64,000 bases of DNA from an uncultured Acidobacteriota bacterium (GTDB lineage: Bacteria; Acidobacteriota; Blastocatellia; Pyrinomonadales; Pyrinomonadaceae): assembly GCA_937873515.1 (NCBI GenBank), contig CALMYB010000012.1, forward strand, positions 1 through 64,000, written 5' to 3'. The notes under the pieces are model-generated. The model did no database searches. It saw only the letters and a list, made by a program, of their open reading frames with translations, and had not been told where the DNA came from. Each line of letters begins with the position of its first letter. Within the stretch, counting starts at the first letter, position 1. Shown here piece by piece: positions 1-64,000 of the stretch. Position numbers and translations under genes: made by a program.

Positions 1-393
1 GTTTTGTTCCGGTTGTTCTGTTCCGCGCGGAACGGAACAAACATCGAGGTTTTGTCGGCGGCCGAGCCGCCTCCGAGATAGGGTTTGTGGCACGGTCCCA
101 CGGCATAAATGCCGTGGCAATTCGGCGGGAATCTGCGTTGAACGTTACGCCCTAACTGACGTGCGGGCTTGCGGCAACGCTGACCACCCGCTGACGCAGA
201 CGGTACTGACAGGACTGACCGCCCGCTCACGCAGGCGGTGCTGACCGCGGCCTACCATGAGCTTTCAGCAAGGCTCGAAGGTCCGGGGACAGCGGGGCAC
301 TTTTTGACCGCGGCAGAGCGGCGGCATCCGTGCTATCCTGTTGTGGATCGCGTTTGAAACATCAAAAAATGCCAACTGTTAAGCTCAATCGAA
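1..393. repeat. Left-end intergenic repeat region
   Basis: No gene is visible. Positions 53-131 are an inverted copy of a dispersed repeat also present at about 26592-26670 and 53016-53086. It contains the palindrome ccacggcataaatgccgtgg. Positions 1-52 match, inverted, the stretch at about 26934-26997, which carries the ttccg/cggaa inverted repeat. Positions 180-210 and 215-245 are two imperfect 31-bp direct copies (period 35) with the core gacgcagacggt or cacgcaggcggt. These look like non-coding dispersed repeats. No promoter for the downstream gene could be fixed. Confidence 0.6.
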
Positions 394-1236
394 ATGACAA
401 AACAAACTTTTAGAATCCTGACCATTTTGCTGATCCTTTGTTCGGCTGCGGCGCTCGCCATCGGACAGCCGGAAAACCTGAAGCGTTCAACGACGAAGAC
501 CGATCGCTTCGATTTCGGGGCGGGCGGCACGGTCGTGATCCAAGGTGCTCCGAACGGCTCGGTGAAGGTGGTGGGTTCGCGGAGTAATGAAATTTCGATC
601 TCGGCGGTGATCGAGGTTTCGGGCGGCAGCGAGAGTGAGCTCCAACAGGTCACGGACCTCACAGGTTTTGTGATGCAGGAAAGCGTCAGCCGCGTCAGCA
701 TTTTCAGCGTTGGGCCCGACAACCGAAAGGCCGCAAAAAAGGCTGACCGCAAGCTGCTCAAAAAACTCGCAGGGATGCCGTACAAGATAAATTACACGAT
801 CAGCGTGCCTCAATACTGCGATGTCGAGATTAACGCGGGCAAGGGCGACATTTCCGTTTCGGGGATCGATGGCGATCTCCGTATCAACGGCATCGAATCC
901 CAAGTTGACATCGCTCTGGCCAGCGGAACACTTGCGGCGACCGTGGGCAAAGGCGATGTAACCATTACGATGCCGAATCAAGCATGGCGCGGAAGTCTGA
1001 TCGATGTGCAGGTGGCGAATGGTTCGCTGACCGCGCATCTTCCGCGAGCCTTAAGTGCGGACCTCACCGCGGTGATCCTCCGAACCGGCGCGATAAAGAA
1101 CGAGCTTACGAACCTTAAGCCGCGTGTGCGCAACGTTCCGTTCACCGAAAAGGGAATTGCCGCACGTGCAGGAAACGGCGGCACCGCCGTAAAATTGACG
1201 GTCGGCGACGGGACGATGACCTTGCTCCAGCTTTAG
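394..1236 (+). CDS. DUF4097-like secreted beta-helix/adhesin-type protein
   Basis: A 280-residue exported protein of unknown exact function. Residues 1-24 are a signal peptide (basic start, hydrophobic run, then AIGQ). The rest is beta-rich, with phrases such as GSVKVVGSRSNEI, AGKGDISVSG and VGKGDVTITM that recur with the spacing typical of the DUF4097 / putative auto-transporter adhesin fold. A Lys-rich stretch lies near residues 110-125 (KAAKKADRK). It ends 13 bp before dcd, so the two may share a transcript. A second, longer member of this type is encoded at 47170-48195. Family assignment is from repeat character, not from a search. Confidence 0.65.
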   Translation: MTKQTFRILTILLILCSAAALAIGQPENLKRSTTKTDRFDFGAGGTVVIQGAPNGSVKVVGSRSNEISISAVIEVSGGSESELQQVTDLTGFVMQESVSRVSIFSVGPDNRKAAKKADRKLLKKLAGMPYKINYTISVPQYCDVEINAGKGDISVSGIDGDLRINGIESQVDIALASGTLAATVGKGDVTITMPNQAWRGSLIDVQVANGSLTAHLPRALSADLTAVILRTGAIKNELTNLKPRVRNVPFTEKGIAARAGNGGTAVKLTVGDGTMTLLQL

Positions 1237-1249
1237 AAAAAGAGAATTT

Positions 1250-1843
1250 ATGGCGATCAAATCAGACCTTTGGCTTAGGCGAATGGCGGAAGAACACGCG
1301 ATGATCACGCCGTTCCTTCCCGAACTCGTACGCGAATCGAACGGCAGCAAAATCATTTCGGCCGGTGCGTCGAGCTATGGCTACGATATGCGGCTTGCGG
1401 ACGATGGGTTCCGCATCTTTTCATCAGTTCACGGCAAGGAGATCGACCCGAAACGCTTCGACGAACAGCATTCGCTCATCGAACCGGAACTCCAAATTGC
1501 AGAGGATGGAGCGAAATATTATCTGCTTCCGCCGCATCATTACGGACTCGGCGTGACAGTCGAGACGTTCAAGATGCCTCGCAATGTTACCGGCGTCGCG
1601 TTGGGAAAGTCCACGTACGCGCGTGCCGGGCTGCTCGTTAACACGACACCGCTCGAAGCCGGCTGGACCGGCCGACTCGTCGTCGAGATCGCGAACCTCG
1701 CGAACCTTCCGCTCCGTGTTTATGTCAATGAAGGCATCGGCCAGATCCTTTTCTTCGAATCCGATGAGGACTGCGCCGTCTCATACGACGACCGCGGCGG
1801 CAAATACCAAGGCCAAACCGGGCTCACATTCGCAAAGGTTTAA
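1250..1843 (+). CDS. dcd: dCTP deaminase
   Basis: A 197-residue cytosolic enzyme that deaminates dCTP to dUTP, feeding dTMP synthesis. The family core is clear: GKSTYARAGLLVNTTPLEAG carries the conserved Ser and Arg, the following VVEIAN holds the catalytic Glu, and the C-terminal GGKYQGQTG is the nucleotide-binding lid found in dCTP deaminases. An N-terminal SYGYDMRL motif is also typical. Length and ends match monofunctional Dcd. The start has no strong ribosome site (aagagaatttatgg) and lies just after the preceding gene, so it is probably co-transcribed with it. Confidence 0.93.
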   Translation: MAIKSDLWLRRMAEEHAMITPFLPELVRESNGSKIISAGASSYGYDMRLADDGFRIFSSVHGKEIDPKRFDEQHSLIEPELQIAEDGAKYYLLPPHHYGLGVTVETFKMPRNVTGVALGKSTYARAGLLVNTTPLEAGWTGRLVVEIANLANLPLRVYVNEGIGQILFFESDEDCAVSYDDRGGKYQGQTGLTFAKV

Positions 1844-1848
1844 GGCTC

Positions 1849-1879
1849 TTGACATTTTTTTGGGGGGGGGGCGTAGAGT
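1849..1879 (+). promoter_or_regulatory. Candidate promoter with T7-G10 spacer
   Basis: A perfect -35 TTGACA (1849-1854) is followed by seven T (1855-1861), ten G (1862-1871), CG, and a -10-like TAGAGT (1874-1879). The spacer is 19 bp; losing two G would give the optimal 17 bp. Homopolymer tracts placed this way are known to give slipped-strand phase variation of promoters in other bacteria. Here this is inference. The tract could also be an assembly artefact. The controlled gene would be the secreted protein at 1932. Confidence 0.45.
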
Positions 1880-1931
1880 TAGACTGAAACATCCCGTATT
1901 GTCTTTGACCCACATCTAATAGGAGGTATCT

Positions 1932-2618
1932 ATGAAGATCAAGACTTTAAGGCTCGTCACTCTTACGTTTTCAATAATCGCTGCATTCGCTCTTTCAGCT
2001 TCGGCTCAGTCGGCGCTCCCAGGTCCGGGAGAGTCATGCACGTGCACAGAGGTGGGACACTGTTCTGCATCTCAAACTTGCCCCGATGGCTATGCTGCGG
2101 TCTGCGTATGTTCGGCTACCGGCTGTTCCTCATCCTGCAGCAAGATTTCTGGATTTATGGATCTTTCCGAGCCTAGTTTGGTGAAAAAGCTCGAGAAAGA
2201 AAGCGTAGATAATTTTGGATCCGTCCTTTCGAAGGCATTCAAGAAGGTTGTCAAGTTTAAGGCTGGCGATCCTAATTTTAAGTTCGACTTTCCTTTGACC
2301 GATGCTTCGAAGGGTTCGCATTGGGTTATCCTTGAATATCTTGCGAAGAACGGCGACCTGTTGATCAATGGCCACGATATTGAATTTTGGAAAGGAGTCC
2401 GACAGAATCTGCAATCGGGTGGCGGCTTTAAGCTTTGTGCCGGGCCGGTTTCGGCGAGTTTGGTCGTCGATGAGCTATCGTTTATTTCCGGTCTCCGTTA
2501 TTCGATAGTCTCGGGCGATCCGCACACAAAAGTTACTGGGCCATTCACGGGAAATACGGTCAGCGATATTGTAAACAGCATTAGCGAGCAGGGAAAGGTC
2601 ACGATCGCTCAGAAATGA
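1932..2618 (+). CDS. Secreted Cys-rich hypothetical protein
   Basis: A 228-residue protein with a clear signal peptide (residues 1-25, MKIKTLRLVTL... ending SASAQ). A short Cys-rich segment follows (residues about 36-70, eight Cys in CTCTEVGHC, TCPDGY, VCVC, GCSSSC patterns), which would form disulfides after export. The remaining 150 residues (KKLEKES..., FKFDFPLTD, LCAGPVSASL) match no family I recognise. Translation should be strong: a perfect AGGAGGT lies 5 nt before ATG. The upstream promoter contains a long homopolymer, and a strong hairpin terminator follows. Probably monocistronic. Confidence 0.75.
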   Translation: MKIKTLRLVTLTFSIIAAFALSASAQSALPGPGESCTCTEVGHCSASQTCPDGYAAVCVCSATGCSSSCSKISGFMDLSEPSLVKKLEKESVDNFGSVLSKAFKKVVKFKAGDPNFKFDFPLTDASKGSHWVILEYLAKNGDLLINGHDIEFWKGVRQNLQSGGGFKLCAGPVSASLVVDELSFISGLRYSIVSGDPHTKVTGPFTGNTVSDIVNSISEQGKVTIAQK

Positions 2619-2643
2619 TCCTTTTCCCAACTCAGAATACAAA

Positions 2644-2688
2644 TGAGGCCGCTCGGAGTGATCCGAACGGCCTCACACATTATTTTTC
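2644..2688 (+). terminator. Rho-independent terminator
   Basis: The stem tgaggccg (2644-2651) pairs with cggcctca (2668-2675), with a further inner tcgga/tccga pairing. It is followed by tatttttc (2681-2688). It ends the transcript of the gene at 1932. It also lies just beyond the stop of the convergent gene at 2695. Confidence 0.8.
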
Positions 2689-2694
2689 GATGGA

Positions 2695-4104
2695 CTAAAC
2701 GTCTGACGACGGATCGTAGCTTGACGATGTGTCGATCGGCATCGACGTATCAATTCCGGTATCGACGGCGTCGTAACCACCCGCGTCATACGTACCGGCG
2801 TCATACGCACCCGCATCAAGATCGGGAGCGTCGTAGCTGCCGCCCGTTTCTACTGCGGACGACGGGTCGGCATCGTAGGAATAGCTGTCCTCATCAGCAC
2901 GCGATGCATAGTCATCCGCCGAAGCGGCATAAGCGTCAGCATGATCAGCGGCAGACTGGGCGGCATCGTCCATTCCTGCATTCGCGTACCATTCCGCATC
3001 GGCAGCGGATGACTCGGCATTCTTTTGGTCATAGACAGCGTTGTCGAGATTATAAACGTCGTTGTCCGATTGGCCGGTGTGATCGTCGCCGCCCGCAAGG
3101 TAATCGGCATCGCCGGTCGCGTAGCCCGCATTTTGAGCATCCTCTTTCGCCGCCTCGTAATCCCCTTCGGCGATATGTTCCTGCTGTTGTGCCTGATAGT
3201 CCTCGGCTTGTTCCTGCTTGTAGGCGGCGTTATCAAGATCGGCAGAGTCCGACGATCCGAGCATCGACGAATCACCCGCCGCATAAGCTTCGTTCTCCGC
3301 AGTTTCTCTCGCGTCGGCAGCTGCCGCATAATCACCTTGTGCGACAAAATCGTCAGCAGCCGATTGAGCGTCGGTCGCAGCATCTGCGTGAGCTTGCTGT
3401 TCGGCAGCGGCGGCGTCAGCGTCGGAGGTTGTCGCGGTATCGGAAGGTTCGACCGGTGATGCCGCGTAGCCCGCATCGACCGGCGTTTCGACGAACGCAG
3501 GATCAGCACCGACGCCATAGTCGGCCGCCGGCTGCTCGGCGTAGTCTGCGAACGCATCCGCCTCGTCCGTCGGAGCATCTTCGACGGGGAACCCGTCTTC
3601 GCCCACCGTGAACTCGACCGAATTCGTCGAGATCTCTTCTGCGGTCGGGAGGCCGTCAGCATCGAGAGTGTAGTCAGTAACGCCGTCGCCGTCTATATCT
3701 GCCTCGTCCATTTGGCCGTCACCGTCGGTGTCGGTCATCGTGGCATCGACCACGCCGTCGCCGTCCGTGTCGAACGCCATAGCATCCAGGTTACCGTCAC
3801 CATCGGCATCGACTCCGGCGGCATCTACCTTTCCATCACCGTCCGTGTCCGCAACAACGGTGTCGGTAACGCCGTCGCCGTCCGTGTCTGCGGCCGCAGT
3901 GTCGAGTCTCCCGTCGCCGTCATAGTCCATATAGGCGGCATCGTGATCGGTAGAACCGTCATCGAACATCGCCTCTACGGCGCCTTCTGCAAAGCCCTGA
4001 TCGTCCGCCGCGAGATCCTCGACCTTTCCGGTCGTGATCTCAAATTCCTGCTCCGAGCCGTCAGCTCCGGTTTCGGTGATCGTAATATTATCGCTAGTCG
4101 CCAT
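2695..4104 (-). CDS. Highly acidic protein with thrombospondin-3-like DxDGDG repeats
   Basis: A 469-residue protein dominated by Asp, Glu, Ala and Tyr. Residues about 58-150 hold seven or so 13-residue units of the type DTDGDGVTD, DADGDGNLD, DIDGDGVTD, each a Ca2+-binding DxDxDG loop as in thrombospondin type 3 and dockerin-like repeats. An Ala-rich helical part (about 215-400) contains two related copies starting LDNAAYKQEQ and LDNAVYDQKN. The C-terminal 60 residues are Tyr/Asp/Ser repeats. There is no signal peptide or membrane segment, which is odd because such repeats are usually exported. The start is supported by ggagaatttgaact before ATG. It overlaps the upstream gene by 11 bp, so the two are likely translationally coupled. 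Function unknown. Confidence 0.75.
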   Translation of the reverse strand: MATSDNITITETGADGSEQEFEITTGKVEDLAADDQGFAEGAVEAMFDDGSTDHDAAYMDYDGDGRLDTAAADTDGDGVTDTVVADTDGDGKVDAAGVDADGDGNLDAMAFDTDGDGVVDATMTDTDGDGQMDEADIDGDGVTDYTLDADGLPTAEEISTNSVEFTVGEDGFPVEDAPTDEADAFADYAEQPAADYGVGADPAFVETPVDAGYAASPVEPSDTATTSDADAAAAEQQAHADAATDAQSAADDFVAQGDYAAAADARETAENEAYAAGDSSMLGSSDSADLDNAAYKQEQAEDYQAQQQEHIAEGDYEAAKEDAQNAGYATGDADYLAGGDDHTGQSDNDVYNLDNAVYDQKNAESSAADAEWYANAGMDDAAQSAADHADAYAASADDYASRADEDSYSYDADPSSAVETGGSYDAPDLDAGAYDAGTYDAGGYDAVDTGIDTSMPIDTSSSYDPSSDV

Positions 4105-5545
4105 AGTTCAAATTCTCCTGTTTTGTTGGAACCTTTGGCCCGGCATTCCCACCGGACTTTGCATTTTTTGTTAGACGCGTTATGGCTTTGCATTTTGCGT
4201 CAGGACACTTGACCGGAAGCTCGGTCTTGCCCGCTAAGGCCTTCTTCGGGATACGCATTGCCGTCCCGCATGCTGAACACTTGAAGCGCAGAACGTCCGG
4301 TTCTGGCTTTTGCTGAGCCGGCTGCTTTGGTGCGCCGGCCTTTATCGTTTGAGAGATGATGGAGAGCGAATGCTTAAATTCCTGGCTTGCGGCGAATTGC
4401 GTCAATAGTTTCAGACGCGGGCCGATATACGGTGTTGACGTTGTCGTAAGCTCGGAGAGCTTTCCGTAAGAATCATCGTCAACCGACTGCTGTTCGAGCC
4501 AGGTGTTGATATTGATCTGCTTGAAAATGAAGGAAGACTTGAGCGTCCACGACAAAAGGACGCGTCGAGCGACCTCTTCATTGCCAACGGCGAGCAGGCC
4601 CGCACGGTCGGCGGTGATCTCTGCTTGACGTGCCCACGCCAGCAGCGGCATTTCCATCGCACCGCCGATCAGAGCGGAAGGACTGAGAATGTTCGCCAAG
4701 ATGCCGCCCGCCATAAAGCCTTTGGCAGGGCCTTGTTCGCCGAGAAAGAATCGAATCACCGTCTTCCAAAGAGCGTGCCCGGCCTTACAGTGTCCCATCT
4801 CGCGTGCGAGCAGAAAGAGCATATCAACGCCTTGGAAGTTTCCCGCGAGGGCCGATCCTATGACGATAAAAGAATCGTGGTCGGTACCGAACGTGAGCAT
4901 ATCCCAGGCTCGTTCGCCGGAAATATAGACATTCGGCATTTTCGGCATTCCGAGGATACGGGCCGCCCGCACGGCTTGCCCGAACACGTGGGGAAGCTGT
5001 TTCTCGCCAAGCTGCACACCATTGAACGTAGATTCGATCCACCGTCGGCCAACCTTGTCCGAAACAGCTTTTGCGGCGAGGCTCATCGGTTTGATCGATC
5101 GAAGCACCGCCATCGCTTTTGCGTCGGCGGCCCAAGCGAACGCTGAATTATCGACCTGATAGCCAGGGACTATCGGCTTTAGCGCCCGACATTCCGTGCA
5201 GATCACGACCTTATCGGGCAGATTTGCTCCGTTTCCTCCGCAAGTGTAGCAACTGATCTGCTGAACCGGAGGCGGATACGCGGGAGCGTATTGCGGCTGC
5301 TGCGGATAGTATTGCTGTGGTTGCTGCTGCTGAGGCGGCGGGTAATTTTGATATATTCCGGCGGCCTGCTGTGCGGGCGGAAATTGTCCCGGATTAGGCT
5401 GCGGGCTTGGCGGCGGAGCCTGGGGCGGAGGTGCTCCTGCAGCGGCTTGCGGAAATGCCGCCAGAGCAACGCCGCAATAAATACAAAACCTAGAGCCAGC
5501 CTGTGGCTGGTCGTGTCCGTTGCTGCATTTGATACCGGTGGCCAT
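4094..5545 (-). CDS. Zinc-ribbon M48-like protein with degenerate protease motif
   Basis: A 483-residue protein. In order: an N-terminal zinc ribbon (CSNGH ... CIYCG, residues 7-25), a Pro/Gln-rich linker (35-95), a second zinc motif (CYTCGG ... CTEC, 99-119), an M48-type metallopeptidase-like core (about 170-380), and a C-terminal zinc ribbon (CSACG ... CPDAKC). In the core, the expected HExxH reads REMGH (residues 248-252), while the third-ligand region EITAD (309-313) is kept. The first His ligand is therefore Arg, encoded by CGC, one transition from CAC. By family knowledge this should abolish normal zinc binding, so it is probably a pseudoprotease or binding scaffold. It has no signal peptide. 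It is co-directional with the genes at 5552 and 2695. Confidence 0.75.
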   Translation of the reverse strand: MATGIKCSNGHDQPQAGSRFCIYCGVALAAFPQAAAGAPPPQAPPPSPQPNPGQFPPAQQAAGIYQNYPPPQQQQPQQYYPQQPQYAPAYPPPVQQISCYTCGGNGANLPDKVVICTECRALKPIVPGYQVDNSAFAWAADAKAMAVLRSIKPMSLAAKAVSDKVGRRWIESTFNGVQLGEKQLPHVFGQAVRAARILGMPKMPNVYISGERAWDMLTFGTDHDSFIVIGSALAGNFQGVDMLFLLAREMGHCKAGHALWKTVIRFFLGEQGPAKGFMAGGILANILSPSALIGGAMEMPLLAWARQAEITADRAGLLAVGNEEVARRVLLSWTLKSSFIFKQININTWLEQQSVDDDSYGKLSELTTTSTPYIGPRLKLLTQFAASQEFKHSLSIISQTIKAGAPKQPAQQKPEPDVLRFKCSACGTAMRIPKKALAGKTELPVKCPDAKCKAITRLTKNAKSGGNAGPKVPTKQENLNYGD

Positions 5546-5551
5546 AGATCT

Positions 5552-6010
5552 TTAGTACGGACTCATTGATGCGAACATTCCAAAGAGTAGATAAAGGACC
5601 CAAAGAATACCGTGGATGATCGTTACGCCAATGCCGCCCCAAAAGCCGATCTGGGCCATCATTTTGCCATCGGGTGATGATTTGCCGCTCTTGATCGCGT
5701 CTAGCTCAAGCCAGCCGACAAGGGCAGCGGGAATACCCGTGAGCGGCCCGCAGCAGATCAACCCTACGCCCGCGAGTATGACCGAGATCAGCGGCCTTTG
5801 GCTAGGCGGAGCCTGCGGGCTTCCTTGCATGGCAAAATTCGGCGTAGCTCCATAAGCCTGAGGAGGTGCGCCGGCATAGGGTGTCTGAGCGCCGCCCTGC
5901 GGATTTTGGTGCTGAGTCGGTGCGCCGAGGCCCAAAGCAGCGGCACAATTAAGACAGAATGCGGCATCCGGTGGATTCGTCTGATTACACTTTGGACAAG
6001 TTCGGGTCAT
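5552..6010 (-). CDS. Zinc-ribbon, Pro/Gln-rich membrane protein (DUF4190-like)
   Basis: A 152-residue protein starting MTRTCPKCNQ. It has an N-terminal zinc ribbon (CPKC ... CLNC), a Gln/Pro/Ala/Gly linker, and two C-terminal membrane segments (VILAGVGLICCGPLTGIPAA and a helix near GIHGILWVLYLLFGMF). The arrangement resembles bacterial DUF4190-type membrane proteins. The open frame extends upstream to 6181, but the zinc ribbon immediately after the ATG at 6010 marks the true start. It is the first gene of a minus-strand cluster with the M48-like and acidic repeat proteins. A linker of similar composition in the M48-like protein suggests a shared system. Function unknown. Confidence 0.7.
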   Translation of the reverse strand: MTRTCPKCNQTNPPDAAFCLNCAAALGLGAPTQHQNPQGGAQTPYAGAPPQAYGATPNFAMQGSPQAPPSQRPLISVILAGVGLICCGPLTGIPAALVGWLELDAIKSGKSSPDGKMMAQIGFWGGIGVTIIHGILWVLYLLFGMFASMSPY

Positions 6011-6329
6011 ATCGTCGGGTCGAAATCCTTTGTCTTGCAAATATATCTGAACACAATGCACAATTCGCCCGGAAGTAGCCATGGGCGTGGCGACTGTGTT
6101 AAAGATCCGATGGTGATAATATAGGTCAGTCTTGTCATAAACAAAAGCAATCAGGCCTGAGTTCGCGGCATTTGGAGGCATTTTTCAACCTGGCTTACCT
6201 AAAAATGCGAAAGATCGAGCCGAAAGGTGCCAAATTGCTGAACAAAAGATCCGCAAAACTCGCTGTCTTTGTCGTGTCCGGTCCTTGGAGAGCGAATATC
6301 GTCCGGAAGTGAACTACAATAGGTTCGGA
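6011..6329. other. Divergent intergenic region
   Basis: 319 bp between the minus-strand zinc-ribbon cluster and the plus-strand dehydrogenase. It holds a candidate minus-strand promoter (6116-6144). No plus-strand promoter or other gene could be supported. Confidence 0.5.
6116..6144 (-). promoter_or_regulatory. Candidate promoter of the zinc-ribbon cluster
   Basis: On the minus strand, TTGTTT (complement of 6139-6144) and TATTAT (complement of 6116-6121) are separated by 17 bp. Transcription would begin near 6109, giving a leader of about 100 nt before the ATG at 6010. Prediction by eye. Confidence 0.4.
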
Positions 6330-7862
6330 ATGGAGCTTATACAGAACTACGTAAACGGACAGATCATAGGGCCGCGGTCCGACGCTTATCTGGACAATGT
6401 TGAGCCCGCAACGGGTGAGGTATATTCTCAGATCGCGGATTCAGACGAACGCGATGTAGAACGTGCGGTCGAAGCCGCCATCGCCGCATTTCCGGCATGG
6501 TCAAACACATCCGCAGAAGACAGGTTCGCTATTTTGATGCGTTTGTGCGGCCTGATCGAACGCGACCTTGAGGCGTTGGCTCAAGCCGAATCGCGCGACA
6601 ACGGCAAGCCGATCACGCTTGCTCGTACCATCGACATTCCGCGAGCGATCGCGAACTTCCGTTTCTATGCGACGGCCGCGATGCACGTTGCCAACGAATC
6701 TCACGACACCGTTGGACGAAATGCGATCAACTACACGCTTCGCCAGCCGCTCGGCGTCGTAGGCTGCATTTCGCCGTGGAACCTGCCGCTTTACCTCTTT
6801 ACGTGGAAGGTCGCACCTGCGCTCGCCGCCGGCTGCACAGTCGTTGCAAAGCCCAGCGAAGTTACGCCGATGACCGCATTTATGCTTTCAAGACTTTGCA
6901 TCGAGGCCGAACTTCCGCCGGGCGTGCTGAATATCGTGCACGGACTCGGGCCGAAGGTCGGTTCGGCGATCGTAGCTCATCGTGACGTAAAAGCAATTTC
7001 GTTCACCGGCGGCACGAAGACCGGCGAGGAGATCGCACGCGTTGCCGCACCGATGTTCAAAAAACTCTCGCTCGAGCTCGGCGGCAAGAATCCGAATATC
7101 ATCTTCGCCGACTGTGATTACGAGGAAATGCTCTCGACCACCGTTCGTTCGTCGTTCTCGAATCAGGGCGAGATATGCCTCTGCGGTTCGCGGATCTTTG
7201 TCGAACGGCCGATCTACGAGCGATTCAGGAACGACTTCGTCGAACGCGTCAAAGCTCTCAAGGTCGGCGACCCGAAAGATGAGACGACCGATGTCGGTGC
7301 GATCGTCTCAAAGCAGCATTTTGACAAGATAATGTCGTACATCGAGCTCGCAAAAGCCGAAGGCGGCACGATATTGTGCGGCGGCCGATCAGTTGCCGCA
7401 GAGACGCCGAGACGCGGAGAAGGTGAACAGGCGGAAACACGACCGGTAGGGAGTGTGTCTGAACCTGGTATTCCGCACTCCGCACTCCGCACTCAGCATT
7501 CGTGTGGGTCTTTCATCGAACCAACCGTTATCGAAGGCCTGCCTTATGACTGCCGCACCAATCAGGAAGAGATCTTCGGCCCGGTCGTTACCATTATGCC
7601 GTTCGACACGGAGGACGAAGTTTTGGCTTACGCGAACAGCGTTCGTTACGGCCTTTCGGCGACGGTTTGGACTGAAAATCTCTCACGTGCGCATCGAATG
7701 GCCGCGGCTCTCGAATCCGGCATCGTCTGGATCAACTGCTGGCTCTTACGCGACCTCCGCACTCCGTTCGGCGGCGTGAAAGACAGCGGCCTCGGCCGCG
7801 AAGGCGGGTTCGAGGCACTTAAATTTTTTACGGAAGAGAAGAATGTTTGTATAGAGATCTGA
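6330..7862 (+). CDS. 2-aminomuconate 6-semialdehyde dehydrogenase (ALDH8A1/NbaE type) with inserted repeat peptide
   Basis: A 510-residue NAD-dependent aldehyde dehydrogenase that should oxidise 2-aminomuconate semialdehyde to 2-aminomuconate. It resembles animal ALDH8A1: SPWNLPLYLFTWKVAPALAA with the catalytic Asn, the Glu region LELGGKNPN, and NQGEICLCGSRIFVE with the catalytic Cys. The ATG at 6330 fits the family start (VNGQIIGP..., ATGEVY); an upstream TTG at 6285 is unlikely. About 37 residues encoded by 7396-7505, between ILCGGR and SFIEPT, have no counterpart in the family and look like a translated intergenic repeat, yet the frame stays open. Other kynurenine genes in the window support the substrate assignment. 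Confidence 0.85.
   Translation: MELIQNYVNGQIIGPRSDAYLDNVEPATGEVYSQIADSDERDVERAVEAAIAAFPAWSNTSAEDRFAILMRLCGLIERDLEALAQAESRDNGKPITLARTIDIPRAIANFRFYATAAMHVANESHDTVGRNAINYTLRQPLGVVGCISPWNLPLYLFTWKVAPALAAGCTVVAKPSEVTPMTAFMLSRLCIEAELPPGVLNIVHGLGPKVGSAIVAHRDVKAISFTGGTKTGEEIARVAAPMFKKLSLELGGKNPNIIFADCDYEEMLSTTVRSSFSNQGEICLCGSRIFVERPIYERFRNDFVERVKALKVGDPKDETTDVGAIVSKQHFDKIMSYIELAKAEGGTILCGGRSVAAETPRRGEGEQAETRPVGSVSEPGIPHSALRTQHSCGSFIEPTVIEGLPYDCRTNQEEIFGPVVTIMPFDTEDEVLAYANSVRYGLSATVWTENLSRAHRMAAALESGIVWINCWLLRDLRTPFGGVKDSGLGREGGFEALKFFTEEKNVCIEI
7396..7505 (+). repeat. In-frame repeat insertion inside the dehydrogenase gene
   Basis: About 110 bp of intergenic-repeat character (gcagagacgccgagacgcgg, then ccgcactc repeated three times) interrupts the ALDH coding sequence without shifting frame. 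The encoded residues are AETPRRGEGEQ ... PHSALRTQHS. The boundaries are set where similarity to the ALDH fold stops and resumes (GGR before, SFIEPT after). Confidence 0.65.
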
Positions 7863-7927
7863 CCCGTCCGATGCGTTATACGTTTGTCACGAACGCTTTT
7901 GTCGCCAACGGCGACCAACGTATAAAG

Positions 7928-7960
7928 CCTAGGGTAAGGCCGAAAGGCCGCAACCCTAGG
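7928..7960. repeat. REP-like palindrome upstream of the transposase
   Basis: A 33-bp hairpin: cctagggt pairs with accctagg, with inner aaggcc/ggcc pairing around gaaa. Near-identical palindromes lie at 8522-8553 and 26723-26752. Confidence 0.75.
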
Positions 7961-8018
7961 AATCGGTTCCAAACACGGCGCGCTCCCTGAAAGGGAGCAA
8001 CAAAAGGCAAAAACAAAT

Positions 8019-8462
8019 ATGCCGCAATCTCTCGTTAAGATCCTGGTCCACGTTGTCTGGTCAACAAAAGATCGTATTCGAATGATCCCCGCCGATCTCG
8101 AACCGCAACTTTTTGGGTACATAAGCGGTATAATAAGAAGCAATAGTGGTCGAATGATCGTTGCCGGATGCGACGCCGATCATATTCATATTCTCATTTC
8201 GGTCGGCCGATCAGACATCAGCAAACTGATCGGCGACATCAAGCGTGAAACATCGAAATGGATGAAGGAACACGGCGTGACGAAATTCTATTGGCAAAGC
8301 GGATATGGAGCATTTTCAATTGGCCAATCGCAGGTTGGAAATGTTTCAGCGTATATTCGTTCGCAGAAAGAGCATCATAAAAAGCAGACGTTTCAGGACG
8401 AGTTCCGGGCGTTATGTGCCAAATATGATGTTGAGATCGATGAACGTTGTTGTTGGGATTGA
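8019..8462 (+). mobile_element. IS200/REP-associated Y1 transposase
   Basis: A 147-residue single-domain HUH transposase of the IS200/IS605 TnpA (Y1) superfamily. HVVWSTKDR near the N-terminus, the metal-binding HUH motif in CDADHIHILIS, and the catalytic Tyr in AYIRSQKEHH are all visible, so it may be active. No TnpB gene accompanies it. It lies between two near-identical palindromes (7928-7960 and 8522-8553), the arrangement expected of transposases that recognise hairpins as single-stranded DNA. It interrupts the space between the aldehyde dehydrogenase and peptidase T genes. Confidence 0.85.
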
Positions 8463-8521
8463 ATTTGCGCGTTGGCGATGTTCGTCGCCTTCAGCGACAG
8501 AATATTTTGGTTGGTTCGTTA

Positions 8522-8553
8522 CCTAGGGTTACGGCCTGCGGCCTTACCCTAGG
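8522..8553. repeat. REP-like palindrome downstream of the transposase
   Basis: A 32-bp hairpin (cctagggt ... accctagg with inner ggcc pairing), the partner of 7928-7960. Confidence 0.75.
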
Positions 8554-8635
8554 CCTTAGAGGTTGATCGCCGTTGGCGATACGAAAATACATCTTTGTCG
8601 TTGCCGCCGAAATTAAGGAACTTACAATTTTTGAT

Positions 8636-9958
8636 ATGAAACAATTTGCATTATTCGGCCTTTTATTTGTCCTCCTGTCTTCGATCTGTTTTGCCCAGAC
8701 CAAGCCGCCGAAGGAGACGGCAATGTCGCGTTTTCTTCGTTATGTGAAGATCGACACGCAGTCTGCTGAGGATCAGAACAAGGTGCCGAGCACGGCCAAG
8801 CAATGGGATCTTGCGAGATTGCTTGAGAAGGAGCTAAAGGAACTCGGCGTGCAAAGCGTTCGCAAAAGCGAATTCGCGATCGTCTATGGAATGATCCCCG
8901 GAAATTTGCCAGACAATTCGAAGGTGCCGACGATCGGCTTCATCGGCCATATGGACACATCGCCTGCCGTTTCGGGTGCGAATGTCAATCCGATCATTCA
9001 CAAGAATTATCAAGGCGGCGACATCGTTCTGCCGAACGACAAGACGCAGGTGATCACGGTCGAGAAAAATCCTGACCTCAAGAATCTGATCGGCGACGAC
9101 ATCATCACGGCTGATGGCACGACGCTTCTCGGTTCGGACGACAAATCAGGCGTGGCCGAGATAATGACGATGATCGACATCTTGAGGCAAAATCCACAGA
9201 TAAAGCACGGGAACATCGCGATCGCGTTCACACCGGACGAAGAGGTCGGCGGCGGCATCGACAAATTCGATATCAAGGGCTGGGGAGCGAAATTCGCATA
9301 TACCGTCGACGGCGAAGAGCTTGGCGATGTGTCGGACGAGACATTCTCGGCGAGGACCGCGACCGTTACATTCCACGGGCTTTCGACGCATCCGGGAACC
9401 GCAAAAGGCATCATGATCAATTCGATGTATGCTGCCGGCGACTTCCTTAGCCGCTTTCCGACCGAGGTGCCGAACCGCCCCGAGACGACCGCAGGCCGCG
9501 AGAGCTACATTCACCCTTATATCGGCACGTTGGATATCGAGACTTCGGTCGTCAAGATCCTGCTTCGCGATTTTGATATCAGCGGATTTGCTGGGCTTGA
9601 ACAAAAGGTAAAAGACCTTGTCGCCGAGACTCAGAAGAAGTATCCCAACGTAAAGATCGATTATTCGAGCGAGCTTGGCTATCTCAATATGAAAGAGGTG
9701 CTCAAGGATTATCCTCAGCTGACAGACTATGCGATCGAGGCTGCAAAACGCGCGGGCATCGACGCACATCGAAAACCGATCCGCGGCGGCACCGACGGTT
9801 CGCGCCTGACGGCAATGGGCCTGCCGACGCCGAACCTTTTCACGGGCGGACACAACTTTCACGGAAAGCTCGAGTTCAACTCGCGCAAAGGCCTCGAGAA
9901 ATCGACCGAGACGCTCATCAATCTCGTACAGATCTGGGCCGAAAAAGGCGGAAAGTAA
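8636..9958 (+). CDS. pepT: Peptidase T-like M20 tripeptidase with signal peptide
   Basis: A 440-residue M20B metallopeptidase that releases N-terminal residues from tripeptides using two zinc ions. Family motifs are GFIGHMDTSPAVSG (zinc His and Asp), TLLGSDDKSG, the catalytic and ligand Glu pair in AFTPDEEVGGG, YTVDGEELG, and the C-terminal GGTDGSRL and GGHNFHG. The start chosen at 8636 gives MKQFALFGLLFVLLSS... ending CFAQ, a clear signal peptide. Classical PepT is cytosolic, so export to the periplasm is unusual and suggests scavenging of external peptides. aaggaac lies upstream at a rather long spacing. It is convergent with kynB. Confidence 0.88.
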   Translation: MKQFALFGLLFVLLSSICFAQTKPPKETAMSRFLRYVKIDTQSAEDQNKVPSTAKQWDLARLLEKELKELGVQSVRKSEFAIVYGMIPGNLPDNSKVPTIGFIGHMDTSPAVSGANVNPIIHKNYQGGDIVLPNDKTQVITVEKNPDLKNLIGDDIITADGTTLLGSDDKSGVAEIMTMIDILRQNPQIKHGNIAIAFTPDEEVGGGIDKFDIKGWGAKFAYTVDGEELGDVSDETFSARTATVTFHGLSTHPGTAKGIMINSMYAAGDFLSRFPTEVPNRPETTAGRESYIHPYIGTLDIETSVVKILLRDFDISGFAGLEQKVKDLVAETQKKYPNVKIDYSSELGYLNMKEVLKDYPQLTDYAIEAAKRAGIDAHRKPIRGGTDGSRLTAMGLPTPNLFTGGHNFHGKLEFNSRKGLEKSTETLINLVQIWAEKGGK

Positions 9959-9989
9959 AATAATAGAGCCTGTAAAACATGTCAGCTGA

Positions 9990-10751
9990 TCACTCGTTCG
10001 GCAGCAGAAGCGGTCGGCTTGGCGCCGCATCTGCTTCGAACGGGGCGATCTGAAGATTCAGCCGATACTGGCCATCCGGTACATCATTTGAAACGTAGAT
10101 CAGCTCCGTGATCGTTGCGTTTCGTCGCGCATCGACATCGGCCTCAACGCTTCCCGATCCCATATTCCAAAACTTCCGATGATTTGAGAGTCGTCCGCCG
10201 TCATCTATTCGATCGATCGACGGCAGATCGACGAGAAGGTGCTTTATGCCGAATCCGACGATCAATTCGATGGCATCGTCGGTGAAATACGGCGGAAGAT
10301 TCTCGTCGCGATAGACAGCGGCCATCTTACCGGGATCGTTCGGCAGCGTTCGGACGATCAATGCCCCGCCTTCGAGTATCGCTTTATGATCTGCCTTCAA
10401 TGCATCGAGAGTTTCCTGAAGCCGCACTGCGGTTATTAGCCGATCGCCGGACACCTTCGCTGCATAGGCTTCCGACGCATCCGTTTCAGGCTCGGTAGTT
10501 ACAAGGATCGCGGGGACGATCACGTCATCGAGACACGACCGCACCGATATCCGTTCGTGCGTTATATGTCCGATACATTCGGTATGCGTTCCGCTGCAAT
10601 GCGGCGAAAATGAGTAGCTCTCGAAATTCACGCTGGAACCTTCCCGCGTGTCGCCAAGCGTCGTTGCAACGGCGAACTCCGCACCGAAGGCATTCGGCTG
10701 CTGCCCGCGAAAGTCGAGCGGTATCGAGATGTCAAAGAATTTTTCACTCAT
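9990..10751 (-). CDS. kynB: Kynurenine formamidase, cyclase family
   Basis: A 253-residue metal-dependent hydrolase of the cyclase (KynB) family. It is expected to hydrolyse N-formylkynurenine to kynurenine and formate. The metal-binding motif HCSGTHTECIGH is near residues 51-62, and later LLVDLPSIDRIDDGG is also typical. It is longer than classical KynB (about 210 residues), so another cyclic amide substrate is possible. The nearby kmo, kynU and 3-hydroxyanthranilate genes make the kynurenine role likely. It is transcribed divergently from the AhpD-like gene. Confidence 0.72.
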   Translation of the reverse strand: MSEKFFDISIPLDFRGQQPNAFGAEFAVATTLGDTREGSSVNFESYSFSPHCSGTHTECIGHITHERISVRSCLDDVIVPAILVTTEPETDASEAYAAKVSGDRLITAVRLQETLDALKADHKAILEGGALIVRTLPNDPGKMAAVYRDENLPPYFTDDAIELIVGFGIKHLLVDLPSIDRIDDGGRLSNHRKFWNMGSGSVEADVDARRNATITELIYVSNDVPDGQYRLNLQIAPFEADAAPSRPLLLPNE

Positions 10752-10851
10752 CTTGGGTAACGTCTCATTTTTCGGTTTTCAGTTCAAGAAGGTCTAGAAT
10801 GGAAATATGGCCGGATGCTGACCCACATCTTACCGAAGTTTGGAGGAAAAT

Positions 10852-11322
10852 ATGCAGCGCATTGATTATCACGCCACGAACCACGACCTTTTTAAAGCAC
10901 TTCTCACCGCTCAATCATACCTGGAGAACGCGACGATCGAACGAAGCCTGGTGCACCTGATCGATATGCGCGTATCGCAGATCAACGGCTGTGCATACTG
11001 TCTCGATATGCATTCGAAAGACCTTAGGCACGAAGGTGATACCGAGCAGCGCATCTATCTTTTGAATGCTTGGCGCGAGGCCGGTGATCTTTACACGCCG
11101 CGGGAAAGAGCGGCTCTCCGCTGGGCAGAGGCGGTGACACGGCTCACCGATCAGGAAGTTTCCGACGCGGTGTACGCAGAGGCACGAGAGCAGTTCAGCG
11201 AAGCCGAGCTTGCCGATCTTACCTATGTGATCACGATGATCAATACGTGGAATCGCTTCAATGTAGCGTTTCGGACACCTGCGGGAAGCTATCGGCCTGG
11301 ACAGTACTCTGCGGCCGCTTAA
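10852..11322 (+). CDS. Carboxymuconolactone decarboxylase/AhpD-like protein
   Basis: A 156-residue member of the AhpD-like superfamily. The redox motif CAYCLDMH (with the preceding QING) and the helical core EAGDLYTPRERAALRWAEAV are typical of the alkylhydroperoxidase-D-like subgroup, thought to reduce peroxides through the Cys pair. The ATG at 10852 is preferred over a TTG at 10840 because it follows a perfect GGAGG by a good distance. It lies between kynB (divergent) and kmo (convergent, 2 bp apart). A role in detoxifying peroxides made by flavin monooxygenases is possible but only inferred. Confidence 0.85.
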   Translation: MQRIDYHATNHDLFKALLTAQSYLENATIERSLVHLIDMRVSQINGCAYCLDMHSKDLRHEGDTEQRIYLLNAWREAGDLYTPRERAALRWAEAVTRLTDQEVSDAVYAEAREQFSEAELADLTYVITMINTWNRFNVAFRTPAGSYRPGQYSAAA

Positions 11323-11324
11323 GC

Positions 11325-12680
11325 TCAGAGTCTCCGCACGGATGCGATCGCCGCTTCGGCGTCGATCTCAGAGCTCTCTGCAGCTTCTGAACACAGACGC
11401 ATTAGCAGCTCGTCCTGGAGATTTCCGCGTCTCTTTGCCTCGGAATACGGCACGTCTTCTCGAAACGTGACCATAGAATACTTCGAGAAATAGTCGTCGT
11501 AGGTCTGTTCGAGATGAGTTTCAAGCGCTCGTTTTCGCTGGAAAACGGGATCGGCGACCTTATCGCGCATTTCATAGAAATTCTCGATCGCCATCGATTG
11601 GATCGCCGCCGCGTTCGGCATTCGCTCCCGCTCGAAAGCCGCGAATATCGAACGCCAATCGACCCAGCCGCTCACCGAGGCGGGCCGCTCTGATAAGAGA
11701 GCATTGATGGTTCGTACGTCCTCGAACGCGCAGTTCATTCCCTGGCCGTAAAACGGCACCATCGCGTGGGCAGCGTCTCCGAGAAGCAGTACCCGGCCGT
11801 TTGCGTGCCACGGCGAGCAATGAACGGTGCCGAGCATTCCGGTCGGGTTCGCGAAGAAATCTTCGGCGAGCGTCGGCATTAGCGGCAAAGCGTCGGCGAA
11901 CTCGCGCTCGAAGAATGCGATGAGCTTCGCTTCATCGATAAGCTTTGAGAAAGATGGTTCGTCGCTGTCCTCGGCCGTATCGTGAGCGAGGAAGAGCGTG
12001 CACGTGAAGCTCCCGTCAAGGTTCGGAAGCGCGATCATCATAAACTTGTGCCGCGGCCAGATGTGAAGGGCGTTCTTCTCGATCAGAAAAGAGCCATCCT
12101 CGCCCGGCGGAATGACGAGCTCTTTGTAGCCGTGTTCGAGGAACTCTGAGCGCGACACGAAGTCCGCAACATTCGCGTCCAGCGCCTGCCGCACGGCCGA
12201 GCCGGCGCCGTCCGCCGCAAAGACGAGCTCGCTTTTTAGCGTACTGCCCGACGCAAAATCAAGCTCGCCGCTTTCAGGGTCGCAGCCGGTCAGCTGTTCA
12301 TTGAAATGAATCGAGACGCCTGCATACTTTTCCGCTTCGGTCATCAAAGCGGCATTCAAACCTGAGCGTGAGATCGAGTTGATGTACTCGCCTTTTCGGC
12401 CGCTGTAAGGGAGAAGTATTGTGTCGCCGCCCGGCGTATGGATCATCCGTCCGTGCATCGGAATGGCGGCATCGAGCATATATTCGTCCATCCCGACCTC
12501 ACGCAAGGCGGCGATACCGCGATCCGAGAGGGCCATATTTATCGAACGGCCGCGGGCGGCATTGCCCGCACGCATATCGCCGCGGGATTCGTAAACATCG
12601 ACCGTCTCGCCGCGTTTCGCAAGATTGATCGCAAGCAGCGAACCTGCAAGGCCTGCACCGATTATGACAACACGATCCAT
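11325..12680 (-). CDS. kmo: Kynurenine 3-monooxygenase
   Basis: A 451-residue FAD-dependent hydroxylase converting kynurenine to 3-hydroxykynurenine with NADPH and O2. The N-terminal Rossmann motif VVIIGAGLAGSLLAINLAKR, the GRSINMALSDRG segment, and the second FAD motif VLLLGDAAHAMVPFYGQGMN are all characteristic of KMO. The start at 12680 puts the Rossmann fold right at the N-terminus; the frame extends to 12734 without homology. Last gene of a minus-strand run kynU, OLD nuclease, yggS, kmo. Confidence 0.93.
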   Translation of the reverse strand: MDRVVIIGAGLAGSLLAINLAKRGETVDVYESRGDMRAGNAARGRSINMALSDRGIAALREVGMDEYMLDAAIPMHGRMIHTPGGDTILLPYSGRKGEYINSISRSGLNAALMTEAEKYAGVSIHFNEQLTGCDPESGELDFASGSTLKSELVFAADGAGSAVRQALDANVADFVSRSEFLEHGYKELVIPPGEDGSFLIEKNALHIWPRHKFMMIALPNLDGSFTCTLFLAHDTAEDSDEPSFSKLIDEAKLIAFFEREFADALPLMPTLAEDFFANPTGMLGTVHCSPWHANGRVLLLGDAAHAMVPFYGQGMNCAFEDVRTINALLSERPASVSGWVDWRSIFAAFERERMPNAAAIQSMAIENFYEMRDKVADPVFQRKRALETHLEQTYDDYFSKYSMVTFREDVPYSEAKRRGNLQDELLMRLCSEAAESSEIDAEAAIASVRRL

Positions 12681-12730
12681 ATTTTTGACGTTAACGCTGC
12701 GGTCCGTATGCCGCGGAAAGGAACACGCGC

Positions 12731-13462
12731 TCAATTCATATTCTCGTTCCAGTAGTAGCTGTCGGAATATATCCGCTCGCCGAAGATCGCCGTGCCGACG
12801 CGGACGATCGTTGCACCTTCTTCGATCGCGGCCTCGAGATCGCCGCTCATACCCATCGACAATTCATTCATTTCGACATTGGGAATTTCCAACGCGATTA
12901 TCCGCTGCTGAATCTCCTTGAGCAGGCGGAAACATTTGCGTACGCGTTCGATCTCGTCGCTAAAAAGGCCGATCGTCATCAGGCCTTTTATCTTTATTCG
13001 GTCGAATTGCGAAACTTGTTCCACGAGTTCGACGGCGTTCTCGGGATTCACGCCGAATTTGCTCGTCTCGAATGAAGTGTTCACCTGGATCAACGCCTCG
13101 ATCGTCTTATCCTCGAACTCAAGACGCTGCTGCAGCTTTTCCGCAAGATCCAGGCGGTCGAGCGATTCGATGCAGGCGACTTCGCACTTCAAAAGGTCCT
13201 TGATCTTGTTGGTCTGCAGGTGCCCAATGAAATGCTTCGTGTGCGGCGAGCCTTTCAGCGCGTCAAACTTTTCCTTCAGCTCCTGCACCTTGTTCTCGGC
13301 GATCAAGGTAACGCCCGCACTGAAAGCGATCTTGATCCGCTCGGCGGAAACGGTCTTCGTGGCGAGCAGCAGTTTGACCTCGCCGGGATCTCGCCCGCTC
13401 GCCTTGCAGGCGGCCTCGATTCGCTTCTTTATGTGATTGATATTGCTAACTATCGTGTTCAT
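12731..13462 (-). CDS. yggS: YggS-type pyridoxal phosphate homeostasis protein
   Basis: A 243-residue PLP-binding TIM-barrel protein of the YggS/PROSC family, which carries PLP and balances vitamin B6 without known catalysis. LLLATKTVSAERI (PLP-binding Lys), IAENKVQEL, HFIGHLQTNKIKD and the C-terminal LSMGMSGDLEAAIEEGATIVR signature are present. It lies 3 bp after the OLD-family nuclease gene and upstream of kmo. PLP is the cofactor of kynureninase in the same operon, so its location makes sense. Confidence 0.92.
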   Translation of the reverse strand: MNTIVSNINHIKKRIEAACKASGRDPGEVKLLLATKTVSAERIKIAFSAGVTLIAENKVQELKEKFDALKGSPHTKHFIGHLQTNKIKDLLKCEVACIESLDRLDLAEKLQQRLEFEDKTIEALIQVNTSFETSKFGVNPENAVELVEQVSQFDRIKIKGLMTIGLFSDEIERVRKCFRLLKEIQQRIIALEIPNVEMNELSMGMSGDLEAAIEEGATIVRVGTAIFGERIYSDSYYWNENMN

Positions 13463-13465
13463 GGA

Positions 13466-15154
13466 CTAGCGGCTTTGACAAGCGAATGTTTCAGGATTAG
13501 AAGAGGAGCGGATTTGCCTGATTAACGCCTCCATTTTTTTTCTTCCATCGCTTACTTGGCCTAGGTCAATCCGGCGTGCTGTCTCTCTTGCGATCAGGTT
13601 CTTGGAACTGCTACCAAGTGTTTCAATTGTTTGTTTTTCAATGTCGGAATAATCTGCAAACGAAGCTCTCATTGTTGTTTCAAAGTCTGTCCCAAATACA
13701 CAGAAGCTGTCAGAGATAGACCATGTTTCAATTCCTAAAATTCCGTCCAGTTCTTCGTCTTTAATACCGATTGCTTTTAATGCGTCTTTACGTTTAAAAC
13801 CCTTTTCATCGTCCTCTTTATAGTCATTGTCAAAGCAAATGAATGTTGGGATTTGATATAAAGTAAAAAGTCGCCACCACTTTGCAAGATTACCTTTTCC
13901 GCCAACACCTATAATTTCAACTCCAAATTCTGTTGGGTCAAAACCAAGTTTTTCAAAATAAATTGGCAAAGCCAATTCTTCTGTTGGACCTTCAACAAGG
14001 ACAATTATATTGGCGAAAAAACCCGATAAGATATGCGATGTAGAATTGTTTGCATAAAATGGAACAATGGTTTCTTCATTTGTCTTTTGTGGATTGGATG
14101 CAGTATTGAGGCAATGATTAAATAATGAAGAAGCGTTTTGGTTTATGTTCAATGTCGTTTCAGAATCCTTTCGAATGAGATTAATACCTTCAAGATAGTT
14201 CAAGTCCACAAAGTAAGGGCTGTGTGTTGTTAAGATTATTTGCAAACCATCTTCTGCCATTTTAAACATCTTCTTTGCTAACCATTTTTGAGCCAATGGG
14301 TGCAAATGTGCTTCCGGTTCGTCAAGAATAAATATCAAGCCTTGACCTAAGAATGACTTTGCATAGGCATGAGCGAAAGACAATGCCAATATCTGCTGTT
14401 GCCCCGTCCCTAATTCTTCAAAAGCTCTTGTTTCACCATGTTCGGTCGGGTGGACTCTTAGCGTCTTGAAGTAGTTACTAGGGTCGTATGCCGAAAAATT
14501 GAAGGCCAAAGCATGAGTCATATTTGACAGAACCGTGCTGGCTATTGAAGACATGTTTTCGTTGAAAACGTTAAACTCCTCCACTTCCATGAACGTAGCC
14601 TTAATGCTTTCAAAAAAGCTTTTCAGTTTTTCTACTCTTTTCTTATCACCCGTTAGTTTGTCGTGAAATGCTTTTGTGACTTTCGACAACAACGAGTATT
14701 TTGATGAGTAGCTAAGTTGAAAGTTTAAATTCTGTTCCGAATTCACAACGACGCAAAGAAGCTCTTCACGCAACGCTGAACTAACGTACTTATTTTCGTT
14801 CTTGTCTTCAGCTTGAATTGCACTGAATTTTGTCTCTTCCCCTTTTTTTGCTTCAAACTTAAAACCACCACAAGAAAATTCACCACGCCTGCCAAGTCTT
14901 TCACTAAAACCAGTAACGGTGGCTTCAATCGTTATTTGGTTACTTGTATCTCGTCCGTAATGGTCATAATCTTCGAGCTTCTTGTATTTAGGGTGAAACT
15001 CGCCAAACATCAATTCTATTGCACGAATAATATTTGACTTGCCCGAATTATTCTCGCCGATAAAAACTACCGGTTTTTTCTCAGGAAAGTTTATTACCAC
15101 TTGGTCTGAAATGGACCGAAATCCTTCAATTGTTATGCTTACAAGTCTTGGCAT
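13466..15154 (-). CDS. OLD-family ATPase/TOPRIM nuclease, AT-rich
   Basis: A 562-residue protein of the overcoming-lysogenization-defect (OLD) family. The N-terminal ABC-type ATPase has Walker A GENNSGKSN, signature-like ELGTGQQQILALSFAHAY, and Walker B GLIFILDEPEAHLHP. The C-terminal TOPRIM domain has IIVLVEGPTEELALP and CFDNDYKEDDEKG. Such proteins are nucleases with phage-defence roles. No GajB or reverse-transcriptase partner is adjacent, so it looks like a stand-alone class 1 OLD. Base composition is far more AT-rich than the neighbours, indicating recent transfer. It sits precisely between kynU and yggS. The start at 15154 fits the domain; an earlier in-frame start (to 15190) overlaps the kynU stop. 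Confidence 0.87.
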   Translation of the reverse strand: MPRLVSITIEGFRSISDQVVINFPEKKPVVFIGENNSGKSNIIRAIELMFGEFHPKYKKLEDYDHYGRDTSNQITIEATVTGFSERLGRRGEFSCGGFKFEAKKGEETKFSAIQAEDKNENKYVSSALREELLCVVVNSEQNLNFQLSYSSKYSLLSKVTKAFHDKLTGDKKRVEKLKSFFESIKATFMEVEEFNVFNENMSSIASTVLSNMTHALAFNFSAYDPSNYFKTLRVHPTEHGETRAFEELGTGQQQILALSFAHAYAKSFLGQGLIFILDEPEAHLHPLAQKWLAKKMFKMAEDGLQIILTTHSPYFVDLNYLEGINLIRKDSETTLNINQNASSLFNHCLNTASNPQKTNEETIVPFYANNSTSHILSGFFANIIVLVEGPTEELALPIYFEKLGFDPTEFGVEIIGVGGKGNLAKWWRLFTLYQIPTFICFDNDYKEDDEKGFKRKDALKAIGIKDEELDGILGIETWSISDSFCVFGTDFETTMRASFADYSDIEKQTIETLGSSSKNLIARETARRIDLGQVSDGRKKMEALIRQIRSSSNPETFACQSR

Positions 15155-15180
15155 CTTAGTCTCTTCGAACACAAACATCT

Positions 15181-16446
15181 TCACAAACATTCCCTAAGGA
15201 TCTTGGCAAAATCTTCGGCGTCCTTGAACGTATTATAGAGCGGCACGGGGGCGATGCGGATGACATCGGGTTCGCGCCAGTCAGCGATCACGCCGCGAGC
15301 CGTTATCGCTTCGAAAAGATGTTTGTCAGCATTTCTCACGCGAATGGAGAGCTGACAGCCTCGTTGCTGCGGATCCCGCGGCGTGATCATCTCGATACGT
15401 TCGTCCTTGATTCCGTCGATAAGCGATTCGAGATAGCCGGTGAGCTTGACGCTCTTTTCGCGGAGGGCGGGCATTCCGGCCTCGTCGAAGATGTCGAGAG
15501 ACGCCCGAAGTGCGGCCATCTGAAAGATCGGCGGATTCGAGATCTGCCAGCCTTCGGCGCCTTCGAGCGGAACGAAATCCGGCCCCATCAAGAATCGCGT
15601 TTCCTTGTCGTGTCCCCACCAACCGGCGAAACGCGGCAGGTTGAAATCGCGTGCGTGTCGCTCGTGAACGAAAGCACCCGCAATCCCGCCAGGACCCGCG
15701 TTCAGATATTTGTAAGAACACCAGACCGCAAAATCAACATCCCAGTCATGAAGCTTCAATTCCAGATTTCCCGCGGCGTGTGCAAGGTCGAATCCGACGA
15801 TCGCACCGACTCGATGTCCGGCCGCGGTGATCGCCTGCATATCGAACGCCTGTCCGGTGTAGTAATTGACGCCGCAAAGCATAACCAAGGCAAGTTCGTC
15901 GCCGACGCGTTCGATCGCTTCGAGAATGTCATCGGTGCGCAAGGTCGCTTCACCCTCGCGTGGAGCGAGTTCGATCAGCCCATCCACAACTGAGTGAAAC
16001 TTCAATTGCGATTCGACGGCGTACTTGTCCGACGGGAATGAGCCCTTCTCGATGATGATCTTTCGTCTTTTCCCCTCCGGGCGATAAAACGAGACGAGCA
16101 TCAAGTGAAGATTCACGGTCAGCGAATTCATCACGACCGTCTCGATCGGCAGTCCGCCAACTACGCGGGCCATCTTCTCGGTCAGGAATTCGTGATAGGG
16201 AAGCCACGGGTGTGCAGCGTGAAGATGGCCTTCGACGCCAAGCCTCGCCCAATCGTCGAGTTCGGCCTCAATGTATTCACGCGTTGTCTTGGGCTGAAGC
16301 CCGAGAGAATTGCCTGTGAAATAGATCGAGTCGCTTCCGTCCGCGGCCTTTGGGATCAGGAACCGCTCGCGAAAATGCCCTAGGCTGTCCGCTTCGTCCA
16401 ATGAGGCTGCACATTCGGCCTCAAATTCAATGTTCGTCTCACTCAT
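15181..16446 (-). CDS. kynU: Kynureninase
   Basis: A 421-residue PLP enzyme that cleaves kynurenine or 3-hydroxykynurenine to (3-hydroxy)anthranilate plus alanine. Characteristic motifs are YFTGNSLGLQPK near the N-terminus, VVMNSLTVNLHLML, GFDLAHAAGN, and the PLP-lysine region CSYKYLNAGPGGIAG. Length matches the family. It heads the minus-strand run that includes kmo, though an OLD-type nuclease gene has been placed directly after it. It is divergent from the PLP decarboxylase at 16532. Confidence 0.95.
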   Translation of the reverse strand: MSETNIEFEAECAASLDEADSLGHFRERFLIPKAADGSDSIYFTGNSLGLQPKTTREYIEAELDDWARLGVEGHLHAAHPWLPYHEFLTEKMARVVGGLPIETVVMNSLTVNLHLMLVSFYRPEGKRRKIIIEKGSFPSDKYAVESQLKFHSVVDGLIELAPREGEATLRTDDILEAIERVGDELALVMLCGVNYYTGQAFDMQAITAAGHRVGAIVGFDLAHAAGNLELKLHDWDVDFAVWCSYKYLNAGPGGIAGAFVHERHARDFNLPRFAGWWGHDKETRFLMGPDFVPLEGAEGWQISNPPIFQMAALRASLDIFDEAGMPALREKSVKLTGYLESLIDGIKDERIEMITPRDPQQRGCQLSIRVRNADKHLFEAITARGVIADWREPDVIRIAPVPLYNTFKDAEDFAKILRECL

Positions 16447-16531
16447 CGTCTCCGACTAATTTAATTGAAAACCTGCGATTATAAAAATATGACAAGAGCG
16501 TAAGGCGACATTTCGCTATACTTTAAGCCGT

Positions 16532-17902
16532 ATGCACAATATCGATATCGAGGTTGTCGAGATGTCGCTCGACGTTATCAAGTATGCTATCGGGCGCGTG
16601 ACGAACGCCGATCCGAAGCTCGGATTTCCAAAAAGCGAAGCTGAGCTTGATGAGCTTGCCGGCGAGACGATCACAGCGAAAGGCATCGGCGGCGAGAACG
16701 CGTTCAAGATCTTCCGCGACGTGCTTCTTGAATCGAGCGTCTCGATCGACCATCCGCGGCATCTCGCGTTTGTTCCTGCTTCACCGACGCGCGCCGGCAT
16801 TATGTTCGACCTTGTTACAGCGGCATCGAGCATCCACGGTGCGTACTGGATGGAAGGTGCCGGCGGCATCTGGGCCGAAAACCAGGCGATGAAATATCTC
16901 GTCTCGCTGACCGGTCTGCCCGAAGGAGCGTTCGGCGTTTTTACGAGCGGCGGCACGACGGCGAACCTTTCCGCGATCGTCGCGGCACGCGGTGCATGGA
17001 GAGAACGCGATCCAAAACACGAGCGCACACGCGGCATCATCATCACATCTGACGGAGCACATTCTTCCGTCAAGAGTATGGCGAAGGTCATCGATGCGGA
17101 CATCATCAGCGTCGAGACTGATGGACGTTTCGAGGCCGTACACCTCGGGGCGGAACTCTCCGCCCTTACGCCCGAGGATAGAGCACGCGTCTTTGCGATC
17201 ATCGCGACGGGCGGCACGACGAATGCCGGGATCATCGACGACCTCGATGGTGTTTCGAAGATCGCACGGCGTGAAGGAATTTGGCTTCATATCGACGCGG
17301 CGTATGGCGGCGGTGCTTTGGCGGCGCCGTCGGTAAGGCATTTGTTTCGCGGGATCGAGAACGCGGACAGCGTAACGATCGATCCGCACAAATGGTTCTT
17401 TTCGCCCTACGATTGCGGAGCCGTGATCTACCGTGACCCTGCGATCGCCCGTCGCGCTCACGCACAGGATGCCGCGTACCTTGAGATCGCGACCGGCGAG
17501 GCGAGCGGCTTTAATCCCGCGGACTATCAGATACAGCTCACTCGCAGGCTTCGCGGACTTCCGCTCTGGTTCTCGCTCGCGATGCACGGCACCGACCGCT
17601 ATACCGAGGCGATCGAACGCGGCATCGAGTTGGCTCAGATCGCGGGTCGAATGATCACGTCCGCACCGCACGTCGAACTCGTACGCGAACCGAGCCTCTC
17701 GTGCGTTCTATTTAGGCGAAAGGGCTGGAAACCGGAGAATTACAGCGACTGGACGCATCGCAATCACAAGAGCGGTTACGCTCTCGTTACGCCAACTAGA
17801 TCTCGAGCGAACGGCCGATCCGAGACCGTCGCCCGCTTCTGCTTCATAAATCCCGACACGACCGAACAGGACATCCTCGGCATCCTCGCAACGATGGAAT
17901 AG
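16532..17902 (+). CDS. Group II PLP-dependent amino acid decarboxylase
   Basis: A 456-residue decarboxylase related to aromatic-L-amino-acid and glutamate/diaminobutyrate decarboxylases. GVFTSGGTTANLSAI, WLHIDAAYGGG, and the PLP lysine in SVTIDPHKWFFSPYDCG identify the group. The substrate cannot be read from sequence; an aromatic amino acid such as tryptophan, tyrosine or a kynurenine-related compound is plausible from the neighbours. A -10-like TATACT lies 9 nt before the ATG and there is no ribosome site, so the message may be nearly leaderless. It ends 9 bp from the convergent ACMS decarboxylase gene. Confidence 0.85.
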   Translation: MHNIDIEVVEMSLDVIKYAIGRVTNADPKLGFPKSEAELDELAGETITAKGIGGENAFKIFRDVLLESSVSIDHPRHLAFVPASPTRAGIMFDLVTAASSIHGAYWMEGAGGIWAENQAMKYLVSLTGLPEGAFGVFTSGGTTANLSAIVAARGAWRERDPKHERTRGIIITSDGAHSSVKSMAKVIDADIISVETDGRFEAVHLGAELSALTPEDRARVFAIIATGGTTNAGIIDDLDGVSKIARREGIWLHIDAAYGGGALAAPSVRHLFRGIENADSVTIDPHKWFFSPYDCGAVIYRDPAIARRAHAQDAAYLEIATGEASGFNPADYQIQLTRRLRGLPLWFSLAMHGTDRYTEAIERGIELAQIAGRMITSAPHVELVREPSLSCVLFRRKGWKPENYSDWTHRNHKSGYALVTPTRSRANGRSETVARFCFINPDTTEQDILGILATME

Positions 17903-17911
17903 CCGCTCGGA

Positions 17912-18928
17912 TCACGAGGCAACGAACTCGGCTTTATCGAGGTCGAGCCAATTCAGGGCGGCACCGTGAAGCAGCATCTCTTTGATCGAGTCGTCAAGGT
18001 CGAGCGATTCGATCAGGCTGCCGGGCGTCTCTTCGCCGAGCGGGAAAGGGTAATCGCTGCCGAGTGCGATCTGGTCTGAGCCGACGAGTGCGATCAGAAA
18101 TTCGAGCTTCGACCGCTCGTGAACAAGCGAATCGAAATACATTCGGTTGAGATATTTTCGCGGACTGTGCGGATTATCGACCGCGCAGAGATCGGGCCGG
18201 ACGTTGAATCCGTGTTCGATGCGTCCGATCGTCGCGGGAAACGAACCGCCGCCGTGAGCGAACAATATCCTGAGCCTCGGCAGCCTTTCGAGGACGCCCG
18301 AAAATATCAGAGAGCAGATCGCACGCGAAGATTCCGCGGGCATCCCGACGAGCCACGGCAGCCAGTATTTCTGCATGTCGGCCTGCCCCATCATCTCCCA
18401 CGGATGGACGAAAACGGCCATTCCGAGCTGTTCGCAGGCCGCGAAAATGTCGAAGAATTGCGGTTCGCTAAGATTTAGCTGATTGACGTTCGTGCCGATC
18501 TCGATCCCGGCGAAACCGTTCTGCTTGCAGCGTTCGAGCTCTTTCAACGCAAGCTCGGGCGCCTGCATTGGAAGCGTTGCGAGTCCGACGAAACGCTTCG
18601 GAAAGCGAGCGACGTGGTCGGCGATGTCGTCGTTCAAGAACTTCGCGACCGACGCACCGTCCTCAGGTTTCGCCCAATAGCTGAACATCACCGGCACGGT
18701 CGAAAGAACTTGAACATCGACGCCGGCCGCGTCACATTCCTCGATACGCCGCTCGGGCGACCAGCAGTTGTCCTCGATCTCGCGAAAGCGATGACCGTCA
18801 TCACGCATCATCGTCGCGGAGCAGGCATCGATATGATCCAAGTGAATGAATCCGCCGTACCCGAAGGTGTCTTTCCAGTGAGGGATATTGCGCGGGAGGA
18901 TGTGCGTGTGAACGTCGATCTTTAGCAT
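17912..18928 (-). CDS. 2-amino-3-carboxymuconate-6-semialdehyde decarboxylase
   Basis: A 338-residue amidohydrolase-fold decarboxylase (ACMSD, NbaD in Pseudomonas) that removes the carboxylate of ACMS, steering the pathway away from quinolinate/NAD and toward catabolism. It is strikingly like the animal enzyme: IDVHTHILP (zinc His pair), ENCWSPE, LSTVPVMFSYWAKPED, LPMQAPELALKELERC, FVHPWEMMG, KYWLPWLVGMPAE, FAHGGGSFP and LGSDYPFPLGE. The ATG at 18928 directly follows an in-frame GTG at 18931. It is convergent with the PLP decarboxylase. Confidence 0.95.
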   Translation of the reverse strand: MLKIDVHTHILPRNIPHWKDTFGYGGFIHLDHIDACSATMMRDDGHRFREIEDNCWSPERRIEECDAAGVDVQVLSTVPVMFSYWAKPEDGASVAKFLNDDIADHVARFPKRFVGLATLPMQAPELALKELERCKQNGFAGIEIGTNVNQLNLSEPQFFDIFAACEQLGMAVFVHPWEMMGQADMQKYWLPWLVGMPAESSRAICSLIFSGVLERLPRLRILFAHGGGSFPATIGRIEHGFNVRPDLCAVDNPHSPRKYLNRMYFDSLVHERSKLEFLIALVGSDQIALGSDYPFPLGEETPGSLIESLDLDDSIKEMLLHGAALNWLDLDKAEFVAS

Positions 18929-19082
18929 CACATCAATTCTATCGGAAAAACCGCAAATCTTTTACCGCAGGAATTTGGTGCCGATCTCTCAGCTGTTTCG
19001 AGCCGGTGAGCGTTAGCAAAAGTCCGCTCTGAGCGTTAAGATTCTAATGAACCGCCAACAACCAGATTTTCAGGAGAGATCG

Positions 19083-21038
19083 ATGAAGAACGCATTTCCC
19101 AAAACTTTCGCACTTGTCGTTGTCCTAATTGCCGCTTTCGTGTCTGCTGTCGCTCAGCCTCCGTCGGCGGATACCGAGGCGTTAAAGGCCAAGCGAAATG
19201 CCATCGAGGCAGAACTTCAGTCGATCGCGGTCGTTGACCGCAAGGTTATGATCCCGATGCGTGACGGGACACGCGTGCAAGCCGATATTTATCGCCCGAA
19301 GGACAGTGGCACGCATTACCCGACGATCTTTTCGCGGACGCCGTATAACTTCAACTGGTGGGATGTTCGGCTCGGCGCACCGCGAGATATGACGACCGTG
19401 CTCGACGCCGTAAAACGCGGCTACGCATTCGTGATAATGAATGAACGCGGGCACTTCTTCTCCGAAGGTAATTACGACATACTCGGGCCGCCGCTTACCG
19501 ATGGCGAGGACGCGATCAAATATCTCACCACACGGCCCTGGTCGGACGGCAAGCTCGGCACGATCGGCTGTTCGTCCACGGCGGAATGGCAGATGGGCGT
19601 AGCGGCACAGAATGTGCCGGGATTTACGACGATGATCGCACAAGGATTCGGTGCGGGCGTCGGCCGCGTCGGGCCGTACTACGAGCAGGGAAATTGGTAT
19701 CGCGGCGGTGCAGTTCAGATGCTCTTCATCGCGTGGCTTTACGGCGAGCAGAATCAGATTCGCCCGATGTTCCCGGCAAACACATCGCAAGAAGACCTCA
19801 TTCGGGCTTCGAAATCGTTCGATCTTGCGCAGCAATCGCCGCGTGTCGATTGGTCGCAGGCACTGCGGCATCTTCCCGTTAAGGACATCATCAAAGCCGT
19901 TGACGGCCCGCGAGGGATCTTCGCGGACAAGATGCCGGTCGCGACCGGCGGCGCGATGATCGAACGCGCTCCGAACGATCCCGCATGGTACAAGGGCGGA
20001 CTTTTCCACGACAATATGAAGATCAATATCCCGGGATTTTGGTTCATGTCGTGGTACGACGTTTCGGTCGGCCCGAATCTCGCTCTTTACAATCACGTCC
20101 GCAAGACGGCGAGGCCGGAGATCGCGGATCAGCAATACGCTGTTATCGCTCCGACGCTGCATTGCAGCTATACGCGTGCGACAGAGAATACTGTCGTCGG
20201 CGAGCGAAGCGTCGGCGACGCACGGCTGAATTACAGTGAACTCACTTATGGCTGGTTCGACTATTTTCTAAAGGGCAAACGTGAGGGTAATGACATCACA
20301 AAGTGGCCGAAGGTTCGCTACTTCACGATGGGCAGCAACAAATGGCAGAGCGCCGATCAGTGGCCGCCGGCCGGTGCCGAACCGTTGACGTTCTATCTCG
20401 CGAGCAGCGGAAAGGCGAATAGCCTTAAGGGCGACGGAAGCTTGACGACCGCACCGCCTTCGTCCGACGCGCCGGACAGCTTCACGTACGATCCGATGAA
20501 CCCTGTCCCGTCCTTCGGCGGCAATGTTTGCTGCACCGGCAATGCCGTTCAAGGCGGTGCGTTCGACCAGACGAAGATGGAAGAGAGAAACGACATTCTC
20601 GTGTACACGACCGAGCCTCTGAAGGAAGGTATCGAACTCAGCGGTCCGATCGACGTGTCGCTGTTCGTTTCGTCGAGCGCAAAAGACACTGACTTTACAG
20701 TTAAGCTGATCGACGTGGACGAGAACGGCAAGGCGTGGAATCTCGACGAGACCATCCAGCGTATGCGCTATCGCAATGGCTATGACAAGCCGCTCGCGTG
20801 GATGGAATCGGGCAAGGTTTACGGTTTCACGTTCCAGCCGATGAACACGAGCAACTACTTCGCGGCCGGCCATCGCCTGCGGATCGAGATCTCGTCAAGC
20901 AACTTCCCCCGCTTCGACCGCAACATGAACACCGGCGGCAATAACTGGGATGAGGTCAAAGGCATCATCGCAACCAACGCCGTACACCATTCGAAGCAAT
21001 ATCCGTCAAAGATAACGATCTCGGTGGTCAGAAAATAA
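19083..21038 (+). CDS. Secreted CocE/NonD-family hydrolase (X-Pro dipeptidyl-peptidase type)
   Basis: A 651-residue serine hydrolase. The signal peptide (residues 1-24) is followed by the S15/CocE alpha/beta-hydrolase core: [16 protein letters not shown], the nucleophile region [14 protein letters not shown] (Ser after GC), and a C-terminal jelly-roll domain ([20 protein letters not shown] ... [17 protein letters not shown]) typical of CocE and X-Pro peptidases. Substrate is unknown: acyl esters or Xaa-Pro peptides. The start is supported by aggaga 5 nt before ATG. With the exported peptidase T, it fits use of external peptides. Confidence 0.88.
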
Positions 21039-21086
21039 GGGAGGTTTGCGAGCAACAAACAAGCGATCAAGAAGCGGTCATTTCGC

Positions 21087-21611
21087 CTACGCCACAACCG
21101 GCGGCGGTTCCATGACGGTGCCGCACTCTTTGCAGGTGCGTAGGTCGAGTGAGCCGTAGAATTTTGCGAAGACACCCTGAAATTGCGTAACTATATTGGT
21201 GAGGACGAAATACTCTTCGTAGAGCTTATTGTTGCAGTTCTCGCAGAACCAAAGCAGGCCGTCGAGTTCGTCCGAGCGGCGTTTACGTTCGATAACTAGG
21301 CCGACCGTGTTTGCTCCGCGGATCGGATTGTGCGGTATCCGCGGCGGAAGGAGGAACATTTCACCTTCGCGGATCAGGACTTCGATAGGTTTGCCGTCTT
21401 CCTGTATCTGCACCTTTATGTCACCTTCGAGCTGGTAGAAAAGCTCTTCACCTTCGTCCCAATGATAATCTTTCCGCGAGTTCGGCCCGCCGACGACCAT
21501 CACTATAAAATCATCATCCGCATAAACACACTGATTCCCAACCGGCGGCTTCAGCAAATGCCGATGCTCGTCGATCCATTGTTTGAAATTGAAAGGAGCT
21601 CGAATTGACAT
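21087..21611 (-). CDS. nbaC: 3-hydroxyanthranilate 3,4-dioxygenase
   Basis: A 174-residue Fe(II) cupin enzyme opening 3-hydroxyanthranilate to ACMS. The iron ligands are in YHWDEGEELFYQ (His, Glu) and PPRIPHNPIRG (His). The C-terminal rubredoxin-like site has two Cys pairs, CENC and CKECG, as in bacterial NbaC. Its product is the substrate of the ACMS decarboxylase at 17912. A 15-bp dyad with TATAAT on the minus strand lies upstream at 21629-21643. Confidence 0.95.
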   Translation of the reverse strand: MSIRAPFNFKQWIDEHRHLLKPPVGNQCVYADDDFIVMVVGGPNSRKDYHWDEGEELFYQLEGDIKVQIQEDGKPIEVLIREGEMFLLPPRIPHNPIRGANTVGLVIERKRRSDELDGLLWFCENCNNKLYEEYFVLTNIVTQFQGVFAKFYGSLDLRTCKECGTVMEPPPVVA

Positions 21612-21628
21612 TGAAAATCACTAATTTG

Positions 21629-21643
21629 GCGCTATTATAGCGC
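21629..21643 (-). promoter_or_regulatory. Dyad overlapping the putative -10 of nbaC
   Basis: The inverted repeat gcgctat-t-atagcgc contains TATAAT on the minus strand (complement of 21634-21639), so a bound protein would cover the likely -10 of nbaC. The core CTATTATAG is shared with the dyad before the RidA gene at 25818. No good -35 is visible. Prediction. Confidence 0.4.
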
Positions 21644-21722
21644 TATTTTCCACCAACAAGGTTACTTGGGCGGTTTTGAGTCTTCCACGCATTGACTACT
21701 GTACGGCTGCGAGGAGGAAGCA

Positions 21723-22793
21723 ATGACAGCACTGAATATAAACGAAAGCAAACTAAATGAACTTTTGGGTAAGTTCGTCTCCGATCTTGGAGCAGCGATT
21801 AGTGCAGGGCCGATCGTGATCGGTGAAAAACTTGGACTATACAAGGCGATGGCCACGCCGAACGAACGCATTACGGCGTCGCAGTTGGCCGCTCGCACAG
21901 GCGCCAATGAACGCTATCTTCTCGAATGGCTGAACGCAAATGCGGCGAGCGGATATATTTGCTATGACGCGGAAGCGGACAGTTACTATATGACCGACGA
22001 ACAGTCTTTCATTATGGCAAGCGATGAAAGTCCGGTTCATGTGCCCGGTGCGTTCCTATTGGCGGTTGCCGCCTTGCGTTCGGTGCCGACCGTTGCGGAG
22101 CGTTTCAAAACCGGCGAAGGCCTCGGCTGGCACGAACACGACTCCGATCTTTTCTGCGGAACGGAATTATTCTTTCGCCCGGGCTACAACGCGCATCTTA
22201 TCAAGGAATGGATACCGGCGCTCGACGGGGTCGAGGCGAAACTCAGATCCGGCGCGAAGGTTGCGGATGTCGGGTGCGGCTTTGGCGCCTCTACGATAAT
22301 AATGGCCGAGGCGTATCCGGCTTCTGAGTTTACCGGTTTCGACTATCATTCGGGCTCGATCGACAAAGCAAGAGAAAGGGCAAAGGCGGCCGGTGTCGAT
22401 GATCGCGTCAAGTTCGAGGTTGCAGCCTCGAAGGATTTTCCCGGAACGGAATATGACTTCGTAACTTTTTTCGACTGCCTGCATGATATGGGCGACCCGG
22501 TCGGTGCGGCGGCGCACGTCAAGCGATCCTTAAAGGAAGACGGAACCTGGATGATCGTCGAACCTTTTTCGACGGATAACCGGCAGGACAACCACAATCC
22601 CGTTGGCCGCGTGTTTTATTCGGCATCGACGCTGATCTGTACTCCGGCGTCGCGTGCGCAAGAGGTTGGCCTTGGCCTCGGTGCACAGGCCGGCGAGGCA
22701 AGGCTCCGAGAGGTCGTATTGGCGGGCGGTTTCTCTGATCTCCGGCGTGCGACAGAGACGCCGTTCAATCTGATCCTTGAGGCTCGGCCTTGA
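21723..22793 (+). CDS. Class I SAM-dependent methyltransferase with N-terminal winged helix
   Basis: A 356-residue protein. Residues about 30-80 form a winged-helix/dimerisation region (GEKLGLYKAM ... ASQLAARTGANERYLLEWL), and the Rossmann methyltransferase domain follows with motif I VADVGCGFGAST, motif II EFTGFDYHSGSI, and FVTFFDCLHDMG. This layout matches the Rv2258c-like group. The methyl acceptor is unknown; given the location, an aromatic or indole-related small molecule is possible. gaggaggaagca provides a strong ribosome site. Confidence 0.85.
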   Translation: MTALNINESKLNELLGKFVSDLGAAISAGPIVIGEKLGLYKAMATPNERITASQLAARTGANERYLLEWLNANAASGYICYDAEADSYYMTDEQSFIMASDESPVHVPGAFLLAVAALRSVPTVAERFKTGEGLGWHEHDSDLFCGTELFFRPGYNAHLIKEWIPALDGVEAKLRSGAKVADVGCGFGASTIIMAEAYPASEFTGFDYHSGSIDKARERAKAAGVDDRVKFEVAASKDFPGTEYDFVTFFDCLHDMGDPVGAAAHVKRSLKEDGTWMIVEPFSTDNRQDNHNPVGRVFYSASTLICTPASRAQEVGLGLGAQAGEARLREVVLAGGFSDLRRATETPFNLILEARP

Positions 22794-22794
22794 G

Positions 22795-23343
22795 CTAGAG
22801 CGTCGAGAGTTTCTCGACCGTGCGCCAGTTGCGTGCAGTAACGGCGATCTTGAGCTTCTTTTCAAAGACGCCGCGACCGAGATAGCTGTCGGCCACGCCC
22901 ATCGGCAGATGGCAATATATCTCGCGGCCCGCCACCGCAAAACGCTCGGGCGGCGGCACATTCTCGACAAGGAATGCCTTGGCTTCTTTGGTCACATTGT
23001 CGTTAAGGAAAAGCACGTGCATTTCCTTGTGGCTTTCGAATTGGCCCGCAAACGGATTGTTCTGAATTATCCGTGCAAACTCTGCCTGTTCGCGGACCAT
23101 TACGCTTATCGGTTTGCCGGCCAGAGCTTCCAAGACGGATGAGATCTCGCCGATGAGTTCTTTCTCCAAGGCTAAGCCCTTACTTACGTGCGCGCTACTG
23201 ACATCGAACGCCACATTGCCGCTGTTAATATACGTGACGACGTTCTCAAAACCGAGCGCTTCGAGCGCCGCTTTGAGTTCCGTCATCTTGATCATGTTGC
23301 TGCCGGAGACATTTATGCCTCTCGGCAGTGCAAGGTAACGCAT
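22795..23343 (-). CDS. DUF1697 family protein
   Basis: A 182-residue protein of the DUF1697 family, whose function is unknown. The N-terminal signature YLALPRGINVSGSNMIKMTE and the segment VVTYINSGNVAFD are characteristic. The ATG at 23343 starts directly at MRYLALPRGINV; an upstream extension to 23367 has no support. It is convergent with the methyltransferase (1 bp apart). The GxxExxY cassette begins just upstream of its start and may have separated it from its promoter. Confidence 0.85.
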   Translation of the reverse strand: MRYLALPRGINVSGSNMIKMTELKAALEALGFENVVTYINSGNVAFDVSSAHVSKGLALEKELIGEISSVLEALAGKPISVMVREQAEFARIIQNNPFAGQFESHKEMHVLFLNDNVTKEAKAFLVENVPPPERFAVAGREIYCHLPMGVADSYLGRGVFEKKLKIAVTARNWRTVEKLSTL

Positions 23344-23354
23344 AAGAAGGGATC

Positions 23355-23804
23355 GCCCACGAAACACACGAAAACCACGAAAAAAAGAAGAGCTTTAGAC
23401 TACGATCCTTTCGTACTCTACTTTCGGCTGATGGCCAAAATTCACCAGCAGGCAGAGCCGAAACTTCGTGGCGTGAAGATAATTCAATGCCTGCGCACGA
23501 TGTTCGTCAATCAGTTTTGAAAGTGCCTTCAGTTCGACAATTATTGAGCCAAAACAGACCAAATCGGGTTTGAAATACTGCTCAAGTTTCGTGCCTTTGT
23601 ATTCCAATTCGAAGATTGGCTGAGCAACGAATGGAATTCCTTGCCGTTGAAATTCAAGCTGGAGACATTCCTGATAAACCGATTCAGTGAATCCGCAGCC
23701 TTTCTCCTTATACACCTCAAAGCAGGCTCCCATGATCTTGTACGATTCTTCTCGATAGATGATCTCAGCCATAAAGAGGTTCTTATTTAGTGCCTTTCGT
23801 GGGC
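23355..23804. mobile_element. GxxExxY cassette bounded by 10-bp inverted repeats
   Basis: A perfect 10-bp pair, gcccacgaaa at 23355-23364 and tttcgtgggc at 23795-23804, flanks the GxxExxY gene. Further cacgaaa copies lie inside the left end (23366-23392). The 450-bp unit sits between the start of the DUF1697 gene and the end of the alcohol dehydrogenase gene, where no regulatory reason for it is evident. That it is mobile is an inference. Confidence 0.5.
23395..23772 (-). CDS. GxxExxY family protein (PD-(D/E)XK-like)
   Basis: A 125-residue protein. The name-giving motif is in GCGFTESVYQECL (residues about 26-38). The PD-(D/E)XK nuclease-like pattern KPDLVCFGSIIVELKA lies at about 68-83 and LHATKFRLCLLVNFG nearby. 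Family members are small, widespread and of unproven function; nuclease activity is predicted from fold only. The gene is the only content of a small element bounded by inverted repeats, and its base composition is more AT-rich than the neighbours. Confidence 0.88.
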   Translation of the reverse strand: MAEIIYREESYKIMGACFEVYKEKGCGFTESVYQECLQLEFQRQGIPFVAQPIFELEYKGTKLEQYFKPDLVCFGSIIVELKALSKLIDEHRAQALNYLHATKFRLCLLVNFGHQPKVEYERIVV

Positions 23805-23811
23805 AGACTCT

Positions 23812-24864
23812 CTACGCATTTTTCATATCGATCACGAAGCGATACCGCACATCGCTCTTAACGGTGCGGTCGTATGCCTCGGGGATGTATTCGGGCGAGA
23901 TGACCTCAACATCGGAAACGATATTGTGTTCTGCGCAGAAATCGAGCATTTCCTGCGTTTCGGGAATGCCGCCGATCAGCGAACCGGAAAGGCTCTTGTT
24001 CCCGAAGATGAGCGACAGATTGTGGACGGTATTCGGCATTCCCGGAACACCGACGACTACCATCGCCCCGCCGACGCCGAGCAGGTTGATGTACGGATTA
24101 ACGTCGTGGTCTGCTGAAACGGTATCGAGAATGAAGTTGAATGTTCCGGTGAGCGGCGCGAGGTTCGCCGGATCACTCGTTACGACAAAATGATCGGCCC
24201 CGAGAGACTTGGCGTCCGCTTCTTTCTTCGGCGAGGTGCTGAAAATGGTAACTTCGGCACCCATCGCTTTTGCAAGCTTTACGCCCATGTGCCCGAGTCC
24301 GCCGAGACCGACTACGCCGACCTTCTGGCCCGGCCCGACCTTAAATCTGCGCAGCGGTGAAAACGTCGTGATGCCCGCGCAGAGCAGCGGTGCTACGCCT
24401 GAAAGATCACCGTCAAAGTTGACCTTGAGCGCGTAATTTTCGTTGATGACGTAGTTCTTCGAATAACCGCCGTAGGTCCTCGTAACGCCGTCCCTTTCGA
24501 TTCCGTTGTAGGTGAAGACGGCTCCCTGAAAGCAGAATTGTTCCTGTCCGTTCTTGCAATTCGGGCATTCGCGACACGAATCGATAAAGCAGCCGATGCC
24601 GGCAATATCACCGACCTTGAATTTTGTAACATCGCTGCCGATCTGCGAAACGCGGCCGACGATCTCGTGGCCCGGCACGAGGGGATATGTCGTCGGCATG
24701 CTGTCATGCCACTCGTCCTTTGCCTGGTGAATATCGGAGTGGCAAATGCCCGCGTATAGAATGTCGATCAAGATATCGTGGGGTCCGACGTCGCGACGCT
24801 CGAAGTTGAATGATTTAAAATCCGTCCCAGCCTCATGGACCGCATAGCCATTTGTTTCGATCAT
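23812..24864 (-). CDS. Zinc-dependent NAD(P) alcohol dehydrogenase (YahK/CAD type)
   Basis: A 350-residue medium-chain dehydrogenase of the cinnamyl-alcohol/YahK group, probably reducing aldehydes with NADPH. Catalytic zinc residues are in GICHSDIH and GHEIVGRV, structural zinc Cys in CRECPNCKNGQEQFC, and the cofactor motif is GVVGLGGLGHMGVKLAKAMG. It overlaps the upstream GNAT gene by 4 bp (ATGA), so it is translationally coupled in the order RidA, GNAT, this gene. A role in removing semialdehydes of the pathway is possible. Confidence 0.92.
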   Translation of the reverse strand: MIETNGYAVHEAGTDFKSFNFERRDVGPHDILIDILYAGICHSDIHQAKDEWHDSMPTTYPLVPGHEIVGRVSQIGSDVTKFKVGDIAGIGCFIDSCRECPNCKNGQEQFCFQGAVFTYNGIERDGVTRTYGGYSKNYVINENYALKVNFDGDLSGVAPLLCAGITTFSPLRRFKVGPGQKVGVVGLGGLGHMGVKLAKAMGAEVTIFSTSPKKEADAKSLGADHFVVTSDPANLAPLTGTFNFILDTVSADHDVNPYINLLGVGGAMVVVGVPGMPNTVHNLSLIFGNKSLSGSLIGGIPETQEMLDFCAEHNIVSDVEVISPEYIPEAYDRTVKSDVRYRFVIDMKNA

Positions 24865-25352
24865 ATGTGTGTTCCTTTTTTTCTTCCTTTAAGTTTGAAT
24901 TCCATCAGCGGCAGTTCGCGGACGGTGCCGTCAAGTTCCGATCTGCTTTCGCCGACGCGTTCTGCGCCCATTGCCGCGTAAAAACCTTCCGCGTTCGGGT
25001 CGGATTCGATGTAGATCGCAGCGAATGTCGTTTCGCCCGCATTCTCGACCGCATGTTCGAACAGCTTCCGTCCAAGCCCGCGTCCGATGAACCGCGGTTC
25101 CACCCACAAGTGTTCCAACCAAAGCTTCCCGGCATCTTCCCGCAGCATATAGAAGCCTGCGATCTCAACGCCGACGGTGAGTTTGACGACCGTGTCATCC
25201 TCGATATCACGTTCGGCTATCGTGAGCTGCGTCCGCCATTTTTCAAGCCACTCGGCCGGATATTTCCAATACGCTTTAGCGGCAAAAGCGATCTCGGACA
25301 ATCGGACGGCGTCGGCAGCGTCCGCCGGCCTAATATGGATATGTACTTCCAT
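24861..25352 (-). CDS. GNAT-family N-acetyltransferase
   Basis: A 163-residue acetyltransferase. It starts IHIRPADAADAVRLSEI, and the acetyl-CoA-binding motif is WVEPRFIGRGLGRKLFEHAV, followed by YIESDPNAEGFYAAMGAERVG. The acceptor is unknown. It lies between the RidA-type gene (1 bp upstream) and the alcohol dehydrogenase (4-bp overlap), so the three form a tight operon. Confidence 0.9.
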   Translation of the reverse strand: MEVHIHIRPADAADAVRLSEIAFAAKAYWKYPAEWLEKWRTQLTIAERDIEDDTVVKLTVGVEIAGFYMLREDAGKLWLEHLWVEPRFIGRGLGRKLFEHAVENAGETTFAAIYIESDPNAEGFYAAMGAERVGESRSELDGTVRELPLMEFKLKGRKKGTHI

Positions 25353-25353
25353 T

Positions 25354-25773
25354 CTAGATGGTCGCGATCACCTTAAGCTCGATCGCGATCGGTGTGGGAA
25401 GAGCATTTATCTCGACCGTCGTCCGGCAAGGCTGCACATCCGCGAAATACTCCGCATAAAGGCGGTTGTATCCGGCAAAATCCGCTTTCATATTCGTCAA
25501 GAAGACGGTCACATCGACCATCTTCTCCCAGCTCGAGCCAACGTCTTCGAGAATGAGTCGGACGTTCTCAAAGACCGAGCGGCATTGCGTCTCGATGTCG
25601 TAGGACAGGATGTTGCCTTCCGCATCAAGCTCGACGCCGGGGATCTTCGCCGAATCGCGTGCCCGCGGGCCGACACCGGAAAGGAACAAGAGGTTCCCGA
25701 CACGCCTTGCGTGCGGATAGGCGCCGACAGGTTTCGGAGCTCTCGGCGAATTTAGAAGTTCATTTGACGTCAT
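25354..25773 (-). CDS. RidA-family protein, candidate 2-aminomuconate deaminase
   Basis: A 139-residue YjgF/YER057c/UK114 (RidA) family protein. GAYPHARRVGNLLFLSGVGP and the C-terminal QPCRTTVEINALPTPIAIEL carry the family Arg and the imine-deaminase pocket. In Pseudomonas the kynurenine-type pathway ends with the RidA-family enzyme NbaF/AmnD, which deaminates 2-aminomuconate; length and location suggest the same here. General RidA function (imine hydrolysis) is the alternative. It heads the RidA, GNAT, alcohol dehydrogenase operon. Confidence 0.85.
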   Translation of the reverse strand: MTSNELLNSPRAPKPVGAYPHARRVGNLLFLSGVGPRARDSAKIPGVELDAEGNILSYDIETQCRSVFENVRLILEDVGSSWEKMVDVTVFLTNMKADFAGYNRLYAEYFADVQPCRTTVEINALPTPIAIELKVIATI

Positions 25774-25817
25774 TTCGATTCAACGTTCGGCAGCAAGAAA
25801 ATTAAAAGATGTCGTTT

Positions 25818-25839
25818 CGAACTATTATAGAATAGTTCG
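25818..25839. promoter_or_regulatory. 22-bp dyad in the RidA/msrA divergent region
   Basis: The perfect inverted repeat cgaactatt-atag-aatagttcg contains TATAAT on the minus strand (complement of 25824-25829) and TAGAAT on the plus strand (25828-25833). It could act as an operator for both divergent genes. It shares the CTATTATAG core with the nbaC dyad. Confidence 0.45.
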
Positions 25840-25874
25840 CATCCAATTTGTGCAGCCGAGACGAATATAAAGTT

Positions 25875-26567
25875 ATGAGATCGACGCTATTTTGCCTGTT
25901 ACTTATCGCGGCCGCCGCGATCGCATCGGCTTGCTCTTCGGCGGATGCAAGGTCATCAAATGCAATTCCGGTCGCCACTCCGAACCCAAAAGCCGAAACC
26001 GCCAAGCTGGAGACCGCAGTGTTCGCGGGCGGCTGCTTCTGGGGCGTCGAGGGTGTCTATGAACACGTCAAGGGTGTGACCAACGTCGTTTCCGGATACG
26101 CGGGCGGCAAAAAGGAGACCGCCAACTACGAAGATGTCGGCTCCGGTACGACCGGCCACGCCGAGTCGGTCGAGGTGACCTTCGATCCGTCCAAGGTAAC
26201 GTACGAGCAGCTTCTGTACGTGTTTTTCACCGTCGCACATAACCCGACCGAACTCAATTTCCAGGGCCCGGATCACGGCACTCAGTATCGCTCGGCAATC
26301 TTCTATCAGGACGACAAGCAGAAGTCGTCTGCCGAAGCTTTTGTGAAGGCCTTAACGGACGCGAAGTTCTTCGACAAACCGATCGTGACCGAGATCAAAC
26401 CGCTCAACGGTTTCTATCCTGCCGAGAAATATCATCAGGATTATATGCGGCTGAATCCTGACGACCCGTACATCGTCGTGAACGACCGGCCGAAGGTCGA
26501 GGCCCTTAAAGCAAGATTCCCCCAACTCTTTGTCGCCCGGTCAGCGTTGCAGAAGCCTGCACGTTAG
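25875..26567 (+). CDS. msrA: Peptide methionine sulfoxide reductase, lipoprotein
   Basis: A 230-residue MsrA that reduces methionine-S-sulfoxide in proteins. The active-site GGCFWGVEGVYEHVKGV, GYAGGKKETANYEDVGSGTTGHAE, and the recycling region QYRSAIFY and EKYHQDYM are intact. The start at 25875 yields a lipoprotein signal with lipobox-like AIASACSS, so it is anchored outside the cytosol and would repair envelope proteins. It has no obvious ribosome site, and is divergent from the RidA operon. Confidence 0.93.
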   Translation: MRSTLFCLLLIAAAAIASACSSADARSSNAIPVATPNPKAETAKLETAVFAGGCFWGVEGVYEHVKGVTNVVSGYAGGKKETANYEDVGSGTTGHAESVEVTFDPSKVTYEQLLYVFFTVAHNPTELNFQGPDHGTQYRSAIFYQDDKQKSSAEAFVKALTDAKFFDKPIVTEIKPLNGFYPAEKYHQDYMRLNPDDPYIVVNDRPKVEALKARFPQLFVARSALQKPAR

Positions 26568-27504
26568 TAAGGGCACAACACTCAACGCAACTTCCCGCCG
26601 AATTGCCACGGCATTTATGCCGTGGAACCGTGCCCCAAAACCAACCTCGGAGGCGGCTCGGCCGCCGACAACGGCTTCTGTCGCGTGCTCCGCTCGCTCC
26701 AGCATTATTTGGGCAAGGTAACCCAGGGTTGCGGCCTTCGGCCTTACCCTGGACTATATTCTTTGTCCCCTACGGGGACTAAGTCATTGCCGCCGACAAG
26801 ACTGAGAACATTCTCGGGGCTATGCCCTCTCGCAGTGCGGTCGGGGTTCTTGGGTCATAGATCCCCAAGTGTTGCAAAGAACGCAACCGGTCCCGACCGT
26901 GGCGTGTACCCGGCCTTTCTGGAGGCGGCTTGCCGCCGACAAAACCTCGATGTTTGTTCCGTTCCGCTCGGAACAGAACGAGCGGAACAAAACGGAACAA
27001 AAATCGGCGTTTTTGAAGGTTGTGCTTACAACTTTTGTCACTTTTCGCCATTCCGCCCAAAATCTCGATCCTTGTCCCATTCCGAGTCCGCACTGGGAGA
27101 GGCTTTTTCCCACCATTTCCGAAATAGGTGATAAGTGAGAAGTCAGAAGTCAGAAGTCTTCCATTGCGTTTCAAGCAAGATCGTAAATGCAAAGAACGCA
27201 AAGGCGACGCAAAGTTCGCAAAGGAAAGAAAGCCGCGAATTCACGGATCTAGTCGCTCTCAATTTCGAATTTCGACTTTCAAAAAACCACCCCGTCAGCC
27301 GAGGCGGCTGCCACCCTCCTTCGTAAGGAGGGGAGCTTTTGCTCCGCCAATAGCTAACTGCCATCAACCGTCAACCATCAACCGTCAACATTTTTTCAAA
27401 GACCAAACGGCCGTTTTGACCGTGTTGTCATCATAGCGAACCGACGCTCCCATTAGAAGCACAAACCGCACAAAATGCACAAAATGCACAAAATGTATGA
27501 CGGG
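26568..27504. repeat. Composite intergenic repeat region
   Basis: No gene is supported. In order: block 1 (26592-26705, with ttgccacggcatttatgccg and a gaggcgg/ccgcc dyad); a REP-like hairpin (26723-26752); a gtcccc/ggggac hairpin (26757-26771); the ggaac/gttcc-rich stretch also seen at the window start (26934-26997); a gcaaaggcgacgcaaag-type repeat (27190-27225); a catcaaccgtcaac duplication (27362-27389); and block 2 (27396-27495), which ends in three gcacaaaat units. Blocks 1 and 2 recur in the same order at 53016-53412. Confidence 0.65.
26723..26752. repeat. Solo REP-like palindrome
   Basis: ccagggt ... accctgg with inner ggcc pairing around ttc: the same family as the hairpins at 7928 and 8522, but with no transposase gene beside it. 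Confidence 0.65.
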
Positions 27505-28398
27505 TTATGCGAGAACGTGTTCGAGGGCGGGCTTTAGCTCAGGAAATTGCCACTCAAAGCCGAGCTGGTCAAGCCGTGCCGGCTTGGCCCGAGTGCTTGA
27601 GAGAAGGAGTTCGTCGCCCATTTCGCCGAGCAGCATCGAGACCGCGAACTCCGGCAGGGGAATGAACGTCGGGCGATAGAGAACTTCACCTAGAACGCTC
27701 GTAAACTCTTGATTTGTAACGGGGTTAGGGCTTACGAGGTTGACGGCTCCACGCACTTCTTCGTGCTCGAGAACGAATTCGATGGCACGAATTTCGTCGT
27801 CCAGCGAGATCCAGCTCATCCATTGTTTGCCGTCGCCGATGACGCCGCCAACGCCGATCTTGAAGGGAAGAAGCATCGTCGCGAGAGCGCCGCCATCCTT
27901 AGAGAGAACGATACCTGTCCGGAGCAGAACGGTGCGGATCCCCGCGTCTTCTGCCCGACGCGATTCGGCTTCCCACTCGCGGCACGTCTTCGCGAGAAAG
28001 TTGTCCCCCGAGGTGCTCGATTCGGTCAGGATCTCATCGTCCCGATCTCCATAGAAACCGACCGCGGAGCCGGAGATCAGGACCTTTGGACGCGACTTTA
28101 GCTTGGCGAGCTCATCGACGACGCTGCGTGTACCATCGACGCGGCTATTGCGGATGGCGGCCTTCTTTTCGTCCGTCCAGCGGAGAGCGCTAACGGATTC
28201 ACCCGCAAGGTGGATCACGGCGTCGAGGCCTTCGAGGCGTTCCGGCTCGGCAAATCCGTCCTCGATCGTCCATTTCGTCTCGCGTTCATCCTGCGGCTCC
28301 TTTCTTCCTGCGAGCAGCAGGTCGCAGCCCTTTGCCTCAAGGGCTTTAGTTAGGGCTTTGCCGATCAGGCCGCTCGCACCGCAGATCAGAATTCGCAT
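27505..28398 (-). CDS. TIGR01777 family NAD(P)-dependent epimerase (YfcH-like)
   Basis: A 297-residue extended short-chain dehydrogenase of the TIGR01777/SDR39U1 group. The N-terminal MRILICGASGLIGKALTKAL binds the dinucleotide, and VIHLAGESV, SGSAVGFYGDRDDE and WEAESRRAEDAGIRTVLLRTG are family marks. The substrate is unknown. The start at 28398 puts the Rossmann motif at the N-terminus. It lies 27 bp after the cytochrome c gene on the same strand. Confidence 0.92.
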   Translation of the reverse strand: MRILICGASGLIGKALTKALEAKGCDLLLAGRKEPQDERETKWTIEDGFAEPERLEGLDAVIHLAGESVSALRWTDEKKAAIRNSRVDGTRSVVDELAKLKSRPKVLISGSAVGFYGDRDDEILTESSTSGDNFLAKTCREWEAESRRAEDAGIRTVLLRTGIVLSKDGGALATMLLPFKIGVGGVIGDGKQWMSWISLDDEIRAIEFVLEHEEVRGAVNLVSPNPVTNQEFTSVLGEVLYRPTFIPLPEFAVSMLLGEMGDELLLSSTRAKPARLDQLGFEWQFPELKPALEHVLA

Positions 28399-28425
28399 AC
28401 TCGCTTTATTAAAACACAAAACCCT

Positions 28426-28785
28426 CTATTTCCCGCCGCGTAGCTTCGAATATACGAGGTCGGTGAGCAATTGGCGTTCGTTGTCGGTGAGCTGGCGTTC
28501 AAAGGGAGTCATTCCGTTGCCGCCATGCGAGATCTGGCTGTAGATCTCGGCTCGCGTATTGAATTTGTGATGCGCATCGCGGAGACTCGGGATGACTGTT
28601 CCATTCGGCAGCACAGCACCTTCGCCTTCGCGTCCGTGGCAGACGGCACAGTTCTGTCTGAAGAGCGTTGCCTGGTAGGTCTGGTCGTCGGCGAGGACGT
28701 ATGGTTTCTGCTTTGATGAGGAGCAGGCCCAAAGGGAACTTGCAGCAATGACAGCAAGGAGAATGACTAACTTAGTTCTAAACAT
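28426..28785 (-). CDS. Cytochrome c lipoprotein
   Basis: A 119-residue small class I cytochrome c. The N-terminal signal ends in a lipobox-like SLWACSSS, so it is probably lipid-anchored in the periplasm. Haem attaches at CAVCHG, and the likely axial Met is in GGNGMTPFE. It has no recognisable oxidase partner nearby. It is upstream of the TIGR01777 gene and may be co-transcribed. Confidence 0.9.
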   Translation of the reverse strand: MFRTKLVILLAVIAASSLWACSSSKQKPYVLADDQTYQATLFRQNCAVCHGREGEGAVLPNGTVIPSLRDAHHKFNTRAEIYSQISHGGNGMTPFERQLTDNERQLLTDLVYSKLRGGK

Positions 28786-28837
28786 CGCTGTCTAAATTTT
28801 CCGCGATTGGCGGCAAATAGGCAACGAGAGGCCGAAG

Positions 28838-30427
28838 TCATCGAGATTCTTCCTTCAATGCGCGTTTGAAGACCTTGCCGGTATTGCCGATCGGAAGCTC
28901 GTCACGGAATTCGACAAAACGCGGATATTTGTTGGATGCAATGCGTGAGCGGCACCATTCGATCAGCTCGGCTTCGGAAAGGTTTTCACCCTTTTTGAGG
29001 ACGACGAAGGCCTTTACCTCCTCGCCCAATCGATCGTCGGGAACGCCGATGACTGCGACGAGCGAGACGGCCGGGTGCGTGATGATTAGCTCTTCGAGTT
29101 CGCGTGGATAGACGTTGTAGCCGCCGCGCAGGATCATATCCTTCTTGCGGTCAACGATCGTCAAGAAACCGTCCTCATCCATCGTTCCGATGTCGCCCGA
29201 ATGGAACCAGCCGTTGCGAAATGCCTCGGCGGTCGCTTCGGGCCGTTTGTAGTAGCCCTTCATCACATTGGCCCCGCGAATTAGGATCTCGCCGCGGGTT
29301 CCACGCGGAACCTCATTGTCGGCATCGTCCGCACAGATCACATCGACGCCGAAGATCGACTGCCCGACCGTTCCCGGCTTTGAAGGCCGCTGCATATGGT
29401 TGAAGGTGGCGAGCGGCGATGTTTCCGACAGGCCGTAACCTTCGAGAACCCGCACATTGAAACGTTTCTCGAAGGCCTTCATAACATCGACCGGCATCGG
29501 CGCGCCCCCTGATTTTGCGACGCTCATATTCTCGACGATCGATGATGTGTCGTAGTTGTTTTCTTCAACGTAGTTGAGAAGCGCCCAATACATCGTCGGC
29601 ACGCCGACCCAGAAATTCACTTTCTCGGCCGTCATCGTGTCAAGGGTCATCTTTGGGTCGAACCGCGGAAGCAGAACGATCCGGCTGCCTGCATAAAGGC
29701 CGGTGTTCATCTGGACGGTCTGGCCCGTCGTATGAAAGAGCGGCAGCGTGATGAGCATCGTCCTCTGCTCGTCGGTTCGCGATGCTGGTGCCGCCTGCAT
29801 TATCTCGTGCGTTGCGATGACATTCGACCAGAGATTCAGATGCGTCAATTCAGCGCCTTTTGGTTGGCCGGTCGTGCCCGAGGTGTAGAGGATCGCACAC
29901 GTATCGTCGGGCGCCGTCGGGAAAGTCTCAAAGGCCGGACTTTCGCCGCCGACAAAACTTGTGAACATTGTTATGCCATCTTGTTCCGGTGACGGCATTT
30001 GCGGATTCGGAAGTGCGATCAGATGCCGGCACGAATCGACGCGGTCGAATGCCTCCTTGGTGCGCTCGAGCATCGGAAGTTCTTCGGTGCCCTGAAACGC
30101 GAACACGGCCTTTGCCTCGCTGTCTTTCAGGTGATACTCGATCTCAGCCGCCTTGAAGAGCACGCAGAGCGGAACGACGGCCGCACCCGTCTTAACGATC
30201 CCAAAATAGATGATCGGGAAATAAGGCAGGTTCGGGCACATCAGAGCGATATTGTCCCCTACGCCGAACCCGAGTTTTTTGAGAGCGTTCGCAACCTGAT
30301 TCGACGCCTGGTCGAGCTCGCCGTAGGTCATTCGACGGCCTGCACCAACGACCGCTTCATTGTCAGGCGTGAGCTTGGCGTTCTGAGTAACGATCGAAGC
30401 GAGATTGAGTGCGGTTGGTGAATTCAT
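28838..30427 (-). CDS. Long-chain fatty acid/acyl-CoA ligase
   Basis: A 529-residue AMP-forming acyl-CoA synthetase. The P-loop is YTSGTTGQPKGAEL, followed by VLEGYGLSETSP, WFHSGDIGTMDEDGFLTIVDRKKDMI and the C-terminal catalytic Lys in PIGNTGKVFKRAL. Probably activates medium- to long-chain fatty acids; exact substrate unknown. Its ATG overlaps the nadB stop by 4 bp (ATGA), so it is translationally coupled to nadB although no metabolic link is evident. Confidence 0.9.
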   Translation of the reverse strand: MNSPTALNLASIVTQNAKLTPDNEAVVGAGRRMTYGELDQASNQVANALKKLGFGVGDNIALMCPNLPYFPIIYFGIVKTGAAVVPLCVLFKAAEIEYHLKDSEAKAVFAFQGTEELPMLERTKEAFDRVDSCRHLIALPNPQMPSPEQDGITMFTSFVGGESPAFETFPTAPDDTCAILYTSGTTGQPKGAELTHLNLWSNVIATHEIMQAAPASRTDEQRTMLITLPLFHTTGQTVQMNTGLYAGSRIVLLPRFDPKMTLDTMTAEKVNFWVGVPTMYWALLNYVEENNYDTSSIVENMSVAKSGGAPMPVDVMKAFEKRFNVRVLEGYGLSETSPLATFNHMQRPSKPGTVGQSIFGVDVICADDADNEVPRGTRGEILIRGANVMKGYYKRPEATAEAFRNGWFHSGDIGTMDEDGFLTIVDRKKDMILRGGYNVYPRELEELIITHPAVSLVAVIGVPDDRLGEEVKAFVVLKKGENLSEAELIEWCRSRIASNKYPRFVEFRDELPIGNTGKVFKRALKEESR

Positions 30428-32004
30428 ACGGAGCTTACTTTTTCTGCAGTATCAACGGTCTCGGTCGCGATCGGTTCGCCAAGCTGCTGTATCGAATGTA
30501 CGCGGAACTCGTTCTTGGCTTCAGGAAAATCAGTGCGAAAGTGTCCGCCGCGTGACTCTTCACGCCATAATGCAGCGTTTGCCACAAGCCTTGCAAGTGT
30601 GACGAAATTTCGCGATGCCGAGCCGAGGCTGGACGCAAGTATTTGATCGAATTCTTCGAGCCCGCGTTCGAGCGAATCGCGGTCGCGCAAGATGCCGACA
30701 CGCTCCCACATGGTTCGCTTTACGCGTTTGCGTACGGCGGTCGAGACGATCCCGGCACCGTTGGACCCATCGGAAGATCCGGGCTCGAATTTGACCGCAG
30801 GAATGTCGATGTCCTTTGAATCCTGAAACGCCGTTTCGCCCGCACGGGCCCCGAAAACCAGGCCTTCGAGCAGGGAATTCGACGCGAGACGATTCGCACC
30901 GTGAACGCCTGTGCAGGTGACTTCGCCGGCCGCATAAAGGCCCGGCAGCGAGCTTCGTCCCCAAAGATCGGTGCGGATCCCGCCCATAAAATAATGCGAT
31001 GCGGGCGAGACCGGGAGCAGGTCTTTCGTAATGTCGAGTCCGTAGGAGAGGCAGGTCTCGAAGATCTTCGGGAACCGGTGTTTTAGGAACGCGCCGTCTA
31101 GCGCCGTCATATCGAGAAAGGCCGTACGCGTGCCCGTTTTTCGCATTTCGAGGATGATCGACCGCGCGACGATGTCCCGCGGTGCCATCTCGGCGCGTTC
31201 GTCGTATCGGGGCATAAACCGTTCGCCGTATTTGTTCCGCAGAATACCGCCTTCGCCGCGCATCGCCTCCGAGAGCAGGAATCGCGGTGCGTTCTCCAGG
31301 CTTAGAGCGGTCGGGTGGAACTGAACGAATTCGATATCCGCGATCTTAGCGCCGGCGAGATACGCCATCGACATTCCGTCGCCGGTCGCAACCGACGGAT
31401 TCGTCGTGTGGAGATAAAGCTGGCCCGCACCGCCTGTACACGCGATCACGGCACGCCCAATGATCTCGCGCGGTGCACGTAGGATCGGATCCAGGAAACG
31501 CACGCCGATGCAGCGGCCTTCCGAGACGATAAAGCTCTCCGTGGTTGCAAACGGCGTGAGGTTGATGAGCGGTTCTGTGCCTGCGCGAGCGATGAGCGAA
31601 CGGACGAATTCCGCACCGGTCGAGTCGCCGTGCGCGTGTAGGATCCGGCGGCGAGAATGAGCGGCTTCCTTTGTGAATAGAAGATTGCCGCCCTCCCGGT
31701 CGAATTCCGTGCCCCAATCGATGAGCTGCTTGACGTATCGGGTGCCTTCGGTAACGAGAGTTTCGACAGCCGAGACATCGCAAAGCCCCGCACCGGCGAT
31801 CAGCGTGTCTTCCTCGTGAAGCCCGGCATCGTCGTCCTCAGCCAGCACGACGGCGACGCCGCCTTGCGCATATTCCGTATTGGATTCGCTCGCCTTGTCT
31901 TTTGTGAGGACGGTAACCCGCGCTCCCTTTTGGGCCAACGCGATGGCCGCACGCAACCCTGCAACACCACTGCCGATGACGATAAAGTCCGTAGTCGAGT
32001 GCAT
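30424..32004 (-). CDS. nadB: L-aspartate oxidase
   Basis: A 526-residue FAD flavoprotein oxidising L-aspartate to iminoaspartate, the first step of NAD synthesis from aspartate. FIVIGSGVAGLRAAIALAQKG binds FAD, and NTEYAQGGVA, SHSRRRILHAHGD (reading AAHSRRRILH), FHPTALS, and GRTSLPGLYA-type GRSSLPGLYAAGEV are typical. nadA and nadC are not in the window. Its presence suggests that the kynurenine genes here are catabolic, not the source of quinolinate. Confidence 0.95.
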   Translation of the reverse strand: MHSTTDFIVIGSGVAGLRAAIALAQKGARVTVLTKDKASESNTEYAQGGVAVVLAEDDDAGLHEEDTLIAGAGLCDVSAVETLVTEGTRYVKQLIDWGTEFDREGGNLLFTKEAAHSRRRILHAHGDSTGAEFVRSLIARAGTEPLINLTPFATTESFIVSEGRCIGVRFLDPILRAPREIIGRAVIACTGGAGQLYLHTTNPSVATGDGMSMAYLAGAKIADIEFVQFHPTALSLENAPRFLLSEAMRGEGGILRNKYGERFMPRYDERAEMAPRDIVARSIILEMRKTGTRTAFLDMTALDGAFLKHRFPKIFETCLSYGLDITKDLLPVSPASHYFMGGIRTDLWGRSSLPGLYAAGEVTCTGVHGANRLASNSLLEGLVFGARAGETAFQDSKDIDIPAVKFEPGSSDGSNGAGIVSTAVRKRVKRTMWERVGILRDRDSLERGLEEFDQILASSLGSASRNFVTLARLVANAALWREESRGGHFRTDFPEAKNEFRVHSIQQLGEPIATETVDTAEKVSSV

Positions 32005-32118
32005 AAAAAGAATTTACCAAATTCTACGCGACCCCGCCTCGTCAGGATTATTCCACTGTGTGTTTTTTTGGCAAATCGACCAACAGATCGGTGACCTTTG
32101 GCAATCTGCGCCCCAGCG

Positions 32119-32147
32119 TGTTCAAGATACCGGTTTAAGGTTATAAT
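32119..32147 (+). promoter_or_regulatory. Candidate leaderless promoter of the methyltransferase
   Basis: A perfect -10 TATAAT (32142-32147) with a weak -35 TGTTCA (32119-32124) at 17-bp spacing. The ATG at 32154 begins where transcription should start and has no ribosome site, so the message is probably leaderless. Confidence 0.5.
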
Positions 32148-32153
32148 CATGAA

Positions 32154-33116
32154 ATGCCAGAGGTGACACTTCGCGATCTTGACCGCGCGATCCCAAAAAT
32201 CGCTAAGGATGAGGCGGAACTTGACCAGATTAGAGCCGAAGTTGCTGATCGAAGGACCGTGCACACAATTTTGGTTGGTGACTCGCAGGATTTGTCGGTG
32301 ATCCCTGACGAATCCGTACATCTCGTGTTGACATCGCCGCCGTACTGGAATCTCAAGCAATACAATTCGCACAAGGAGCAACTAGGTCACATTGATGACT
32401 ATTCGCTATTTCTTGACAAACTAGACACCGTCTGGCGACAGTGCTTTGACAAACTTGTGGTTGGTGGCCGGATGATCGTTGTCGTTGGTGACGTTATGCA
32501 ATCGCGACGCGTTCATGGCCGGCACAAGGTCGTGCCCTTGCACGCGGAGATCCAAGTCCGGTGCGAAAAGATCGGTTTTGACAACCTTGCACCGCTTTTC
32601 TGGCACAAGATCTCAAACGCCTCCTTCGAAGCAAAGGGTAACTCAAAATTTCTAGGTAAACCGTATGAACCGAATGCTGTAATAAAACATGATGTCGAGT
32701 ATTTGTTGATGCTTAGAAAGTCCGGTGGTTATCGAACTCCAACCCTTGAACAGAGACGCTTATCGATCATCTCCTCGAATGAGTTCGATGAGTGGTTCCA
32801 ACAAATATGGACATTACCTGGTGCCTCAACCCGCAATGGGCATCCGGCACCTTATCCCGAGGCTCTTGTGCATCGGTTGATACGAATGTTCAGTTTCGTT
32901 GGCGATACTGTCCTTGACCCATTTCTCGGATCGGGTACAACAATGGTGGCGGCAGCCCGGATTGGACGTAATTCGATAGGTGTCGAAGTCGACGACACTT
33001 ACGCACATTACTCAAAAACCCGAATGGAGAAAGCCTTCGGCATGTTCGAAAGCGAAAAGGTTTATCTAACTCTCAACAAGATTCCCCATGAGCAAACTGC
33101 TACCACCAGATTTTGA
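32154..33116 (+). CDS. Type II DNA methyltransferase, beta class
   Basis: A 320-residue site-specific DNA methyltransferase. The catalytic motif IV LTSPPYWNLKQY (about residues 60-71) comes before the SAM-binding motif DPFLGSGTTMVAAARIG (about 260-276), the beta-class order; TSPPYW favours N4-cytosine methylation, though N6-adenine is possible. It overlaps the restriction enzyme gene by 29 bp, so the pair forms a type II restriction-modification system. Recognition sequence unknown. Lower GC than surroundings suggests acquisition by transfer. Confidence 0.9.
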   Translation: MPEVTLRDLDRAIPKIAKDEAELDQIRAEVADRRTVHTILVGDSQDLSVIPDESVHLVLTSPPYWNLKQYNSHKEQLGHIDDYSLFLDKLDTVWRQCFDKLVVGGRMIVVVGDVMQSRRVHGRHKVVPLHAEIQVRCEKIGFDNLAPLFWHKISNASFEAKGNSKFLGKPYEPNAVIKHDVEYLLMLRKSGGYRTPTLEQRRLSIISSNEFDEWFQQIWTLPGASTRNGHPAPYPEALVHRLIRMFSFVGDTVLDPFLGSGTTMVAAARIGRNSIGVEVDDTYAHYSKTRMEKAFGMFESEKVYLTLNKIPHEQTATTRF

Positions 33117-33849
33117 AAATAGTGTTCGACATTCCGTCAAATATTTTTGGGATGGACGACTCGCTAACGCCGGGACCGCACAAGAGGGCGGCCGAGGGGC
33201 GGTGATAGGTGGAAAAAATTTAGACGGGTTTTCGGAACTCATCCGCGATGTCGCTCTCTTTTCACAGATACCGCCCTCGGACATCATTGTTACCGGAATG
33301 GCAAAGTTGACCATCCCAGGTTACTTTCGACCGACAAAGATGTGGGACGCTCTTGTGATCTACAAACGTCATTTGGTTGCGGCATTTGAACTTAAATCCC
33401 AAGTTGGACCGTCCTTCGGAAACAATTTCAATAACAGGTCCGAGGAATCTATCGGGTCGGCAGTCGACTTCTGGACGGCGCATCGTGAAGGTGGTTTCCG
33501 CACCCCGGAACGCAGTGCTTCGGTTGATCTTGTTTCGAGTAAGCCCCCATTTCTAGGCTACCTGATGCTGCTGGAAGAGTGTTCGGCATCTACCAAACCA
33601 GTCCGGGCAGCCGAATCCAACTACAACGTATTTCCTGAGTTTGTTGACTCGTCATATGCGATGAGATATCAACTTCTAGTCGAGCGCTTAGTCGCTGAAA
33701 AGTGGTATTCGTCGGGTAGTTTGATACTCTCGAACAGAGAGAGTGGTGGGAGCGTTGGGGCTTATTCCTCCCCAACCGAGGCCCTTAGCCCAAGATCCCT
33801 GTTCGCCGATTTTTCCGCAGCATTGCTCGCCGCGATAGAAATATATTAG
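33088..33849 (+). CDS. PaeR7I-like type II restriction endonuclease
   Basis: A 253-residue protein matching my recollection of the PaeR7I family (relatives of XhoI, which cut CTCGAG). The strongest segment is FELKSQVGPSFGNNFNNRSE, followed by IGSAVDFWTAHREG; the ExK in FELKSQ with the upstream WDALVI would form the PD-(D/E)XK metal site. The cognate site cannot be deduced; CTCGAG occurs many times in the window. The gene overlaps the methyltransferase by 29 bp. Confidence 0.8.
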   Translation: MSKLLPPDFENSVRHSVKYFWDGRLANAGTAQEGGRGAVIGGKNLDGFSELIRDVALFSQIPPSDIIVTGMAKLTIPGYFRPTKMWDALVIYKRHLVAAFELKSQVGPSFGNNFNNRSEESIGSAVDFWTAHREGGFRTPERSASVDLVSSKPPFLGYLMLLEECSASTKPVRAAESNYNVFPEFVDSSYAMRYQLLVERLVAEKWYSSGSLILSNRESGGSVGAYSSPTEALSPRSLFADFSAALLAAIEIY

Positions 33850-34036
33850 GGTCGTCCCAGAGAACAATAATATTTTCGCGCCATTGTCAGAGGAGCAGCA
33901 GGACCTATTCTAGCGGAAGTTGGAGGTTTGAATCGACTACTCGGACCATTTGGCCCAGTCTCTGAGGCGTCCTCGATAATGTGAAGATCGAGCAGAGCAG
34001 TAAGAAGGTTTTCATTTTTAATCTCCGTGAGACAAG

Positions 34037-34085
34037 AAAAAGCACCCTGAAGAGTCGATCTCACGACTATATCAGAGTGCTTTTT
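34037..34085. terminator. Bidirectional terminator
   Basis: aaaaagcaccctga (34037-34050) pairs with tcagagtgcttttt (34072-34085), with an inner agtcg/cgact stem. A/T runs on both sides let it end both the restriction-modification transcript and the minus-strand LysM operon. Confidence 0.85.
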
Positions 34086-34105
34086 GCGAGTCTAGAAAAT
34101 TCTCT

Positions 34106-34480
34106 CTAGACGGGAATTTTCAGTTCCTGGCCCGGATATATCTTGTCCGGATCCGAGAGGATATCGCGGTTGGCGTCCCAGATGGACTTCCAAGCGATGC
34201 CGTAGTGCTTGCCGATCTTCGAAAGGCTGTCGCCGGAGACGACCGTGTAGGTCGTGCCGGAGCCGCCCGGTTGGCCGACGCTGATATTCAGGATCAGGTC
34301 ATTCGAACGGAATTCCGGGTCAAGACGTTCATATTCGTCCCAAAGCTGTGTTTTTGCCTCTTCGCTCGGAGCGACGCCCGTAACGACGAGCGTTCCATTG
34401 TCACCTTCGCTAAGCTCGTATGTCGTGCCGTTCTGATTGGCAAGTTCAAGCAGCGATTGATATTTTTCTTGTGCTGACAT
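34106..34480 (-). CDS. BON/LysM protein, Kbp (YgaU)-like
   Basis: A 124-residue protein without signal peptide. Residues 1-70 resemble a BON domain (TLVVTGVAPSEEAKTQLW), and residues 76-123 form a LysM domain (TYTVVSGDSLSKIGKHYG ... IYPGQELKIPV). This layout matches the cytosolic potassium-binding protein Kbp/YgaU of E. coli; peptidoglycan binding is the alternative. aggaggataaagcatt gives a strong start. It is 18 bp after the BON lipoprotein gene, so they are co-transcribed. Confidence 0.82.
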   Translation of the reverse strand: MSAQEKYQSLLELANQNGTTYELSEGDNGTLVVTGVAPSEEAKTQLWDEYERLDPEFRSNDLILNISVGQPGGSGTTYTVVSGDSLSKIGKHYGIAWKSIWDANRDILSDPDKIYPGQELKIPV

Positions 34481-34498
34481 AATGCTTTATCCTCCTGC

Positions 34499-34981
34499 TT
34501 ATTTGCCTTTCTTGAGCTGATTGTCGATGCCGGTGATGCCCGCCTGCTGGATCGTCTGGATGCAGGTCGTGAATTTCGCGGCAGGAACTTCGCCGGTAAC
34601 AGTAACCTTACCGTTTTCAACAGCGACCGCCGCTCCCGTGCAGCCTGCAGCCTTGAGAGCGTCATTGAGTTTTGCGGTCAGTGCCGGATCCGGAGCCGAA
34701 GGTGTCGCCACCGGAAGCGGTTTCATCGTAAGGTTATTCGTTACGCTCTTGATGCCTTCGACCGATTTGACCGAAGCCTCAGCCTTATTTTTAATTGTGA
34801 TATCGCCAACTTCGCCTGTGAGCGTTGCGACACCGTCTTTGACGACGGCGGTCACGCCTGTGATCTTATCCGCAGCAAGCTTATCGTTCACCGCCTTTGC
34901 GAGGTCGGCGTCCGATTTACCGCAAGCGCTCAGGAAAAGAGCGATGGCAAGAGTGAAAACTGTTAGAACTTTAATTTTCAT
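34499..34981 (-). CDS. BON-domain lipoprotein
   Basis: A 160-residue lipoprotein: the signal ends in lipobox LFLSACGKSD. Two BON-like repeats follow, one with VVKDGVATLTGEVGDITIKNKA and VEGIKSVTNNL, the other with VAVENGKVTVTGEVPAAKF and ITGIDNQL. BON domains bind phospholipid or support the envelope. ggaggaaaa precedes the ATG. First gene of a two-gene operon with the LysM protein. Confidence 0.88.
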   Translation of the reverse strand: MKIKVLTVFTLAIALFLSACGKSDADLAKAVNDKLAADKITGVTAVVKDGVATLTGEVGDITIKNKAEASVKSVEGIKSVTNNLTMKPLPVATPSAPDPALTAKLNDALKAAGCTGAAVAVENGKVTVTGEVPAAKFTTCIQTIQQAGITGIDNQLKKGK

Positions 34982-35186
34982 TTTTCCTCCAAATTAATTT
35001 GAATACGAAACGGCAGAAGTTTAGGCCGCAAACAAGCAAAGCCGAGTCTTCTGCAAAACGCGACAGAAGTCATCACCGCCGCTCCTGTCGGTTTGGCAAG
35101 CTTTCGATCATCCTGTACCAAGAATTGTGGGCAAAAATTCTCGAATTGGCAAGAGCTATTTTTGAGACCGGCATTTTTCCTACGGT

Positions 35187-35702
35187 TTAAGCAAACAACT
35201 CTTCGTGGATCTGCCGTGCAACATCGAACGACGTCAGATCCGGCCGCACGATGAAATGCCAGTCGGCAAGGCAGTAGGTTTTCTGCCTTTCGTTAAAGAG
35301 CTTTTCGGCAGCCGCTCGATCGCGGGCCAGCGGCCGTGTTTTTCGCGAGAATGCGATGTTCAGCCAGCAATGCTCAAAGCTCGCTTCAAGCCAAAGGGCC
35401 ATAAATCCGTATTTATGAAGAAGCTCGCGATTTCGCTCGATCGTCCACGTTCCGCCGCCGAGCGACAGTATCGGCACCGGCTCATTCTCGAGCAGATGTG
35501 CAAGGGCAGCGCTCTCGATCTCGCGGTAAGCAGGCTCGCCGTCAGCATCGAGAATGCTCGCGATCTGGCGGCCTTCACGATGCTCGATATAGCTGTCAAG
35601 ATCTACGCGTTGCTGTCCGGAAAGATTGGCCAGATGCCGAGCTACGCTCGACTTTCCGACCCCCATAAAGCCTGTCAGGGCAATGCGTTTCTGGCTGCTC
35701 AT
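35187..35702 (-). CDS. aroK: Shikimate kinase
   Basis: A 171-residue kinase phosphorylating shikimate at O3. P-loop GFMGVGKSSVARHLA, the shikimate-binding Asp in RVDLDSYIE, GGGTW (as LSLGGGTWTIERNR) and TRPLARDR are present. It follows aroA by 16 bp on the same strand, consecutive steps of the shikimate pathway. The fused aroD-aroE gene lies at 55658. Confidence 0.93.
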   Translation of the reverse strand: MSSQKRIALTGFMGVGKSSVARHLANLSGQQRVDLDSYIEHREGRQIASILDADGEPAYREIESAALAHLLENEPVPILSLGGGTWTIERNRELLHKYGFMALWLEASFEHCWLNIAFSRKTRPLARDRAAAEKLFNERQKTYCLADWHFIVRPDLTSFDVARQIHEELFA

Positions 35703-35718
35703 CGTTTTCGCTGTCGTA

Positions 35719-37005
35719 CTAGGTTACGACACTTCCGAGTGCATCGAAAAAGGACGGGAACGATATTTCACAGGCTTCGTGGCCGTTGATCGCGGTCTCG
35801 CCGTCAGCGAAAAGCCCCGCAACCGCAAACGCCATCGCGATGCGATGATCGCCAAAACTCTCGACGACCGCACCCTTCGGACGTCCTGGATGCACTCGAA
35901 ATCCATCGTCAAACTCGTCGACAGCAATATTCATCCGCCGCAAATTCCCGACAACGGCAGCGATACGATCCGTCTCTTTAACGCGAAGTTCGCTCGCATT
36001 TCGTATCTCGATCCCGTTCGGGAGCTGCGTACCGAAGACGGCAAGGATCGGTATTTCGTCGATTATGTTCGGTATCAGCGGACCGGCAAGAAGCGAAAGT
36101 TCCTGCTCACCGATGCCGCCTTCTATGACCAGATCGCCGACAGGTTCTCCGGAAGCCTCACGCTCGTTCTTTACCTGAACCTTCACGCCGCACCGTTCAA
36201 GCACGGAAAGCACGCCCTTTCGCGTAGGGTTTAGACCGACGTTTGGCAGTATGAGTTCTGAGCCTTTCAAGCACGCCGCGCCAACCAACATGAACGCCGC
36301 CGACGAGATGTCCGCAGGCACGGAAATATCACGGGCGGTGAGTTCGGAGGCGCCGTCCACCGAAATATGCCGCGCATTATCGCGAATTTCGACGGCGAGA
36401 TCGGCGCCGAGCCATTTGAGCATACGCTCGGTGTGGTCGCGTGTTTCGACCGGTTCGACGACGGTTGTCTTTCCGTCTGCGTAAAGCCCCGCCAGCAAGA
36501 TGCACGATTTCACCTGTGCCGAGGCGACCTCGAGCCTCACCACAGCGGCGTTTAACGCACCTCCTGCGATCTTGACCGGCAACATGCCGTCGGAGGTATC
36601 GATCTCGGCCCCGAGTGCCTTCAGCGGCCTCGTAACGCGGCTCATCGGGCGTTTTGACAGCGATTCATCTCCAATGAGCGTTGTCTGGAACGTCTGCCCC
36701 GCCAGAAGGCCTGTGATGAGACGCGCGGTCGTGCCGCTGTTGCCGCAGTCAAGCGGCTCGCGTGCGGCGCGAAGGCCGTGCTTTCCAGCTCCGATGATCT
36801 CAACCGTCGTGCCGGTCCGATGAACTGCAATGCCAAGCTGCTGCATGCAGGCAAGCGTCGAGAGACAGTCCTCGGCCGTCAGGAAGTTCTCTACTCGGGA
36901 AGTGCCGTTCGCTATTGAAGCGAGCATTGCAGCACGGTGCGAGATCGACTTGTCGCCCGGCAGGGCGAGGCTTCCGCGGAGGGCATTTGCGGGCGATAGC
37001 TTCAT
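35719..37005 (-). CDS. aroA: 3-phosphoshikimate 1-carboxyvinyltransferase (EPSP synthase)
   Basis: A 428-residue enzyme joining shikimate-3-phosphate and phosphoenolpyruvate. LPGDKSISHRAAMLA at the N-terminus, the LDCGNSGTTARLITG motif, SLSKRPMSR, and late RVKETDRIAAV and FGDHRIAMAFAVAGL are all conserved. The start at 37005 (MKLSPANALRGSLALPGDK) fits the family; longer starts at 37029 (ATG) and 37053 (TTG) are less likely and overlap the probable divergent promoter region. Operon with aroK. Confidence 0.94.
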   Translation of the reverse strand: MKLSPANALRGSLALPGDKSISHRAAMLASIANGTSRVENFLTAEDCLSTLACMQQLGIAVHRTGTTVEIIGAGKHGLRAAREPLDCGNSGTTARLITGLLAGQTFQTTLIGDESLSKRPMSRVTRPLKALGAEIDTSDGMLPVKIAGGALNAAVVRLEVASAQVKSCILLAGLYADGKTTVVEPVETRDHTERMLKWLGADLAVEIRDNARHISVDGASELTARDISVPADISSAAFMLVGAACLKGSELILPNVGLNPTRKGVLSVLERCGVKVQVKNEREASGEPVGDLVIEGGIGEQELSLLAGPLIPNIIDEIPILAVFGTQLPNGIEIRNASELRVKETDRIAAVVGNLRRMNIAVDEFDDGFRVHPGRPKGAVVESFGDHRIAMAFAVAGLFADGETAINGHEACEISFPSFFDALGSVVT

Positions 37006-37085
37006 TTGGATTTCGGTGTCCCTGTCCATCAGTCTTGACACAAACCTTAACAAATCGCTAACTTACTCTAAAACCTGTCTTTTTT

Positions 37086-37493
37086 GTGAATACGCAAGAG
37101 ATAAAATTACCAAGCCGGATCGAGTCCGTTGACGCTGCAGCGGAAGCGGCGGATGATTTTGCCAAAAAATGCGGCTGCGGCGACGAATGTGTCTATGCGC
37201 TTGATCTCGCGATCCGCGAATCGGTGGCGAACGCGGTCAAGCACGGTAACAAGTTCGATGAAACAAAGGATGTCGAGATCAGTTTCGAAGAATTCGACAA
37301 TGTTATCGAAATAAGGGTCCGTGACTTCGGCACAGGATTTTCGGTAGCGGACGTGCCGGACCCGACCGACCCCGAGAACCTCCTGAAATCCAACGGACGC
37401 GGGATACTGTTCATGAACTCGTTCATGGATGAGGTCAAATGGGAGAATCCGCCGGGCGGCGGCCTGCGGGTGAAAATGCGCAAAAAACTCTGA
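37086..37493 (+). CDS. RsbW-like anti-sigma factor/serine kinase
   Basis: A 135-residue GHKL-fold ATPase of the anti-sigma serine/threonine kinase group. The N box is [16 protein letters not shown], then [10 protein letters not shown] and [13 protein letters not shown] (G boxes). It starts with GTG. Immediately downstream is a STAS protein, its probable partner in a partner-switching switch. No sigma factor gene is adjacent, so the target is unknown. Confidence 0.88.
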
Positions 37494-37566
37494 GCCAGCT
37501 TGGCAGAATCGCGGATGTTGTTCTAAAATCGGCATTTCGCATCTAAATTTTTTTTGGGAGAATATA

Positions 37567-37914
37567 ATGTCGGATATCACAATCACTGAACGGCAGGCGG
37601 GCGATGTAACGATCCTTGACCTCGATGGCAAGGTTACTATCGGTGAGGGCAGCGTTGCCCTTCGTACGGCCATTCGCCGTGTCCTCGGCGAAGGAAAGAA
37701 TAAGATCCTATTGAACCTCGGCGGCGTCGGCTATATCGATTCGAGCGGTATCGGCGAACTCGTTTCGAGCTTTACGGCCGTCAATAAAGAGGGCGGAACG
37801 CTCAAGCTCTTGAACTTGACACAGAAGATCCAGGATCTCCTTGCGATCACAAAGCTGCTTACCGTTTTTGACGTTTACGAGGACGAGGCGGCGGCGCTTG
37901 CAAGCTACAACTAA
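37567..37914 (+). CDS. STAS anti-sigma factor antagonist (RsbV-like)
   Basis: A 115-residue STAS protein. The phosphorylatable Ser is in [18 protein letters not shown], preceded by [16 protein letters not shown]. By family knowledge, phosphorylation by the upstream RsbW-like kinase would release the kinase to bind its sigma factor. ttgggag precedes the ATG. A strong terminator follows, so the pair is a complete transcript. Confidence 0.9.
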
Positions 37915-37962
37915 GAGCATCGCTCGTTCTTTTGTGGGCGAAGCCTACTTTTAGGTTACACG

Positions 37963-38018
37963 AAGAGTTCGTTTACGCTGTATGATCACTAGGCGTAAAA
38001 CGAACTCTTGTCTTTTTG
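37963..38018 (+). terminator. Rho-independent terminator
   Basis: aagagttcgtttacgc (37963-37978) pairs with gcgtaaaacgaactctt (37993-38009), followed by gtctttttg. It ends the RsbW/RsbV-like transcript. Confidence 0.88.
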
Positions 38019-38079
38019 TCCTTCACGTCCGGCAGCGAAGGCAAGCATCTTTTGACGGCGGCGATTCATCTCTTTCTCA

Positions 38080-39861
38080 ATGCGTTTCTTCTTGGCTTTA
38101 GGCACAATTCTACTTTTTTCGGCCGCCGTCTTCGGACAGGCGAATGCTCGATTCGATCTGAACGATTACGGCGTCTCGGTCGAACCTGACAAGCGCGTCA
38201 TGGTCGTCCTCGCGGCGTTGAATTCCGCCCAGGTGTCGGATGCGAACGGCCAGCACGGGGCTATCGACGTGCAGTTATCGCCGGCGGGCACAATGTTTCG
38301 CGAGCGTCTGGAATCTGACCTTGCGCAGATGCCGCCCGACCTGCGAGCCCGGCTGACGCAGTTCGTTGCGACCTATAAGAAGAATCATCCGAAGGAAACG
38401 ACCCAGGAGATGCTGACGGCCTTCGTTTCGATGGCCTACGCCCTGACGCCCGCTCCTGAGTTCGGTGACCCGATCATTACGTCCGACTTGCCCGGAGCTT
38501 TGCTCGACGTGCTCGATTTTGCGCCGCTCGTACGCGACTTTTACCGTCGATCGGGCATTGCGGGGAATCTCGACGAATACGCCAAGCTTTATAAAGCCGA
38601 GGCCGCCAAGGAACTTCAGCCTTCGACTCGCGACCTTATCACGGACGCACTCGATTATCTCCACACTAAGCCAAGGTTGACCGTCATCGAGAAGATCAAA
38701 ACGGAAACGACCACTGCGAAAGGCAGGAAGACCGGCCTTCAGAAGATCTCGACCCGCGAGCACGAACGCCGTTTCGTCGTCGTTCCCGAAATGCTTGCTC
38801 CGCAGCAAGCGATAAATTTCATCAATGTTCGAGACAGCTACTATGTCGTCGTAAGCCCGGACAAGGAACTGACGGACACGGATGCGAATCGTGCATTCCT
38901 TCAGTTCGTTTTTGACCCGATGCTCTTTGATCATTCCAAGGAGATCAACGACATAAAAGACGGCATCAAGACACTCCTCGATGAGCAAAGGAAGGTGAAC
39001 GCGGACGTCTCGCCCGACGTTTTTCTGACCGTTTCGCGGTCGATCGTTGCCGCAGCCGAAGCCCGCGAAAAAGAGTTTCGGAACGTGAATTTTGCGGTAA
39101 ACGACGCTCGAAAGAAGCTTCAGGACGCGTCCACGCCGGCCGAGAAAGAAAAGATCACGGCTGACCTTGAAAAATATCGAGGTGAACAGGCCGATGAGAC
39201 CGCGCGTATGCTTTCAGAAGCTTACGAACGCGGTGCCGTGATGGCATTTTACTTTAACGAACAGTTAAGGGGCACGGAAGATACCGGCTTTGATATCGCC
39301 GGATCGATCAAGGAAATGCTGCTCGGCTTTGATGCTGCAAAGGAGAAGAACAGGCTTGCGGAGAATGCTGCTGCCCGTAAACGTGCCGAAGCCCTTCGCG
39401 CCACGCGCAAGGTAAATGTTCAGGACGTTGCGGCAGAAAATCCGATGATCGCCCGTCTGCTCGATGTTCAGAAGATGGTCGCGGCAAAGGACTATCAAAA
39501 GGCGGAGGCCGAGCTCAAAGCGATGCTCGGCAATGAGCAGTTCGACGCACGTGTTTACTACAACCTCGGACGCGTCGCCGGCCTTGAGGCCGCTGCCGCA
39601 GACGATCCGCAGGTCCGCGATGCAAAACTCAAAGAGGCAAAAGATCAGTACGTACGCGTTCTCAATCAAAAGAACGCCGCTGAGGATAAGGCCCTTTTCT
39701 CCCTTACCTACGTCGCTCTCGGCCGCATCTATGAATTCTTTGCCGATAATGAAATGGCGGCGAAACTCTACGATGTTGCCATCAGGATCGGCGACGTTTC
39801 AGGCGGCGATTTCAAGGAAGCTGTCGCAGGGAAGGCCCGCGTCCTTAAGGCCGGTCAGTGA
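38080..39861 (+). CDS. Large secreted protein with C-terminal TPR-like helices
   Basis: A 593-residue protein of unrecognised family. Residues 1-20 are a signal peptide (LALGTILLFSAAVFGQ). The middle is charged and mostly helical (residues about 330-430 likely coiled-coil, EKEKITADLEKYRGEQAD). The C-terminal 120 residues look like three TPR units (AAKDYQKAEAELKAML, VYYNLGRVAGLEAAA, SLTYVALGRIYEFFADNEMA). It probably works as a periplasmic scaffold. It overlaps the era start by one base, so era is coupled to it. Confidence 0.75.
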   Translation: MRFFLALGTILLFSAAVFGQANARFDLNDYGVSVEPDKRVMVVLAALNSAQVSDANGQHGAIDVQLSPAGTMFRERLESDLAQMPPDLRARLTQFVATYKKNHPKETTQEMLTAFVSMAYALTPAPEFGDPIITSDLPGALLDVLDFAPLVRDFYRRSGIAGNLDEYAKLYKAEAAKELQPSTRDLITDALDYLHTKPRLTVIEKIKTETTTAKGRKTGLQKISTREHERRFVVVPEMLAPQQAINFINVRDSYYVVVSPDKELTDTDANRAFLQFVFDPMLFDHSKEINDIKDGIKTLLDEQRKVNADVSPDVFLTVSRSIVAAAEAREKEFRNVNFAVNDARKKLQDASTPAEKEKITADLEKYRGEQADETARMLSEAYERGAVMAFYFNEQLRGTEDTGFDIAGSIKEMLLGFDAAKEKNRLAENAAARKRAEALRATRKVNVQDVAAENPMIARLLDVQKMVAAKDYQKAEAELKAMLGNEQFDARVYYNLGRVAGLEAAAADDPQVRDAKLKEAKDQYVRVLNQKNAAEDKALFSLTYVALGRIYEFFADNEMAAKLYDVAIRIGDVSGGDFKEAVAGKARVLKAGQ

Positions 39862-40760
39862 TGAGTGAAGAATTTCGCAGCGGCTATGCCGCTCTCATCG
39901 GCCGTCCGAATGCGGGCAAATCCACGCTCCTGAACCGGCTCGTCGGCGAGAAGATCGCCGCCGTCTCGAATAAGCCTCAAACCACCCGTCACCGAATAAA
40001 AGGCGTCGTAACGCTTCCCGAAGGCCAGATCGTATTCATCGACACGCCGGGCGTCCACAAGCCTGGCCACCTCTTGAACCGGAGAATGATGGCGGCCGTT
40101 CACGACGCGATCCTTTCGGTCGATGTGGTAGTTTTGATGCGCGATGCGAGCGTCTCGACGGGCAATGGCGACCGTTTTGTTCTCGACCTCGTAAAACGAA
40201 GCGAAAAACCTGCGGTTCTCATCCTTAACAAGATCGACAAGGTGCGCGAGAAAGGCGAACTTCTGCCGCTCATCGATATGTATCGAAATGAGTACGATTT
40301 TGCCGAGATCGTGCCAGTTTCGGCCTTAAAGGGCGATGCTGTCGAGACGATGCTGCATTCGGTCGTTAAGTATCTTCCTGTCGGCGAAGCCATCTTTTCC
40401 GCGGACGAACTTACCGACGAATCGGTTCGTACCATCGCAGCCGAAATGGTCCGCGAGAAGATCCTTCGCTCGACGGGCGAGGAGATCCCGTACGTGACGG
40501 CGGTCGTTACCGAGGTCTTTGACGAGGAAACGAATCCCGAACTCGTTACGATCTACTGCGCGATCTACGTCGAGCGTGCATCGCAAAAGAAGATCATCAT
40601 CGGTAAGCAAGGGGCTCGCATTCGCGAGATCGGAACGGCGGCCCGTGAGGACATCGAGAAGTTGCTTGGAAAGAAGGTCTTTCTAAAACTTTTCGTAAAG
40701 GTCGTCGAAGATTGGCGAAACCGCGGCCGCGAGCTCGATGAGATCGGAGTAAGAGAATAG
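39861..40760 (+). CDS. era: GTPase Era
   Basis: A 299-residue GTPase needed for 30S ribosome assembly; it binds 16S rRNA near its 3' end. G1 GRPNAGKSTLLNRL, G3 DTPGVHKPGH and G4 LNKIDKV are intact, and the C-terminal KH domain is present (IIIGKQGARIREIGTAAR). ATG at 39861 overlaps the upstream stop (TGATG); an in-frame GTG precedes it. prmA follows 2 bp later. Confidence 0.95.
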   Translation: MSEEFRSGYAALIGRPNAGKSTLLNRLVGEKIAAVSNKPQTTRHRIKGVVTLPEGQIVFIDTPGVHKPGHLLNRRMMAAVHDAILSVDVVVLMRDASVSTGNGDRFVLDLVKRSEKPAVLILNKIDKVREKGELLPLIDMYRNEYDFAEIVPVSALKGDAVETMLHSVVKYLPVGEAIFSADELTDESVRTIAAEMVREKILRSTGEEIPYVTAVVTEVFDEETNPELVTIYCAIYVERASQKKIIIGKQGARIREIGTAAREDIEKLLGKKVFLKLFVKVVEDWRNRGRELDEIGVRE

Positions 40761-40762
40761 TG

Positions 40763-41626
40763 ATGACTGAGAAGTGGTTCGCCGCAGATATTACGCTTCC
40801 GTTCGAGGCCGCAGCGGCTGCAGAAGCGGTATTCGATCTGATGGAAGCCGATGGGGTCGAAACGGATCTTTTACGCAAAAAGGCGGGCGATCTTGTCACC
40901 GTCACGGGCATCTTTTCCGAATTGCCCGATCAAGGCCTGCTAGAAGAAACCGCACGCAATACGTTAGCGATCTACGACCGGAATGTTCCGTTCGAGACCG
41001 CGATCCGCGAGATCTTTCCGGAAGATTGGCTTGCTGAATGGAAGCGTCACTGGAAGCCGACCGAGATCGGCCGTTTTCTTATTGCGCCGCCGTGGATCGA
41101 CGTCGAAGGCCAGGAAAAGATCGTCATTCTCATCGAGCCGAAAATGGCATTCGGCACCGGGACTCACGAGACTACGCGCCTTTGTCTAAAGGTACTGAGC
41201 GAAGAGGGAATTGCGGGCGGCGGCTTTCTTGATGTCGGGACAGGCACAGGAATATTGTCGATCGCGGCGGCGATGATCACGGACGCAGGCTGTCCGATAT
41301 ACGGTTGCGACACCGATTCTGATTCGATAATCGCGGCCCGCGAAAATGCAGAACAGAACGGCGTCGCCGAACGCATCGTGTTCGAGGCGGGCGAACTTCC
41401 TGCCGATTCACCGAAGTACGGAACTGTCGCCGCGAACGTAACGCTCGATGTGATCTTGCCGATGCTTGATCTTCTGATCGAAAAAGCCGAGAAGAAGCTC
41501 ATCTTGTCCGGCATCCTGAAAACGCAGGAGCGAGAGATCGTCGAAGCTCTTGCGGACCGCGATCTTCAAACCCCTCGAATCCACACCGACGGCGAATGGA
41601 TCGCCGTTGTCATCGACATTCACTGA
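40763..41626 (+). CDS. prmA: Ribosomal protein L11 methyltransferase
   Basis: A 287-residue SAM methyltransferase that modifies ribosomal protein L11. The family core EPKMAFGTGTHETTRLCL, the SAM motif FLDVGTGTGILSIAAA and the late VAANVTLDVILPML are clear. The start ATG at 40763 lies 2 bp after the era stop. Its end overlaps the convergent YCF48-like gene by 7 bp. Confidence 0.94.
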   Translation: MTEKWFAADITLPFEAAAAAEAVFDLMEADGVETDLLRKKAGDLVTVTGIFSELPDQGLLEETARNTLAIYDRNVPFETAIREIFPEDWLAEWKRHWKPTEIGRFLIAPPWIDVEGQEKIVILIEPKMAFGTGTHETTRLCLKVLSEEGIAGGGFLDVGTGTGILSIAAAMITDAGCPIYGCDTDSDSIIAARENAEQNGVAERIVFEAGELPADSPKYGTVAANVTLDVILPMLDLLIEKAEKKLILSGILKTQEREIVEALADRDLQTPRIHTDGEWIAVVIDIH

Positions 41627-43608
41627 TCTTTCTTTGGCGGCAGGGCGGCAGGGATGTCGCCGTCATCTGTCAGCGTGATCGCAGGTTTTCGCGGCTTTGC
41701 GTCGAGCCGGGGACGCGTGCGAAGCGTCGGCGGCAGCTTCGCTGGAGCATAGCTGCCGGCGGCGAGCGGTTCGACGCGCTTCAGGATCATTCCGCCGCGG
41801 CCCACTGCCCAAACATTCGTGCCGCCGCGATAAACTATCGCCTGAAGCAATTTTCCCGTAAAGCTTGGTGTCGTTGACCAGTTTTCACCGGCATTGTCCG
41901 TGATGACGACCGTGCCGAGTTCGCCGACCGCGACGGCACTTTTTTCATTGAAATAAGTTACCGCAAAAAGGCTGTTCGACGTTGGCGATTCCTGATCTTT
42001 CCACGTCCTGCCGCCGTCGTCGGTGCGAAGGATCATGCCGTTCTCGCCGACCGCGAATCCCGATCTGTCGCCATAAAAACTGACTGAATAGAGATTCTCA
42101 CGCACATTCGTTACAGCTTTTTGCCACGAGACGCCCCCGTCAGCGGTCGTCACGACGACGCCTCGGTCGCCGACCGCGATCCCGCGTTCTTCATCGAAGA
42201 ATTTTACATCCTCGAGCCAAAGACGCGTGCCCGATTCCTGCTGCTCCCAATAGGCTCCGGCGGAATCCGTTCGCAGGATCATTCCATTCTCACCGACCGC
42301 AAACCCCGTCTTCTCGGTGACGAAATAGACGCTCGTGAGGTCTTGCGTTACGTGCGTCTCGCCTTTGCCCCAGCTTGCTCCGCCGTTGATCGTGCGTAGG
42401 ATCGTGCCGTCATCACCGGCGATCCAGCCGCGTTGCCCGTCGTAGAATGCGACGGAATTTAGATTGACATTAGTTTCCGAATAAGCCGGCAGCCAGTCGC
42501 GGCCCGCATTGTTCGTGAGCCAGATCCGGCCGCGTGAACCAACCGCGATGCCGATGTCGTTGGTTTGAAAGGCGACATCATTTACATCTTCCCGGCCGCC
42601 TTCGCTGAGTCGCTGCCAGCTGTAGCCGCGATCGTCCGTGCGGAGGATAAGGCCGTTATCGCCGACCGCCCAGCCGGTAAGATCGTCAGCGAAGAACGCA
42701 TCGACAATTCTCGGACTGGTGCGAACTGCGAACGGTACCCACGTGACGCCTCCGTCGCCAGTGAGCCAGATGGTCCCGTTCGCATCCGAGATAACGCCTT
42801 GTGAACTCTTCGGAGCGAAGGCTGCCGCAAGGAGATCGGCCTTTGTGAAAATATCAACGCGCCGCCACGTCTCTCCTTGATCCACGCTGCGTTCTACGCA
42901 GCCGCCGTATCCCGCCGCAAGGATCGTCCCATTTTGTAGAAGTGACGTACTCGAGACGATCGTTCCGTCGCAGTGCGTGCTCGCCGTCCAAGTTTCGCCG
43001 CCGTCTTCGGTCAGCAGAAGGATCCCGGCCGTGCCGGATGCCGCGGCTTTAAGCGGGTCAAGTGCTGTAACCTTCAGGAGGTGCGAGTTCACTCCGGACG
43101 TAAGGGTGCGCCAAGCGGCGCCGCCATCGACGGTCTTGAGCAGAGACCCGTTCGAGCCGGTTATGTAGCCGGTTTTTGCGTCCGGTGCGAAGGTAAGGCT
43201 ATAGAAATGTTCGCGGACGCCGCTCGCGACGGCCTGCCATTTTTTCCCGCCGTCAGTGGAGCGAATGATCGTTCCGCGAGCGCCGACGGCAAGGGCATTT
43301 TCCTTATCCAGCAAATAGACCGCCGACAGAGCGACTTTTGTCGGAGAATCCATCTTTTCCCAACGAAAGCCGCCGTCCGTAGTTCGCAGTATCGTGCCGT
43401 CCGAACCGACCGCAAGCCCTCGGAGTTTATCCTTCGCAAAGTGAATGCCGTAGAGCGGGTTCCCCTGGGGCAGTGGATTCTGCCACAGCCAGCCATTCGA
43501 GACAGCCTGCGGGAATACGCTAGTGGTAAACACAAGAAGGGCGAGGCCGCTTAGAAAGGATGCGGTTCGCTTTGCGGGCTTGTGAATGGAGATCTTGCGT
43601 AACTTCAG
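41620..43608 (-). CDS. Secreted YCF48/BNR-repeat beta-propeller protein
   Basis: A protein of about 662 residues built of repeated propeller units such as GLAVGSDGTILRTTDGGFRW and GWAVGDNGLILRTDDRGYSW, ten or more of them, as in YCF48/Hcf136 photosystem assembly factors and sialidase-like BNR proteins. The first ordinary start is GTG at 43533, which would remove the signal peptide. In-frame codons upstream to a CTG at 43608 encode KLRKISIHKPAKR, a hydrophobic stretch and SVFPQA, a convincing signal peptide, with aggacc 9 nt before CTG. I therefore propose the non-canonical start. It follows RNase HI by 16 bp. Confidence 0.8.
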   Translation of the reverse strand: MKLRKISIHKPAKRTASFLSGLALLVFTTSVFPQAVSNGWLWQNPLPQGNPLYGIHFAKDKLRGLAVGSDGTILRTTDGGFRWEKMDSPTKVALSAVYLLDKENALAVGARGTIIRSTDGGKKWQAVASGVREHFYSLTFAPDAKTGYITGSNGSLLKTVDGGAAWRTLTSGVNSHLLKVTALDPLKAAASGTAGILLLTEDGGETWTASTHCDGTIVSSTSLLQNGTILAAGYGGCVERSVDQGETWRRVDIFTKADLLAAAFAPKSSQGVISDANGTIWLTGDGGVTWVPFAVRTSPRIVDAFFADDLTGWAVGDNGLILRTDDRGYSWQRLSEGGREDVNDVAFQTNDIGIAVGSRGRIWLTNNAGRDWLPAYSETNVNLNSVAFYDGQRGWIAGDDGTILRTINGGASWGKGETHVTQDLTSVYFVTEKTGFAVGENGMILRTDSAGAYWEQQESGTRLWLEDVKFFDEERGIAVGDRGVVVTTADGGVSWQKAVTNVRENLYSVSFYGDRSGFAVGENGMILRTDDGGRTWKDQESPTSNSLFAVTYFNEKSAVAVGELGTVVITDNAGENWSTTPSFTGKLLQAIVYRGGTNVWAVGRGGMILKRVEPLAAGSYAPAKLPPTLRTRPRLDAKPRKPAITLTDDGDIPAALPPKKDQ

Positions 43609-43624
43609 AAATTAAGGTCCTACA

Positions 43625-44083
43625 TCAAAGCTCGACCGTGCCAAGGTCAACAACAGCGTCCGACAAAAGGTCAGGATCGACGTGCCCGGCCGACGCGATC
43701 TTCCGAGCGGCCTTGTCTGCTGCTTCCTGCACCGCGTGGCCGCTGTGGCCCTTGATCCAATTCCACTCGACGACGTGCCGCTCAGCGGCCTTGTCCAGGC
43801 GCGACCACCAATCATGATTCGTTTTCCGCCGAAAGCTGCCCGTCATCGTTTCGACGACATATCGCGAGTCACTGAAAAGGCGTACGCGGCAAGGTTCCTT
43901 AAGTTCTTCAAGCCCGAGGGCGGCCGCTGCGATCTCAGCTTGCTGATTCGTCGCACGGCCAAGAAATCTTCCGACGCCTTTCCAAAGGCCGCGAAAACCG
44001 AGAAGCGCCACCGCAGCGGCACGAGGTTCACCTTTGCCGTTTCCGAGGCTTGAGCCGTCGCACACGATCGTTACATCTTTCAT
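43625..44083 (-). CDS. rnhA: Ribonuclease HI
   Basis: A 152-residue nuclease cleaving RNA in RNA-DNA hybrids. Catalytic residues fit the DEDD pattern: Asp in IVCDGSSLGN, Glu in QQAEIAAAALGLEEL, Asp in RLFSDSRYVVE, His in WIKGHSGH and Asp in EAADKAARK. Its start overlaps the stop of the SbcC-like gene by 4 bp (ATGA), so it is coupled to a DNA repair ATPase. The YCF48-like gene follows. Confidence 0.92.
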   Translation of the reverse strand: MKDVTIVCDGSSLGNGKGEPRAAAVALLGFRGLWKGVGRFLGRATNQQAEIAAAALGLEELKEPCRVRLFSDSRYVVETMTGSFRRKTNHDWWSRLDKAAERHVVEWNWIKGHSGHAVQEAADKAARKIASAGHVDPDLLSDAVVDLGTVEL

Positions 44084-46746
44084 TCAAAATTCGCCTGAGC
44101 CCCATCGCCGAGTACGATTACATTATCCACGTAATTATCAAAAGTGTCGTCATGCGAGATGACAAAAAGCTGATCGAAGTTCGTGATGCTGCGTATTTCC
44201 GCCGCAAGATTCTCGCGTCGGACCTCGTCCATGTTCGTCGTCGGTTCATCAAAGAATGCGATCCTGATCTCCGTCAATTGTTTGAGCAGGGCGAGCCGTA
44301 CGGCGAGTGCGGCCGACATCTGTTCGCCGCCCGAAAGGCTGACGAAAGGCCGCTCATAGGAATCTTCTTCGACGGAAACCGAGTAATCGTCGTTCCATTT
44401 CAAGACGCGTTCGCCGTTGCCAGTTATCTCGCGGAAAAGTTGATTCGCTTCGACCGCAACGTGCCGCACATAATTACGGGCGATCTGCGGTGCCGCTTCT
44501 TTTAGAGTGTCGCGGATGAAAGCTGTCGTCTTTGAAACAGCATCAAGGCGTTCGCGTTCGGCGAGGCCTTGGTCGCGCGTTTTGCGAAGGTCGGCAAATC
44601 TGTCGAACTCTGCGGCGATCTTTTCGAGCCGTTCGTTGAAGGCCGTATGTTTTGCGGTTTCGGCGGCGTGTGTACGGTCAAGGGCAGCAACAAGCAGCCG
44701 GCTCTCCTCGAAATCGTTCTGATCGAATGCGGCCAGAGCTTCACGGTGTGCCGCAGTCGACATCTCAGCTTCGCGCACCGCATTTTCTAACTTACCCGCT
44801 GCCTCGTTCAGAGCATTTCGGCGTGGTTCAAGTTCCGCGGCCGCGGCCACGTTGGTCAGGAACGTTTGATGATCTCGAGCGTTGTCATCACGTTCGGCGT
44901 TGGCGGCGGTAAGTTCGACGTCAAGGTCGACAAAAGGAGCAAGTTCCGCCTCGAGGCGTTTCAGGTCCGCGCTGAGTTCGGACACAAGGGAATCGAGCTT
45001 ATTGACTTTCTCAACCAGGGCATTCTTCTCAGCGGCAAGGTTCTCAAGGACCGCAATACGGCCGCGAGGATCGGACAACGAAGCGAGTTTTGCGTCCAGG
45101 ACGGCGAGCTCAGCGGTAACTTCCGTACTTGCCGGGAATTTCGCCCTCAAACTCTTGCTTCGCTCGGAAAGTGCTTTCCCATCTCGTTCGATCTCCAAAT
45201 TCCGCTGTCGCAAGGACGCGGCCTCTGCTTCAGCCTTTTGTCCCTCGCGGGCGATCGCAAGCCGCTGATCGACAGCGTTCCGCTCGGTCGTTAATTCACC
45301 GATCTGCGAACGCAGCGACGAGAACTGGTTCGAGATGTAGGACTCCAGCGTTTCGCCTGGACCGAGATTAAGGCACTTTTGGGAAAGGATCGGGCAGAGT
45401 CCGTTGCGAATTTCGCGTTGAAATCGTTCGTCGTGGTCGAGGCTTGCCTGCAAGGAAGCGAGCGAAGAAACGATCTCACCTGACCGCCTCTCGAGTTGGG
45501 CGAGTTCAGCAGCGACAGCGGCCTTCTCCGCATTCGCCCTTATCGCTTCGGCATTCGCAAGATATTTTTCACGCATCCGCGCAAGCTGCTCGTCCAACGC
45601 TGCTGCCTCGGCTTCGGAAGCCTTCGCAGAGATCAGCCGCTCGCGGAGATCGCGGATCGACGCGTCGAGAGCATCCTGTTCGGCGGCCTTTGGCGAAAGC
45701 ACATTCACGTCACGAGCAGCGTTCTCAGCCTGTTTTAATTTGTCGCGGAAAGAGCGAAGCTCAGTTTCGGCAGCGGCGAACCGTGCCTTGGCCGAGCTTA
45801 TTTCCGCCGTGACCTTGTCGCGTTCGATACGTACTTTCTCAAGATGCGCGATCTTAGCGACCGCAGCCAAATACCGCTCGTTTCCCGGGCGAGATTCGGC
45901 CACCGCGGCCTCGGCCTTTTCGGCGGCTTCGAAGTGCGATCGCGCATTGGCAGCCGCGAGCTCCGCGCGTCCATGAACCGCTTTTGCTTCGGCGGCCGCG
46001 GCCTGAAGCTCGGAGACGCGGGCATACTCCTTCTCCGCAGCCTGCAATTTAGCTTTTGCCGCACCGAGGTCGAGTTCGATGGACGCGATCTTTTCTGCAA
46101 GGCCTTTCGTCTCGCGCAATAGCTCTTCGCGTTCGGCTCCCAAAGTGTCGGCGCGGACAAGCTCACCTTCTATGCGCGCGACCTGTTCGCGCGTGTCCGA
46201 AATTCGATGTTCGACAAATCGGCTCGTTTCCAGCAGCTTTGCTGCGGCCTCTCGATATTCATCGACCTTCAAAAGCCGATCGAAGACCACCTTTCTATTT
46301 GCTGCGGTCGAGAGAAAGACGGCAGTGAACGTGCCTTGCGGGACGCCGATCGCCTGACGGAAAAGCGATTCGAGATCGGTGCCCTGGTCAAGGCCGAGAT
46401 GCTGCCAGACGAATCGGCGGACTTCTTCCTTCTTGTTCGCAACGACCGCACCGAGACGAGGATCCCTTGCGAAGTAGGCTGTTCCTGAATCGCGGAATAT
46501 CTCGTACTCGCGTTCGTCCAGCCCGCTCAGAAATGTGACCCGTACAGAACCCTTTTTTTCTCCGCGACGCACGAACTGCTCTTTCGTGTAGTCGAGCATA
46601 TCGAATATCACCCACGCGACGGCCTCGATGATCGTGGTTTTCCCGGCACCGTTCTCACCGCGAATGGCGGTAATACCGGGAGCGAAGTCAAAGGCCGCCC
46701 GGCGGTAGGATTTGATGTTTTCGAGCTCAAGGCGAGAGATGTACAT
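44080..46746 (-). CDS. SbcC/Rad50-like ATPase
   Basis: An 888-residue SMC-type ATPase. The N-terminal head has MYISRLELENIKSYR and Walker A GENGAGKTT; long coiled-coil arms (about residues 190-420 and 490-740) surround a hook segment; the C-terminal head has signature LSGGEQMSAALAVRLAL and Walker B IAFFDEPTTNMDE. The hook reads CPILSQKC, a C-x6-C spacing rather than the usual CxxC. No sbcD/Mre11 nuclease gene is next to it; the partner gene downstream is RNase HI, overlapping by 4 bp. The start at 46746 fits the family; the frame is open to 46827. Confidence 0.9.
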   Translation of the reverse strand: MYISRLELENIKSYRRAAFDFAPGITAIRGENGAGKTTIIEAVAWVIFDMLDYTKEQFVRRGEKKGSVRVTFLSGLDEREYEIFRDSGTAYFARDPRLGAVVANKKEEVRRFVWQHLGLDQGTDLESLFRQAIGVPQGTFTAVFLSTAANRKVVFDRLLKVDEYREAAAKLLETSRFVEHRISDTREQVARIEGELVRADTLGAEREELLRETKGLAEKIASIELDLGAAKAKLQAAEKEYARVSELQAAAAEAKAVHGRAELAAANARSHFEAAEKAEAAVAESRPGNERYLAAVAKIAHLEKVRIERDKVTAEISSAKARFAAAETELRSFRDKLKQAENAARDVNVLSPKAAEQDALDASIRDLRERLISAKASEAEAAALDEQLARMREKYLANAEAIRANAEKAAVAAELAQLERRSGEIVSSLASLQASLDHDERFQREIRNGLCPILSQKCLNLGPGETLESYISNQFSSLRSQIGELTTERNAVDQRLAIAREGQKAEAEAASLRQRNLEIERDGKALSERSKSLRAKFPASTEVTAELAVLDAKLASLSDPRGRIAVLENLAAEKNALVEKVNKLDSLVSELSADLKRLEAELAPFVDLDVELTAANAERDDNARDHQTFLTNVAAAAELEPRRNALNEAAGKLENAVREAEMSTAAHREALAAFDQNDFEESRLLVAALDRTHAAETAKHTAFNERLEKIAAEFDRFADLRKTRDQGLAERERLDAVSKTTAFIRDTLKEAAPQIARNYVRHVAVEANQLFREITGNGERVLKWNDDYSVSVEEDSYERPFVSLSGGEQMSAALAVRLALLKQLTEIRIAFFDEPTTNMDEVRRENLAAEIRSITNFDQLFVISHDDTFDNYVDNVIVLGDGAQANFE

Positions 46747-46876
46747 CGCAAAAATCGGTACTTCGAATGGCCCGAAAACCTCCGTTCCCGAGCCGAAAGC
46801 GGCATAAGAATGACCCTTGACATTCATTCTACCGAATTTCGACGCCGGAAACGAAAAATCGCTACAATATGCGTGT

Positions 46877-47173
46877 ATGAAACTTGCAGCCGGAGAAGCG
46901 GTCGTTGCGATCCTGCATACACCGAGAGAAAAACTATTCGGGATCTTGGACGAGATCGGGCCTGCGGGCGTAAGCCTTCGTGGCGTGGATCTTAGCTATT
47001 TTGAGGATCTTGCCCGAGCGGTCGCAGCCGGTGAAGAGCATTTGAATCCGAGCGATTATTTTATTCCGATGTGGCGGGTCGAACGGATCACGCGTGACGA
47101 AGCTTCGGGCGGTGCGAGTTCGCTTCTCGAGCAATTCGCCGCTCGAACGGGGCGTGAGTTCGCGACGCTCTAG
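46877..47173 (+). CDS. Small hypothetical protein
   Basis: A 98-residue soluble protein of unrecognised family, probably mixed alpha/beta (AVVAILHTPREKLFGILDEI, SLRGVDLSYFEDL, YFIPMWRVERITRD). A -10-like TACAAT (46863-46868) lies 8 nt before the ATG and there is no ribosome site, so it may be leaderless. It is divergent from the SbcC-like gene and overlaps the convergent DUF4097 gene by 4 bp. Codon use matches its neighbours. Confidence 0.6.
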   Translation: MKLAAGEAVVAILHTPREKLFGILDEIGPAGVSLRGVDLSYFEDLARAVAAGEEHLNPSDYFIPMWRVERITRDEASGGASSLLEQFAARTGREFATL

Positions 47174-48195
47174 TTCTTGGGCTTTGCTTCAGGTTCAACG
47201 GGCCGGAACATAATGTCGCCGCTCGTTGTCGCCAGCTTGATCTCGGCGTCGCTGGCGTCACCGATCGTGCCGACGATGGTCTTTATCGCTTCGCCGGTTA
47301 TATTCTCCGTCTCGGTCTTTACTTGAAACCCGCTCGAAAAGGAACCAAATCCGTAGGTCGCGGAGATCCTTGCCGATGAGTCCTTGGGAAGGTTCAGCCG
47401 CAGATTTCCGTTCTGAGACGTGAATCTATACGAGCCGCCGTTAAGGACGCTGCCCGTATAAGAGATCGCACCTGAGATCGTGCCGACGTCTATTTGCCGA
47501 TGACGCGAATCAATGATCGAGATGTCGCCGCTAAGAGCTTTCGCACGGAACGTATCGCCGGGCTTTGAGGGCTTGATGCCAAAGACGAGAATGTCGCCTG
47601 TGGTCGATTCAACCGAGATCGGCCCGGAAGAATCTTCTATGCTGATATTGCCGCGATTTACGAGAGCCGAGACTCCGTCCTTAATATTCCTCAGCTGAGT
47701 GCCACCGCCAAACGTTGAAACCGTTACGTTCTTTACCGAATCGACCGAAAGAACGACTTCGCGGCCCTTTATCGAAAGCGTCGTACCGGCGGGAGCTTCG
47801 ATCTCGATATCGTCATCGTTCAGGCAATCGCTCGGCGGGACGATAGAGCTTCCCGGCGTCCGGGGGCTCGCGTTGACAGAGATCCAAACCGGCGTACTCG
47901 CCGAGTCCTTCTGCAAAACTTTGAAGTCGAATCTGGACCCTTCTCCCGTGAAAACGCGAACTTCATTTCGCTGCCACGAGTTTATTGTGAGCTTTCCGCG
48001 CAGAACGCAAAGGTTCAGCGTTACGTCCGGGCTTACAACTATCGCCTTTTCCTGAGGGCCTGAAAAATGCGGCTCCGGCGCTCTCGGCACTTTTGCGACG
48101 GGCGGTACCGGTATAGGATTTTTTTGCGCGGCTGCGATGGCCGGCAAAGCCGCGAGCGCGGTCAAAATTGTAAGAGATCTAAAAAAAGTCAGCAT
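47170..48195 (-). CDS. DUF4097-like secreted beta-repeat protein
   Basis: A 341-residue protein with a signal peptide (FFRSLTILTALAALPAIAAAQ). The rest is a beta-helix-like series: GKLTINSWQRNEVRVFTGEG, NVTVSTFGGG, NRGNISIEDSSGPISVESTTGDILVFG, KALSGDISIID and LATTSGDIMF. This is the DUF4097 pattern. It lies 19 bp after the anti-sigma gene, in the common arrangement sigma, anti-sigma, DUF4097 protein, so it is likely a regulated envelope protein. A shorter relative is encoded at 394. Confidence 0.8.
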   Translation of the reverse strand: MLTFFRSLTILTALAALPAIAAAQKNPIPVPPVAKVPRAPEPHFSGPQEKAIVVSPDVTLNLCVLRGKLTINSWQRNEVRVFTGEGSRFDFKVLQKDSASTPVWISVNASPRTPGSSIVPPSDCLNDDDIEIEAPAGTTLSIKGREVVLSVDSVKNVTVSTFGGGTQLRNIKDGVSALVNRGNISIEDSSGPISVESTTGDILVFGIKPSKPGDTFRAKALSGDISIIDSRHRQIDVGTISGAISYTGSVLNGGSYRFTSQNGNLRLNLPKDSSARISATYGFGSFSSGFQVKTETENITGEAIKTIVGTIGDASDAEIKLATTSGDIMFRPVEPEAKPKN

Positions 48196-48214
48196 CAATT
48201 CGTGGCGGGAAGCT

Positions 48215-49078
48215 CTATCTGAGACTTGCGACAAGCTCCTGCTTTTGTGAGACAGAGTTTAGCAGATCGATCTTATTCTGATACGAGTTGTAAAGGACCT
48301 GCCGGGCCGAAGCATCATTCGGGTCTTTTCGGATCTGAGCCCGCATTTTATCGATCGTATTATTCACGAGGGCCATATCTCGCTCAAATGCGATACGTTC
48401 GGATACAGCCATTACAGAATCCTTCTGTCCCTGAAGCGATCTTGAAAGCCCCGCGATCGTAGTCTCATAATCCATTTCTGCCGGATCGAGCTTGACCGAC
48501 GCATGGGTTGCCCGAGCAGGTTCATTCGCTCCATAGGCAGCCGTCGTCGTCCGCGGCCGCGACTGTCGGGACGGGCGAATATCGTCGAACACTTCCGTCT
48601 TCGGATCTCCGGCCGGAGCCGGTTTATCCGGACCATCGGCGGCCTTTGCGACCATGGCGACCGGCTTATTGACCGTTGCGCTCGTTGGTATCGCCGCCTG
48701 CTCATTTGCCTCCGGTTTGTTCGTGAGCCAAAAGCCCGTGCCGATCACGACAAAGAGCAACGCCGCCGTTGCGACCGCAAAGGACGGCCTCGCAAGAAGT
48801 GTCAATGCGATGGCACCCAACTTTTGGTACCACGGACGCTCCCGTTTTTCCGTCTCGATGTGATCGTTTATCTTCGCCCAAAGCCGCTGTGTCGGCACGA
48901 GAGCGTCAAATTCCCTTGCAAGGATCGGCATAATGACCGCCTCTTCGCCTTCGGCCTCAGAAAGCATCAATGCACATGCGTCGCACTCGTCGATATGCTC
49001 GGACACCTCGGCCGAACGTGCCAAATCGAGTTCGCCGTCAAGAAAGGCTTGTATTGTTCCAATGTCGATGCAATTCAT
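48215..49078 (-). CDS. Anti-sigma factor with zinc-finger (zf-HC2) domain
   Basis: A 287-residue membrane protein. The N-terminal anti-sigma zinc motif is EHIDECDACA (H-x3-C-x2-C, residues about 27-36). One transmembrane helix lies near residues 98-116 (SFAVATAALLFVVIGTGFWL). The outer part is Ala/Pro-rich, then helical at the C-terminus. It should hold the ECF sigma factor encoded 6 bp upstream at the membrane until a signal releases it. Confidence 0.88.
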   Translation of the reverse strand: MNCIDIGTIQAFLDGELDLARSAEVSEHIDECDACALMLSEAEGEEAVIMPILAREFDALVPTQRLWAKINDHIETEKRERPWYQKLGAIALTLLARPSFAVATAALLFVVIGTGFWLTNKPEANEQAAIPTSATVNKPVAMVAKAADGPDKPAPAGDPKTEVFDDIRPSRQSRPRTTTAAYGANEPARATHASVKLDPAEMDYETTIAGLSRSLQGQKDSVMAVSERIAFERDMALVNNTIDKMRAQIRKDPNDASARQVLYNSYQNKIDLLNSVSQKQELVASLR

Positions 49079-49084
49079 TACTGC

Positions 49085-49648
49085 TTATGCCTTCCCGGAA
49101 TAATACTTCGAAAATTCCTGCCTCGCACGTGCTACGAAAGTGCCAATACTCGCGACATTCAAGTCAAGGCTTGTCGCGATCTCCTTATACGAGAGGCCCT
49201 GCTGCTTCAACACCAGGCAGCTCCTTAGCGGCTCCTTGACGTGGGCCAACGCTCGGTAAATGTCATTCACACCTGCATTTTCCTCAAAATCCACCTCGAC
49301 GGAACTTCTTTCTTGCAGGCCATATTCTTTGACGTAATTATCCTCTCGGGTGTTTGCTCTCATTGTACCGCGAACCGCGTTCCGGGCAAGATTTATTGCG
49401 ACACGAATGAGCCACGGCTTGAGCATTTCATCATTATCGAGTGAATCGAGGTTTTTGTAGAGCCGGATGAAGGTTTCCTGAGTGACGTCCTCTGCGATGC
49501 CGGGATCCGCAACGACCGAGCGTGCAGCACGAAAGACGGTTCGATGATGGAGCGCAAATGCCTCCTCGAACCCTATTCTCTCATTCGCTCGCGATGCCGC
49601 GGATTGTTCGGACATTATGTCCACAAGAATGTTGTAGATCTCACTCAT
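49085..49648 (-). CDS. ECF-type RNA polymerase sigma factor
   Basis: A 187-residue sigma-70 family factor. Region 2 is HHRTVFRAARSVVADPGIAE with DVTQETFIRLYKNL, and region 4 has PLRSCLVLKQQGLSYKEIAT and the recognition helix NVASIGTFVARARQEF. The start is uncertain: GTG 49669, ATG 49648 or ATG 49615; 49648 is chosen as the first ATG. The anti-sigma gene follows 6 bp later. Probably controls its own operon. Confidence 0.9.
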   Translation of the reverse strand: MSEIYNILVDIMSEQSAASRANERIGFEEAFALHHRTVFRAARSVVADPGIAEDVTQETFIRLYKNLDSLDNDEMLKPWLIRVAINLARNAVRGTMRANTREDNYVKEYGLQERSSVEVDFEENAGVNDIYRALAHVKEPLRSCLVLKQQGLSYKEIATSLDLNVASIGTFVARARQEFSKYYSGKA

Positions 49649-49720
49649 TTCAGCATCGAAAAATGCCACCCATCAGTATTAAAACACCGCCGATCTCTAT
49701 TTTGTGACAAGAATCAGATG

Positions 49721-51124
49721 CTAGAACGTAATCGTTTTCAATCGGGAATGAGCCGCGGATGCGGCATCGATCCCGGATCGAGCCGATGTCAGGACGACGA
49801 TAACGTCATTCGGACCCGTATCAGCCATACGTATTTCGAGCCATCTAGGTTCGATCGATTTCGGGGTTTCGGCCAGGGCCAGGGCAGAAAGGCATGAAAA
49901 AAGATGGGCTTTGGAACTCCCAAGAAGAAGATCTGCGTCACCGACCGAGACGGAGAATTCCACGCCTGCGGACTCAAGGTCTGTGAGCAATGTGGCGGCA
50001 AAGCTTATCGCTGCCTCAAATTCCGGGTGATGAGCGGTCTTTCCGGCGATGCGTTCGCGCAAGGGCGGTACGTTCGCGGCCGGGCCGAAGCCGCCAATAA
50101 TGATCCGCACCCTTGCGTCGGTTTCGGCGGCAAATTCGCGGACCATTATGTTCTGCGTTCGGGCCGTTGCCTTCCAATCGATGCGGCGAATGTCGTCCGC
50201 CGCTTCGTAATTGCGCAGGAAGAGCAGGTCGTCGCCGGAGCCGCGTGTTTTCAACGCGTCCCGACTTCCCAAGCTTGAAAGAAGCTCTTCCTCTTCGCGT
50301 CGAGCCGTACGCCGCGGAAAGATCAAGATATCGGCCTCGTTGGCCGCCAAACGGCGCCGATGCCGAAAAAAGCCGAACGGAAAGCCGGTCGAAAGCTCGA
50401 AGTCAGTGATCCTGAAGCGTCCGCGGGCCGCGAAGCTTTGGGAGGTTTGCCGCTGGACCGAATCATGCGGCGGAATATACGTAATATGATCGAGGGTAAG
50501 GTTCGTATGCGGTGCCGCGAGCAATCTTTTTGCGATGAAGTTCGGAAGGGCTTCGCTCACTTCGTCCGCGGCCGCGATCGTTTCACGTTCTTTGCCGCGA
50601 ACTTCCGCCACGATCGAGAATGCAGGTAAGAACCATTTTCGATTTGAGACCTCGAGAGTGATCGGGAAAGGCTCTGCGGCGTAGATAGTTTCGGGAAAGC
50701 GCAGTCGTATATCGAGTTTCCGCAAGGTGAGCCAACCGGCGGCAAACCCGACGGTCGATGCCGCAAGCATCACCGAAAGAACTATAAAGAGCAGGTTATT
50801 GCCTGTATTCCACGCTGAAAACCCGACGACAATGATGAGCACGGCCATCACGCTCCCGCCGAGGGTGAACTCGAACGGCAAGTTCAGCTGAGAGGCTTCG
50901 CGGCTTGCCTTTTTTGCAAGCGGCGGTATTACGAAGATCAAGATCAGCAGGATAAAAATGAGCGAAAGGCCTGCTGCGATCGCCGCAAGCCGCGATCGGT
51001 TCGCCTCGTGCGCATAAAGAGTCAATCCGGCAAGGCCAAGTCCGCCGGTAACGACGACAATTCCGACCGCGAAGTTTCGCAGATCTTGCTTCGAAACGAG
51101 CTTTAGCAATAGTCGGACGTCCAT
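49721..51124 (-). CDS. DUF58 domain protein
   Basis: A 467-residue protein with N-terminal membrane helices (residues about 20-45, 50-72, 88-125) and a cytosolic DUF58/von Willebrand A-like part. The family signature is DIRRIDWKATARTQNIMVRE near residues 310-330. DUF58 proteins usually act with a MoxR ATPase; one is encoded 89 bp upstream on the same strand. Role probably in maturation of envelope protein complexes; target unknown. Confidence 0.9.
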   Translation of the reverse strand: MDVRLLLKLVSKQDLRNFAVGIVVVTGGLGLAGLTLYAHEANRSRLAAIAAGLSLIFILLILIFVIPPLAKKASREASQLNLPFEFTLGGSVMAVLIIVVGFSAWNTGNNLLFIVLSVMLAASTVGFAAGWLTLRKLDIRLRFPETIYAAEPFPITLEVSNRKWFLPAFSIVAEVRGKERETIAAADEVSEALPNFIAKRLLAAPHTNLTLDHITYIPPHDSVQRQTSQSFAARGRFRITDFELSTGFPFGFFRHRRRLAANEADILIFPRRTARREEEELLSSLGSRDALKTRGSGDDLLFLRNYEAADDIRRIDWKATARTQNIMVREFAAETDARVRIIIGGFGPAANVPPLRERIAGKTAHHPEFEAAISFAATLLTDLESAGVEFSVSVGDADLLLGSSKAHLFSCLSALALAETPKSIEPRWLEIRMADTGPNDVIVVLTSARSGIDAASAAHSRLKTITF

Positions 51125-51213
51125 ACGAAGACCCCGGATCAGAAAGTCTTGAGATCTATTCTAACTTCCTTTGAGTTCCCAAAATGATCCGGAGCGTCTA
51201 AGCCTGCTGTGCG

Positions 51214-52209
51214 CTAGATCGGGACTTCGATCGAATCTATGATGGATCGCAGGATGCGTTCGGCCTCGCGTATGCGTGCGGTTCCGGCGGCGATGCGCGT
51301 GCCGACAAGGATGCGGTGAGCGAAACAGGGAATTACAAGGTGTTTTATGTCGTCCGGAATGCAGAAACTGCGTCCTTCGATGACAGCATTCGCCTGAGCC
51401 GCACGGAAAAGAGCGAGTGAACCGCGAGGACTCACGCCGAGTTCGAGCGATTCGTGCCGTCGCGTCGCATCGACGATCTTGAGCAGATAATCCGCCAGCA
51501 CTTCATCCACCCGAACGTGTCCAACGCTGCTCTGGATCTCAAGCAATTCCTGCGAACTAAGGACGGCGGCGACACGGTCAAGCGGGTCGTGTTCCTGGCG
51601 GTCGAAAAGGATCTCGCGCTCATCATCCTGAGTCGGATAACCTAAATTCAATCGCAGCAGGAAGCGGTCGAGCTGAGATTCCGGCAGCGGAAATGTGCCG
51701 TGATGCTCCGAAGGATTTTGGGTTGCGATCACGATGAACGGATCGGGCAGCGGCCGTGTTTCGCCTTCGGCCGTTACCTGCATTTCGGCCATCGCTTCAA
51801 GAAGCGCTGACTGCGTCTTTGGCGTCGCACGGTTGATCTCGTCCGCGAGCACGAGGTTCGCGAAGATCGGGCCGGGCTTCCACTCGAACTCGCCCGTTTT
51901 TTGATTGAAGACGGAAAGGCCCGTTACGTCCGACGGCAAAAGGTCCGATGTGAACTGGATCCGCTGAAACACGAGATCGAACGCGCGGGCAAATGCGTTG
52001 GCGAGCGTCGTCTTGCCGATGCCCGGGACATCTTCGATCAGCAGATGGCCGCCTGCAATTATCGCAACGAGTGCTTGGCGTATGCTCTCCGGCTTGCCGC
52101 GTATCACGCCGCCGACAGCGTCGCACACTTGAGCGAGCTTTTGGCTGCCCGAATTATCGGCAACGACTGCGAACGGTTTTGGCGATCTTGAAGCGATCCA
52201 ATCTCTCAT
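51214..52209 (-). CDS. MoxR-family AAA+ ATPase
   Basis: A 331-residue AAA+ chaperone. Walker A is EDVPGIGKTTLANAFARAF, Walker B LVLADEINRATPKTQSALLE, and sensor 1 is in FIVIATQNPSEHHGTFPLPE, all typical of MoxR. The ATG at 52209 is preferred over a TTG at 52236. It pairs with the downstream DUF58 protein, the usual MoxR partner. Confidence 0.93.
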   Translation of the reverse strand: MRDWIASRSPKPFAVVADNSGSQKLAQVCDAVGGVIRGKPESIRQALVAIIAGGHLLIEDVPGIGKTTLANAFARAFDLVFQRIQFTSDLLPSDVTGLSVFNQKTGEFEWKPGPIFANLVLADEINRATPKTQSALLEAMAEMQVTAEGETRPLPDPFIVIATQNPSEHHGTFPLPESQLDRFLLRLNLGYPTQDDEREILFDRQEHDPLDRVAAVLSSQELLEIQSSVGHVRVDEVLADYLLKIVDATRRHESLELGVSPRGSLALFRAAQANAVIEGRSFCIPDDIKHLVIPCFAHRILVGTRIAAGTARIREAERILRSIIDSIEVPI

Positions 52210-52327
52210 CTGGTAGATCTCGCAATGAAGCCTCAAGATGCGGCTTCAAAAACTATTTTAGCTGAAAGAGACGCTCAACTGCATCAAAAAGTTGCCGGTA
52301 TTGTTTGCGGGCCAAAAACAGCGGCCT

Positions 52328-52356
52328 TTGAAAATAGAGGCAAAACCGTCTAGAAT
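52328..52356 (+). promoter_or_regulatory. Candidate promoter of the pilin-like gene
   Basis: TTGAAA (52328-52333) and TAGAAT (52351-52356) are separated by 17 bp. Transcription would start near 52363, giving a leader of about 53 nt. Confidence 0.55.
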
Positions 52357-52415
52357 CTGGAACAAACAGCCCTGTCCGGACGTGCAGGGAATCGAGAAAA
52401 GCAGCGTTTTAGCCT

Positions 52416-52895
52416 ATGAGATCAATTCGCCGTGCCTTGCGTGATGAACGCGGATTCAACCTTATCGAGCTGATGATCGTCATCGCGATCATCGCACTTC
52501 TCATCGCGGTCGGCGGCATCGGCTGGAGCGCCATGATCCGTTCCGGCAACGAGACCGCCGCAGCACAGACGCTCGACCGGCTTAAGGTCTATCAGGCTCA
52601 GTTCGCCGCCGGCAACAAGGGAAAGTTCGCAACATTCGACGACCTCGTTACAAAAGGCCTGCTCGATGAAGGCTTCAAAGGCGAAACACCGACCGTGAAC
52701 GGCTATGTTTACAAGCTCACGATCGAACAGGCTTCGGGTGCAAAGCCTGCTTTCTTTAGCGTGACCGCCGATCCGCAGGTCGCAGAAGGCGTCCGCGCGA
52801 CCGGAAGCATCCACTACTATACGGACTCGGCTTTGAGTACAATAAAACGCACCGACGAGAACCGCTCGGCCAAAGCTGACGACCCGTCCCTCTAA
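52416..52895 (+). CDS. Type IV pilin-like/pseudopilin protein
   Basis: A 159-residue type IV filament subunit. The basic leader ends at the prepilin peptidase site RG^FNLIELMIVIAIIALLIA with Glu at +5 of the mature protein and the long hydrophobic helix. The C-terminal globular domain is unrelated to anything I recognise in detail. No other pilus gene is in the window. It is followed 11 bp later by tRNA-Val. Confidence 0.88.
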   Translation: MRSIRRALRDERGFNLIELMIVIAIIALLIAVGGIGWSAMIRSGNETAAAQTLDRLKVYQAQFAAGNKGKFATFDDLVTKGLLDEGFKGETPTVNGYVYKLTIEQASGAKPAFFSVTADPQVAEGVRATGSIHYYTDSALSTIKRTDENRSAKADDPSL

Positions 52896-52906
52896 CTACA
52901 TCATGT

Positions 52907-52981
<75 letters not shown>

Positions 52982-54054
52982 ATACACTAAACCCGCCACG
53001 AGCTGAATGGCTTTTGAATTGCCACGGCATTTATGCCGTGGAACCGTGCCCAAAAACCAACCTCGGAGGCGGTGCGGCCGCCGACATGTCTCTGTCGCGT
53101 GCTCCGCATGCTCCAGGGGTATTTTGGCTGCGGTAAGAAAGTCGCTACGAATTCACGAATCTGATCCGTTTCAAATCTCGATTTCAAAAAAGAGAATCTG
53201 ATATTTGAGATTCGAAATAAGAATCGCAAACCTCGAACCTCGAATCTAGAACTTAAATTGTCAAAGACCAAACGGCCGTTTGGACCGTGTTGTCATCATA
53301 GCGAATTGACGCGGCCGTTTTGAAGCACAAACCGCACAAAACGTATCAAACCGCACAAAATGTATCAAAGTGCACGAAATGCACGATTTGCACGATTTGC
53401 ACGAAATGCACAACAACGTCAGAACGGAGCGGGCGGACGGCATCGAGGGGAATTGAGAACGGTGGGCGAGTGTGCCAAAGGGCGCAAAAATGCCCGCCGC
53501 GCATCCCCGAACACGGCGGGCTGGACACTCTCTACTCGAGAGCTTACGAATAGTCTCCGAAATGCAGAACAGAACGGGGACTAGGCCGTAATCAGGTCGA
53601 AGAATCTCAGCAAACTCCGACCCGACATCTAAAGACTAACCGCTCGTTGGCCGACGCTGGGTAAGCGAGCATACAAACCGGATGAGAAAAAATTAGAAAG
53701 TAGTCTTGAGGGGTTTCAAGAATCGGATACGAACGAAGACCCGACCGCGGTACGAGCCGCGTTGGCGGGAATTTCGCGGCGAAAAGTGCATCTCGCGCAT
53801 CCACTCCATAAGCATCCGGGCCTGTCGGTCGCTGTATGTTATTTGTTCCGAAAGGCCTAGTTGGTGCGGGTTGCGCCGTGGACGAACACCGAACTCGTTG
53901 AGGTTGTCGATGGCATTCTCGGCCGGTATGCTCACCAGCCCGAATGGCCGAAGTCCATTTCGAGGCATATTTTATCCTTAGCGAATAAAATACTAACGAT
54001 CAAGGCTTTCCAAGTTTGTAGGGTGGAATACTCGAAACGGCGTTTAGATGGAGC
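52982..54054. repeat. Intergenic repeat region after tRNA-Val
   Basis: About 1.07 kb without a supported gene. Block 1 of the composite repeat is at 53016-53116 and block 2 at 53261-53412, both also found at 26.6-27.5 kb in the same order. Positions 53371-53412 are tandem 9-bp units (gcacgaaat / gcacgattt). From 53420 to 54054 I see only short unsupported open frames on both strands. Confidence 0.6.
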
Positions 54055-54264
54055 CTAGGCCGCGGGCGTTCTGCTTTGCGGGCTTTTGCCTTCCGGGAAC
54101 CGTTCTTCCCGAAGACGCTCGGCTTGGATCTCTGCATGTCGGTCGCCGCCCTGCATCTTTTCTGTGATGCTGAGTTCGCCGGGCGTACGCGCCGGTTGGA
54201 TGTGCTTGCCGAGTCCGCCGTAGGACTTCTTTGCGGGAATTTCGTTCTCTGCCATGGCTTTCAT
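54055..54264 (-). CDS. Small hydrophilic hypothetical protein
   Basis: A 69-residue basic, polar protein beginning MKAMAENEIPAKKSYGG and continuing ITEKMQGGDRHAEIQAERLR, with no membrane segment. I recognise no family. The start at 54264 begins the hydrophilic protein; the open frame upstream to 54378 runs through a terminator hairpin and is not credible. Orientation is the same as the next gene upstream, from which it is separated by that terminator. Confidence 0.4.
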   Translation of the reverse strand: MKAMAENEIPAKKSYGGLGKHIQPARTPGELSITEKMQGGDRHAEIQAERLREERFPEGKSPQSRTPAA

Positions 54265-54304
54265 TGTAAACAAAAAGCCTGCCGGCACGCTAGAGGCTGA
54301 AGCT

Positions 54305-54331
54305 AGAAAAAGGGCGTTAAAAAACGCCCTG
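54305..54331 (-). terminator. Rho-independent terminator
   Basis: On the minus strand agggcgtt (complement of 54323-54330) pairs with aacgccct (complement of 54311-54318) around a T-rich loop, followed by tttttc. It ends the transcript of the gene at 54394. Confidence 0.8.
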
Positions 54332-54393
54332 AAGGAGATCTGTTTAGTATTCGCCGCACCGGAGAATGGTGCGGCCATGCAATGAGTTTCGTA

Positions 54394-54627
54394 TCAGCTG
54401 TATCGTTCGTCAGATCGCATATCGACGTAGATCGCGTCAACAAATGCGAATTGAGGGCGTTTTGGCTGCTGCGGCTGCGGCTCAGGCCTTTTGGGCTGAG
54501 GGTTCACGACCGGCGGAGTGCCTTTCGGCGGCGGATTCTTTGGCTGATCGCCGTGTTGGGCCGCGACCGCCAATGCGGAAGCCCCAATAACGACCACCAA
54601 TAACAAAAAATGTCGAATTGCTTTCAT
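54394..54627 (-). CDS. Small secreted Pro-rich protein
   Basis: A 77-residue protein with a signal peptide (MKAIRHFLLLVVVIGASALAVAAQ), then a Pro/Lys/Gln-rich linker of PKNPPPKGTPP and PQPKRPEPQPQQPKRP type, and a short tail FAFVDAIYVDMRSDERYS. No family recognised. A strong terminator follows, which supports a real, short transcript. Probably an exported small protein that associates with the envelope. Confidence 0.6.
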   Translation of the reverse strand: MKAIRHFLLLVVVIGASALAVAAQHGDQPKNPPPKGTPPVVNPQPKRPEPQPQQPKRPQFAFVDAIYVDMRSDERYS

Positions 54628-54872
54628 GTCTCTTTCTTTCACTCCCTATTTTAACAAACGCAGCATAGGGAAAGTCGGGAAAGTGCGCGTCTTCCGCGTT
54701 TTTTATAGCAAGTTAAATGCCACTCGCCTGCATTATGACGCTAAAGCGGCAAAATGGGTTGGAAAAGTTTACGCATAGGCCGCAAGGTCGGTGCAGATGC
54801 ACCGATTGGGGCTATTTTTATACGTTTTGGTTAATTTCGGCAAGCGCAAAAGCAAAACAGTGCCATGTCCAA

Positions 54873-54901
54873 CTTCACTTCGCCGATCATTTTGGCATAA
54901 T
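54873..54901 (+). promoter_or_regulatory. Candidate near-leaderless promoter
   Basis: CATAAT (54896-54901) with a -35-like TTCACT (54874-54879) at 16-bp spacing lies 7 nt before the ATG at 54909, which lacks a ribosome site. Confidence 0.35.
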
Positions 54902-54908
54902 CGAACTT

Positions 54909-55661
54909 ATGGCAACGAACAAGGTCTCTCCACTGGCGATGGTCGTCATTGTGGCTACTGCAGCCGTTCTGACATTGAATTACTTCGTGGTCGGAACACT
55001 GAATGCTACCGCGACGAACCCGATTGCGGCACTATTCCCAACGCCCATAACTCCGGCCGGATACTCGGCATCCCTTTTGACCATCGTTTACCTTCTGTCG
55101 ATCGCTTTTGCGGTCTATCAAGCTCTTCCGAGCAAAGCAGCCAGCTTCGCCGGCATCCGAATCACGTACATCCTTGCGTGCATCCTAAATTGCCTTTGGG
55201 GCGTTGCATGGCATCGGTCGATGCTTCTGCTTTCAGCATTCCTGATCGTCGGGCTTCTAGGTACGCTGATCGCGATGCTCGGTCCCCTGAAAAATGTCGA
55301 GACCGCGACAGAAGCTCTTCTTGGGAAGGGCACCTTCGGCCTTTATGCCGCCTGGGTTTTGGTTATGGCCCTTGTCAACGTCCTCGCGCTCGTCCGTTCG
55401 CAGGAAACTTCGATGAGTGACGGCGCCTTTCAGACGCTGGGTGTCATTTGCTTGTTGATCGCCGGCGCTTCGGCGGTTCTGGTGCGTTGGAAGCTAAATA
55501 ACTATTTCTTTCCGTTGGCGATCGCATGGATCGCCGCCGCTGTCGGCGTTAGACAAAGCGGTGAGACCGCGTTGGTCGTAGCTTCAGCCGTAACTATGAT
55601 CACAGGGCTCGTAACGGCCGCGACGTTCATACTGACGCTGCCGACCCGAAGATATTCATGA
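54909..55661 (+). CDS. Multipass membrane protein (TspO-like topology)
   Basis: A 250-residue integral membrane protein with about seven hydrophobic helices (for example SPLAMVVIVATAAVLTLNYF and YAAWVLVMALVNVLALVR). The layout and NCLWGVAWHRSMLLLSA resemble tryptophan-rich sensory (TspO/MBR) related proteins, but this is a weak assignment. The start is ATG 54909, after an unlikely N-terminal extension to 54717. Its stop overlaps the aroD-aroE start by 4 bp (ATGA), so the two are co-translated. Confidence 0.7.
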   Translation: MATNKVSPLAMVVIVATAAVLTLNYFVVGTLNATATNPIAALFPTPITPAGYSASLLTIVYLLSIAFAVYQALPSKAASFAGIRITYILACILNCLWGVAWHRSMLLLSAFLIVGLLGTLIAMLGPLKNVETATEALLGKGTFGLYAAWVLVMALVNVLALVRSQETSMSDGAFQTLGVICLLIAGASAVLVRWKLNNYFFPLAIAWIAAAVGVRQSGETALVVASAVTMITGLVTAATFILTLPTRRYS

Positions 55662-57160
55662 GGCGCGATTCGAAGATCTGCGTTGCCATCGCTCCGTCGA
55701 ATACGAGCGAGTTGGCGATGCGTCTCGAGGAAGCGATGGAGCTTGAGCCAGGCTTTATCGAGATAAGATTCGATGCCGTCGAACCTTCCGAATTGTTCGC
55801 TGCGGTAGAGAAAGCACTTCAATTCGCCTCTCGCTGCCGTTTGATCGCAACATTTCGCCCGGAAGCCGAAGGCGGTTTCCGGCAAATTTCTGATACCGAA
55901 AGAAAGGCGTTCTGGCGAGATCTGCCGGACGGATTTTGGGGCTGCGACGTCGAATCTGATGCCGTCTCTTGGACCGAACACCCGAACAAGATCATCTCTC
56001 GGCATGATTTCAATGGCGTTACGGACAACATCGAAGGGATCTTCGACGAACTCGCGGAGGCCGAGGCACGAGCCGTGAAGCTCGCTGTTATGCCGAGCGA
56101 CACGGCGGCTGCTCTGCCTGCCTGGAAGACGCTTCTAAGAGCCTCAGAACGCAAGATAAAGGCGATCGTCATTGCGATGGGTGACGCCGGAATGTGGATG
56201 CGAATCTTGGCTCCCTCGCGAGGTGCTCTGCTCACATATGCATCGCTTGACGGGAAGGGTGCTACGGCATCGGGACAAGTGACCGCTGACGAGATGCGTG
56301 AGTTGTATAGCGTGGACGAGATCGACGAACACACGAAGATCTACGGTGTCATCGGCGATCCGATCGGCCAATCGCTCTCGCCGAACATTCACGATCCGTT
56401 GTTCCGACAGGCCGGACTGAACGCTGTTTTCCTTCCTTTCCTCGTAAAGGATCTGCCCGGGTTCATCGAGAAGTTCGTGCACCCGCGAACGCAGGAAGCC
56501 GGACTCGATTTTGGCGGGCTGAGCGTTACGATGCCGCACAAACTCGCTATCATCGAACTGCTCGACGAGTTGGACGAATCGGCCCGCAAGGCCGGTGCAG
56601 TGAATACCGTGAAGGTCGAGGACGGAAAACTGATCGGCTTCAATACCGATGCGGACGGCTTTCTCGAACCGCTGAAACGCCGCGTACACGATCTAAAGGG
56701 GACTAGTATTGCGATCTTCGGTTCAGGCGGTGCGGCTAGGGCGTGCCTTTCCGCGTTCGTAGGAGCCGGAGCCCAGATCACGGTCTTTGCGCGAAACGTT
56801 GAAGCCGCCGAAGGCTTGCGGAATGATGTGAAATATTCCGTCGCAGACCTGCGGGATGGGAATGATCTTTCGGGTTTCGATATAATAGTGAATGCGACAC
56901 CGATAGGAATGCGCGGAGAATTTGAAAGTGTTTCGCCCGTGCCGAATGCCAGGTTCTCGGAGGGCCAGATCGTCTATGATCTTGTCACAAAGCTGACGGA
57001 CACGCCGCTGCTTGCTGCGGCACGAAGGGTAGGTGCCACGATCGTCCCGGGGGTTGAAATGCTTATTTCGCAAGGCCTAAGGCAGTTCGAGATATGGACA
57101 GGCCTTCGGGGCGATGAACAGTTGGTTCGCGAGTCTATTGCTAAGAAGATGAGACGATAG
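55658..57160 (+). CDS. Fused 3-dehydroquinate dehydratase/shikimate dehydrogenase
   Basis: A 500-residue bifunctional enzyme for steps three and four of the shikimate pathway. The N-terminal half (about 1-220) is type I dehydroquinase: EPGFIEIRFDAVEP, RLIATFR, VTDNIEGI, the Schiff-base Lys in AVKLAVMPSD, and MGDAGMWMRIL. The C-terminal half (about 230-500) is shikimate dehydrogenase: YGVIGDPIGQSLSPNIHDP, LSVTMPHK (catalytic Lys), GAVNTV, and the NADP motif IAIFGSGGAARACLSAF. Both active sites look intact. Plants and some bacteria have this fusion. Confidence 0.94.
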   Translation: MRRDSKICVAIAPSNTSELAMRLEEAMELEPGFIEIRFDAVEPSELFAAVEKALQFASRCRLIATFRPEAEGGFRQISDTERKAFWRDLPDGFWGCDVESDAVSWTEHPNKIISRHDFNGVTDNIEGIFDELAEAEARAVKLAVMPSDTAAALPAWKTLLRASERKIKAIVIAMGDAGMWMRILAPSRGALLTYASLDGKGATASGQVTADEMRELYSVDEIDEHTKIYGVIGDPIGQSLSPNIHDPLFRQAGLNAVFLPFLVKDLPGFIEKFVHPRTQEAGLDFGGLSVTMPHKLAIIELLDELDESARKAGAVNTVKVEDGKLIGFNTDADGFLEPLKRRVHDLKGTSIAIFGSGGAARACLSAFVGAGAQITVFARNVEAAEGLRNDVKYSVADLRDGNDLSGFDIIVNATPIGMRGEFESVSPVPNARFSEGQIVYDLVTKLTDTPLLAAARRVGATIVPGVEMLISQGLRQFEIWTGLRGDEQLVRESIAKKMRR

Positions 57161-57165
57161 AAGCG

Positions 57166-58185
57166 ATGCAGGAACGTTACAGCAGACAGATCCTATTTCA
57201 TCCCATCGGTGCCGAAGGGCAGGAGAAACTCGCCGGATCGACGGTCCTGCTTATCGGCGTGGGTGCTCTTGGCTGTGCTCAGGGTGAAATGCTCGCGCGC
57301 GGCGGCGTCGGCAAGATCAAGCTTGTCGATCGCGACTTTGTCGAATACACGAATCTCCAGCGTCAGACACTGTTTACCGAAGACGATGCCGTTGACCGTC
57401 TGCCGAAGGCCGTTGCCGCAAAGCGCCGGATCTTCCAGATCAACTCAGAGATCGAGATCGAAGATATCGTCGCAGACGTTTCCAATTCGAATATTGAACA
57501 ACTTGTTGCGGGCTCCGACCTCGTCATCGATGGAACAGATAATTTCCAGGTGCGTTATTTGATCAACGACGCGTGTGTGAAGCTCGGCATCCCTTGGATC
57601 TACGGAGCGGCCGTCTCAAGTTACGGGATGACGATGAACATCATCCCCGGCGAAACCCCGTGCCTTCGATGTATTTTCCCTGAACTTCCCGAACCGGGTT
57701 CGGCACCGACCTGTGATACGGCGGGCGTGATCGCGCCGGTCGTAATGCGTGTTGCGGCGATGCAGGCGGCCGAGGCGTTCAAACTTCTTGTGGGAGACCT
57801 TGATGTTTTGAGCCGCAAGTTGCGGCAGTTCGACGTATGGACAAATGAGGAAAATTCGATCGGGATCGGCCGGCCGGATCCTAACTGTCCAACGTGCGGA
57901 AAGCATGAATTTGAATTTCTCGATGCTGAATCAAGCGAGTTTGTGGCCGTCCTGTGCGGACGAAACGCAGTACAGGTCGCGCCGTTCGCGAGTACCAAAC
58001 TTGACCTCGATCAGCTTGCCGATCGCCTCAAATTCAACTTCCCGGTCGATCAGAACGAGTATCTGCTGCGTTTTTCACCGGACGATCTTGAGGTAACGGT
58101 CTTTACGGATGGACGGGCGATCGTAAAAGGAACTGATGACCCGACCGTTGCCCGAACGCTCTACGCAAAATATATCGGCGTTTGA
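57166..58185 (+). CDS. ThiF/MoeB/HesA-family adenylyltransferase
   Basis: A 339-residue E1-like enzyme that adenylates the C-terminus of a ubiquitin-like sulfur carrier (MoaD or ThiS). RYSRQILFHPIGAEGQEKL begins the domain, VLLIGVGALGCAQGEMLARGG binds ATP, DRDFVEYTNLQRQ and DGTDNFQVRYLINDAC are typical, and two CxxC zinc pairs are present (CLRC, CPTC). The last 80 residues (LCGRNAVQVAP onward) are the extension seen in many MoeB/ThiF. The client cannot be told from sequence. It starts 5 bp after aroD-aroE. Confidence 0.9.
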   Translation: MQERYSRQILFHPIGAEGQEKLAGSTVLLIGVGALGCAQGEMLARGGVGKIKLVDRDFVEYTNLQRQTLFTEDDAVDRLPKAVAAKRRIFQINSEIEIEDIVADVSNSNIEQLVAGSDLVIDGTDNFQVRYLINDACVKLGIPWIYGAAVSSYGMTMNIIPGETPCLRCIFPELPEPGSAPTCDTAGVIAPVVMRVAAMQAAEAFKLLVGDLDVLSRKLRQFDVWTNEENSIGIGRPDPNCPTCGKHEFEFLDAESSEFVAVLCGRNAVQVAPFASTKLDLDQLADRLKFNFPVDQNEYLLRFSPDDLEVTVFTDGRAIVKGTDDPTVARTLYAKYIGV

Positions 58186-58201
58186 AACATTGGGGAATTT
58201 T

Positions 58202-59539
58202 ATGGCAAAGAGGCCGAAAGTTGTGATGATCGGCGCCGGTTTCGGCGGCCTTCGTGCGTCAAAATACCTGGCGGACAAAGATGTCGATGTCGTGGTCATC
58301 GACCGGCAGAATCACCACGTTTTTCAGCCCTTGCTCTATCAGGTCGCAACTGCCGTCCTTTCGCCCGGCGAAATCGCGCAGCCGATCCGGCGGATCCTTC
58401 ACAACCATAAGAACATCGAGGTCGTTCTTGGCGAAGCCGTCGATATCGACGGCGCAAACAAACAGGTCGTGCTTGGCGACGGCGTGCGTGTGAGCTTCGA
58501 CTACTTGATCGTCGCCGCAGGTGCCAGACACTCGTACTTTGGGCATGATGATTGGGAGACCTCGGCTCCGGGGCTAAAGACCCTTGACGATGCCGTCGAG
58601 ATACGCCGCCGCGTGCTTCTTGCCTTCGAGATGGCAGAACGCGATGCTTATCTCCAGGATCGAAAGCGTCAATTGAATTTTATTGTGGTCGGCGGCGGCC
58701 CTACCGGCGTTGAACTCGCAGGCGCGATCGCAGATATCGCTCGGCAGGCCCTTGCGAAAGATTTTAAGGCGATCAAGACGGCAGACGCCTGCGTTGTCCT
58801 TTTTGAAGGTTCCGATCGCATTCTCGGAACCTTCGCACCGGACCTTTCCAACAGCGCAAAACTCCAACTCGAGGAGATCGGTGTCGAGGTGAGGCTGAAT
58901 TCATTCGTGAAAGAGATCGAGCCGGGACGGGTCAAGGTCGGCGAAAATTGGATCGATTGCGATGTCGTTGTTTGGGCGACGGGCGTTGCGGCTTCAAGCC
59001 TAGGCAAGAAACTCGGTGTAGAGACCGATAAGGCAGGCCGAGTCTTTGTAGAGCCCGATCTTTCGATCAAGCCGAACAAGGACATTTTCGTGATCGGCGA
59101 TATGGCATCGATCAAACAAGCCGACGGTACGCCTGTTCCCGGCGTGAGCCCCGCGGCAATGCAAATGGGCGAACAAACTGCGAAGAATATACTTGCCGAG
59201 ATCGAAGGAAACCCGCGTAAGCCCTTTGAATACAACGATAAAGGAACAATGGCGACGATCGGCCGCAGCAAAGCCATCGCCGAGGTCGGCCGATTTAAGT
59301 TTCGCGGATTCATTGCTTGGTTGATGTGGCTTTTCCTCCACGTCTTTTTCCTGATCGGCTTCAAGAACCGGCTCGCAGTGATGACAGATTGGTTCTGGGC
59401 ATACTTGACCCGCGAACGAAGCGCACGCCTTATCACCGGCAAGGCCGAGCATATGCAGGATGCGATCGAGTTTATGCAGGCCGCAAGGGCACGCGGCACA
59501 AAGGCCAATATCAAAAACGAAAGTTTGAAGAGCCGTTGA
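58202..59539 (+). CDS. Type II NADH dehydrogenase (NDH-2)
   Basis: A 445-residue flavoprotein oxidising NADH and reducing quinone without proton pumping. VVMIGAGFGGLRASKYLAD binds FAD, NHHVFQPLLYQVATAVLSP is the NDH-2 signature, FIVVGGGPTGVELAGAIAD binds NADH, and DIFVIGDMASI and SPAAMQMGEQ are conserved. A C-terminal hydrophobic patch (FIAWLMWLFLHVFFLIGFKN) anchors it to the membrane. ggggaattttATG gives the start at 58202; it begins 16 bp after the ThiF/MoeB gene. Confidence 0.92.
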   Translation: MAKRPKVVMIGAGFGGLRASKYLADKDVDVVVIDRQNHHVFQPLLYQVATAVLSPGEIAQPIRRILHNHKNIEVVLGEAVDIDGANKQVVLGDGVRVSFDYLIVAAGARHSYFGHDDWETSAPGLKTLDDAVEIRRRVLLAFEMAERDAYLQDRKRQLNFIVVGGGPTGVELAGAIADIARQALAKDFKAIKTADACVVLFEGSDRILGTFAPDLSNSAKLQLEEIGVEVRLNSFVKEIEPGRVKVGENWIDCDVVVWATGVAASSLGKKLGVETDKAGRVFVEPDLSIKPNKDIFVIGDMASIKQADGTPVPGVSPAAMQMGEQTAKNILAEIEGNPRKPFEYNDKGTMATIGRSKAIAEVGRFKFRGFIAWLMWLFLHVFFLIGFKNRLAVMTDWFWAYLTRERSARLITGKAEHMQDAIEFMQAARARGTKANIKNESLKSR

Positions 59540-59562
59540 ATTTGCTATCATCTATCAAAAAA

Positions 59563-61704
59563 ATGAAGCGAATATCATTCTTTGTCGTCATTCTCCTTTT
59601 TCTTGCACTCAACATCTTCGCGGGCGGTCCGCAGGTATGGACCGTCGATTCGCGAGCCGACATTCTGAAGGGCGATGCCGACGGCGTCTCGATCGGCGAT
59701 GACGGACGACTGTCGATCGCGCCGAAACTCACCAAAACCTTCGCGACGGGCGAATCCTATATCTTTTCTGCCGCTAGAGACGCAGCGGGCAATACTATTC
59801 TCGGCACCGGACCGAACGGCAAAGTATTTCGCGTCGATCCGGCGGGCCGTGGCACATTGCTGACTGACCTTTCTGAGCTGAATGTGTCTGCGGTCGCGGT
59901 CGCTCGCAACGGCGATGTTTTTGCAGCAACGATGCCGGACGGCAAAGTTTATAGAATTGAGAGAAACGGCACGGCGAGCATCTATTTTGACCCGAAGGCA
60001 AAATACATCTGGGCGCTGGCGATACTGCCGACCGGCGAACTCATCGTTGCGACCGGCGATCAGGGAAAGATCTACAAGGTAAAGGTGGCCGGTTCCCAGC
60101 CGGAGACCTCCGTGTTTTACGATTCCGAAGATATGCACGTCGTTTCGCTGACCGCCGATAACGCCGGCAATCTTTACGCAGGCACCGATGCGAATGGAAT
60201 ATTGCTGAAGATAGCACCCGACGGGAAGGCTTTCGCTCTCCTAGATTCACCGCTAAGCGAAATGCATTCCGCCGTCGTTGCTCCTGACGGCTCGATCTAC
60301 GCGCTTGCGATAGCCGACACGGCCTCGACAGTTAAGGCAGCGACTGCACCTGCCGACGGTGAAAAGGCCGAGAAAGGCGATAAGCCGGTCACTGTCCCGA
60401 AGCCGTCAGCGGCCGCCCAAGCTCCCAAGTCCGACTTCGATCTCACGAAGGCGAAGTCGGCCGTCTATCATATTCTGTCGGACGGAACGGTCGAGCTGCT
60501 TTGGGCGCCGGAAACCGTGGTCGGGTTTTCGCTCGCGGCGGTGGGTGACGGTGTTTTGGTGGGAACATCCGATAAAGGCCGTGTTTACAAGGTAACGAAC
60601 GAGCGACGCGAGACGCTCCTCCTGCAGACGTCTGCGGGACAGATATCAAATTTCCTTTCGATCGGCCCGGCAGGCTTTCTTGCATCCGGAAGCAACCCGG
60701 GCACGCTTTACGGCTTCGGTCAGAATGACGGGGCAGAAGGTTCGTATTCCTCGCCTGTTCTCGACGCGGGAGCCACCGCGTCTTGGGGACGCCTGCGTTG
60801 GCGTTCGAGCGGTGCAGTTTCGCTTCAGGTTCGTTCAGGAAATACTGAAGTTCCAAACAATACCTGGAGCGATTGGAGTCCCGCGGGATCAGACCCGAAC
60901 GGATTCCAGGTGTCGAGTCCCAAGGCACGATATATACAATGGCGCGCAACGCTTAGAAATGCAGGGGCGACCTTGAGTTCAGTGAGTCTTGCGTTCCTGC
61001 CGCGTAATACCGCTCCCGAGATAACATCGCTTGAAGTTCTCCCGACAAATGTTGGCCTTCAGCCGAATCCTGCCGCACCGACGGACCCGAATATAGAGCT
61101 TTCAGGGCTTTCTCCGGAACTATTCGGTTTGCCGACGGCGGCCGCTGCACCGAGACGTCTTTATCAGCGCGGTGCGCTTTCGCTCCAATGGACGGCCGCT
61201 GATGCGAATGACGACACGATCGTCTTCGACGTTTTTTTCAGAGCCGTTGGCGAGTCCGTATGGCGGGAATTGAAGTCCGGGATCACCGACACATTTCTCA
61301 CTGTCGATGGACAATCGTTTGCGGACGGACAGTACGTATTTAAGGTAGTTGCGCGCGACAGTATGTCGAATCCTGCTCCATTGGCGATGACCGGTGAACG
61401 TTTGACCGACACTATCGACATCGACAACACAGCGCCGGTAGTTACAGAGGCGGCACCTGCCGTCGTGATGAGCGGCACGGCCGAACTCTCCTTCAATGCC
61501 GTGGATGCGGCTTCATACATATCGCGTGCCGAATACAGCATTAACGCGGGAGATTGGAAGCCGATCTACCCTGTTGATGGTATAGCGGACAGCCCGAACG
61601 AGAAGTTTGTTGTTGAGGTGCCGGCGGGAAAAGCAGCGACCGCAACGATCCGCGTGTTCGACGCGAACGGCAACTCGGGAAACTACCGTGTGTTCGTGAA
61701 GTAG
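59563..61704 (+). CDS. Large secreted beta-propeller protein with C-terminal Ig-like region
   Basis: A 713-residue exported protein. The signal peptide is MKRISFFVVILLFLALNIFA. Residues about 50-400 look like a six- or seven-bladed propeller (GNTILGTGPNGKVFRVDP, NVSAVAVARNGDVFAATMPD, ILPTGELIVATGDQGKIYKV), and the remainder contains fibronectin/Ig-like strands (SLQWTAADANDDTIVFDVFF, DNTAPVVTEAAPAVVMSG). A Lys/Ala/Pro linker is near 265-290. The start is placed at the signal peptide; the frame upstream overlaps NDH-2. No ligand is predictable. Confidence 0.75.
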   Translation: MKRISFFVVILLFLALNIFAGGPQVWTVDSRADILKGDADGVSIGDDGRLSIAPKLTKTFATGESYIFSAARDAAGNTILGTGPNGKVFRVDPAGRGTLLTDLSELNVSAVAVARNGDVFAATMPDGKVYRIERNGTASIYFDPKAKYIWALAILPTGELIVATGDQGKIYKVKVAGSQPETSVFYDSEDMHVVSLTADNAGNLYAGTDANGILLKIAPDGKAFALLDSPLSEMHSAVVAPDGSIYALAIADTASTVKAATAPADGEKAEKGDKPVTVPKPSAAAQAPKSDFDLTKAKSAVYHILSDGTVELLWAPETVVGFSLAAVGDGVLVGTSDKGRVYKVTNERRETLLLQTSAGQISNFLSIGPAGFLASGSNPGTLYGFGQNDGAEGSYSSPVLDAGATASWGRLRWRSSGAVSLQVRSGNTEVPNNTWSDWSPAGSDPNGFQVSSPKARYIQWRATLRNAGATLSSVSLAFLPRNTAPEITSLEVLPTNVGLQPNPAAPTDPNIELSGLSPELFGLPTAAAAPRRLYQRGALSLQWTAADANDDTIVFDVFFRAVGESVWRELKSGITDTFLTVDGQSFADGQYVFKVVARDSMSNPAPLAMTGERLTDTIDIDNTAPVVTEAAPAVVMSGTAELSFNAVDAASYISRAEYSINAGDWKPIYPVDGIADSPNEKFVVEVPAGKAATATIRVFDANGNSGNYRVFVK

Positions 61705-61707
61705 TCT

Positions 61708-62235
61708 CTATTCGTTCTTTGCGAGCGGCCTCGTTTGACCTTCTTTATCGACAAGGTCGAGGTGACGCGTCGTGTTGTCCGTAACGCTCGGCGGAACGAG
61801 ATCGCCGGTCTTATAGCGGGATTCGACGTTAGCGTATTCCGGTTCACGGCCGGGCAGGCCATAGCTGGCTGGTGCGCTCGTGACCTGATTCGGAATTCCG
61901 CCCGAGAAGGCCATCCTGCCTTTTTCAAATCGCCTGATCTGCAGATATTGCGCGACTCCGGCCCCAAGCGAGCCGAACGCCGGGATCAGCATCCAAAACC
62001 ACCATCCATACCCCATCTTTGAGAACGCAAGGGCGATCGAAACGGCAAGAAATGCAAGCCCTGTAAAGATCTTGCCGATCGCGCGTTCGTATGTGAGGGG
62101 TTTGCCCTTTTCACAAGTTAACGCCGTCGAGACACCGGCGGCGAGAGAGCCGGTCGGGACCGCAAGGTCGGTACCGCATCCTCGGCAGAATCTGCCTTCT
62201 TCAGGGTTCTTTTGACCGCACTTTGGACAAAACAT
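61708..62235 (-). CDS. Zinc-ribbon membrane protein
   Basis: A 175-residue protein. The N-terminal zinc ribbon is CPKCGQKNPEEGRFCRGCG (residues 3-21). Two membrane helices (IFTGLAFLAVSIALAFSKMG and GWWFWMLIPAFGSLGAGVAQ) and a polar C-terminal tail follow. Similar in layout to the protein at 5552. It lies 7 bp after rlmB on the same strand, so they are likely co-transcribed. Function unknown. Confidence 0.8.
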   Translation of the reverse strand: MFCPKCGQKNPEEGRFCRGCGTDLAVPTGSLAAGVSTALTCEKGKPLTYERAIGKIFTGLAFLAVSIALAFSKMGYGWWFWMLIPAFGSLGAGVAQYLQIRRFEKGRMAFSGGIPNQVTSAPASYGLPGREPEYANVESRYKTGDLVPPSVTDNTTRHLDLVDKEGQTRPLAKNE

Positions 62236-62242
62236 AGCCTTT

Positions 62243-63067
62243 CTATTCTACACCCGAATTCGCGTTCCTTTGTCTGCGAGCTTCAAATAATATTACGCCG
62301 GATGCGACCGAAACGTTCAGGGAATCTATCTTTCCATACATCGGGATCTTTACCAATACGTCACAATTCTCCGCGACGAGGCGATGCAGGCCGCGGCCCT
62401 CGCCGCCCAGAACGAGGGCAGAGGGGCGCGTCCAATCCCATTCGTCGTATGTCATTTGAGCATCGACCGAGGTGCCGACGACCCAAATATCCCGTTTCTT
62501 AAGGCCTTCGATAAATCGATTCAAGTTTTGCGTTTTTGCGACCTTCAAGTGCTCGATCGCCCCGGCCGAAGCTTTCGCCACCGTGTCCGTCAAGCCGACC
62601 GAACGCCGATCCGGAATGACGATGCCGTCCACGCCGGCACACTCGGCCGTGCGGATGATGGCACCGAAATTACGAGGATCCTCGACGCCGTCAAGCACCA
62701 CGATCAGCGATGTATCGTTCGCATTTTCAAGGATCGCGTCAACATCCGCGTATTGCGCCGGCGCGACGAACGCAAGAACGCCCTGAACATTTGCCCCGCG
62801 ATCGGCATATTTTGCAAGGGATTCGCGAGCGACTCGTGTAAACGGAACCGAGTTTGCACGGCAAAGGTCGATCACCTCGGAAAGGCGAGTTTCCCTTGCA
62901 CCTTGGGCGATCATTACGCGATCCACACGCCGCGGATCCGCCCGCAACGCCTCCAGCACCGGCGATACGCCGAATAAAACGCCTTCGGAATGGTGCTGCC
63001 TTTCGGAACGCTCACGTTCGGTGTGCGGACGACGCTCAGGCCTTGATCGTTTATCTCTTAGGTTCAT
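62243..63067 (-). CDS. rlmB: 23S rRNA 2'-O-ribose methyltransferase RlmB-like (SpoU family)
   Basis: A 274-residue SPOUT methyltransferase, expected to modify G2251 of 23S rRNA. The N-terminal substrate-binding domain is GVLFGVSPVLEALRADPRRV, and the knotted catalytic domain has DPRNFGAIIRTAECAGVDG, LVLGGEGRGLHRLV and IPMYGKIDSLNVSVASGV. Exact target inferred from family. The start at 63067 follows the basic N-terminus and overlaps the upstream gene by 17 bp. Confidence 0.9.
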   Translation of the reverse strand: MNLRDKRSRPERRPHTERERSERQHHSEGVLFGVSPVLEALRADPRRVDRVMIAQGARETRLSEVIDLCRANSVPFTRVARESLAKYADRGANVQGVLAFVAPAQYADVDAILENANDTSLIVVLDGVEDPRNFGAIIRTAECAGVDGIVIPDRRSVGLTDTVAKASAGAIEHLKVAKTQNLNRFIEGLKKRDIWVVGTSVDAQMTYDEWDWTRPSALVLGGEGRGLHRLVAENCDVLVKIPMYGKIDSLNVSVASGVILFEARRQRNANSGVE

Positions 63068-64000
63068 TGAGTTTAAGAGCCTGCAGGCGAGAAAATTTTG
63101 TGAATTGTAATGTGTTGTCGATCGTTGCGATGCGTCCGTAGCGACGCTGGCCGATTCCTGTTTGCACACGTCCGAGGCCGTCGGCTCGGCTCGCTTCCGG
63201 CCACGGCCCACTCAGGAGCATTCGAACGGCGTCGAACTCTGTAACGATCTTTGCTTGCGGAGCAATGACTCGTATCTTGTCGGCCAAACGTGTGAAGTTC
63301 TCGGAAGCAAGGAGCGATCGATCGCCCGCCAAAATCGAAAAATCAAAACCGGTCGAATGGACCGAAAACGGAATGCGGTCACCGTTTACATAGATATCGA
63401 GCAGCGGCGAATCACGCGCATCGGAAATTTCATCCGTGATCGTTGATTTTTTTCGAATGCTGCGTTTCTCATAGGTCGTTGTACGCGAGACCCGAATCGT
63501 ACCGAGGACAACGGCCGAGACATCAGTCACAGGCCAACGCACGCTCGAGCCGCGATTGAAGTCCGTGAACAACAAGGACTCCCCGTCTAGCTCAAGTTTC
63601 GAGATGCGCGTCGCGGGTTTCTCTACTTCGAACCTATCGTCGCCTACGATCGCGGTCTCGAACGCCGTGAGCCGTTTTTGGGCGACCTGAGCTGTCTGCT
63701 CGCTAGAAAACCTCGCGATCGGGATCAAAGCGTTCGATCCGCGAAGGCCAGGAGCATCAGAAACATGAAAATTGAGCGATTCAAGTTCCTTGTGAGATCG
63801 AGAGTCGCCGATGGCGCAGGCCCGGGCGATAATATTCCATCCGGCCTCATCGGGCGCAAGGTCGTTTGCCACGACCTTTGCATGTGAAAGGAATTCATCA
63901 CGGATCGCTATCTCGGCACCGCAGTATATGCAGCTGGAGCGATTCGGAGCGTTATCGCGGCCGCAATTTTCGCATCTTGTCAGTTCATCGGGCGCGAAGG
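63051..64000 (-). CDS. Zinc-ribbon protein, 5' end outside window
   Basis: The reading frame stays open to the end of the window. Upstream of the first ordinary in-frame start (GTG at 63872) it encodes CENCGRDN and SSCIYCGAE, a zinc ribbon, so the gene continues beyond 64000. The visible 316 or so residues include a beta-rich middle and Arg/Lys-rich segments, with ANDLAPDEAGWNIIARACAI and LPLLDIYVNGDRIPF-like text (as DSPLLDIYVNGDRIPF). No further domain recognised. It overlaps the rlmB start by 17 bp, so it is the upstream gene of the rlmB operon. Confidence 0.75.
   Translation of the reverse strand, partial: FAPDELTRCENCGRDNAPNRSSCIYCGAEIAIRDEFLSHAKVVANDLAPDEAGWNIIARACAIGDSRSHKELESLNFHVSDAPGLRGSNALIPIARFSSEQTAQVAQKRLTAFETAIVGDDRFEVEKPATRISKLELDGESLLFTDFNRGSSVRWPVTDVSAVVLGTIRVSRTTTYEKRSIRKKSTITDEISDARDSPLLDIYVNGDRIPFSVHSTGFDFSILAGDRSLLASENFTRLADKIRVIAPQAKIVTEFDAVRMLLSGPWPEASRADGLGRVQTGIGQRRYGRIATIDNTLQFTKFSRLQALKLNEPKR

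Follow-up and report, generated by a model that had tools for sequence, protein, structure and literature searches.

A probable slippage-tuned promoter with a poly-G spacer, and a putative phase-variable set of exported-looking proteins, in an environmental genus of Acidobacteriota

Contingency promoters tuned by a run of guanines are best known from animal-dwelling bacteria. In the excerpts of the literature drawn on here, the closest described cases are porA and fetA of Neisseria meningitidis, where the length of a poly-G between the -35 and -10 elements sets the spacing in front of an outer-surface protein gene (PMC7864442, PMC2791445), and tp0126 of Treponema pallidum, which also has a poly-G between -35 and -10 and is transcribed best at a spacing of 17 bp (PMC7864442). 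At opc of N. meningitidis a poly-C run at the promoter alters transcription (PMC7864442), the run being located over the -35 region in the relevant passage of that paper, and between the two elements in that of PMC2791445. At the level of coding sequences, homopolymeric tracts in the starts of genes have been surveyed (PMC2831843). The window, by which we mean the whole stretch of 64 kb that was analysed, carries a promoter-like site that resembles porA, fetA and tp0126, as these excerpts describe them, in having a poly-G between its -35 and its -10. In the open-licence literature, with results for Acidobacteria judged by title, phase variation in members of Acidobacteriota was the subject of no paper that we found.

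The promoter at 1849-1879 and the gene behind it

On the + strand a perfect TTGACA (1849-1854, 6/6) is followed by T7 (1855-1861), the first part of the spacer, by G10 (1862-1871), the presumed slippage site, by the bases CG, and by the -10-like hexamer TAGAGT (1874-1879), which agrees with TATAAT at 4/6 positions; the spacer is 19 bp, and all of this, as given in the first-pass annotation, was exact on re-reading. The site bears the mark of promoters of the porA and tp0126 type, a homopolymer of at least about 8 bases that separates an identifiable -35 from an identifiable -10, and its G10 is the sole run of G or C longer than 5 in the window. The pattern TTGACW-N(2-12)-G6-N(0-4)-TANNNT has this one match in the window, and none in 100 dinucleotide-preserving shuffles. 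The site was not among the matches of an ordinary-promoter scan of the window, because a spacer of 19 falls outside the range of 16-18 that the scan accepts.

The promoter starts 6 bases past the stop codon of dcd, a dCTP deaminase-like gene (1250-1843, + strand; Pfam DCD, 3.9e-26), and 88 bases after dcd, on the same strand, lies a gene for a protein of 228 aa (1932-2618), with its ATG at 1932 and a Shine-Dalgarno-like AGGAGG, read from the sequence, at 1921-1926. The protein looks exported, with a start that by eye resembles a signal peptide, then an N-terminal segment rich in Cys, in keeping with the Cys-rich protein named in the first-pass annotation, and then alpha/beta C-terminal domains in the structural model (pLDDT 79). 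It had no match in a Pfam search, and a Foldseek search of the model against solved structures gave nothing at E 0.001 or better. Its C-terminal part had weak structural matches only, to 4m0n (Z 2.7, 63 residues) and to DotD 3ady (Z 2.5, 74 residues), both of which we take to be STN or secretin N0-like domains; the model thus suggests alpha/beta domains loosely like those of secretins and TonB-N, a likeness too weak for function. A terminator-like hairpin (2643-2676, - strand, from the window scan) stands between this gene and a convergent one. At 2695-4104 on the - strand, the window also encodes an acidic protein of 469 aa that repeats a DxDGDGxxD motif, looks calcium-binding by eye and has no Pfam match, and the start of its gene overlaps the end of a gene for an M48-type peptidase (4094-5545).

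Recurrence of the tract in the genome, the genus and the class

The genome to which the window belongs (G000; 3.56 Mb, 27 contigs) contains just 8 runs of G8 or longer, both strands together, against about 1.2 expected from a third-order chain fitted to the window. Five of these 8 lie directly 3' of a TTGACA and lead into a -10-like hexamer, and with the founding locus taken out the proportion is 4 of 7 (binomial P 3.6e-9, with the TTGACW frequency of the window as background); the promoter, proposed at first as a single switch, is instead one of a set that shares its build. The other four read TTGACA-8 bases-G8-TACACT (spacer 16), TTGACA-8-G11-TACAGT (spacer 19), TTGACA-9-G10-CA-TACTCT (spacer 21) and TTGACA-5-G10-CG-TAGGCT (spacer 17). 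The genes behind them encode two related exported-looking proteins of 194 and 195 aa (a family with no match in a Pfam search) and then FG-GAP repeat proteins, an exported-looking protein of 954 aa, and a group made up of one thioredoxin-like, one Cys-rich and one VWA protein.

Each of the remaining three of the 8 runs is located close to the 5' end of a gene whose product looks exported, at an actual or possible frame break. At L038 a signal-peptide-like frame enters G14, and a 710-codon frame lies beyond, out of step. At L040 a signal-peptide-like frame is followed by C10 and by a 983-codon frame out of step with it, and the signal-peptide-like frame is not joined; a joined-frame heuristic run over 53 cases nevertheless scores the locus as joined, because a further frame upstream, which has an ATG of its own, reads through the tract. 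Owing to this other ATG, L040 is graded as a probable coding frame switch only. L043 has G12 at a frame break, with one more break past the tract and a large frame that ends in a reprolysin-like domain, and it may be decayed. Reading of these frames suggests that start-proximal homopolymers may act as frame switches at L038 and, less surely, at L040 and L043. With 44% identity, the protein of L040 and the 954-aa protein, the latter with a tract in its promoter, form one family, which perhaps has two modes of switching, by coding frame and by promoter.

A general claim of coding switches was set aside: many of the G8 runs in genus genomes other than G000 are plain in-frame coding runs, a hand count put 32 of the 53 cases in this class, and many of the 21 shifted ones lie opposite a longer frame. 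In four genomes (G010, G040, G021 and G022), runs of G8-G11 at position 1502 of loci L096, L115, L086 and L099 have similar sequence around them, which by eye may encode a methyltransferase-like protein, and these would be possible further coding switches.

The genus, which we take to be the one named OLB17 in GTDB, has 170 tracts of G8 or longer in 41 genomes. A search for TTGAC, which took in all of them, placed 19 tracts 2-13 bases after this motif, in 9 genomes, against 2 in the reversed control; contexts were read for all of the 170 but 45 (9 in G043, 22 of 23 in G020, 2 of 7 in G023, 3 in G005 and 9 of 13 in G004). The full pattern, with a -35, G6 or more and a -10, occurs at 27 places in 15 of the 41 genomes and is absent from 26, with a single match in the reversed control. 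A class-wide claim was also tried and abandoned: beyond the genus, 121 other genomes of the class gave 36 matches to the -35/G8 pattern, spread over 27 of them, where the reversed control gave 21, with TTGACG or TTGACC in 19 of the 36, and the claim and the enrichment are therefore limited to the genus.

Among the individual loci, three in G010 and G019 (L188, L191 and L207) have near-identical promoters, TTGACACTTARGC-G7-CGTACTAT, at 1501-1528, each followed by a conserved leader of more than 100 bases; these leaders and L010 had no Rfam match at E 0.1, and the three could possibly represent a repeated leader RNA or a mobile unit with a G-run promoter. Runs of G or C of up to 76 at contig ends (L125, at the end of G048:C3, and L177-L179 in G055) are probably assembly artefacts.

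Spacing, change of length and competing explanations

The search for homologs of the window gene gave matches in 7 of 40 genomes, its own counted, to which L213 was added from the named genome collection, and five of its six relatives keep a homopolymer in the promoter spacer. Upstream of the homolog there is T8G8 in G014, T9G6 in G021, a T run and then CG10 in the genome OLB17 (G002), T7-AA-G8 in G007, and C9 between TTGACA and TATAAT in G004; the -35 is TTGACA in all of these except G002, which has TTGACT, and G014 shares the hexamer TAGAGT. The upstream stretch of the more distant L213 is without such a tract, and no such site was present in the stretch inspected upstream of a far match in another genus (G038, 30% identity), which was not counted among the six. 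The OLB17 homolog is broken by frame changes behind its retained G-run promoter (L044/L214), breaks that may reflect either assembly error or decay. Among the thioredoxin-like homologs, those of G000, G049, G007, G016 and G051 are preceded by a G-run promoter, in G014 the tract is interrupted (GGGGGTGGGG), and several others have no G-run promoter in the upstream stretch inspected. In G016 the site upstream of the thioredoxin-like gene reads CTTGAC-G10-CAATGTCAAG (L130/L242, tract at 1502 in L130), where the G run stands between inverted copies of TTGAC, so that either strand could be read as a -35 with a spacer of G or of C. Exported-looking collagen-like proteins of G007 and G049 (36% identity over 436 columns) are preceded by the same build, with a perfect TATAAT in both.

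Over some 1.39 kb, G000 and its closest relative, G014, differ in internal length at a single point, where T7G10 stands against T8G8, while substitutions in this stretch number 66/592 in dcd, 4/87 in the intergenic region and 35/709 in the gene and its end; a tract that differs in length between close relatives while its flanks are conserved is the second mark of the porA and tp0126 type. A second promoter, that of the 954-aa gene, has G10 and a spacer of 21 in G000, and G7 and a spacer of 17 in OLB17. These lengths come from MAG assemblies, which may misstate homopolymers.

As for the spacing at which such promoters would work best, TTGACA-TATAAT pairs without a G run, taken from the nine tract-bearing genomes (35 pairs, 3 with a G run of their own removed), peak at a spacer of 16 (21 of 32), whereas promoters with G8 or longer span 14-21, and one of the 18 has a spacer of 16. 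A Mann-Whitney test separates the two groups in location (P 0.004), and they also differ in the fraction within 15-17, a range picked post hoc (5 of 18 against 25 of 32, Fisher P 8e-4); Levene's test gave no significant difference in spread between these 18 promoters and the 32 controls (P 0.31). In this genus the optimum is likely 16 rather than 17. The first-pass annotation had counted the 19 bp correctly, and had taken as its target the 17 that would follow the loss of two G; since ordinary promoters peak at 16, G7 and not G8 would be the optimal, fully ON length. As assembled, with 19 bp, the window promoter should be weak or OFF, and ON near G7.

We consider it rather likely that this is a porA-like, slippage-tuned promoter, a slipped-strand tract set within a housekeeping-type promoter and one of a genome-wide set. 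Gain or loss of G during replication would change the distance from -35 to -10, and with it how well RNA polymerase starts the gene of the 228-aa exported-looking protein; each assembly would then hold one frozen state of each switch, the window promoter being caught in a weak one. The phase-variable reading offered at first is strengthened, in that the build recurs at other loci of the genome and at homologs of other species, and the length of the tract shifts while its flanks stay constant.

The recurrence of the build upstream of functionally alike genes, and the G7 promoters of G010 and G019, all three of the same length and with conserved leaders, would also suit a fixed architecture, in which a stiff or bent T/G spacer, or a regulator that recognises G-rich DNA, marks an exported-protein regulon and changes of length are incidental. 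However, tract lengths of 6-13 and spacers of 13-21 are seen over the 27 places, homologous promoters vary in length and, with the C9 of G004, even in base, and the same genome has coding-start tracts, one of which belongs to a paralog of a gene with a tract in its promoter, all of which leaves a fixed architecture unlikely. We hold it to be very improbable that the tracts lack a function, as remnants of past mutation or as faults of assembly, even though the assemblies are MAGs, the OLB17 gene is broken and one G014 ortholog has its tract interrupted: runs of G8 or longer are rare in the genome and yet far above chance in promoter spacers, and the distant G007 homolog (37% identity) retains its G run although the upstream region otherwise aligns poorly. 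The promoter could also lie elsewhere, upstream of dcd or with another -10, with the tract affecting mRNA or DNA structure only, as the weak TAGAGT and the short distance from dcd on the same strand might suggest; with a TTGACA that is both perfect and conserved, and the same architecture with a perfect TATAAT in G007 and G049, we give this hardly any credence.

Returning to the slippage-tuned promoter, since its genome has at least five G-run promoters and up to three start-proximal coding tracts, a small set of exported-looking proteins in this organism is probably phase-variable. We lean, with some reserve, towards the wider reading in which these promoter-spacer and coding switches form a genome-wide set in an environmental genus of Acidobacteriota, covering Cys-rich, FG-GAP, collagen-like, protease-like and thioredoxin-like exported-looking proteins, with one family whose copies would be switched differently, one at the promoter and another in the coding frame, and serving as bet-hedging against phages, predators or neighbours rather than against host immunity.

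Comparison with described systems

If this is true, the contingency-promoter device would be in use outside host immunity, in an environmental acidobacterial genus, the genes concerned would amount to a list of surface-type genes on which the cell hedges, and single-assembly MAGs of the genus would show one random state per switch. If the G10 promoter of the window does switch, it would be one of the stop-and-go gene switches that are familiar chiefly from bacteria associated with animals.

The start-proximal homopolymers read as frame switches, as at L038 and less surely at L040 and L043, resemble the tracts of PMC2831843, a survey of coding tracts in whose text 'acidobacteri' occurs 0 times and 'promoter' twice. 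As the excerpted sources present the promoter systems, opc has a counterpart in the G004 homolog, with a C9 in the spacer that here lies clearly between -35 and -10. The tp0126 promoter differs from the present one in belonging to a pathogen, in its OmpW-like product and in the measured effect of length on its transcription. With respect to porA, the differences are another phylum, environmental MAGs, an unrelated Cys-rich exported-looking product and a switching that is predicted, together with a likely optimum spacer of 16 here against 17 in porA, and a T run that precedes the G run.
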